Below are positions 1 to 34,365 of a DNA stretch of 34,365 nucleotides, one piece after another. A program made the position numbers and the translations under genes. Numbering within the stretch: the stretch's first letter is position 1; each line of letters begins with the position of its first letter. The DNA is from Desulfobacterales bacterium (lineage in GTDB: Bacteria > Desulfobacterota > UBA8473): NCBI GenBank assembly GCA_016209225.1, contig JACQWO010000026.1, forward strand, positions 1 through 34,365, given 5' to 3'. Below the pieces are notes generated by a model, which saw nothing but the letters and a program-made list of their open reading frames with translations, made no database searches and was not told the origin of the DNA.

Positions 1-25
1 TAAAAAAGGTCACTTAGGAGGTTAT

Positions 26-292
26 ATGGAAGGTACCATTGTAAGTATTGCAGAAGGGAAAAAAGGTTTTAGTCGATTAATCCATAATGCTGTTGAAAAG
101 AAAGAGGAAGTCATTGTCACGAAAAGGGGGAAACCTGTAGCAGTCATTGTCCCTTATGAAGGATACCGGCATTCTAAGCGAGTAGAGGGTTATAGAAAAA
201 TTATGGAGGCAAGAGCAGCCTTTTTAAAAGTGGGTGTCTCGGCAGAGGAGATTTATAAAGACTCTAAAAGACAACTGGAGGAGAGAGATTGA
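26..292 (+). CDS. Phd/YefM-type antitoxin
   Basis: 88 residues, the usual size for a Phd/YefM antitoxin. The N-terminal half has the DNA-binding and dimerisation pattern of the family: an early short strand, a 'GFSRLIHNAVEKKEEVIVTKRGKPVAVIVP'-like layout (residues about 14-43) in which the K-R-G-K-P-V-A-V core is diagnostic. The C-terminal part is charged and helical, as expected for the toxin-neutralising tail. ATG is preceded by TAGGAGG at good spacing. The stop overlaps the start of the PIN-domain gene by 4 nt, so the two are translationally coupled. By family knowledge it should bind and inhibit the toxin and repress the shared promoter, which lies at or beyond the left edge. Confidence 0.85.
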   Translation: MEGTIVSIAEGKKGFSRLIHNAVEKKEEVIVTKRGKPVAVIVPYEGYRHSKRVEGYRKIMEARAAFLKVGVSAEEIYKDSKRQLEERD

Positions 293-717
293 AACGGGCT
301 GTCATAGACGCAAGTGTGGTTTTGAAATGGTATCTTGCAGATGAACAATACAGTGAAGAGGCATTGGGTTTGCTGGAGAAATATGTTTCAGATAGACTGG
401 ATATTCTTGCCCCATCATTGTTAGACTATGAGGTTGTTAATGGATTGGTAGTTGCGAGTCGAAGGGGAAGAATTGAAGAGGGACAACTCTTAACTGCTGT
501 CGATGGATTTGTGAGCTTAGGGATTAAACTAAAGAACCTATCCATGTTTTCCCCCCGGGTGTTACATTATTGCAAGGTTTATAATCGATCTGTATATGAT
601 GCCAGTTACTTAGCTCTTGCCGAGGATGAAGGTATTCCTTTCATTACGTTGGACCAGGGGATATATAATGCTGTGCGAAAGAATCTTCAATGGGTTAAGT
701 GGTTGGGTGATATATAG
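289..717 (+). CDS. PIN-domain toxin, VapC-like ribonuclease
   Basis: 142 residues, normal for VapC-type PIN toxins, which are Mg-dependent RNases. The four acidic metal ligands can be placed: D7 in 'IDASVVLKW', E48 in 'LLDYEVVN', D104 in 'YDASYLALA' and D122 in 'ITLDQG'. Translation starts at TTG within the TTGA overlap with the antitoxin stop; no better start is available. The Phd-type antitoxin with a PIN toxin is a known mixed pairing. The locus looks intact and active. RNA target unknown. Confidence 0.88.
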   Translation: MKRAVIDASVVLKWYLADEQYSEEALGLLEKYVSDRLDILAPSLLDYEVVNGLVVASRRGRIEEGQLLTAVDGFVSLGIKLKNLSMFSPRVLHYCKVYNRSVYDASYLALAEDEGIPFITLDQGIYNAVRKNLQWVKWLGDI

Positions 718-728
718 GATAGAAAAGT

Positions 729-2738
729 ATGTGTGGGATTTGTGGTTTTGTTAATCTGAAAAAACGGAAAGAAGCTTTTGATGAAGGGCTTCTGAAAAAG
801 ATGACATCGGTTTTGAAGCATCGGGGACCGGACGATAGTGGAATGGTTTTCCTGTCATCAAATGGAGATCGTAAACCGTTAGTCGTGAATAGTACAATTA
901 ATGATAACGAATTTCGAGTATCGCATAACGATTACCATATAGGTTTGGGGCATCAAAGGTTGAGTATAATCGATCTTTCTCCTTCCGGCCATCAACCCAT
1001 GTCTAATGAGGATGGGAAGGTATGGATTATCTACAATGGAGAGATATATAACTTTAAAGTTCTAAAGTCTGAACTCGAGGCTCGAGGACATAGGTTTAAG
1101 TCGAATTCAGATACAGAGGTTATCATACACCTTTATGAAGAAGAGGGAATAAATGGTATCCATAAGTTAAATGGTATGTTTGCCTTTGGTCTCTGGGACG
1201 GAAACAATGAAAGACTGTTTTTGGTTCGGGATAGGCTGGGAATAAAACCCCTTGTTTATTATATAGATAATAAGAAAATACTATTTGCCTCAGAGATAAA
1301 AAGTCTTCTGGAGGATCCTTCTATACCCAAAGAAATTGATTGGGAGGCCCTGAATCTATATCTAACATTTAATTATATCCCTGCTCCCTGGACTATATTC
1401 AAAGGCATCAAAAAGCTAGAACCAGGGCATTATCTGGTAATGGAAGGTGATAAATTAAGGGTTGAGCAGTATTGGGATATTCCTCACAGCTTCACTGAAA
1501 AGGATAACGAGGAAAATGCCATTGAAAAGGATACGGACTATTACAAAAAGATACTCTTTGATTTAATAGAAGATTCAGTGAAAATGAGGATGATCTCTGA
1601 TGTCCCCCTTGGCGCTTTTTTAAGCGGAGGTATTGATTCCAGCATAATCGTAGGGTTAATGGCTAGAAATTCCACCAGACCTATAAAAACCTTCTCCATA
1701 GGCTATAAAGACCTTGAACTTTTTGATGAGACTAAATATGCCCGTGAGGTGGCTCAACTTAACCACACGGAGCATTACGAATTTAAACTTACCTACAAAG
1801 ACATTCTGGATGTCTTTCCCACGGTTCTTTCTTCCTTTGATGAACCCTTTGCTGACTCCTCGGCTGTGCCTACTTTTCTAGTTTCCAGGGAAACCAGAAA
1901 GCTTGTTACTGTGGCTCTTGCAGGAGACGGTTCCGATGAGCTATTTGCTGGATACAGGATGTATCTGGGAGAATACTTTAGAAAATATTATCTTCTTCTC
2001 CCTCCTTTTTTTAGACATAAAATAATTGAACCTCTTTTGAAGGCATTACCAGACTCTCGTGATATTGAATTTCTTGAATATATCCGACGGGGTAAAAAGT
2101 TTCTGGAAGGTGCCGATAAAGATCTTTCCCAGAGGTTCCTCTCCTGGACGGAGATATTTCCTCAAGAGGAGAGGGTAAGGCTGTTAGAGAAGGTTATGGA
2201 AAGAGAAAGACTTAGTCTAAATAGAGGGGAGAGACTAATTGAAGAAGGACTCCACCATTTTCAGGGAGATGACCTAAACAGGATGCTTTATGTGGATGTT
2301 AAACATTCCCTTCCGGGAGATATGCTTACCAAAGTAGACTGGATGAGCATGAGAAATTCGCTGGAGGTTAGGGTTCCTTTTCTAGATTACCGGGTAGTAG
2401 AGGCTTCCTTTAGGATGGAAAGCAAACTGAAACTTAGGGGAAGAAGAAGAAAATACATCCTTCTGGAAACCTTCAGGGATATCCTTCCTAAAAGCCTTCA
2501 TAATCGTCCTAAGCAGGGTTTTGAGGTGCCTATAGGTAAATGGCTTAAAGGGGAACTAAGATTCCTGATTGATGAGTACCTTTCCAGAGAAAAGATCAAT
2601 CGACAGGGTATCTTTAACCCAATAGAAGTCGAAAGATTGAAACAGGATCTATTTCACAGACGATCTGATACATCCTGGAAACTCTGGAATCTTATCGTCT
2701 TCCAATACTGGTATGAAAGGCATTTCCCTCATAATTGA
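729..2738 (+). CDS. asnB: Asparagine synthase (glutamine-hydrolysing) type amidotransferase
   Basis: 669 residues. The protein begins MCGICGF, so Cys2 becomes the N-terminal nucleophile of the class II glutaminase domain (roughly residues 1-240). The synthase domain has the PP-loop 'LSGGIDSS' at about 297-304 for ATP binding, then 'LAGDGSDELFAGY' and, near the end, 'RPKQGFEVPIGKWL', all typical of AsnB. It is longer than E. coli AsnB (about 554) and fits the long AsnB homologues often encoded in exopolysaccharide and O-antigen clusters. With glycosyltransferases downstream, it may amidate a uronic acid or sugar precursor rather than make asparagine; that is inference. It starts 11 nt after the PIN gene. 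ATG decided by the Cys2 requirement. Confidence 0.92.
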   Translation: MCGICGFVNLKKRKEAFDEGLLKKMTSVLKHRGPDDSGMVFLSSNGDRKPLVVNSTINDNEFRVSHNDYHIGLGHQRLSIIDLSPSGHQPMSNEDGKVWIIYNGEIYNFKVLKSELEARGHRFKSNSDTEVIIHLYEEEGINGIHKLNGMFAFGLWDGNNERLFLVRDRLGIKPLVYYIDNKKILFASEIKSLLEDPSIPKEIDWEALNLYLTFNYIPAPWTIFKGIKKLEPGHYLVMEGDKLRVEQYWDIPHSFTEKDNEENAIEKDTDYYKKILFDLIEDSVKMRMISDVPLGAFLSGGIDSSIIVGLMARNSTRPIKTFSIGYKDLELFDETKYAREVAQLNHTEHYEFKLTYKDILDVFPTVLSSFDEPFADSSAVPTFLVSRETRKLVTVALAGDGSDELFAGYRMYLGEYFRKYYLLLPPFFRHKIIEPLLKALPDSRDIEFLEYIRRGKKFLEGADKDLSQRFLSWTEIFPQEERVRLLEKVMERERLSLNRGERLIEEGLHHFQGDDLNRMLYVDVKHSLPGDMLTKVDWMSMRNSLEVRVPFLDYRVVEASFRMESKLKLRGRRRKYILLETFRDILPKSLHNRPKQGFEVPIGKWLKGELRFLIDEYLSREKINRQGIFNPIEVERLKQDLFHRRSDTSWKLWNLIVFQYWYERHFPHN

Positions 2739-2773
2739 ATGTCTAGTAATTTCTATAACTGCTTGAAATTCCA

Positions 2774-2853
2774 AGAGAAGTCAGGAGTCATGAGTCAGAA
2801 TCCAGAAGAAAATTATTTCCATTCTGACTACTGACTTCTGAATTCTGACTTCT
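2774..2853. repeat. Intergenic inverted word repeat of AGTCAG type
   Basis: The left arm (2775-2801) is built from AGTCAGGAGTCATGAGTCAG words. The right arm (2821-2852) carries the same words in reverse complement (CTGACTACTGACTTCTG and onward). The arms differ in number of words, and about 20 AT-rich bases separate them. The arms could fold into an imperfect hairpin in the 159-nt gap between asnB and the first glycosyltransferase. No coding capacity is seen. Similar six-base-word inverted arrays occur elsewhere in this window with other words. Confidence 0.75.
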
Positions 2854-2880
2854 CAAGTTTGTTGCGAAGCAACTAACTTG
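2854..2880. other. Short stem-loop upstream of glycosyltransferase gene
   Basis: CAAGTTTGTTGC and GCAACTAACTTG form a 12-bp stem with one T-T mismatch and a GAA triloop. No T-run follows on either strand, so it is not a classic intrinsic terminator. It sits 17 nt before the next start codon and could affect translation or mRNA stability of the following gene, which lacks a strong Shine-Dalgarno. Confidence 0.6.
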
Positions 2881-2897
2881 TATGCAGGGTTTCTTAG

Positions 2898-4106
2898 ATG
2901 AATATTCTCATGGTTGCTGATGTTTCCATAAAGAATGTGATTGGGGGGGCTCCCAGGGTCCTCCATGAAGAAAGTAAGAGACTGAAGCAAAGAGGACACA
3001 ATGTATGGGTCTTAACCAGACAGGTTCCAAACTCAGATTTGACCGAAAACATTATAGAAGGGGTTAAGGAATTACGATATAGAATTGTCGGAAGTAATCC
3101 ACTTGTATATATTCTATCCTCCTTTTTTAATTCCAGGAGATTATTTGAGGAAATAGTTAGAGGCAAATGTTTTGATGTGATGAATTTTCACCAGCCTTTT
3201 TCGGCATTGGGAGTAAATTTATCAAGAAAGAGCAAAGGCATAAAAAAGGTATATACCTTCCATTCTCCTGCCTTTAAAGAGTATGAAACTCGCAATAAAC
3301 CGACATCTACCACCTTGGGAAGGTGGTATTATAAGTTGAATTCCTATTTCAGGAAAAGAATAGAAAGACATAGTTTAAAGAAATGTGTGAAGATCAGGAC
3401 ACTAAGTGAGTATATGAAAAGAGAGCTTTTAAGTTGCCATGGTGTTGCTGATGAAAAGGTTATTGTAATCCCCGGTGGTGTGGACACTGATCGTTTCACA
3501 CCTTCATCCGATAGATTAAAACTGAAAAAGGAGCTAAGGGTGCCCATTGAAAAAACTTTGCTTTTATCTGTTCGCAATCTTGTTCCAAGGATGGGGCTTG
3601 AAAATCTTATTTATGCTATGGCGGATGTTGTTAAGAAAACAAGAAATGTTTATCTGATTTTTGGAGGGGAAGGGGCTTTAGAAGAAAGACTAAAGGGATT
3701 GGTTGAACAATTAGGGCTAGGTTTATTTGTTCGATTTGAGGGCTTTATCCCAGAAAATAAGTTACCATTCTATTATCAAGCAGCAGACCTCTTTGTTTTA
3801 CCTACCAAGATGCTGGAAGGTTTTGGTTTAGTAACTGTTGAGTCTCTTTCTTGTGGCACACCGGTACTGGGAACGCCTATAGGAGGAACAAAGGAAATTC
3901 TAGCGGGGTTAGATACCAGGCTTTTATTTGAAGGGACAGAACCCAGAGATATTTCTGAAAGGATTCTTTATTTCTTGAATCGGCAATCTGAACTCGAGGA
4001 TTTGAGAGATAAATGCAGACAGTTTGCTGTAGACAACTATTCCTGGGATGATGTAGTTCAAAGACTTGAGAAGGTCTTTGAAAAGATTGCTCAGCAAAAA
4101 ACTTAG
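2898..4106 (+). CDS. GT4-family glycosyltransferase (GT-B fold)
   Basis: 402 residues, normal for GT4. The N-terminal Rossmann half opens 'MNILMVADVS...GGAPRVLHEESKRLKQRGHNVWVLT', the usual acceptor-side glycine loop and helix. The C-terminal half has the donor-binding EX7E motif 'EGFGLVTVE' followed by 'SLSCGTPVLGTPIGGTKEIL', and 'VIPGGVDTDRF' links the halves. It should transfer a sugar from an NDP-sugar to a lipid-linked or polysaccharide acceptor on the cytoplasmic face of the membrane; donor and acceptor cannot be read from sequence. A run of seven G (2943-2949) lies in codons 16-18. It forms a + strand run with the next genes. Confidence 0.9.
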   Translation: MNILMVADVSIKNVIGGAPRVLHEESKRLKQRGHNVWVLTRQVPNSDLTENIIEGVKELRYRIVGSNPLVYILSSFFNSRRLFEEIVRGKCFDVMNFHQPFSALGVNLSRKSKGIKKVYTFHSPAFKEYETRNKPTSTTLGRWYYKLNSYFRKRIERHSLKKCVKIRTLSEYMKRELLSCHGVADEKVIVIPGGVDTDRFTPSSDRLKLKKELRVPIEKTLLLSVRNLVPRMGLENLIYAMADVVKKTRNVYLIFGGEGALEERLKGLVEQLGLGLFVRFEGFIPENKLPFYYQAADLFVLPTKMLEGFGLVTVESLSCGTPVLGTPIGGTKEILAGLDTRLLFEGTEPRDISERILYFLNRQSELEDLRDKCRQFAVDNYSWDDVVQRLEKVFEKIAQQKT

Positions 4107-4152
4107 ATTTTCAAAAATCCACATGATCTACTAACTATAGACAGGAAAAAGA

Positions 4153-5346
4153 TTGGAGAAGGTTAAAGTCTTACATGTCATTACCAGATTGGATAAAGGA
4201 GGGTCTGCCGAGAATACTCTACTCACCACCTTGGGACTGAATAATAATAAGTATGATGTGGTATTGATAAAAGGCCTTTCCATTGAATCGGATATGAGTG
4301 TTGAGGAAAGGACATATGTAGATGAAGGATTAAAGCAAGCTGAGCTTAAGGGTGTGAAGCTGATTACAGTTCCCTCTCTAATCCGACGGATGAATCCTAT
4401 TTTAGATATACAAGCCCTTTTTCGCCTGTACAGGCTTTTCCTGCAGGAAAAGCCTGCTATTATACACACTCACACATCAAAGGCGGGGATACTTGGTCGC
4501 TGGGCTTCCTTCTTTGCAAGGGTTGCCATAGTTGTACATACCCCTCATGGTCACATCTTTTATGGCTACTACGGAAAGATTAAAACAAAGTTATTCATAC
4601 TTCTTGAGAAATTGACGGCTTCGCTAACGGACAAGATTATAACTTTAACAAGGAAGGAGAGGGAGGAACATATTCAATTCAATATATCAAAGCCTCACAA
4701 ATTTGTAGTAATACATAGTGGAGTACCTCTGGAAAATTTCTCTAAAAATTTAGACAATGCTGATGAATTAAAGAAAAGCTTAGGGATACCTATAACAGAT
4801 TTAATAGTTGGTACGGTAGGGAGGCTGGTTGAGATAAAAGGGCACAGATATCTTCTAGATGCCGCACGTTTGGTCTTGAATAAGGTACCGAACGTGACTT
4901 TTTTATTAATCGGAGATGGCCATCTTATGACCGAATTAATCAGTCATGCCTCTGCCCTGGGAATCAAAAATAAAGTTATTTTTGCTGGATGGAGAGGTGA
5001 TGTCCCTCAACTAATAGATATGTTCGATATATTTGTATTGCCTTCTCTAAACGAGGGGATGGGAAGGGTTCTTGTAGAGGCTATGGCTATGGGGAAACCC
5101 ATTGTGGCTTCAGATATTGGTGGTATTCCGGACATTGTAAAAGATAGGTCTAATGGCATATTATTTCCCCCAAGAGATGTGGATGCTATGGCAGAGGCGA
5201 TCATAAAGCTGCTTTTGGATAGAGAGTTGGCAAGGAAGATGGGAAAAGAAGGAAAAAAACTGGCTTATCCTGCTTATGATGCCAGTGTTATGCTAAGGAA
5301 GATTGAAGGATTGTATGAAGAGTTATTGCAGAAGAAAAAAGTATAA
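4153..5346 (+). CDS. GT4-family glycosyltransferase
   Basis: 397 residues. The N-terminus reads 'VKVLHVITRLDKGGSAENTLLTTLGL', a GT4 acceptor loop, followed by 'IHTHTSKAGILGRWASFFARV', typical of O-antigen and capsule GT4 enzymes. The donor site has 'VGTVGRLVEIKGHRYLLDAA' and EX7E as 'EGMGRVLVE', then 'AMGKPIVASDIGGIPDIV'. The start is TTG with AGGAAAAAGA just upstream; no ATG precedes the first strand in frame. It lies 46 nt after the previous GT4 and is presumably in the same transcript. Substrates unknown. Confidence 0.9.
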   Translation: MEKVKVLHVITRLDKGGSAENTLLTTLGLNNNKYDVVLIKGLSIESDMSVEERTYVDEGLKQAELKGVKLITVPSLIRRMNPILDIQALFRLYRLFLQEKPAIIHTHTSKAGILGRWASFFARVAIVVHTPHGHIFYGYYGKIKTKLFILLEKLTASLTDKIITLTRKEREEHIQFNISKPHKFVVIHSGVPLENFSKNLDNADELKKSLGIPITDLIVGTVGRLVEIKGHRYLLDAARLVLNKVPNVTFLLIGDGHLMTELISHASALGIKNKVIFAGWRGDVPQLIDMFDIFVLPSLNEGMGRVLVEAMAMGKPIVASDIGGIPDIVKDRSNGILFPPRDVDAMAEAIIKLLLDRELARKMGKEGKKLAYPAYDASVMLRKIEGLYEELLQKKKV

Positions 5347-5377
5347 CATATTGGTTTATGGGAAGGATGATTTACTT

Positions 5378-6826
5378 ATGAGATTGAAACTGTATTTGAT
5401 GTTATATCTAATTTTCTGCATTTTATCTTCTCCCATTGCTTATGCAAATGACTATATTCAAATCCCTGGATTAATAGATCTGCGTTCAACATTCAGCGAT
5501 GGTAGTTATTCCATTGAAGAACTGGTTAATATGGCAAAAAATAGAGGTCTTGGGGTTGTAATATTTACTGATCATGACCGTGTGGAAATGGAGTACGGTT
5601 TATTTCCATTTCGACATATTATAAAAAAGAGGGTTGAAAGACCCTCTGCATTGAAGATAGGGGCGGAAAATTATCTCAACACAATTAAGAATGTGGGATA
5701 TAAATATCCAAAAATGATCTTGATTCCCGGAGTAGAGTCAGCCCCCTTTTATTATTGGACAGGGAGCATAATTAAAGGTAATCTAACTGCCCATAATTGG
5801 GAGAAGCATATACTGATTATAGGATTGGAAAAACCTGAAGATTATAAAAATTTACCCATCCTAAGTGGTGGGTTTTCAACTAAATACGTAAGTCAGTTCC
5901 TACCTGCCACTCTGCTATTTATCGTTTCTGTACTTTTTAGCATATTTTTGATACGTAAGCGAGGAATCTACAGGAAGATTGGAATTATAGTATTCATTTT
6001 AAGCCTTCTATTGATTATAAACTATCATCCTTTTAAAAGCTCTATGTTTGATCAGTACCATGGAGATCAAGGAATCTTGCCCTATCAAGAGCTTATAGAC
6101 TATGTTAATGAAAAGGGAGGCATGACCTTTTGGTCTCATCCTGAAAGCAAATCCGGCATAGATAAAAAAGGACGGATATATGTTAATACTCCACCCCATC
6201 CTGATGATCTGGTCAAAGCAATGGGATATACTGGTTTTGCAGCACTATATGGCGACAACATAACAGTAACAGAACCATACGGGCAGTGGGATACAGTTTT
6301 ACAGGAATACTGCTTAGGAAAAAGGGCTAAACCTGTTTGGGGAATCTCTGCAGCAGATTATCACTCTGAGGCAGGGGGTAAATTGGGTGAATTCCCAACG
6401 ATCTTTATGGTTAAAGAAAAAACTAAAGAGGAAGTCCTTTACGCCTTAAAAAACGGAAGGATGTATGCCTATCAAGGGAGCATTGATTATAGGTTATCCC
6501 TTGATGAATTTACCGTATCTGATCCCTCAACCCATTCCCATGCTACAGTGGGAGAGGAAATCTCCGCAAAAGGCACTCCAATATTAGAAATAAAACTCTC
6601 ATCTTCAGATAAAAAAAATTACAGGATACAAGGCAGGATCATCCGCTCCGGCAAATTGATTGATACGTTTTCAGGGACAACACCGCTGGAATATACCTAT
6701 AGAGACAACTATTTTAATCCCAACGAGAAAATATATTACAGAATAGATGTAAAAGGGCCGGGTATGTTGGTGTCCAATCCGATTTTCGTCAGGTTTATTG
6801 GGGAAGGGAAGGAGGGTAGTCTGTGA
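5378..6826 (+). CDS. Membrane-anchored PHP-domain protein with degenerate first metal motif
   Basis: The open frame extends upstream to 5303, but ATG at 5378 is the better start: it follows GGAAGGA and opens a clear signal peptide (MRLKLYLMLYLIFCILSSPIAYA). About 482 residues. PHP landmarks follow: 'FSDGSYSIEELVNMAKNRG', 'FTDHDR', 'PGVESA', 'WSHPES', and 'SAADYHSEAGG'. The usual HxH at the start of the PHP fold is replaced by D-L-R, so metal binding is probably altered. Two adjacent hydrophobic segments ('FLPATLLFIVSVLFSIFLI', 'IGIIVFILSLLLII') sit between the second and third metal motifs, an unusual place. The C-terminus is beta-rich. The 3' end overlaps the WbqC-like gene. A surface-polysaccharide role is inferred from location only. 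Confidence 0.75.
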   Translation: MRLKLYLMLYLIFCILSSPIAYANDYIQIPGLIDLRSTFSDGSYSIEELVNMAKNRGLGVVIFTDHDRVEMEYGLFPFRHIIKKRVERPSALKIGAENYLNTIKNVGYKYPKMILIPGVESAPFYYWTGSIIKGNLTAHNWEKHILIIGLEKPEDYKNLPILSGGFSTKYVSQFLPATLLFIVSVLFSIFLIRKRGIYRKIGIIVFILSLLLIINYHPFKSSMFDQYHGDQGILPYQELIDYVNEKGGMTFWSHPESKSGIDKKGRIYVNTPPHPDDLVKAMGYTGFAALYGDNITVTEPYGQWDTVLQEYCLGKRAKPVWGISAADYHSEAGGKLGEFPTIFMVKEKTKEEVLYALKNGRMYAYQGSIDYRLSLDEFTVSDPSTHSHATVGEEISAKGTPILEIKLSSSDKKNYRIQGRIIRSGKLIDTFSGTTPLEYTYRDNYFNPNEKIYYRIDVKGPGMLVSNPIFVRFIGEGKEGSL

Positions 6827-7503
6827 TTGTAGCCATCCATCAACCCCAATACTTGCCATGGCTAGGATATTTTGATAAAATGGAACAAACGGACATTTTT
6901 GTTGTTCTGGACAATGTGCAATATAAAAAGAACGAGTGGCAAAACCGGAATCGCATAAAGACAGCTAATGGATGGCAATGGCTAACGGTGCCTGTACAGT
7001 ACAAATTTCCAGAAAGGATTGACCAGGTAAAGATAAACAATAGAATAGACTGGAACAGAAAACATCTAAATGCTATCGTCATTAATTATGGAAGATCTTT
7101 GTACTTTAACAAGTATCGATCTTTCTTTGAGGGTGTTTATTCACAGGAGTGGGAATACCTGGTTGATATAAATGTTTGTTTAATCAACTTTCTCATAAAA
7201 GCCCTTGGTATCAATACAGAAACATTAATGGCTTCAAAACTCCGATTAAGAGAAGATCCAACGGATAGACTAATTGATATATGTAAGGAAGTAGGAGCAG
7301 ATACTTATCTTGCAGGTAAAGATGGAAGGAACTACATGGATATTGAAAAATTTGAAAAAGAGAATATTAAGGTTATCTTTCAAGATTTTCAACACCCTAT
7401 TTACAATCAACTCTTCGGGGAGTTTGAATCTTACATGTCTGTTATAGATATCCTTTTTAATTGTGGAGAGGATAGTCTCAGGATTCTGAGAGGTGATCAA
7501 TGA
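6823..7503 (+). CDS. WbqC-like family protein
   Basis: 226 residues, the normal length for the WbqC-like family (named from O-antigen clusters). The signature 'IHQPQYLPWLGYFDKM' at the N-terminus, 'DNVQYKKNEWQNRNRIK' and 'WLTVPV' are characteristic. Biochemical role is not settled in general; members are thought to take part in synthesis of modified surface sugars or related amino-group chemistry. The GTG start overlaps the previous stop (GTGA), and the stop overlaps the PIG-L gene start (ATGA), so three genes are translationally coupled. Confidence 0.88.
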   Translation: MIVAIHQPQYLPWLGYFDKMEQTDIFVVLDNVQYKKNEWQNRNRIKTANGWQWLTVPVQYKFPERIDQVKINNRIDWNRKHLNAIVINYGRSLYFNKYRSFFEGVYSQEWEYLVDINVCLINFLIKALGINTETLMASKLRLREDPTDRLIDICKEVGADTYLAGKDGRNYMDIEKFEKENIKVIFQDFQHPIYNQLFGEFESYMSVIDILFNCGEDSLRILRGDQ

Positions 7504-8114
7504 ACATATTGGCCATAGGCGCCCATCCAGATGATATTGAATTCGGCTGTGGTGGGTCTTTAATAAAGTACAAAGAGAAGGGAGAAAATGTCTTCCTTAT
7601 GGTTCTGACAGATGGTGAATTGGGTGGAGACAGAGAAGTGAGACGGCATGAACAGAAGGAATCTTTGAAGATTCTACAGGCAAAAGAGCTTTTCTGGGGT
7701 GGATATAGTGATACCAGGCTACTGTTAGATCAAAAACTAATCTTTAATATTGAAAATGTGTTGCATAAGGTAAAACCTGATTTCATCTTTGTTAATTACT
7801 TTGATGATACCCATCAAGATCACCGTAATTTAGCAAAAGCTACTATCTCAGCTACCAGATATGTCAAAAATGTACTCTTTTATGAGGGTCCCACTACTCA
7901 AAATTTTTCTCCAAATGTATTTATTGATATCAATGAGGTCTTAAACGATAAGATTGCTTTGCTGAAAGCCCATGGATCACAAGTAATGAAAACAAATATA
8001 GAAGACTTATCCATCCTTGAAATCGCAAAATCTTCTGCAAATTTTAGAGGCATTCAGGGACGAGTAAAGTATGCAGAGGGGTTTGTATCCTTACGTTTGT
8101 TTATAAATGTTTAA
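7500..8114 (+). CDS. PIG-L/LmbE-family deacetylase
   Basis: 204 residues. It has the zinc site of the family: 'AHPDDIEFGCGG' at the N-terminus (H, D, D) and 'DTHQDHR' in the second half, with 'LTDGELGG' and 'RRHEQKESLKIL' between. PIG-L proteins remove N-acetyl groups from GlcNAc-type sugars or related amides. Overlap with the WbqC-like gene and position in a glycosyltransferase run point to deacetylation of a sugar or sugar-linked acyl group in surface polysaccharide assembly; the substrate is inferred. The stop codon is directly followed by the ATG of the PilZ gene. Confidence 0.9.
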   Translation: MNILAIGAHPDDIEFGCGGSLIKYKEKGENVFLMVLTDGELGGDREVRRHEQKESLKILQAKELFWGGYSDTRLLLDQKLIFNIENVLHKVKPDFIFVNYFDDTHQDHRNLAKATISATRYVKNVLFYEGPTTQNFSPNVFIDINEVLNDKIALLKAHGSQVMKTNIEDLSILEIAKSSANFRGIQGRVKYAEGFVSLRLFINV

Positions 8115-8603
8115 ATGAGAGGAAAATATAAAGTGGGGAAAAAATTGAAATACGAAAGAATTAACAACAAACGTAAGTGTGCAAGAATGAATACTGCCCT
8201 AGACACAAGATTTGTAATAATTAGCCAAGATATTGATGGAGATATTTTTTCAAGAACGATGCAGGCTAAAACAAAGAGCATTTCAATCAGTGGAGTCTCT
8301 TTAGGAACCAATACAGTGCAGGTTGAGGGACTTCACATATGTTCCTCTATATCAGGTATGGCCAAAAACAAACTAAAGTTAGAGATTGATTTACCGTCCA
8401 ACTACAAAACCATAACCCCTATAGGAGAAGTTTGTTGGTATGATCTTACACCTGAAAGTGAGGAATACCTCTATAATGTAGGTGTATATTTTATAGAACT
8501 AACTGAAGAGGATAGCGAGGTTTTGAAGAAATTTATAACTACAGAAAGAAAAAAGACTAAAACATCCATTAGTTCTCTTCGTAAGCGGTTTAAACGAGAC
8601 TAA
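8115..8603 (+). CDS. PilZ-domain protein (probable c-di-GMP receptor)
   Basis: 162 residues, a single PilZ domain. The RxxxR motif is R20-K-C-A-R24, and the second motif reads S-I-S-I-S-G, close to the consensus (D/N)xSxxG but with S for D/N. 'GEVCWYD...YNVGVYFIELTEEDSEVLKKFI' is the typical PilZ C-terminal strand and helix. The start is uncertain: ATG at 8115 abuts the previous stop without a Shine-Dalgarno, while GTG at 8133 follows GAGAGGA and TTG at 8145 follows GTGGGG. All three keep the RxxxR motif. Placed between a polysaccharide cluster and an AAA+ unfoldase-like gene, it may link c-di-GMP to one or the other. Confidence 0.8.
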   Translation: MRGKYKVGKKLKYERINNKRKCARMNTALDTRFVIISQDIDGDIFSRTMQAKTKSISISGVSLGTNTVQVEGLHICSSISGMAKNKLKLEIDLPSNYKTITPIGEVCWYDLTPESEEYLYNVGVYFIELTEEDSEVLKKFITTERKKTKTSISSLRKRFKRD

Positions 8604-8656
8604 CTTGTTCTTATCTTACTCTCATAAAGCAATCAAAACACAGTGTAGGTAATGCG

Positions 8657-10414
8657 ATGGAGTATACAAAAGATAAACTTCCAGATCCCAGGGAGCTCGA
8701 AAAAGAGCTTAATGAGTATCTTCAAAGAAAATATGGTGGTCACATCAAACTGGCATTACCAACTTTGTTCCCCAAGTTTGACTCTGACTATATTGATTCT
8801 GAAAAAGGAGACAAAAAAGAGAAACCCGTAAAGATCAAGTTTGACATGAAGCCTGAAGAACTTGAGTCGTATCTCGATGAGTATGTTGTTAAACAGAAAG
8901 AGGCAAAAGAGATACTTGCGACTAAAATATGTACCCATTTTAATAGAATACGGTTATTAGAAGACAATAATAAAGCCGAGACATATGGAATTATTGGTAA
9001 TATAAAGAACAATATAATAATGATTGGTCCTACAGGTGTGGGGAAGACATATCTTATCAAACTGATAGCCAAAAAGATTGGAGTGCCCTTTGTAAAAGGC
9101 GATGCAACAAAATTCAGTGAAACAGGATATGTAGGAGGCGATGTTGAGGATCTCGTAAGAGACCTGGTAAATGAAGCTGATAGCAATATCGAATTGGCTC
9201 AATACGGGATAATCTACATAGATGAAATAGATAAAATAGCATCTAGTGGGAGTATAGTAGGCCCTGATGTGTCCAGGACCGGTGTTCAGAGAGCTCTTCT
9301 AAAACCATTGGAAGAAACTGAGGTAGACTTAAAGGTTCCCCATGATCCGATGTCTCAATTGGAGGCAATTGAAGAGTACAGAAGGACTGGGAAAAGAAAG
9401 AAAAAAACTATCAATACGAAGAATATTCTCTTTATAGTAAGTGGGGCATTCGACGGACTGGAAAATATTGTCAAGAAAAAACTAAACGAGCAAAGAATTG
9501 GTTTTGGTGCTGGCATAAAATCGAAAGGCAAGAAAACTGAATTTCTAAAGCATGTTACTGCTGAAGATTTTATAAATTACGGCTTCGAATCTGAATTTAT
9601 TGGAAGGTTACCGGTAATAGCTGTATACGAAAAATTAGGGATCGATGATTTATATCAAATTCTGAAGAACCCTAATGGTTCAGTAATCATCAGCAAAATA
9701 AAGGACTTTAAGGCATATCGGATAGATGTACAATTTGAGGATGATGCTTTATATATGTTAGCCGAAAAGGCTTATCAAGAAGGGACTGGCGCCCGTGGTC
9801 TCGTAAGTTCAATTGAAAAGGCTCTGTTAAAGTTTGAAAAGAAACTGCCATCTACTGATATAAGAAGGTTTGTAGTAACAAAACAGACTGTAGAAAACCC
9901 CGAGAGAGAACTGGATAAATTAATAACAGACCCCAATGATGAAAAGATGCTGGCAAGATATGAGGAACTACTGTTACGAGAAAAATCGGATAAAAAGAAA
10001 TCTTTAAAGAAACGGGAGAAAGAATTCCTCAGCAAATACGGGGTTAATCTTACAAATAACAGGATAGATTTAATAGTCGACAGGGCAATAGATAAAAGGA
10101 TGGATATTAATGCAATTCTTGAAAAAGTTTTATTAACTATTGGAAAAATAAAAGAATTTGAAGAAGAGTTTTTAAATAAGCATTCGTTCAAAATAACTTT
10201 TTCTGATGAAGCTTCAGACAAGATAGCTAAAAATTCCATAGAAAGTAGCAGGGAGGTCTTTGATGCCTGCACTGAAATCTTGAAGAACTATGAACACGGA
10301 ATTAAACTGATCAAAGAAAAGACAGGTGCAAATGAATTCTTGATAACCGAAGAAGCAGTGAATGACCCTGAGGGCTATCTTAACAGACTAATAAGAGATT
10401 CCTATATTAACTAG
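8657..10414 (+). CDS. ClpX-like AAA+ ATPase with duplicated C-terminal lid
   Basis: 585 residues; ClpX is about 420. It lacks the N-terminal zinc-binding domain of ClpX. Walker A is G124-PTGVGKT; Walker B is 'IIYIDEIDKI' with D189-E190. A ClpX-type pore loop G157-Y-V-G160 and an I281-G-F283 loop of the kind used by ClpX to dock on ClpP are both present. The usual C-terminal lid (about 358-422) is followed by a Lys-rich helical linker and a second lid-like copy (about 512-582): compare 'FEDDALYMLAEKA' with 'FSDEASDKIAKNS', and 'NPERELDKLI' with 'DPEGYLNRLI'. Likely an unfoldase feeding a peptidase; substrates unknown. Last gene of the + strand run. Confidence 0.85.
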   Translation: MEYTKDKLPDPRELEKELNEYLQRKYGGHIKLALPTLFPKFDSDYIDSEKGDKKEKPVKIKFDMKPEELESYLDEYVVKQKEAKEILATKICTHFNRIRLLEDNNKAETYGIIGNIKNNIIMIGPTGVGKTYLIKLIAKKIGVPFVKGDATKFSETGYVGGDVEDLVRDLVNEADSNIELAQYGIIYIDEIDKIASSGSIVGPDVSRTGVQRALLKPLEETEVDLKVPHDPMSQLEAIEEYRRTGKRKKKTINTKNILFIVSGAFDGLENIVKKKLNEQRIGFGAGIKSKGKKTEFLKHVTAEDFINYGFESEFIGRLPVIAVYEKLGIDDLYQILKNPNGSVIISKIKDFKAYRIDVQFEDDALYMLAEKAYQEGTGARGLVSSIEKALLKFEKKLPSTDIRRFVVTKQTVENPERELDKLITDPNDEKMLARYEELLLREKSDKKKSLKKREKEFLSKYGVNLTNNRIDLIVDRAIDKRMDINAILEKVLLTIGKIKEFEEEFLNKHSFKITFSDEASDKIAKNSIESSREVFDACTEILKNYEHGIKLIKEKTGANEFLITEEAVNDPEGYLNRLIRDSYIN

Positions 10415-10699
10415 GGCGCGGTTTTTATCCCGAAACAATGTCTGATAAGGTATATTATGTAAACTTTGATATGCGGCAACCATCAAAACCCCATTTGAAT
10501 TGCTTGCCCTTCCCCCAATACCAGTTCCTCGGTTCAAAGTTCAAGGTTAGAAAGCGATCAAGATTGAACGGTTTGAAGATACGCCAGGCGTTTTGCACGG
10601 AAGTCCAGATATGGCAGCCGTGAACCGTGAACCTGACAACCTGAGTAGTTACGACACAGTTAACTAATAAGACACAGATGTGCAAATATATCAAACAAA
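10415..10699. other. Intergenic gap between convergent genes
   Basis: The 285-nt gap between the stops of the ClpX-like gene and paaK copy 1. Short open frames here show no recognisable family. The right half holds inverted word repeats and one GTAACTACTCAGG-type terminus, listed separately. No clear intrinsic terminator for either gene was found. Confidence 0.6.
10531..10652. repeat. Word repeat with one GTAACTACTCAGG-type terminus
   Basis: GGTTCAAAGTTCAAGG at the left is met by GTGAACCGTGAACC on the right, an imperfect inverted pair. The right end is AACCTGAGTAGTTAC (10638-10652), the same terminus as at 15724, 25550, 28931 and 30182. No matching left terminus is visible, so this copy is partial or degraded. 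Confidence 0.6.
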
Positions 10700-12001
10700 T
10701 CATATAACTCTCTTATCAATTATCCTTTTGTACTTGTTTAAATCCCTTTCTATAGATTGGGGTTCCACAAGTTTAACGTCAACGTTAACCCCTAATACGC
10801 TGGAAAGCCTCTCCTTAATATTCTCCAAAAGTCTTCTCTGTTTTTTCATCTCATCAAAGAATATCCTCTCCGATACCTCCACTAACACCTCCAATACATC
10901 CATCCTGTCTTTTCGGTCAACAACCAATTGAAAATGAGGTTCACATCCTTCAAACTCATATAAAACCAGCTCGATCTGGGAGGGAAATACGCTAACACCT
11001 TTGATTATCAACATATTATCTGTTCTTTCCATGATCTTTTCTATTCTGACACAGGTTCTACCACAATCACATTGCCGCCAATTCAGTTTTGTTATGTCTC
11101 CTGTTCGAAAACGAATCATGGGGAATGCCTCTTTGGTAAGGGTGGTAATGACCAGTTCCCCTTTTTCTCCAGGTGGCAAAAGGTTACCTGTTGAGGGATC
11201 AATTATCTCTGGAATAAAATGGTCTTCGAAGAGATGAAGTCCATCTTTATATTGGCATTCAGCAGCAACCCCAGGACCTATTACCTCGCTCAGCCCATAG
11301 TTATCTAACGCATCGATATACAATCTTCCTTCTATCTCTTTTCTCATATTTTCTGACCATGGTTCTCCACCGAATAGACCGAGTCTTAAATTCAATGTCT
11401 TCGGATCAATCTCCATATTTACCATAGTATCCGCTATCCTTAGGGCATAGGATGGGGTACATACCAGCGTGGTAGTCTTATAATCCTTCATTATTATTAT
11501 TTGTTTTTCGGTATGCCCGGAAGATGTAGGGATTACCGAAGCTCCTATCTTTTCTGCACCGTAATGGATGCCAAAAGCACCTGTAAGCAACCCATATGCG
11601 AAAGCTATCTGCACCATATCATCTTTTGTAACCCCACCGGCGGTTAATATACGGGCAGCTAAATTGCTCCAGTTTTTTAAATCGTTTTTTGTATAACCAA
11701 CAACAATAGGTTTTCCTGTCATTCCCGATGTAGAATGTAATCTTACAACCTCCCTCAGAGAGACTGCAAACATATCATAGGGATAACTGTCTCTGAGATC
11801 ATCCTTTGTGGTGAAAGGAAGGTTGGACAAATCCTGAATCGATTGGATATCTTCAGGTAAAACATTAAGTTTATCAAATATCTTTCTGTAAAACTGCACA
11901 TTTTTATACACCCTGTTTAGGGTAGACTGTAGTCTTTCCAATTGCAATTGTTCTATGTCTTCCCTTGGCATACATTCATAATCTTTATCCCAAATATTCA
12001 T
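10700..12001 (-). CDS. paaK: Phenylacetate-CoA ligase family protein, divergent copy 1
   Basis: 433 residues, PaaK-type acyl-adenylate-forming enzyme: aryl acid + ATP + CoA to aryl-CoA + AMP + PPi. Markers are '[14 protein letters not shown]', 'TCTPSYAL'-like '[12 protein letters not shown]', '[14 protein letters not shown]', '[12 protein letters not shown]', and C-terminal 'VFPSQIE'. It differs from copy 2 at key places: the phosphate loop is S-T-S-G-M-T-G-K rather than S-S-G-T-T-G-K, the A7-type motif is RTGDIT rather than RTRDIS, and the A10 region keeps a Lys (N-K-Y-K-R) but has lost the S-E-G-K-A context. It is last in the liv transcription unit, 22 nt after livF. A changed acyl substrate is likely. 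Confidence 0.9.
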
Positions 12002-12023
12002 TTTAAATCTCCCAAAAAGGGGG

Positions 12024-12761
12024 TTACTCCCATATTTCCTTCTTTTCTTTCCCTAGATATGCCCTTTGAACCTCCTTATTGTTAAGAAGACCTTTACTAC
12101 TTTCTTCCATTATAATCTTTCCTGTCTCTATTACATATCCTCGATCAGCAAGTTGAAGAGCGGCTTTGGCATTTTGTTCTACTATCAGTATAGTGGTTTT
12201 GAGTTCATCCTTGAGCCTGGATATCATTCTAAATATATCTTTGCTGATCATAGGGGCCAGCCCCATAGAAGGCTCGTCCAGTAGAAGCAGAGAGGGTTTT
12301 GACATTAATGCCCTGCCAATGGCTAGCATCTGCTGCTCCCCCCCGCTCAGGGTACCTGCTATTTGATTCCTTCTTTCTCTCAATATTGGGAAAAAGGAAA
12401 AAACGTCTTCTATGTCCTTTTTTAAGGAAGATTTGTTTTTCCTGCTATACCTATGATATGCCCCCAGTTCCAAATTGGTTGATACGGTTAAAGGGGCAAA
12501 TATCTGCCTTCCCTCCGGGATCTGAGATATTCCCATCTTGACTATTTGATCAGTAGGAAGACCTAGAATATTGACCCCCTTGAAGATGGCCTCCCCTTCC
12601 CTGGGAGGAGTAATCCCAGATATGGAGTTTAAAACAGTTGTTTTACCGGCACCGTTGGCACCTATTAATGCTACGATCTCTCCGACATTGACATGTATCG
12701 AGACGTTCTTCAGTGCGTGAACCTTTCCGTAATATGTATTTATATTTTTTATCCTGAGCAT
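12024..12761 (-). CDS. livF: Branched-chain/aromatic acid ABC transporter ATPase LivF
   Basis: 245 residues, typical of LivF. Walker A 'GANGAGKTT', Q-loop region '[16 protein letters not shown]' (the 'PEGR..F' pattern is LivF-specific), signature 'LSGGEQQML', Walker B '[13 protein letters not shown]' and 'EQN' switch segment are all intact. It pairs with LivG on the cytoplasmic face of LivHM to power uptake. Three nucleotides separate it from livG, indicating one transcript. Confidence 0.95.
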
Positions 12762-12764
12762 TTT

Positions 12765-13529
12765 TTATGCTTCTCCCAGATATGCCTTTATCACTTCATC
12801 ATTCTCCTGAATCTCCCTGGGAAGTCCTTCTGCAATCTTTTGACCAGAGTTGAGCACCATAATTTCATCTGATATACCCATTACTAACTCCATATCATGT
12901 TCTACCAGGAGAATCGTAATACCCCTACCCCGTATCTCTGTAATCAAACGAGCCAGGTTTTGGGTCTCTTTCGTATTTAGGCCCGATGCCGGCTCGTCAA
13001 GCAATAGCAATCTGGGTTCGGTAGCCATAGCCCTTGCGATTTCTAACAGTCTTTGTTTCCCAAAGGGAAGATTTTCCGGGGACTCGTCAAACCTATCTCC
13101 TAAACCAACAAATTCGAGATACTCCATAGCCCTTTTCCTGACCTCTTTTTCTTCTTTCCTTTTTTTGGGCAAAGAGAGGATCGAACTCATTATACCAGAA
13201 CTGGTCCTTGGGTGTCTTCCTATCATAACATTCTCTATGACCGACATATTACTAAACAATTGAACATTTTGGAAGGTGCGAGATATACCCAGGGAAGAAA
13301 TCCTGTAAGATTTAAGTCGAGTGATGGAGTTCCCCTGAAATTGAATCTCCCCACCGGTCGGCTGTAAAATCCCTGTGATCAAATTGAAAACTGTGGTTTT
13401 ACCGGCTCCATTCGGGCCAATGATGGCCTTTATCCGGCCTTCCCTTACCGTAAAATCTAGATCAGAAACAGCTACTAATCCTCCGAAGGTCTTTTTAATT
13501 TTAGAAGCATGGAGTATGACGTTATCCAT
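12765..13529 (-). CDS. livG: Branched-chain/aromatic acid ABC transporter ATPase LivG
   Basis: 254 residues. Walker A 'GPNGAGKTT', 'ISRTFQNVQLFSNMSVIENVM' (LivG-type Q-loop), signature in the LivG form 'LPFGKQRLLEIARAM', Walker B 'LLLLDEPASGLN', and 'LVEHDMELVMGISD' are intact. It is the partner of LivF. The start ATG has only a weak upstream purine stretch (AAACGGA), and a 139-nt gap with repeat words separates it from livM, unlike the tight spacing elsewhere in the operon. Confidence 0.95.
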   Translation of the reverse strand: MDNVILHASKIKKTFGGLVAVSDLDFTVREGRIKAIIGPNGAGKTTVFNLITGILQPTGGEIQFQGNSITRLKSYRISSLGISRTFQNVQLFSNMSVIENVMIGRHPRTSSGIMSSILSLPKKRKEEKEVRKRAMEYLEFVGLGDRFDESPENLPFGKQRLLEIARAMATEPRLLLLDEPASGLNTKETQNLARLITEIRGRGITILLVEHDMELVMGISDEIMVLNSGQKIAEGLPREIQENDEVIKAYLGEA

Positions 13530-13548
13530 TGTCCGTTTTTATATTGGT

Positions 13549-13660
13549 GGTCTTCGTTTAAAGTTTACGGTTTGCAGTTAACAGTTGGCAAAAATGCTTC
13601 AAGCTTTATATAACAGCGGGCTTAAGCCTGCTGTTGTAGAACCGTGAACGGTTACTATTG
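13549..13660. repeat. Inverted word repeats inside the liv operon
   Basis: The livM-livG gap carries GTTTAAAGTTTACGGTTTGCAG and TTAACAGTT words, with GAACCGTGAACGGTTAC as the opposed arm. Between them is a near-perfect palindrome AACAGCGGGCTT/AAGCCTGCTGTT (one G-T pair). It has no coding capacity and no T-run. It resembles the other word repeats of this window. Confidence 0.65.
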
Positions 13661-13668
13661 GCGAAAGA

Positions 13669-14613
13669 TTACACCTTTTTGATTAACCTGTTAAATAGAT
13701 ATTCTAACCCACCGATTAATCCCCTGGGCAAAAAAATCATTATCAAAAGAAGAACAGCCCCATAAACAAATATCTCAAAGTCTTTTAAAGCCCTTAAGAA
13801 TTCTGGCAGTATGGTTAAAAGAGCAGCGCCAATCAAGGCGCCCCAGACGCTATGCATCCCTCCTATTACCACCATCATCACCAAAAGGATTGAGAAAAAA
13901 AGGCCAAAAGAACTTGGACTGACAAAAGTTACGTAATGGGTATATAGACTGCCTGCAACAGAGCCAAAAACAGCGCTAATCATAAAGACCTGTATTTTGA
14001 GTTTGCTGGTGTTAACCCCCATGGCATTTGCTGCGACTTCACTATCATGAATCGATCTGAGCGCCCTGCCTATCCTGGAATGAATCAAATTGAGTGAAAG
14101 GGTAAGGATCAGCAACAGGAAAGCCCACACAAAAAAGTAGTATTTTATATCTGTGTTCATTGCATATCCGGCAAGATAAATTTTTGGTATACCTCCAATT
14201 CCAGATGGACCACCGGTAATATCTGTCAGCTCATTAAATACTATATAAGTAATTTCTCCAAAACCCAATGTGGCCATGGCGAGATAATGACCCTTCAGTT
14301 TCAAAGACGGAATACCTATTATCAAAGCTATACAGGAAGACAAAAGGATACCTAGAAAAAAAGCGCACCAGGGGTGAAAACCTAATTTGGCAGTGAGGAC
14401 TGCAGAAGTATAAGCACCAAGTCCGAAGAAGGCAGCGTGACCGATAGAGATCTGTCCTGCACATCCCATAAGCAGGCTGAGTCCGATGGCAATGATTCCA
14501 TTGATGCCTACGAATACCATAGTACTTATGTAGTAGGTGTTGGTAACAATGAAAGGGAAAACAACCAGGCAGACAGTGAGAATTAGGAGTGTAAGAGAGT
14601 TTTTTTTATCCAT
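13669..14613 (-). CDS. livM: Branched-chain/aromatic acid ABC transporter permease LivM
   Basis: 314 residues, strongly hydrophobic with about 8-10 membrane segments. 'NGIIAIGLSLLMGCAGQISIGHAAFFGLGAYTSAVL' is the LivM hallmark, followed by 'LKGHYLAMATLGFGEI' and 'TGGPSGIGGIP'. The EAA-like loop 'HDSEVAANAMGVNTSKLK' is intact. It forms the channel with LivH in the inner membrane. It begins 14 nt after livH. Confidence 0.95.
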   Translation of the reverse strand: MDKKNSLTLLILTVCLVVFPFIVTNTYYISTMVFVGINGIIAIGLSLLMGCAGQISIGHAAFFGLGAYTSAVLTAKLGFHPWCAFFLGILLSSCIALIIGIPSLKLKGHYLAMATLGFGEITYIVFNELTDITGGPSGIGGIPKIYLAGYAMNTDIKYYFFVWAFLLLILTLSLNLIHSRIGRALRSIHDSEVAANAMGVNTSKLKIQVFMISAVFGSVAGSLYTHYVTFVSPSSFGLFFSILLVMMVVIGGMHSVWGALIGAALLTILPEFLRALKDFEIFVYGAVLLLIMIFLPRGLIGGLEYLFNRLIKKV

Positions 14614-14627
14614 AAGAACTCAAGAAC

Positions 14628-15521
14628 CTAAAATTTTTTAAATCCACTTACCTCAGTAACCCCGAAGATTCCACTTGGCTTAATAAAGAGAACGAGTAGA
14701 AGAACTAAAAGGGCAATGGCATCCTTGTACCCAGAGTGAATAAGACCTGCCCCCAATGACTCCATAACTCCCAGGAGAAGCCCTGCAAATATCGCCCCAT
14801 AAAAATTCCCCAGGCCACCCAGGACAGCCGCCCCAAAACCCTTTAAACCTAACATAGCACCATTGTCATAAGCCATTAGGGTAATAGGCGCTATAATGAT
14901 GCCTGCAATCCCCCCTATTGCGGCTGATAGGGCAAAGGATAAGAGAACCATCCGTTTGACGTTGATTCCCATTAGGCTTGCTGCTGTTCGATTAACAGCA
15001 CAGGCAGTCATTGCCTTTCCAATAATGGTGTATTTGAAAAAAATGGACAACAATACCACAACGACAACTGTTATTCCAACCACCCAGATGTACTGGGGAT
15101 TAAGAGATGCCCCCATGAAAGCGATACCCTTTTCTCCTGAGAACGGGGGTAGAAAGTGGGTATCCTTCCCCCATACTAACATGGCGACACCTTTAAACAG
15201 AATGGAAACTGCTATGGTCACAATAATCAGAGTGACTACCGTAGGCTTTTTTATAGGAGAAATGGTAAATCTCTCCATGATAATGCCTATTAAAGTGAGA
15301 ACAAGAACTGTGAGAGGGAAACCTATAACCAGGGGAAATTTCAGCATCACAGTAAAGAAGATCATGGTGAGACCACCAAGCATTACAAACTCGCCTTGGG
15401 CAAAATTTATAATGGAGGTTGAATTATAGATAATATTGAACCCAAGGGCTATTATTGCATAAACGCTTCCTATAGTGATCCCACTGAGGACATACTGTAT
15501 AATCTGGCTGTATAGGGGCAA
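14628..15521 (-). CDS. livH: Branched-chain/aromatic acid ABC transporter permease LivH
   Basis: 297 residues, hydrophobic permease. 'GITIGSVYAIIALGFNIIYNSTSIINFAQGEFVMLGG' is the LivH signature, and 'AVNRTAASLMGINVKRM' is the ATPase-contact loop. The start is TTG, chosen because GGAGG stands 5 nt upstream and no other in-frame start precedes the first membrane segment. It lies downstream of a hairpin that separates it from the binding-protein gene. Confidence 0.94.
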   Translation of the reverse strand: MPLYSQIIQYVLSGITIGSVYAIIALGFNIIYNSTSIINFAQGEFVMLGGLTMIFFTVMLKFPLVIGFPLTVLVLTLIGIIMERFTISPIKKPTVVTLIIVTIAVSILFKGVAMLVWGKDTHFLPPFSGEKGIAFMGASLNPQYIWVVGITVVVVVLLSIFFKYTIIGKAMTACAVNRTAASLMGINVKRMVLLSFALSAAIGGIAGIIIAPITLMAYDNGAMLGLKGFGAAVLGGLGNFYGAIFAGLLLGVMESLGAGLIHSGYKDAIALLVLLLVLFIKPSGIFGVTEVSGFKKF

Positions 15522-15534
15522 CGTTACCTCCAGT

Positions 15535-15582
15535 AAGAAAAAAACTGAGACCAGCTTTCGAAAAGAAAAATGGTCTCAGTTT
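15535..15582 (-). terminator. Intrinsic terminator/attenuator between livJ and livH
   Basis: AAACTGAGACCA and TGGTCTCAGTTT form a perfect 12-bp stem with a 17-nt loop. On the - strand it is followed directly by a T-run (TTTTTTT counted from the stem). It lies after livJ and just before the livH Shine-Dalgarno, so partial read-through would make binding protein in excess of the membrane parts, as in other binding-protein operons. Confidence 0.8.
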
Positions 15583-15600
15583 CAGGTTTGATTGAACATC

Positions 15601-15724
15601 ATAACTGCTCAGTTAGATAGGCTGTAGGTGTTTAGACTGTAAGGTAAAGAAGCAGAGACAGGGACTTACTGACGCAGTCCACTAACGGCCTTCAGCCTAC
15701 AGTCTAAATAACCTTAGTAGTAAC
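15601..15724. repeat. Terminal-inverted-repeat element, TAGGCTGTAG word type
   Basis: Left end ATAACTGCTCAGT, right end AACCTTAGTAGTAAC, a diverged form of GTAACTACTCAGGTT. Inside are TAGGCTGTAGG at the left and CTTCAGCCTACAGTCTA at the right, inverted. The interior matches the element at 30104-30182. The right end abuts the livJ stop codon (15725-15727) with no gap. The livJ-livH hairpin lies just beyond its left end. Confidence 0.7.
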
Positions 15725-16900
15725 TTATTTTTTATATAAATCGAATTTTCCTTTTTTTACAGTGAGCATTTCCAGAGAATCCAAGCCAAGCCCTGTGTGA
15801 TCGGTTGGAGAGAAGTTAAAGATACCACCTGTTCCAACAAAACCCTTCTTATTCTCTATGAATGACCTCATCTTATTCTTATCGGGGCCAGAAGCCTTTA
15901 AAGCAGCCACAACGAGATTTAGGGCATCCAATGCATGTCCCCCAAAGGTACTCACATCTTCTTTATGCTGAGATTCATATGCCTTCTTGTATTCAACAAG
16001 GAGTTTCTTCTGAGGATGTTTCTTGTCTAAGAATTCTGCTACCAGAACTCTGCCGCAGGGGAATATAACACCTTCAGCAGCCTCCCCAGCCGCTGCAGCA
16101 TATTTTGTATTACCAAACCCATGACTTTGATAAAGTGGTATGGTGATTCCAAGCTGTATCCTATTTTTCATGACTGTTGTCTGTGCGGGAAGGATGGACC
16201 AATTCACTATTGCCTGGGCTTCAGTCCCTTTGATCTTGGTCAATTGGGGTGTCAAATCTGTGTCTTTGGGACCGTATGTCTCATCTAAAATAACGGTAAT
16301 CCCAAACTCAGGGGCATACTTTTTCAGTTGTTCCCGCCCCTGGGCACCAAAACCCGTTGTATCTGTAATGATGGCAACCTTGGTAATACCGCTTTTCTTC
16401 ATATGTCCATAAATCCTTTGAACCACATGACTGTCCTTTTGGGGCGTTTTGAATATCCACTTTCTTTCCGTATCGGTCTTTGGATCATGAACTATGGCCT
16501 CTGCTGCTGCACACGACACGAGTATCTGTTCTGCCTCTTCCATTATTGGAACAACAGCCATGCTCTCACCGCTTGTCGATGGTCCCACTATAGCTACCAC
16601 CCCTTCTTTTAAGAGTTTCTTGGCAGCCAAAACGGCTGCAGTAGGATCTCCTTTGGTGTCTTCAATCAGGAGTTTCAGGGGGTGACCATTAATTCCCCCA
16701 GCCTTATTAATCTTATCTTCAATCCATACAGCCGTTCTTCTTTCAGGTTCACCCAACCAGCTTGCCGGACCTGTAAATGCAAAGAGACAGCCAATCTTAT
16801 ATGGCTCCTTTACCTCTGCCTTCTTTGCGAAACCATTAACTGATAAGGCTAGACCCAATAACAGTACTACTCCTAAAATTAGCAGCTTTCTTTTAACCAT
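15725..16900 (-). CDS. livJ: Periplasmic amino-acid/aromatic-acid binding protein (LivJ/K type)
   Basis: 391 residues, with signal peptide MVKRKLLILGVVLLLGLALS and likely cleavage near G-F-A. The mature part follows the type I periplasmic-binding fold: 'IGCLFAFTGPASWLGEPERRTAVWIEDKINKAGGING', 'IVGPSTSGESMAVVPI', 'ITDTTGFGAQG', 'HALDALNLVVAALK'. It captures substrate for LivHMGF. The neighbouring PaaK and Ior genes suggest an aromatic acid or aromatic/branched-chain amino acid as ligand; this is inference. It is preceded by GGAGAGGGGA; a hairpin and a repeat element follow its stop. Confidence 0.92.
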   Translation of the reverse strand: MVKRKLLILGVVLLLGLALSVNGFAKKAEVKEPYKIGCLFAFTGPASWLGEPERRTAVWIEDKINKAGGINGHPLKLLIEDTKGDPTAAVLAAKKLLKEGVVAIVGPSTSGESMAVVPIMEEAEQILVSCAAAEAIVHDPKTDTERKWIFKTPQKDSHVVQRIYGHMKKSGITKVAIITDTTGFGAQGREQLKKYAPEFGITVILDETYGPKDTDLTPQLTKIKGTEAQAIVNWSILPAQTTVMKNRIQLGITIPLYQSHGFGNTKYAAAAGEAAEGVIFPCGRVLVAEFLDKKHPQKKLLVEYKKAYESQHKEDVSTFGGHALDALNLVVAALKASGPDKNKMRSFIENKKGFVGTGGIFNFSPTDHTGLGLDSLEMLTVKKGKFDLYKK

Positions 16901-17011
16901 ATTTTTGTCCCCTCTCCTTCTATTACTTAGTTTATAGTTATTTGCTTGTAGTAAATTGCGTTTAGTTATACAGTTAATTATTCACCTCCTCTCCTTATCT
17001 GCCATCAGGAT

Positions 17012-17443
17012 TTAGAACTGATACAACTTCTCTCCTTTTAAAATGGCTATGTTATTCTTTTGTAATACATCAATGGCTTTATCAGTTTCATCAAACCTGC
17101 AAATAATTATAGCATTTTCTCCGCTTCGTTCGACGAAAGCATACATATATTCAACATTAATGTCATGATCTGATAAAACCCCCAGGATACTCGCCAGCCC
17201 CCCTGGTTTATCTTCGACTTCCACCGCAACCACCTCGGTTTTTCCCACTGTAAACCCGTTCTCCTTAAGTACCTCCCTGGCTTTTTGTGAGTCATTTACA
17301 ATCAATCTTAAAATCCCAAAGTCGGTGGTATCGGCAAGGGAAAGTGCCCTGATATTTATTCCTGCTTCACCCAATACTCTGGTAACCTTGGCCAGCCTTC
17401 CGGATTTGTTCTCTAAAAAAACCGATATTTGATCTATCTTCAC
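17012..17443 (-). CDS. Tandem ACT-domain protein
   Basis: 143 residues made of two ACT domains: '[33 protein letters not shown]' (residues about 5-70) and '[32 protein letters not shown]' (about 73-140). ACT domains bind amino acids. No catalytic domain is attached. This small protein is commonly encoded beside paaK in anaerobes; it probably senses an aromatic or branched-chain amino acid and adjusts ligase or transporter activity. GTG start with AGGAG upstream; 21 nt after paaK copy 2. Confidence 0.88.
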
Positions 17444-17464
17444 CCTGTAACTCCTTTTTTTAAT

Positions 17465-18766
17465 CTATATCTTTCTTTTGTCTATTACCCGTTGGGCCTT
17501 GCCTTCACTCCTCTGAATGGTTTTGGGCTCAACGAGTCTAACTATAGTAGAGACACCTAAAAAGTCTTTAATGTCCTTCTCAATTCTTTTGCCCAATATC
17601 TGCAAGTTTTTTATCTCATCAGAGAATACCCTTTCATTGACTTCAACCTGTATTTCAAGGGTATCCATATTGCCTTTTCTATCTACAATCAACAGATAAT
17701 GGGGTTCAATGCCTTCTATGTTCATCAAGATACTCTCTATTTGAGATGGAAAGACATTTACCCCTCTGATGATCAGCATATCATCCGATCTCCCGCTTAC
17801 CCTTTCCATCCTGACAAACGTCCTTCCACATATACAGGGCTCTGGATTCAGTACTGAAATATCCCGGGTTCGATATCTTATCAAAGGAAATGCCTCTTTT
17901 GTCAAGGTAGTGAAGACAAGCTCCCCCCTTTCACCATAAGGCAGGGGTTCGCATGTTTTTGGGTTTATAACCTCCACAATAAAGTGATCTTCAAATACAT
18001 GCAGTCCTCTTTTAGCTTCCATACACTCTACTGCCACTCCAGGGCCTATTATTTCGCTTAGTCCGTATAGATCAATGGCATGTAGGTTGAGTTTCCTCTC
18101 TATCTCTTCTCGTATTCCTTCTGACCATGGTTCTGCACCAAAAAGACCTGCTTTAAGTTTAAGATTTTTAAAATCTATTCCCATCTCCTCAGCTGTTTCA
18201 GCCAGAGAAAGGGCATACGATGGTGTGCATGTGAGTATCGTTGAACCGAAGTCCTCCATTATCATAATCTGCTTTTTTGAATTACCACCAGACATGGGGA
18301 TTACCGATGCACCCAATCTTTCAGCCCCATAATGTAATCCAAGCCCCCCTGTAAACAAACCATAACCGTAAGAATTATGAACAATATCACCCTTTGTTGC
18401 TCCTGCAGCGCTCAATGCCCTGGCCATAAGTTCCGCCCATGTTTCTATATCCTTTTTGGTATATCCAACCACCGTAGGTTTCCCTGTTGTTCCAGAAGAG
18501 GCATGGATTCTTACTACACTCTCAAGGGGCACTGCAAATAAACCATAAGGATAATTGTCACGAAGATTTTGCTTAGTCGTAAAAGGCAATCTCTTTAAAT
18601 CATCCATAGACTTGACACCCTCAGGTTTAAAGCCCTTTTCGTCAAAAGCGTTTTTATAAAAAGAAACATTAGAGTACACCCTTTTAAGAACATTCTGCAG
18701 TCTCTTTAGTTTTAGGGCTTCCAGTGCCTCCCTGGGCAATGTCTCAAATTCTTTATCCCAGATCAT
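17465..18766 (-). CDS. paaK: Phenylacetate-CoA ligase, canonical copy 2
   Basis: 433 residues. It has the canonical PaaK features: '[16 protein letters not shown]' phosphate loop, '[12 protein letters not shown]', '[14 protein letters not shown]', '[15 protein letters not shown]', 'RYRTRDIS', cysteine pair 'PCICGRTF', and '[15 protein letters not shown]' holding the catalytic A10 lysine. Expected reaction: phenylacetate (or indole/hydroxyphenyl acetate) + ATP + CoA. It starts at ATG with a strong AAAGGAGG, and is the first gene of the liv/paaK transcript. The same length as copy 1 points to a duplication followed by divergence. Confidence 0.94.
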
Positions 18767-18791
18767 AACCGCCTCCTTTATTCCTCCCCCC

Positions 18792-19235
18792 CTATTTCTC
18801 GCTCAACCAGAAATCATTGTTTTCTGCCGGATCGTAGTATCTCCGTATACCATTGACTATCACTGTGGAAGCGTATGTCATTTCATCTCTCTCATGTATC
18901 AACCTATCCGCAATCATAACAAAACCCAAGAAAAGCCCGTGTTTTCTTAGAGCCTGGATACCGTATAGTACTCTGAGCAGCTAGGATACATAGGGCAACG
19001 GTCACCGTCCACAGGAGATATTATCATTATGAAAAAACTTAACCTCTTATGCTCTGTAATTACCCTGAATTAATCCCCTTCAACAAAGAGCTCCCCGGCA
19101 AGTTTAAACTGAGAGGCTTCATCTATATTAAGCTTTTATTCAGGGTTTTTGGTTTTAATTCTTCTGCTAAAACAGAGCAACTAAAAAAAGTGAGGAGATT
19201 ATGAAGAAAAGTATAGTATAAAATAGGCAAAAGAC
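18792..19235 (-). pseudogene. Degraded secreted protein with YidD-like tail
   Basis: This 479-nt gap has no intact gene, but - strand frames hold a broken one. From 5' to 3': a signal-peptide-like stretch (LFFIISSLFLVALF, near 19190-19225), then A-E-E-L-K-P-K-T-L-N-K-S, then 'DEASQFKLAGELFVEGD' followed by an in-frame stop, then 'ISPVDGDRCPMYPSCSEY', and after a frameshift near 18965 'YGIQALRKHGLFLGFVMIADRL' through '[15 protein letters not shown]' and a stop at 18792. The C-P-M-Y-P-S-C-S-x-Y...HG...R pattern is that of YidD-type membrane-insertion factors. At least two frameshifts and one stop make it a pseudogene. Confidence 0.62.
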
Positions 19236-19245
19236 CCTCGCACCT

Positions 19246-19827
19246 CTAACCTTCTTCTCTACCCAATCGAAATGCCTCAATATTAATATTAATCAGTTTT
19301 TCAGGGAACACCTTTGATATGGCATCTATCCAGGAATTCTCCTCAACTTTGATATACTTTGATAATACTCCCAGTAGTACGATATTTGCTGTTCTGGAAT
19401 TGCCTATCTTTAGTGCCAGATCCAATCCGTTAACCAGATGAAAATTTGGGAATCTCTTTTTAATGGTTTGCGGCACATCTCCGGGGTATTCATCAATGCC
19501 TAAAGATACCGATGGGGGATTAACAGTATGGTTGTTCAGGATAACCATTGCACCTGGTTTCAAGAATCCAAAGTATCTAAGGGCTTCTAACTGCTCAAAG
19601 GCAAACAGGATATCTACCTCCCTCTCTTTAATAACAGGAGAATAAACCTTTTTGCCAAACCTTATATGAGTATTAACACTCCCCCCCCGTTGAGACATTC
19701 CATGAACTTCGCTCTTTTTTGCATCGTATCCAGCATTCATAAGGGCGTAGGTTAAAATTTCACTGGCTAGAATAATCCCCTGCCCCCCTACCCCCACAGC
19801 TAAAATATTTGTGTTACTATCAGGCAT
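19246..19827 (-). CDS. iorB: Indolepyruvate:ferredoxin oxidoreductase, beta subunit
   Basis: 193 residues, normal for IorB (gamma-type 2-oxoacid oxidoreductase domain). 'VGVGGQGIILASEILTYALMNAGYDAKKSEVHGMSQRGGSVNTHIRFG' (residues about 10-60) is the family hallmark. With IorA it oxidatively decarboxylates aryl-pyruvates to aryl-acetyl-CoA, reducing ferredoxin. Its start overlaps the iorA stop by 8 nt. The codons for R-G-G-S contain a run of eight G on the coding strand (19681-19688), slippage-prone in principle. Confidence 0.94.
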   Translation of the reverse strand: MPDSNTNILAVGVGGQGIILASEILTYALMNAGYDAKKSEVHGMSQRGGSVNTHIRFGKKVYSPVIKEREVDILFAFEQLEALRYFGFLKPGAMVILNNHTVNPPSVSLGIDEYPGDVPQTIKKRFPNFHLVNGLDLALKIGNSRTANIVLLGVLSKYIKVEENSWIDAISKVFPEKLININIEAFRLGREEG

Positions 19828-21622
19828 TTATCTCTCCAATCGCTTCAAATTTACATAGCTGCTGACAAAGTCCACAACCATTACAAAGCATACTGTCGAT
19901 AATTGCAATTCCTTTTCTCTTTTTATTATCCGAAGTTAGCCTATCTGTCTTAGAAACATCTTTAATGTTTTTCCATTCTATTGCAGGACAACCCAATTTG
20001 ATACAGGCTTTACACCCATTGCATTTCTCGTTAAAAACCATGAAAGGTTTTGAAGGCTTTACACGCCGGCTCTTCAACAAGACACAGGGTGCCTGCGAGA
20101 TAATTACCGATGGTTCTTTTCGAAATATCTCCTCTTTTACCGTCTCTTCTACACTCGTAAGGTCAAAAGGATCAACGGTTCGGACATGTTCAACCCCTAA
20201 TCCCTTGCAGAGTTCGATCAAATCTACCTTTTTAGCTGTCTCCCCTTTAAGGGTCAGGCCGGTACCCGGATGCTCCTGTCTCCCTGTCATTGCAGTAGTC
20301 TGGTTGTCAAGGATAACTACTGTAGAGGAACCCCTATTGTATACTATGTCCAATAGGCTCGTTATTCCTGAATGCAAGAATGTAGAATCTCCTATTACAG
20401 CGATAACCTTGCCTATTGCTTCATCTCCCAATGCCTTATCTAACCCCATGGCATGTCCAATACTCCCACCCATGGATACGCATGTGTCAATAGCAGATAA
20501 CGGAGGCAAGAATCCAAGGGTATAGCATCCAATATCCCCAGCAACAAAGAGTTTTAATTTGTTAAATACATAAAAGATCCCCCTGTAACCACATCCAGGA
20601 CACATATTGGGAGGTCTTGGCGGAAGCTTTAGCGAGGTATCTTCCTTCATCTGCTGCTTAGAAGAAGGAGAGATGGCATTTTCCACAATTGAGGGATTAA
20701 ACTCTCCGCATATGGGAAATATATCCTTGCCTGTAATGTTTATCCCCATCGCCTTTATTTGTTCTTCTATGTATGGATCTAGTTCCTCAACGACATAGAG
20801 TTTCTCTACCTTGCCGGCGAATTCTTTGATTAGCTTCTCTGGCAATGGGTATATGAGCCCCAGTTTCAGATAAGAATAATCAGGAAATACCTCTTTGGCA
20901 TACTGATACGATACTCCACTTGTAATAATTCCCAAATTAGCATTATTGATCTCAACCTTGTTCTCTGAAAATTCATCAGCGAAGGTCTTCAGTTGCCCCA
21001 GCCGTTCTTCAACAATAGGATGTCTTTTTCGTGCATTTGCAGGCAGCATTACTAACTTTGAAGGATTTTTTACTAGCTCTAGTGGTATAGGTGATCTTTT
21101 GGGTTCATGAAGCTCAACAATTGATTTTGAGTGGGAGATTCGGGTAGTTGTCCTGACAAATACCGGGGTATCATACTTCTCACTTATCTCAAATGCTATC
21201 TTTACGAATTCTTTGGCTTCCTGGCTGTCACTGGGCTCAAGCATCGGGATTTTCGCAAATTTGGCGTAATTCCTGTTGTCCTGTTCATTCTGAGAGCTAT
21301 GCAGTTCCGGGTCATCGGCAGTGATAATCACCAGTCCGCCCTTAACGCCTGTATAGGAAAGGGTAAAAAGGGGGTCGGCAGCTACATTTATGCCTACGTG
21401 CTTCATTGCTACAAGCACCCTGACACCTCCAAAACTGGCTCCAGCTGCAACATCCAAAGCCACCTTTTCATTGGGTGACCATTCGGCATAAACACCTTCA
21501 TATTTTGCTATATTTTCCAGAATTTCAGTGCTTGGAGTTCCAGGATAACCGGTAGCCACGGTAACCCCGCATTCATAAGCACCTCTGGCTATTGCCTCAT
21601 TACCGGACAACAACTCTTTCAT
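19820..21622 (-). CDS. iorA: Indolepyruvate:ferredoxin oxidoreductase, alpha subunit
   Basis: 600 residues, normal for IorA. N-terminal pyrimidine-binding domain: 'GNEAIARGAYECGVTVATGYPGTPSTEILE'. Thiamine-diphosphate domain: 'GDIGCYTLGFLPP', 'VSMGGSIGHAMG', and the GDS...N cofactor motif ('GDSTFLHSG' to 'LDNQTTAMTG'). The C-terminus has two 4Fe-4S sites: C-N-G-C-K-A-C-x4-C-P and C-N-G-C-G-L-C-x3-C. Acts on indole-, phenyl- and hydroxyphenyl-pyruvate in characterised homologues. ATG follows AAGGTG. A strong hairpin separates it from the upstream TPR gene, so it likely has its own promoter. Confidence 0.95.
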   Translation of the reverse strand: MKELLSGNEAIARGAYECGVTVATGYPGTPSTEILENIAKYEGVYAEWSPNEKVALDVAAGASFGGVRVLVAMKHVGINVAADPLFTLSYTGVKGGLVIITADDPELHSSQNEQDNRNYAKFAKIPMLEPSDSQEAKEFVKIAFEISEKYDTPVFVRTTTRISHSKSIVELHEPKRSPIPLELVKNPSKLVMLPANARKRHPIVEERLGQLKTFADEFSENKVEINNANLGIITSGVSYQYAKEVFPDYSYLKLGLIYPLPEKLIKEFAGKVEKLYVVEELDPYIEEQIKAMGINITGKDIFPICGEFNPSIVENAISPSSKQQMKEDTSLKLPPRPPNMCPGCGYRGIFYVFNKLKLFVAGDIGCYTLGFLPPLSAIDTCVSMGGSIGHAMGLDKALGDEAIGKVIAVIGDSTFLHSGITSLLDIVYNRGSSTVVILDNQTTAMTGRQEHPGTGLTLKGETAKKVDLIELCKGLGVEHVRTVDPFDLTSVEETVKEEIFRKEPSVIISQAPCVLLKSRRVKPSKPFMVFNEKCNGCKACIKLGCPAIEWKNIKDVSKTDRLTSDNKKRKGIAIIDSMLCNGCGLCQQLCKFEAIGEINA

Positions 21623-21653
21623 AATTCACCTTTTTAGTTCTTCTCCCATTTAG

Positions 21654-21706
21654 TCGCAAAAAAGGATTCAAGGGGTCAAGGGGCGACTCCTTGACCCCTT
21701 GAATCC
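21654..21706 (-). terminator. Strong hairpin terminator after the TPR gene
   Basis: Perfect 18-bp stem, GGATTCAAGGGGTCAAGG (21664-21681) with its complement (21689-21706), and a 7-nt loop. On the - strand the stem is followed by TTTTTTGCG. It lies between the TPR gene stop and iorA, and should end the upstream transcript. The AAGGGGTCAAGG wording resembles the repeat words seen elsewhere here, so it may be a repeat serving as terminator. Confidence 0.8.
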
Positions 21707-21736
21707 TCAAGATTCTAGCAACTTTTTCGGAGATGA

Positions 21737-22447
21737 TCATCTCTTTAAAATGTTGTTTTTTTCTTTTGCCAAGGCAGCATAACCTGAATTTGGATAAGTG
21801 GCGACTAATCTTTGATAAGTTTCAATAGCTTTATCTTTTTCTCCTAATTCCTCATAACACCTGCCCACATTAAAATATCCTAGTTTACTGAGAGGCTTTT
21901 CTTTTCCATCGATAAGTTTCCTAAAGTATATTAAGGCATTTTTATAATCTCCTTTGGCTTCATATCCATAACCTAACCCATCATAAGCAAATACGTTTAA
22001 GGGATTATCAGATGGAATTTTTTTTAGAAAGTTTTGATAGGATTTAATAGAATTATCAAATTCATCCAGTTTGTAATAGATATGTCCGGAATAAAGGAAT
22101 GACATAGAGGCAACACTGGTACGGGGATATCTCTCAATTACATCTTTGAATTTCTTAAGTGCTAGATTATACCTCTCCTTATCATCTTTAGCCGATTTTT
22201 CACTCTTATTGTCACTATGGTAGTATTGAATCGCCTTATAGTATAGGATGGAAGCCTCTTTTTCCGTCTTTTTAACATAGAACCGCCATCCCACAAAAAG
22301 AAGGGCAAAAACTAATACAGCTACAGTTACTATCAGAAACTTCTTTTTATTTTCAAAAGCATAGTTTAATACCTTGCTTGTTGTTGAAACGAACTCATCC
22401 GATTCTTTCGATATTTTCCTTTTAGGTATCTTTACCTTTTTAGCCAA
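21737..22447 (-). CDS. Membrane-anchored tetratricopeptide-repeat protein
   Basis: About 236 residues from the TTG at 22447, chosen because GGGGAGG stands just upstream. The longer open frame to 22561 begins inside a repeat element and gives an unlikely leader. The N-terminus is Lys-rich and cytoplasmic, then one membrane helix ('FLIVTVAVLVFALLFVGW'), then at least three TPR units ('VASMSFLYSGHIYYKLDEFDNSIKSYQ', 'VFAYDGLGYGYEAKGDYKNALIYF', 'LGYFNVGRCYEELGEKDKAIETYQRLVATYPNS'). The layout resembles YfgM-type or BamD-like periplasmic TPR proteins that scaffold envelope complexes. No partner is evident nearby. Confidence 0.82.
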   Translation of the reverse strand: MAKKVKIPKRKISKESDEFVSTTSKVLNYAFENKKKFLIVTVAVLVFALLFVGWRFYVKKTEKEASILYYKAIQYYHSDNKSEKSAKDDKERYNLALKKFKDVIERYPRTSVASMSFLYSGHIYYKLDEFDNSIKSYQNFLKKIPSDNPLNVFAYDGLGYGYEAKGDYKNALIYFRKLIDGKEKPLSKLGYFNVGRCYEELGEKDKAIETYQRLVATYPNSGYAALAKEKNNILKR

Positions 22448-22518
22448 AAATGCCTCCCCTCCCCTTTCTCTAAAACAGAGGGAGTATACAAATCTTGTTA
22501 ATGTTTTGTCAAGGAATT

Positions 22519-22748
22519 TTGATGGCTTCGTAAAAATTCCATCTGCGGCGTTGCACTGCATCCTTCGTCGTTGCAGCGTACCTATGGAAATAGTTCACGG
22601 TTCACTGTTTACCGTTCACTGTAAGTACATGGTTTGTTGACGGACAACGGTCAACGGATAACAGTCAACAGATAATAGGATTTGCGCGCCTTGCATCTGG
22701 AGCTTTTTACTTTGCCATCTCAATTTTGACTTTTTACGAGTCCATCAA
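22519..22748. repeat. Miniature inverted-repeat element, ACTCGTAAAAAGTC family, interrupted
   Basis: The left end reads TTGATGGCTTCGTAAAAATTC; the right end, read inward, is TTGATGGACTCGTAAAAAGTC. Left body continues through CATCTGCGGCGTTGCACTGC to about 22583, right body from about 22679. The right 68 bases match 32363-32431 in opposite orientation with only a few changes. The element has no gene. It sits 9 nt downstream of the PHP gene stop and provides the false upstream extension of the TPR frame. About 95 bases of unrelated word repeat split it in the middle. Confidence 0.8.
22584..22678. repeat. Word repeats nested in the miniature element
   Basis: GTTCACGGTTCACTGTTTACC and TTCACTG words, then GGACAACGGTCAACGGATAAC and CAGTCAACAG words. 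They split the miniature element into two halves whose ends still face each other, so this DNA arrived or expanded after the element did. Confidence 0.65.
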
Positions 22749-22757
22749 TTTTGGGCT

Positions 22758-23408
22758 TTAAATCTTAAGTCTCTCCAAGATTTCCATTGAGTTTTTGCGT
22801 AGTTTATTAAATTCCTCCTCTGATAAACCTGCTCCCATAGCAACGGTTCTTGCCTTTTCCAAACTGATTAGATCGCCAGGGCAGTGGGAATCGGTGTTTA
22901 AAACCAGTCTGGCGCCTATTCTGGTTGCAAGCTTAGCCACATGGCCATTGGTTAAAGAATGCCCTGCCCTAGTGGTAATCTCCAGGTATATGCCTCTCTC
23001 CTTTGCTATCTCTGCTTCTTCTTCAGTTATTAAACCCGGATGAGCCAGAATATCTATGTCAGACAACAATGCCTCTCGATTGGTCCCGGGCGGTACAGGT
23101 TCTACCGTTGTTTCTCCATGAACAACCACTATCTTCGCGCCCATATTTCGGGCCCTTTTCTCCAGCTGAGAGATTATGGAAGGGGGAACATGGGTAATCT
23201 CTATGCCCGGTATTGCCCTTATCCTCCATTTTGAAGAAAGGTCATCACAGACACTTACAATCCTGGGAACAATGAAGTCAAGGTTTGATATATCGGCATG
23301 GTCTGTGATAGCGATTGCCTGATAACCAATAACTTCTGCCCTTCTTACCAGTTCCGAAGGTATTAATTCGCCGTCGCTAAATATAGAATGGGTATGAAGA
23401 TCTATCAT
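22758..23408 (-). CDS. PHP-domain metal-dependent phosphoesterase
   Basis: 216 residues, a full minimal PHP domain. All expected metal ligands are visible: H5-T-H7 in '[11 protein letters not shown]', 'AITDHAD' with H37, 'PGIEITH', 'VVVHGET', 'ILAHPG', and '[10 protein letters not shown]'. Homologues hydrolyse histidinol phosphate or other small phosphoesters; the substrate here cannot be named. No histidine genes are nearby. It stands alone between a degraded dehydrogenase and a miniature element. Confidence 0.9.
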
Positions 23409-23423
23409 CTAACCCTCTCTTTC

Positions 23424-23612
23424 TTAAAGTCTTTTTGAATCCATAGTTAACAGTATCTTTAAAGCTTCCTTTTTAGCTGCATCTTCAAAAGCATTTATCC
23501 CATCGTTAATGCTATACATTCCTGAGACAAGGGGTGTTACATCTATCAATCCTCTTTCTAACGCCCTTATAGCCGATGGGAAATGTCCGCATCTGGAGCC
23601 AATAAGGGTTAT
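23424..23612 (-). pseudogene. C-terminal remnant of a zinc-type alcohol dehydrogenase
   Basis: The - strand reads 'ITLIGSRCGHFPSAIRALERG', 'IDVTPLVSGMYSINDGINAFEDAAKKEALKILL' and ends in a stop at 23424. This is the end of a medium-chain dehydrogenase/reductase (the 'ITLIGSRCG' to 'KILL' block before the C-terminus). An in-frame stop lies immediately upstream at 23613, and no cofactor-binding or zinc-binding part is found. It is a scrap about 63 codons long, probably left by a deletion that also removed part of the integrase next door. Confidence 0.75.
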
Positions 23613-23663
23613 TTACAATGCCTTCATTTATTAAACAAGCCGTAACCTTTTCCCCACAGGACA

Positions 23664-24114
23664 TCAAAAATCCAGAGGGCTTTTGGCATCTTTAATCGTG
23701 ACACTCTTCACTGTATGAGTGTAAATCATGGTAGTTTTTATATTGGATCGGACTTTTAGAAACTTCCCTGATATAAAGAGGCTTTTTGTCGTTAAAAGGC
23801 AGGGATCTCGGAGGAATGTCAGAGTGGGAAAGAGATATCTTTTTAAGGGGGACATTTTTTATAACCACTTCATAATACAATTTTATCGCCAATACGGCCT
23901 GCCCTTGTTGGTTTTTCGATTGCTTCTTTTCCTGCAGTTTACGGACAAAGTGGGACAGGCTTTCTTTATGGGTAGGAGAGAATTTATATTTTTGGCAAAA
24001 GTCCAGATAATAGCGAAGCCATTTTTTATAGTCCCCTTGCAGTCTGTTTGAAGTTGCCTTATTTCGCAAATATTCTTCAAATTGGGTTTGTAAGGTAGAA
24101 GGGATAGCCAACAT
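23664..24114 (-). pseudogene. intI: Integron integrase with catalytic core deleted
   Basis: From the ATG at 24114 (AGGAGG upstream) the frame encodes the SAM-like N-terminal domain of integron integrases: 'AIPSTLQTQFEEYLRNKA', 'YKKWLRYYLDFCQKY', 'ESLSHFVRKLQEKKQ', 'QQGQAVLAIKLYYE'. After about 110 residues it jumps, in another frame, to the extreme C-terminus: 'NIKTTMIYTHTVKSVTIKDAKSPLDF' with its stop at 23664. The T-M-I-Y-T-H-T block contains the nucleophilic tyrosine and S-P-L-D is the usual integron-integrase ending. The middle, with the two catalytic arginines and the IntI-specific insert, is missing. An internal deletion plus frameshift inactivates it. No attC sites seen. Confidence 0.78.
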
Positions 24115-24208
24115 GAAGAATCCTCCTATTCCTGTAATTCTTCTGTAAAATTGCATGATATACAGAGGGTAAAAATAGATGGTTAAAAATAAATTGTCAA
24201 GATAATAG

Positions 24209-24298
24209 TTATTGCAGGCTTTCGCGGTAGGTCAATTGTGCAAAAGCTATTACGCGAAAGTGTTCAGCCCAGGTGAATGTTTTGACTTTGTAATCATC
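24209..24298 (-). pseudogene. IS4-family transposase N-terminal fragment
   Basis: Thirty codons on the - strand read 'DDYKVKTFTWAEHF' and 'RVIAFAQLTYRESLQ', then stop. The 'K.FT.W.HF..MAFAQLTYRESLRDI' pattern is the conserved N-terminal region of IS4-type (DUF4372) transposases. Neither the preceding start nor the DDE core is present. The fragment touches the 3' end of the cyclase gene, whose last residues may have been replaced at this junction. Confidence 0.7.
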
Positions 24299-25343
24299 AA
24301 GTCGATGCATGTCCTTTTTCTTTACAACTCATTGATAAATTATAAGACTTTATCCCTAACACATTGTATATGCTTATATTTCTTCCAATTCCTTTCATAC
24401 TCACAGCATCCAGTTTCTCTGCTTCTATTTCATGGCAAACCTCTTGGAAGGTATCTTCGGTAATTAAAATCTGTCCTCCCTTGGCAACCTTTTCTAACCT
24501 GGCTGCAACGTTAACCGCCGATCCTATAACAGTGTATTCCTTCTTCCTGGTAGATCCAAATATCCCTACCACTACCTCACCTGTATTGATGCCAATACCT
24601 ATGGGTATTGACACCGGATCGGAAGACCCCAATTTTACACTTACCTGGGCTGCCCTTTTTTGCATTTCTATGGCTGTCAGGACTGCACGAAGAGGGTCGT
24701 CATTGTAGGAAATAGGTGCCCCGTAAATAACCATTATGCTATCCCCTATGTGCTTATCAAGGGTCCCGTTATGCTTAAACACAATATCACTTAATGGTGT
24801 GAAATAATAACGGCTTAAAAATGCTGCCAATTCTTCTGGGTCTACCCCTTCTGAGATTGAAGAAAAACCTCTTATATCTGCAAACAAGATGGTTGTCTTT
24901 TGTTTTCTGGGCCTAATCGTACTTGGGTCTTTCTGTAATTCCTGCAGTATCTGGTCGGATACGAATTGTTTCAAGTGTTTCTTTATGAAATACTCTCTTA
25001 CCTTGGCTCTTATCTCAATGTTATCAAAGGGTTTTGTCAAAAATCCATCGATACCTTCATTGGTAGCCTGAACAGCACTTTCCATTGTGCCATATCCTGT
25101 TAAAACAATGCGGGTTATCTCGGGATTAATATTGCCAATAGCCGACAAAGTCTCAATACCATCCAGCCCGGGCATTTTAAGGTCTGATATAATGATGCCA
25201 ATCTTATCCATGTTTTCATCCACTGTCTTTATAGCTTCATTTCCATCTTTTGCCAGAAAGATAGAATAGCCCTCGTGTTGAAATGCCTTATTGAGAGACC
25301 TTCTAACACCATCTTCATCGTCAACTATTAATAATCCATTCAT
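24297..25343 (-). CDS. Response regulator fused to class III adenylate/guanylate cyclase
   Basis: 348 residues. The receiver domain (1-120) has D8-D9, phospho-acceptor D54, T82 and K104 all in place. A short helix leads to a cyclase catalytic domain (about 148-330): metal aspartates D156 ('LFADIRGF') and D201 ('KHIGDS'), K197 in the adenine-selecting position, and 'YTVIGSAVNVAARLE' with the transition-state Asn and Arg. It therefore looks like an active adenylate cyclase controlled by phosphorylation. The upstream histidine kinase is its obvious partner. The last about 20 residues are not family-like, which fits a rearranged 3' end at the transposase scrap. Confidence 0.92.
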   Translation of the reverse strand: MNGLLIVDDEDGVRRSLNKAFQHEGYSIFLAKDGNEAIKTVDENMDKIGIIISDLKMPGLDGIETLSAIGNINPEITRIVLTGYGTMESAVQATNEGIDGFLTKPFDNIEIRAKVREYFIKKHLKQFVSDQILQELQKDPSTIRPRKQKTTILFADIRGFSSISEGVDPEELAAFLSRYYFTPLSDIVFKHNGTLDKHIGDSIMVIYGAPISYNDDPLRAVLTAIEMQKRAAQVSVKLGSSDPVSIPIGIGINTGEVVVGIFGSTRKKEYTVIGSAVNVAARLEKVAKGGQILITEDTFQEVCHEIEAEKLDAVSMKGIGRNISIYNVLGIKSYNLSMSCKEKGHAST

Positions 25344-25373
25344 GATATAATACCCTTAAAAAGTTCCTATTTT

Positions 25374-25550
25374 GGTAACTACTCAGCCACCGATCTACGC
25401 TGATCATCACTGATATTTTTTCTTAACTGCTTAGGTTCAAAGTTCCGGGGTTCACGGTTCAAGGTTAATGAAGTCGTAAAATAAGCTTCATAAAAACTTT
25501 TAAGAATACTATCTGCGTTCATCTGTGTGAATCTGTGGCTGAATAGTTAC
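25374..25550. repeat. Terminal-inverted-repeat element, CACAGATGAACGCAGAT word type
   Basis: Left end GTAACTACTCAGCCAC (25375 onward), right end GTGGCTGAATAGTTAC, inverted. The next-inner words are GATCTACGCTGATCATCACTGAT at left and ATCTGCGTTCATCTGTGTGAATC at right. The centre contains GGTTCAAAGTTCCGGGGTTCACGG words and a small ATGAAG/CTTCAT pair. It fills the 210-nt gap between the kinase and the cyclase gene; the right end is 3 nt from the kinase stop codon. Confidence 0.75.
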
Positions 25551-25553
25551 TGA

Positions 25554-27773
25554 TTATTCAACAGGCAACTCAACCCGAAAGGTAGTCCCATTACCTGGGG
25601 TGCTAAAAACGAAAATGTCCCCCTTGTGCCTTTTTACAATCTCGTAAGAGATATAGAGACCAAGTCCCGTACCTGTCCCCACCTCTTTTGTAGTAAAGAA
25701 GGGTTTAAATATGTCTTTGATTATCGAGGGGGACATCCCTTTACCTGTATCGATACATTCAAAGATTACCCTACTGATCTTTTTATCAAACCCTGTTTTT
25801 AAAGTTATCTTACCATTACTCCCTTTAACTTCCTGGATAGAGTTCTTTATAATATTCAGGCATACTTGTCCCAGATTGGCAAAGTTACCTTTAATCTCTG
25901 GGATGTCTTCATGGAACTCTTCCTCTATTTCTACCTCATATCTTTTATATTGATTATAAAGGACCCGCAATGCATCCTTAACAACCGTATTTATATTGAC
26001 TGGCTCTGTATACCCCTGGGTCTGGCGTGAGATATCCAGGAGACTGGCGACGATCTCCTTGGCACGCCTCAACTCCTTTAATGTAAATCGAAGATCATCT
26101 ATAATCTCATCTTCATATTCTCCTTTGACATCTCTCTCTTCTAAAGATTCTACAGTGGATTGAATAAGGCTTGATACACTTGAGAGGGGATTATTCAGTT
26201 CATGGGCCACCCCCGCTACCAATTGTCCAACAGCCGCCAGACTCTCTGATCGGATAAGTTGTTCTTGTGTCCTGTCCTTCTCCAATAAAGCCCTTTCCAG
26301 CTCTTTTGTACGAGCCTGTACTTTCATCTCAAGGTTTTTGTTTAAGTCCTCGATTATCTTGTACGACCTGGCATTCTCTATAGAAATACTGCTTTGATTT
26401 GCTAAGGTTTGCAGCAACTCCAGGTCTTCCGAAGTATAGAGATCACCCGATTTTTTGTAACCGAGGCTGATAAAACCTTTTACAGAATTATTGAAGATCA
26501 TAGGAACTATTAAACTTGCGTGCAGATAACCCAATTGTCTGAGGCACTCTCTTTTGTTACTTATCCACTCATTCCATTCCTCAATATCGTGCTTAAATAG
26601 TTCTCTTTTTTGCCTCACCAGCAAAGCGATTAATGGACTTTCCAGCCTTAACTCTATCTCTTTTACATTTTTTTCGTGTTCCCCCTTTACACTATGGACT
26701 CGAAAGGCTTTCTCTTCCTCGCTCCACAGAACCACTGATACGCTAGTTACATGCATTGAATTTATAACTGTATCAATAATGCGATTAACTATCTCATCCA
26801 TATCCAGGATAGACCTCATAGCCTGACTAACACCCCTTAATGTTTTCTGATAATCGTATTTACCCTTAAAGAAGATTCTGTCTATAACACTTTGAACCGT
26901 TTCTTTTACAGGGATAAAAATAAACAGAATGATGAGGAAGAGAAAGACAGGAAAAAGAAAGGAATCCGAAATTTTGAAGCCCTTAAAAATCATATCAAAT
27001 ACTACTATTAAAAAGGCATAAAACGCCATTAAGAAGGCAGTAATTGATGAGTAAACCATGCCTTTTCTTATGAGAAATCTCATATCCAGAAGGTCGTGCT
27101 TTAAAACTCCAAAAGCGAGGATTATCATAGGTATGAAACCAAAGTTACCAAAGGGGTATATCTCTAATCCGCTCATTGGAAGAACATTCAGCAGTGCCAA
27201 TATGACATATATTCCGAATCCCAAAAAGACGTACTTGATCTGATTACGCTTTATAGGGTTTGTCTCTTCTTTTATCTGTCTGTAGGAGAGGTGCGAACAG
27301 TACAAAAGCGCTAAAGAATTCATGGAGAAAAACAGATAAAAAAGTGGTCCACCTTTGGCAAAAAAGCCGAAGTAATACTCATAACTGTCAATAAGATAGA
27401 GTTGGGATTGGGTGAAAAACATCAATGAAAAACTGAACAAGTAGGCTGCAGGGACTAGCCATTTTTTCTTGTTTATAGAAAAAAAGGCATGAACAAAGTG
27501 GAGGTATATGGGAATATTATAGACCAATAACAGGTGGTCATACCTGCTGATTTTAAGGGCTATATCTCCTTTTGTTACAATAGTCATCAGGGCCACATCT
27601 ATATTCAAAAAGACCCCAATAGTGCACAGACAGGCAAAAAGGAGATTTGCCTTCCTGCCTTTTCCCTTTATAAAGGCTAGCAAAGCCAACCCCAGCGTTG
27701 TTAGGAGACCCAAAAAAGGGGGGATAATATAAGGGAAAAACTCTTGATGGAGGTTAAAAAGGCTATGCAACAT
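25554..27773 (-). CDS. Multi-TM GAF sensor histidine kinase
   Basis: About 739 residues from the ATG at 27773, whose A is shared with the preceding TGA (TGATG); the frame also opens one codon earlier at TTG. Residues 1-310 hold about 8 hydrophobic segments. A GAF domain (about 325-490) ends 'YTSEDLELLQTLANQSSISIENA', then a coiled coil, then HisKA with H524 in 'AGVAHELNNP'. The ATPase domain has N box 'NIIKNSIQ', G1 'DTGKGM', F box 'FKPFFTTK', and G2 'GTGTGLGL'. A complete kinase. The upstream epimerase and downstream response-regulator cyclase suggest one signalling unit. Confidence 0.92.
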   Translation of the reverse strand: MLHSLFNLHQEFFPYIIPPFLGLLTTLGLALLAFIKGKGRKANLLFACLCTIGVFLNIDVALMTIVTKGDIALKISRYDHLLLVYNIPIYLHFVHAFFSINKKKWLVPAAYLFSFSLMFFTQSQLYLIDSYEYYFGFFAKGGPLFYLFFSMNSLALLYCSHLSYRQIKEETNPIKRNQIKYVFLGFGIYVILALLNVLPMSGLEIYPFGNFGFIPMIILAFGVLKHDLLDMRFLIRKGMVYSSITAFLMAFYAFLIVVFDMIFKGFKISDSFLFPVFLFLIILFIFIPVKETVQSVIDRIFFKGKYDYQKTLRGVSQAMRSILDMDEIVNRIIDTVINSMHVTSVSVVLWSEEEKAFRVHSVKGEHEKNVKEIELRLESPLIALLVRQKRELFKHDIEEWNEWISNKRECLRQLGYLHASLIVPMIFNNSVKGFISLGYKKSGDLYTSEDLELLQTLANQSSISIENARSYKIIEDLNKNLEMKVQARTKELERALLEKDRTQEQLIRSESLAAVGQLVAGVAHELNNPLSSVSSLIQSTVESLEERDVKGEYEDEIIDDLRFTLKELRRAKEIVASLLDISRQTQGYTEPVNINTVVKDALRVLYNQYKRYEVEIEEEFHEDIPEIKGNFANLGQVCLNIIKNSIQEVKGSNGKITLKTGFDKKISRVIFECIDTGKGMSPSIIKDIFKPFFTTKEVGTGTGLGLYISYEIVKRHKGDIFVFSTPGNGTTFRVELPVE

Positions 27774-28708
27774 CAAACCCTTTCTTTAAAATACTCTAGT
27801 GTCATCTTTAACCCTTCGTCAAGGGATATTTTAGGCTCCCAGTTAAGCAGCTTTTTAGCCTTGCTAATCTCAGGTTGTCTTACTTTAGGATCATCTTCAG
27901 GCAGGGGTTTAAAGGTTATTTTGCTTTTACTGCCCGTTAATTCCAGTATCTTTTCTGCAAAGTCCAGGATAGTTATTTCACTCGGATTGCCCAAGTTTAC
28001 AGGGAGGATTTCATCAGACATCAGCAGTCTGTAAATACCCTCAATCAGATCAGAAACGTAGCAGAAGCTTCGGGTCTGTAGTCCGTCTCCAAATACAGTG
28101 AGTTCCTCTTCACGCAATGCCTGGCATATAAAGGCAGGCAAGGCTCTTCCGTCATCCAGCCTCATTTTAGAACCATAGGTATTAAATATCCTGGCAATCC
28201 TGGTTTCAATACCATGGTATCTGTGATATGCCATGGTTATGGCTTCAGCAAATCTCTTGGCTTCGTCATAAACCCCACGGGGGCCAACTGGGTTAACATT
28301 GCCCCAATAATCCTCCGACTGGGGGTGAATCAGGGGGTCGCCGTAACACTCTGAAGTTGAGGCTAATAAAAAAGTTGACTTCTTTGCTTTAGCCAGCCCT
28401 AAAGCCTTATGAGTCCCCAGAGAACCTACCTTTAAGGTCTGGATCGGCAACTTCAGATAATCTATAGGGCTGGCAGGGGAAGCGAAATGTAGAATAAAAT
28501 CTATTTCTCCTTCTACATATATGTACTCGGTCACATCATGTTTTATAAACCTAAAATGGTTATTACCAAAGAGATGGGCAATATTGTCCATGTTCCCAGT
28601 AGTAAGATTGTCCATGCAGATAACAAAGTGACCCTCTGCAATCAAACGATCGCATATATGGGAACCGAGAAATCCAGCTCCTCCGGTAATTAAAGTTCGC
28701 TTTACCAT
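27773..28708 (-). CDS. UDP-glucuronate decarboxylase-like NAD-dependent epimerase
   Basis: 311 residues, extended SDR. NAD-binding 'GGAGFLGSH' (9-17); catalytic T118, E120 in 'STSECYGDP' and Y147-x3-K151 in 'VYDEAKR'. '[27 protein letters not shown]' and '[24 protein letters not shown]' match UDP-xylose synthase type enzymes, which convert UDP-glucuronate to UDP-xylose. The usual V in S-E-V-Y-G-D-P is C here. GAGGTG precedes the ATG. The product probably supplies a sugar for the surface polysaccharide; the link to the kinase may be regulatory or accidental. Confidence 0.88.
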
Positions 28709-28740
28709 ACGTACGCACCTCGTATTTACCTTTTGTCATC

Positions 28741-28931
28741 GTAACTATTTAGGCACAAAGAGACAAAGGCACATAGGCACAAAGAATAAGAAAAAAGCAA
28801 AAAACAACACCTGCCTGCCGGTAGGTAGGGAAACAACCGTATCGCTCGACAGAAATTTATGCTCACAATAATAGCAAACCAAATAAACTTTGTGCCTTTG
28901 GTGCTCTGTGCCTTTGAACCTGAGTAGTTAC
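28741..28931. repeat. Terminal-inverted-repeat element, CAAAGGCACA word type
   Basis: Left end GTAACTATTTAG, right end AACCTGAGTAGTTAC. Inner words are GCACAAAGAGACAAAGGCAC at left and GTGCCTTTGGTGCTCTGTGCC at right, inverted. The centre has CCTGCCTGCCGGTAGGTAGG, itself nearly palindromic. The right end runs into the transglutaminase gene: the TAA stop (28928-28930) lies inside the GTAAC of the terminus. Confidence 0.75.
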
Positions 28932-30073
28932 TCCAACTTTACGTTAAGGTTGACCATTTCTTTATCCCTAATTGTAATATCCTTGTCAAATCCATTATAT
29001 CCATCTGCTTCAAAAGCAATCTTGTAATTCCCCCCCTTGAGTCCGATTATCGAGTATCTTCCTTGTTCAAATGGAAAAACACGACCTTTAGACCCCTTCC
29101 ATAAGGTGACTTTCCCTTTAGGAATTATCTTTTCATTACTGTCGATTACAGAACCATAAATAGTCCCAAACTGTTGAGTTACCCTTTGCCTGCCCAGGAT
29201 TGCCTTTCCAGGAGATGGAAGCTGATCTATCGGTAAAGTAGTATTCTCCTCTCTGAATATCGTATAAGTCGTCGCATTTTCTACATCCATCTCTCCACCT
29301 TTATAGTAACGAGGGGTATGTTCAACCCCATCAATGTACCTCAGGATATGGAAGGGGTCAACAAAATCCTTAGAGTGTTCCAGGTCAGAAAACGTCCAGC
29401 CAATATCCGGGTAGAATACCTCTATCCAGGCATGGAATCCACCGCCGTTAATCTTAATCCCCCAGTATTTCTTTGAAATTCCCCAATCATAACCTGGCGG
29501 CAAGTAACCATGGGCATACCTGGCTGGGATTCCGACACTCCTCAACATAGCGATAGAAAGACAAGTAATACCTACACAGGACCCTCTTTTTGTTGTCATT
29601 ACTGATCTGGCATCCTGGCGCACGCCTGGACCTGCATCATAAACAACAGTATCGATTAACCAATCAGCAATAGCAGCAAACGCTTCATGTACGTATTTAG
29701 CCTCTTTAACCAGTTCTCTTGCCTTTTCTGAAATCATCGAATCGTTTGTTTGAATATTTTCCTCGGCGGTTAAAAATTTTTGCATCTTGTTGGGGATTTC
29801 CTTTAAGTATATGGGAAACCTGGCCGATGAGTTCAGGGGGCTAAGATCAATCTCTACTATTAGCCTCTTACTGAACTCATCCGAGGTTAATACTTCCTGC
29901 TTATAGAATTTATTCGAATAATTTGGCAGATATTCCACACCGACAGGGTTTACAATATCGTAGATAACTATATGTTTCCCCGTGAGCACCTTTGTTTCTG
30001 CCTTTAAGGGATGCTGAGGGATAAAAACTGAAATTAAGAGAAAAAAAAGGAAAAAAAAGGAAAACCGTTTCAA
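28928..30073 (-). CDS. Secreted transglutaminase-like protein with carboxypeptidase-regulatory-like C-domain
   Basis: 381 residues, with signal peptide MKRFSFFFLFFLLISVFIPQ and likely cleavage after L-K-A. The transglutaminase/protease core has the Cys-His-Asp triad: 'TTKRGSCVGITCLSIAMLRSVGIPARY', 'GGFHAWIEVFYPDIGWTFSD', the last giving H and D. A beta-sandwich follows (about 300-381: 'YGSVIDSNEKIIPKGKVTLWKG', 'FEADGYNGFDKDITI'), like carboxypeptidase-regulatory or PEGA domains. TTG start with GGGAGG upstream. Likely periplasmic peptide-bond chemistry; target unknown. Its stop codon is formed by the adjacent repeat element. Confidence 0.85.
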   Translation of the reverse strand: MKRFSFFFLFFLLISVFIPQHPLKAETKVLTGKHIVIYDIVNPVGVEYLPNYSNKFYKQEVLTSDEFSKRLIVEIDLSPLNSSARFPIYLKEIPNKMQKFLTAEENIQTNDSMISEKARELVKEAKYVHEAFAAIADWLIDTVVYDAGPGVRQDARSVMTTKRGSCVGITCLSIAMLRSVGIPARYAHGYLPPGYDWGISKKYWGIKINGGGFHAWIEVFYPDIGWTFSDLEHSKDFVDPFHILRYIDGVEHTPRYYKGGEMDVENATTYTIFREENTTLPIDQLPSPGKAILGRQRVTQQFGTIYGSVIDSNEKIIPKGKVTLWKGSKGRVFPFEQGRYSIIGLKGGNYKIAFEADGYNGFDKDITIRDKEMVNLNVKLE

Positions 30074-30103
30074 TTAGAATTACCTCCCTTTGAAAAGTTT
30101 ATC

Positions 30104-30182
30104 GTAACTACTCAGGTAGATAGGCTGTAGACTGTTAGCCTAACAGCCTTCAGCCTACAGTCTAAACAACCTGAGTAGTTAC
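30104..30182. repeat. Compact palindromic terminal-inverted-repeat element, TAGGCTGTAG word type
   Basis: 79 bases: GTAACTACTCAGGT at left, AACCTGAGTAGTTAC at right, with TAGGCTGTAGACTGT and CAGCCTACAGTCTA inside, again inverted. Nearly all of it could fold into one hairpin. It lies between the transglutaminase gene start and the LPP20-like gene stop, ending 6 nt before that stop. This is the cleanest member of the family here. Confidence 0.8.
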
Positions 30183-30188
30183 AGTTTA

Positions 30189-31289
30189 TCAATCATAGAC
30201 TATAAGCACTCTTCCATTCTTCAAATAGCTTGTGTATTTATCTGATCCTTGAACAATATTCGCATCTCGATTATTGATCACCACATCTGTCCTTTTCTGG
30301 CCTGTAGCCTGAATTCCTTTGATGACAAAGGGATTTTCAGTAACCCGCTGGTTTTTTTTAGCCGCATCAACATCTTTGGCATACCCTACTACCCCCATCT
30401 TTACAGCGTCTTTTTGCAGCAGATTTACAGCACTGTACACAACTTCCCCTTTTTGGTCTATAATCTTTGGAATCAGAGCAGGACGTATTTGAAGCTTTCT
30501 GGCATCAATTACCAATCCTGAATAGTTGAGCTTGGTCAGATCTATATCTTCCGAAACTTCTTCCTTCCTGTCCTCCTTTTTAGACTCCTTTACTTTTGCT
30601 TCTAACGCGGGTTCGGGAGGTGGCGGCGGCGGTACAGGCTTTGTTTGTGGAGTTTCAAGAGATGGTGGTTTAGGTGGTTCTTGTATTTTTGGTTCCAACA
30701 GTGGTTTGGGATGCACTGGAGGCGTTGGAGGCTTTGCTTGTGGAATTTCAACAGACTGGGATTTAATGGCCGGGGGGGCATCCTTTCTTGGGATTACCGC
30801 AGGGGTGAGAGCTTTTTTTTGATCCCCAGTCTCTTCCAGCATCAACTTTAATAAGTCCCCTCTCAAATCCATTTCTACAGTAACTTCTACTGCACCGTCA
30901 CTCATATACCTGGTATTTATAACCCTTGACAATTTTACTACACCGCTTACCTTAGTTACCACAACGTCACTGGTCGTCATAAAATTCTGCACTGTTGTCT
31001 GCGCATCCACTGTAACCCCTTTAACTGTTTCCAGTAAGTTACGGCGGGCATCTAAAATTGCTGCGCGTTTAGCCATTAATCGGGCCTGAGCCGGATTATC
31101 TACAGAAGAAGGAGGGGGGGCACCGCTTCCGGTAGCAGTTATAAGTCCTATACTCCAGTTGATTGTCCCACTGGGAAGCCTCTCTATCAAATCATTGCCA
31201 TTAGCGGCAAAAAGGAGACATGGGGAAAGTGAGAGCAGCACCATGACAAATAAAGAAAAGGATTTCATATAAAATTTTAAAGTTGTCAT
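30189..31289 (-). CDS. Secreted LPP20-like protein with proline-rich middle
   Basis: 366 residues. ATG at 31289 follows GGAGGTTAAAG. A signal sequence follows ('SLFVMVLLSLSPCLLFA'), no clear lipobox cysteine at the cleavage point. Residues about 60-150 match LPP20-type domains: 'QARLMAKRAAILDARRNLLETVKG', 'DGAVEVTVEMDLRGDLLKLM'. Residues about 160-240 are rich in P, K and E ('KPPTPPVHPKPLLEPK', 'PVPPPPPPEP'), a probable envelope spacer. The C-terminal domain has 'YSGLVIDARKLQIRPALIPKIID' and 'TGQKRTDVVINNRDA', often seen fused to LPP20 in these bacteria. Function unknown; envelope or flagellum-related roles are known for LPP20 relatives. Confidence 0.78.
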   Translation of the reverse strand: MTTLKFYMKSFSLFVMVLLSLSPCLLFAANGNDLIERLPSGTINWSIGLITATGSGAPPPSSVDNPAQARLMAKRAAILDARRNLLETVKGVTVDAQTTVQNFMTTSDVVVTKVSGVVKLSRVINTRYMSDGAVEVTVEMDLRGDLLKLMLEETGDQKKALTPAVIPRKDAPPAIKSQSVEIPQAKPPTPPVHPKPLLEPKIQEPPKPPSLETPQTKPVPPPPPPEPALEAKVKESKKEDRKEEVSEDIDLTKLNYSGLVIDARKLQIRPALIPKIIDQKGEVVYSAVNLLQKDAVKMGVVGYAKDVDAAKKNQRVTENPFVIKGIQATGQKRTDVVINNRDANIVQGSDKYTSYLKNGRVLIVYD

Positions 31290-31388
31290 CTTTAACCTCC
31301 ATTGGCGAATTTAGTAAACGAATAAACCCTTTTATGTTTTTATTATAGAAGCATTGGAGCAAACTTCAGGAAATAAAGATCAAGATCA

Positions 31389-32360
31389 TTAAATTTCTTC
31401 ACTTTGTATCTCCTTAAGAGAGATATTGTCCTTCCACAGGTAAAATAGTCCTAAGGAGGTTACGGGAACGTATTGGCTTGCATGATAAACCAATGAGAAT
31501 CCCAGAGCATCGCTCTCTTTGATACCCCAAAATGCCAGTCCAGTTACACAGAAAAATTGGTATGTACCAATAAAGCCGGGGGAAGAAGGGATCATTACAC
31601 CAAAGGTCAGGATCACAATGAGAAGAAAAGGGGCATAAATCGGGAGATTAAAATTAAAAGATACGAAAACCAGTAGTGTTAAAACAGCATATATTGTCCA
31701 TATGGAAAAGGAATAAAACAGGATTAATGCTATCTGCTTTTTACCCTTCAAGACATCAAAACCGGCTATAAAGGATATTAAGAGTTCATCAGTTTTATGG
31801 GACAGACGTTTGGAAAAAGGTGATAATAGACATCTAAAGAACTTCAGCATATTTTCTTTGTATTTCTTCAAGAGTACAAAAAAGGCAATGATCAATAGAT
31901 AGAAGACAAATGCTGAGATTCCTGCCTTTTTTAACCAACCAGGTAAGGGAAAAAATATCACTATCACCAATAAAAATGTTAACAGAGTAAAACCATCCAA
32001 TATCCTTTCAACAACAATAGTTGCAAAAGATAGGCTCTTGCTCAGATTCTCTTTTCTGCCAATAGCATACGCCCTGACAAACTCGCCTATCCTGGCAGGC
32101 AATACATTATTGGCCATAAATCCTATCATTACTGCGGAGAACAGACTATGATTCTTAACCCTTTTTATCGGCTCCAGTAAATAACGCCACCTTATAGCTC
32201 GAAGCCACATAGTAAGCAATCCTAGAAGAATGGCGGGGATTAAATAGAGGTAATTCGCTTTTTGCAGTGAAATCACCAGGTTTCCATAACTCACATTGCG
32301 AAGGGCAAGATACAGAAAAACAAGGCTTATTGCTATACCCAAAAAGAATTTTATTTTCAT
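31389..32360 (-). CDS. Flippase-like integral membrane protein (LPG synthase TM/UPF0104 family)
   Basis: 323 residues with about 7-8 membrane helices. 'LRAIRWRYLLEPIKR', 'GFMANNVLPARIGEFVRAYAIGRKENLS', 'ATIVVERILDGFTLL' and 'IPSSPGFIGTYQFFCVTGL' are the family signatures. Members are proposed lysyl-phosphatidylglycerol synthase TM-like or lipid-linked sugar flippases; here the neighbours favour glycolipid movement. ATG has no Shine-Dalgarno of its own: the 5' leader is the end of a miniature element (TTTTTACGAGTCCATCAATT directly before the start). Confidence 0.88.
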   Translation of the reverse strand: MKIKFFLGIAISLVFLYLALRNVSYGNLVISLQKANYLYLIPAILLGLLTMWLRAIRWRYLLEPIKRVKNHSLFSAVMIGFMANNVLPARIGEFVRAYAIGRKENLSKSLSFATIVVERILDGFTLLTFLLVIVIFFPLPGWLKKAGISAFVFYLLIIAFFVLLKKYKENMLKFFRCLLSPFSKRLSHKTDELLISFIAGFDVLKGKKQIALILFYSFSIWTIYAVLTLLVFVSFNFNLPIYAPFLLIVILTFGVMIPSSPGFIGTYQFFCVTGLAFWGIKESDALGFSLVYHASQYVPVTSLGLFYLWKDNISLKEIQSEEI

Positions 32361-32361
32361 A

Positions 32362-32431
32362 ATTGATGGACTCGTAAAAAGTCAAAATTGGGATGGCAAA
32401 GTAAAAAGTTCCAGATGCAAGGAGCGCAAAT
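32362..32431. repeat. Truncated miniature element, ACTCGTAAAAAGTC family
   Basis: TTGATGGACTCGTAAAAAGTC followed by AAAATTGGGATGGCAAAGT and CCAGATGCAAGGAGCGCAAATC. It matches the right half of the element at 22679-22748 in reverse complement. No opposing terminus is found before the next gene. It fills most of the 91-nt gap between the GT9 gene stop and the flippase-like start. Confidence 0.8.
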
Positions 32432-32451
32432 CATTCAAATCCAAGGATTTT

Positions 32452-33594
32452 TTAGTCTGCCAAACATTCCTTAACAGCATTGAAAACTGTGGTTACTTCA
32501 ATACTTTCCATGCATTCGCTTTTTTTGCTACCTCCGCATCCATCTTGACCACAGGGCCTACATGGATGAGAAGCCGATCTCAAAATCCTGTGTCCCTGTC
32601 CCGGATGCCCCCAATCTAGCTCACTTGTGGGACCGAAAAGTGCTATAATAGGAGTATTAACTGCAGCCGATATATGCATTGGAGCTGAATCAACTCCAAC
32701 AAACAATCTGGCTTTGCTAATCAGTGCTCCAAGTTCTCTCAAATTTAATATGCCTGAAAAATCTATCGCATCATGTAGTGTCTTGCTTAAAATATTTTTT
32801 ATATGTGCCATTTCTGAACTGTCTGGCCCTGATGTTATAACTACAGGGATTTTAAGCTCTCCCTGAATTAAATTTATCAAATCGGCAACTTTTTCATCAG
32901 GCCAACATTTAAACAACCATCTAGATGTTGGATGAACAACAGCATAAGAAATGTTATCTGAAATACCTGCTTTTGTCAGTAACTTACTGATACGAAACTT
33001 TGCCTGTTCCCCTTCAAAAAATGTTGGAGATTTTAAATTACCATAAGGAAATATACCAATCCGCCTTAAACAATCGAGATTTCTTTCAATATAATGTCGA
33101 TTCGATGGAGCAAGTCTTACTGGGATTGTTAAAAATTTCCATCTTCCAGGTAACGGTTTGCTCTTTGAATCAACGCCAACCCTTATTTTAGCTCTAGAAA
33201 TAAGTCCCAAATATCTACCTCTATCACCCGTCGTTAGGTTAATTGTCATGTCATATCTTTTAGCACTAATTGCTCGAACCAGTCTAATTTCCTCTCTCAA
33301 ACGAGAAATCTTTCCTGCTTCCAGTGCTTTCCTACTAAGGACATGAATGAAATTGATATCAGGATTTCCCATTAAAACTTCTTCAGTTCCACTATTTACT
33401 GATGCGTCTAACAAAACTCCAGGGATTGATTTTTTTAAAACACTAAAAACCGGAGATGATAAAATCACATCACCTATATTTTTAAAATTTATAACCAAAA
33501 TTTTCTTTACCTTGGAAAGATCAGGATAACCACCATAATTCAATTCTTTTAAAGCCTGCTCAATTGAATGATTATTCAATTCATTTTGTCCCAT
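32452..33594 (-). CDS. GT9-family glycosyltransferase (ADP-heptose:LPS heptosyltransferase-like)
   Basis: 380 residues. 'KKILVINFKNIGDVILSSPVFSVLKKSIPGVLLDASVNSGTEEVL' is the N-terminal GT9 signature, and 'LISKARLFVGVDSAPMHISAAVNTPIIALFGPTSELDWGHPG' is the donor-site signature. The C-terminal Cys cluster ('CRPCGQDGCGGSKKSEC') is common in this branch. Predicted to add heptose or a related sugar to lipopolysaccharide core. Start ATG; AAGGTG lies about 12 nt upstream. The CgeB-like remnant ends 18 nt upstream, same strand. Confidence 0.9.
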   Translation of the reverse strand: MGQNELNNHSIEQALKELNYGGYPDLSKVKKILVINFKNIGDVILSSPVFSVLKKSIPGVLLDASVNSGTEEVLMGNPDINFIHVLSRKALEAGKISRLREEIRLVRAISAKRYDMTINLTTGDRGRYLGLISRAKIRVGVDSKSKPLPGRWKFLTIPVRLAPSNRHYIERNLDCLRRIGIFPYGNLKSPTFFEGEQAKFRISKLLTKAGISDNISYAVVHPTSRWLFKCWPDEKVADLINLIQGELKIPVVITSGPDSSEMAHIKNILSKTLHDAIDFSGILNLRELGALISKARLFVGVDSAPMHISAAVNTPIIALFGPTSELDWGHPGQGHRILRSASHPCRPCGQDGCGGSKKSECMESIEVTTVFNAVKECLAD

Positions 33595-33612
33595 AACAAT
33601 ATCGTCTACACC

Positions 33613-34225
33613 TTACTTACTTCTCTCAAAAACAGAAAGAATTTCTTTGCATCTATGTATATATGTATGGTTGGCAAGAAGGTGCCGCTGTCCTTCTCTG
33701 GCTATCTTAGCTGCCTCCAGTGGATTATTGGCAAAATATTTTGCTTTTTCAATCGCTTCACCTTCTGTCTTATATGTAACATAGTGGCGGTCTTCCACAA
33801 ATAAATCCTCATAACCAATATTCTCATAAGTATTTGTCAACAGCATAGCCTGACCATTAGCCATTGTCTCGAACACCCTCATATTTATATCCTTTCCCCT
33901 CTCTTCGGTAAACCCTGCACCAACATTGAATCCTATAGTACAGCGCCCTATTTCTCTGGTGGCACTCCTGCCAAATTTCTTTCTGAAATAGAAATTTGTG
34001 GAGAGTCCATTTTTTCGGAAAAGTTTTTCAAATCGCCTTCTATGCTTATACGGAGCAGCACACATCCCTACATCATAATGGTTTTTTCTCAACCCACGCT
34101 TCCAAAAACCCTCCCCCTTTGCCAATTCTGGTCTGTATACGTGTTCTTCCTCATCTGCTGCAAGGGGAAGCCAGGATGCCCTGGAGCCGAATTTTTCAAC
34201 TATATGTTTTTGGGCTACCCATATA
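33613..34225 (-). pseudogene. 5'-truncated CgeB-like glycosyltransferase
   Basis: The longest start-to-stop reading begins at TTG 34125, but family-like sequence continues upstream in frame: 'IWVAQKHIVEKFGSRASWLP' and 'LAADEEHVYRP' (34126-34224). The body has 'DVGMCAAPYKHRRRFEKLF', 'IGFNVGAGFTEERGKDINMRVFETMANGQAMLLTN' and 'YEDLFVEDRHYVTYKTEGEAIEKAKYF', the C-terminal half of CgeB/DUF3880-type glycosyltransferases. Upstream of about 34225 the frame runs into an ACTCGTAAAAAGTC terminus and then a stop at 34270, with no N-terminal domain. About half the protein is missing, so it is probably inactive. Confidence 0.75.
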
Positions 34226-34245
34226 TGATGAACTCGTAAAAAGTC
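34226..34245. repeat. Terminus of ACTCGTAAAAAGTC-family element
   Basis: TGATGAACTCGTAAAAAGTC, one base different from the terminus at 32364. The interior side is to the right, toward the new + strand gene. This marks the breakpoint of the CgeB-like gene and may be the left end of an insertion sequence running off the window. Confidence 0.75.
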
Positions 34246-34292
34246 ATGTCTTTTAAGTAGTTGAAATAATTACAAAAAGGTGTATTTTTTGT

Positions 34293-34321
34293 TTGCTTTT
34301 CTCTTTACATTTTGGTATAAA
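34293..34321 (+). promoter_or_regulatory. Candidate sigma70-type promoter
   Basis: TTGCTT (34293-34298), 17-nt spacer, TATAAA (34316-34321). It lies 36 nt before an ATG that has AGGTG at 34347-34351. Spacing and context fit a promoter for the gene that leaves the right edge. Confidence 0.5.
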
Positions 34322-34357
34322 AAAGCCAGATAATCAACCAAATTGTAGGTGAAAAGC

Positions 34358-34365
34358 ATGATACA
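34358..34365 (+). CDS. Start of an unidentified + strand gene, cut by window edge
   Basis: ATG at 34358 with TAGGTG (34346-34351) at suitable spacing and a promoter-like sequence upstream; only M-I and part of a third codon are inside. The family cannot be told. Position just inside an inverted-repeat terminus suggests a transposase; this is inference. Confidence 0.45.

Follow-up and report, generated by a model that had tools for sequence, protein, structure and literature searches.

The window, that is, the whole stretch of DNA analysed (34,365 nucleotides), represents one entire contig, C46, of a draft genome that totals 3.10 Mb in 95 contigs. Between two minus-strand genes, a PHP-domain gene (stop at 22758) and a TPR-repeat gene, it carries a 226-bp MITE copy at 22521–22746, whose ends are 19 bp long and whose target duplication, AATTTT, measures 6 bp. 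The ATG assigned to the TPR gene in the open reading frame list, 22561, falls inside the element, and the real start of this gene is therefore probably lower. By the same list, no open reading frame of at least 80 amino acids lies wholly within 22521–22746, and no Rfam family was found at gathering score in the window. The features of the locus are as follows.

22515–22520, no strand: left copy of the target-site duplication, AATTTT, same as 22747–22752; a single AATTTT stands at the empty site of the sister genome G004
22521–22539, plus strand: left terminal inverted repeat, GATGGCTTCGTAAAAATTC (family form GATGGCTTCGTAAAAAGTC), by arm pairing
22540–22585, plus strand: left shell half of the MITE, which is the left arm of its long imperfect palindrome and ends in GCGTACCTAT, by core alignment
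22586–22677, plus strand: word core standing where ordinary copies have the native apex AAGTACGC..CTCA; 18 distinct copies carry it as a unit
22593–22620, plus strand: left heptad array, GTTCACG GTTCACT GTTTACC GTTCACT
22621–22642, plus strand: loop GTAAGTACATGGTTTGTTGACG separating the arrays, its pattern seen inside MITE shells only
22643–22677, plus strand: right heptad array, GACAACG GTCAACG GATAACA GTCAACA (four words, 22643–22670) and a closing GATAATA
22678–22727, plus strand: right half of the MITE shell (GGATTTGCGCGCCTTGCATCTGGAGC...); TTTGCGCGCCTTGCATCTGGAGC has 64 genome matches at ≤3 mismatches, control 0
22728–22746, plus strand: right terminal inverted repeat, GACTTTTTACGAGTCCATC, by arm pairing and family-wide matches
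22747–22752, no strand: right copy of the target-site duplication, AATTTT, same as the left copy, by the empty site

An earlier note on this DNA had described two halves of a miniature element with facing inverted ends, split by about 95 bases of repeated words, and both the ends and the words proved real. The facing arms (22519–22539 and 22728–22748) are 21 nt long, 86% complementary and separated by 188 nt, and the end GACTTTTTACGARKYCATC was matched 92+90 times across the 3.10-Mb genome (≤2 mismatches), the reversed control 0+0 times. Inside the right shell half, at 22703–22719, a direct repeat, CTTTTTACTTTGCCATC, forms a further end-like stretch. The core that holds the words measures 92 bases. 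With ≤3 mismatches allowed, GTTCACGGTTCAC gave 16 window matches, compared with 4.15 on average and 10 at most over 100 shuffles, and GTTCACNGTTYAC gave 137+158 matches genome-wide at ≤1 mismatch, compared with 9+9 for the control. For ACTCGTAAAAAGTC (≤3 mismatches), 11 matches were counted in the window alone, a number also reached by one of 100 shuffles, so that the case is carried by the genome-wide copies. A period-7 scan, in which the window core stayed below threshold, returned 34 runs in loci of the same genome and 1 in a Markov control, a biased count in that the 34 include at least one stretch of N and that many of the loci were picked for their words.

The MITE family and other small elements

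In the genome of the window, the MITE body is a long imperfect palindrome between 19-bp inverted ends, with an A/T-rich target duplication of 6–7 bp. An exact duplication of this length was found for 42 of the 56 two-ended copies, compared with a mean of 1.3 for randomly re-paired flanks, and the duplicated sixmers start A-rich and end T-rich. Ordinary copies are 153 bp long, compared with 226 bp for the window copy, and their apex reads ..GCGTAC CCCT AAGTACGC.., with a small hairpin (GCGTAC..GTACGC). Uninterrupted copies, whose existence the earlier note had anticipated, dominate the census, which rests on 64 right halves located by pattern (first-look scoring covered 40 of 195 candidates, at most 13 per relative). 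Fifty-three are plain native, seven combine the ordinary apex with a left-stem insert or duplication (L006, L028, L027, L146, L258, L014 and L253), two are word-cored (L001 and L002, the copies of the window and of contig C76), and two are without a recognisable left half (L017 and L019). The plain native class comprises 51 copies of standard core length together with L233, in which the left stem is shortened, and L238, which has one extra base at the apex. The ordinary apex is thus kept in 60 of the 64 right halves, and all seven extra inserts occupy the left stem rather than the apex: three hairpins of the CCCCTG..CAGGGG type, two of the GCCTGCC..GCAGACAGGC type, one large insert and one partial duplication.

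Ends and body of the family also occur apart. At L040 (C11:139522-139652), the same ends surround a very different short body (TTAATTCCGTCACTCCGGCGTAAGCCGG..), and more than one core uses these ends. Conversely, the palindrome body lies within other outer inverted ends at L197, L199, L203, L205 and L206 (genomes G037, G008 and G047), for example GGAGGCTG..CAGCCTCC and ACGACCTTG..CAAGGTCGT. The body with an ordinary-type apex was found between different outer ends at five of six loci compared, in G008, G047 and G037, the sixth being without a match in the stretch compared. The palindrome body is thus itself a module in wider use, which travels with different ends.

The same inverted end borders longer repeats at no fewer than 11 contig ends of the genome, and these longer repeats are probably the autonomous element. 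At 34227–34365, the window's own contig ends 120 bases into a repeat that opens with this inverted end (GATGAACTCGTAAAAAGTC), and other contigs are similar. The 35-aa tail read from one contig end had no Pfam family and no plasmid match, no transposase was recovered, and the open reading frames of L152, L156 and L162 resemble host genes by eye. The window element is a real MITE and ordinary in kind; what is unusual is its exchangeable core and that standing copies can be compared directly.

A second element family has 13-bp ends, GTAACTAYTCAGG..CCTGARTAGTTAC (156+161 matches, compared with 13+1 for the control), and target duplications of 7–8 bp (8 of 21 pairs, compared with 0.5 by chance), and inside these ends stand facing arrays of 7–8-base words of several kinds. 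It was found in the window at 30104–30182 (duplication AGTTTATC), 28741–28931, 25375–25550 and 10528–10652 (one end), and at the loci L105, L106 and L189. S23p/IVP (PF05635) genes without an exact duplication are present at L105 and L106, and at L189 a duplication AAATAAG goes with IVP remnants that match L108 at 94% over 122 nt. PF05635 matched 11 places in the genome, none of them on the window's contig, and eight of these (L101–L108) have word runs on one or both sides, by eye. The flanking words differ by locus (GATTTAC, GGATTCAA, AGCCTTC, GGTTCAA and CATTCTT), and a regex scan for GTTNNNN-type words therefore found none at the PF05635 loci. L102 and L104 carry near-alike S23p/IVP genes with similar word runs, with an in-frame TAA in L104. 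In a third kind of element, GTTCAC-type arrays face each other round AACAGCAGGCTTAAGCCTGCTGTT, often bounded by GTAACCG or GTATCCG, as at 13561–13655 and at L061, L063, L068, L069 and L077.

Word-cored copies and the exchange of cores

The word-cored subfamily comprises 18 distinct copies in at least four genomes, with three copies in G003 (same genus) and five in G024 (another family of the phylum). Other full-length copies thus carry the same central words, a result that the earlier note had named as one that would refute its reading, but they do so only as a minority subfamily. The left shell of the window copy matches native copies up to 22581–22585 (query positions 77–81), and the junctions of the core, 22585/22586 and 22677/22678, fall within three bases of the clean insertion points that had been predicted (22583/22679). 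They are not clean, however: the native apex stretch is absent in all 18 word-cored copies, and because these bases are gone, the word core is a replacement of the native apex, not a clean insertion. Part of the old apex may survive between the arrays, as AAGTAC/AAGTGC follows the left array of the word core and the same bases follow CTAT in ordinary copies, an agreement with a chance of a few per cent by rough estimate.

In a search across 84,980 species, each represented by a single genome, the exact loop pattern was found at ten places, all ten in this MITE's shell, in the MAGs CG_4_8_14_3_um_filter_43_13 (Deltaproteobacteria; apparently the same as G003), PowLak16_MAG11 and SpSt-1152. At two of these (L226 and L228) the right shell is disrupted and the left shell is there, and at three (L222, L227 and L230) a TCCGCC..GGCGGA hairpin replaces part of the left stem. 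The suggestion that the words are mobile in their own right was not borne out, and an independent mobile element was rejected for these words, the loop module having turned up only within the MITE.

That the words are expandable was borne out by the heptad numbers, which were compared in 18 copies after two repeat loci and L139 (loop pattern unmatched) had been removed from 21 loci. The left arm has two heptads in one copy, three in five, four in ten and five in two, and the right arm has one heptad in one copy, two in four, three in three and four in ten. The left arm was read as heptads by construction and the right arm was not, and right-arm lengths are 7, 14, 21 or 28 in 18/18 copies. Tandem seven-base units that change unit-wise, as in the short tandem heptads of cyanobacteria, STRR, are thus present here. 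Left and right heptad numbers did not correlate (Spearman 0.21, P = 0.40, n = 18), and, given the exact sevens and the lack of correlation, this unit-wise and independent variation would be the mark of slippage within each arm. The arm words consistently differ (GTTCAC in the left arm; in the right arm, read on the complementary strand, GTTGAC, GTTGTC or GTTATC), which makes it unlikely that one arm was copied from the other. Strong pairing of the word arms was likewise unsupported, since the arms vary independently and the fold of the word core (22590–22675) has a z of only −1.09, with 34 of 200 shuffles folding as well, and that of 22570–22690 a z of −1.15, with 26 of 200. Whole elements, in contrast, fold better than expected by chance, with a z of −2.94 in the window copy and −4.19 in a native copy. 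In G024, a second heptad core was found in the same shell (C8, C11b and C10b), in which ATCAGC-type words face GCTGA-type words and heptad numbers vary between copies.

For the window copy itself, an exact empty site was found in G004, where CAAGGAATTTTGGGCTTTA corresponds to CAAGGAATTTT-element-AATTTTGGGCTTTA of the window and the flanks run on across a single AATTTT; the site is empty in G001 too. The word-cored copy on C76 has different flanks, a duplication ATCCTT, and an adjoining right end with the last base changed. The empty site, together with a word-cored copy at another site, shows that the words were not gained at the window locus: the window copy landed already word-cored, at 22520/22747, and the composite moves as one unit. 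After word-cored copies without both ends were dropped (18 to 15), the target duplication was exact in nine of 15, at nine different sites, and six were without it.

To compare standing copies, the flanks of 56 copies of the genome were matched with those of 39 usable copies from G003 (21 from 23 loci), G004 (11 from 13) and G001 (7 from 8), a subset of what these three genomes contain. Seven shared insertions (11 pairs) were obtained, and the cores were unlike at four of the seven, or at three of six without L240, which was spotted before the systematic comparison and biases the former ratio up by one. The apex changed at two of the seven (L240 and L014), and the rest of the changes are in the left stem. 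At L240, with the same flanks and AAAGATT duplication, the copies of the own genome (C63) and of G004 (C29) have the native apex, and that of G003 (C82) carries the word core together with a 27-bp hairpin. In all else the elements of G003 and G004 agree base for base, over 64 bases before and 68 after the changed stretch, in which the native 21-base apex stretch of G004 faces 101 bases in G003; the direction of this change is unrooted. L014 has three cores in three species: two left-stem inserts in the own genome, a native core in G003 and, in G004, an apical hairpin of the form GTAGGGGCACGG..CCGTGCCCCTAC. At L258, a CCCCTG hairpin stands in the left stem of the own copy and G004 is without it, and at L252 a small left-stem insert was found in G004, with flanks merely 70–80% alike. 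At L241, L248 and L255, cores are the same but for single bases. Such unlike cores at shared insertions indicate that hairpin modules are gained and lost while copies of this family stay in place, and the word core is one such module. The idea of an element split by words hence holds in part: at one shared locus a copy acquired or lost words without moving, which is not what happened at the window locus.

Proposed history and alternatives

Judged from the sequences compared here, the reading we favour, with a probability of roughly 75%, is that of a word-cored MITE in which hairpin modules are swapped in a standing palindrome, heptad numbers then change by slippage, and the resulting composite is transposed. 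The exchange or addition of modules, at the apex as well as within the left stem, would take place in situ, either through recombination (gene conversion) with another MITE copy or through template switching or insertion at the extruded hairpin. In one subfamily, the word core, with its facing heptad arrays and fixed loop, takes the place of the small apex hairpin. Each array may then lengthen or shorten by replication slippage, independent of the other arm, and a putative transposase acting on the shared ends would move the composite.

The strongest alternative holds that the in-place change is gene conversion between dispersed MITE copies and that the word core arose once, long ago, a proposal to which we give an even chance. 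It explains the identical shell round an exchanged core, and G003 has possible donors in its further word-cored copies on C13 and C187. However, the 27-bp GCCTGCC hairpin of C82 is absent from these other two word-cored copies of G003, and the other shared loci differ by unrelated hairpins, which need another source than one old core. This alternative bears on the route of the exchange, not on the main reading.

A clean nested insertion, in which a small mobile word-array element jumped into the MITE and split the host copy, was the earlier interpretation and now looks improbable. The closeness of the junctions to the predicted points speaks for it, and word arrays do ride on other small elements here (those with 13-bp ends and 7–8-bp duplications). 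Nevertheless, besides the loss of the native apex stretch from every word-cored copy, the word core is not framed by a target duplication (by eye), own-genome matches outside C46 and C76 consist of arms plus at most the first loop bases, and the loop module elsewhere is confined to the MITE.

It is very improbable that the word core is ancestral and ordinary copies are its deletion derivatives: the word-cored form does occur in genomes of different families, but deletion cannot make ordinary copies from a form whose every copy is without the ordinary apex stretch, and the apex is kept in nearly all own right halves (60/64) and, as an ordinary type, in the same palindrome between other outer ends (G008, G047 and G037), so that this history was rejected. 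Equally improbable is an assembly artefact from repeats of 150–260 bp mis-joined in metagenome assemblies, for which it counts that all genomes are drafts and that so many own contig ends lie within a repeat with the same inverted end, since at least four assemblies share this composite, its flanks differing between them and its duplications in many cases matching, and the empty site of the window copy is exact.

A broader proposal, which we regard as speculative and unlikely to hold, is that in these genomes a general, undescribed process installs facing arrays of 7–8-base words in the hairpins of elements that are otherwise unrelated, namely the present MITE (with its two word types) and the family ending in GTAACTAYTCAGG, part of which carries S23p/IVP genes, in which case the arrays would be the product of one activity, possibly S23p/IVP-linked, and not debris of unrelated repeats. 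If the S23p/IVP link were true, it would bear on the old question of the mobility of rRNA intervening sequences, as does the presence of S23p/IVP genes in the second family for the mobility of these genes.

Relation to known systems

We know of no described MITE with an exchangeable heptad core, no description of one was found in the open-access literature, and a search of paper full texts for the literal repeat stretches gave no related paper. Bacterial MITEs include RUP, NEMIS, ERIC and Nezha, and as characterized in the relevant part of the source (PMC3733652) they resemble the window element in being 70–300 bp long and non-coding, with inverted ends. The present family differs from them in that its core is an exchangeable hairpin module with facing arrays that change by whole heptads. 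GTAG REP palindromes are small hairpins whose mobility by RAYT transposases has been hypothesised, in the account excerpted from the same source (PMC3733652), and a lookalike was found in the G004 module at one shared MITE locus (GTAGGGGCACGGTGACCGTGCCCCTAC). In contrast to these REP/REPIN sequences, 20–40 bp palindromes with GTAG at one end, the window core is much longer, and no GTAG was seen by eye at its boundaries (22586/22677).

Variable heptads are known from two further settings. In Coxiella, the 23S rRNA intervening sequence carries heptads (GACAGAT) before an S23p open reading frame, in strain-variable number, and the element is called selfish by the authors in the portion consulted (PMC4990558). 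It shares variable tandem heptads with the window element, but lies in rRNA and has an S23p open reading frame, whereas the window element has no coding capacity and stands between genes. TAACTGA heptads form many intergenic runs of 2–6 in Beggiatoaceae, some Cyanobacteria and Bacteroidetes; going by the sections covered (PMC4679880), they differ from the window core in being direct repeats of one fixed word, which do not face each other and stand outside a MITE.

The shared MITE insertions in sister species serve as fixed landing pads at which the core differs while the element stays, and they show apex heptad arrays growing or shrinking by whole units. They thereby offer a testable system for the origin and spread of short-word arrays and small palindromes in bacterial genomes. 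The closest published parallel that we found, as far as the quoted text of PMC4476775 goes, comes from lichen Nostoc, where the P6b stem in the trnL intron has seven-base repeats in both arms and whole-unit indels, and where one class of repeat has repeatedly given way to another. P6b and the window core have in common a complementary heptad stem, indels on one or both sides and class replacement. They differ in that P6b is a group I intron stem at one locus with other words, and the window core the apex of a transposable element. The swaps of cores described here parallel the heptad-class swaps of the Nostoc trnL intron.
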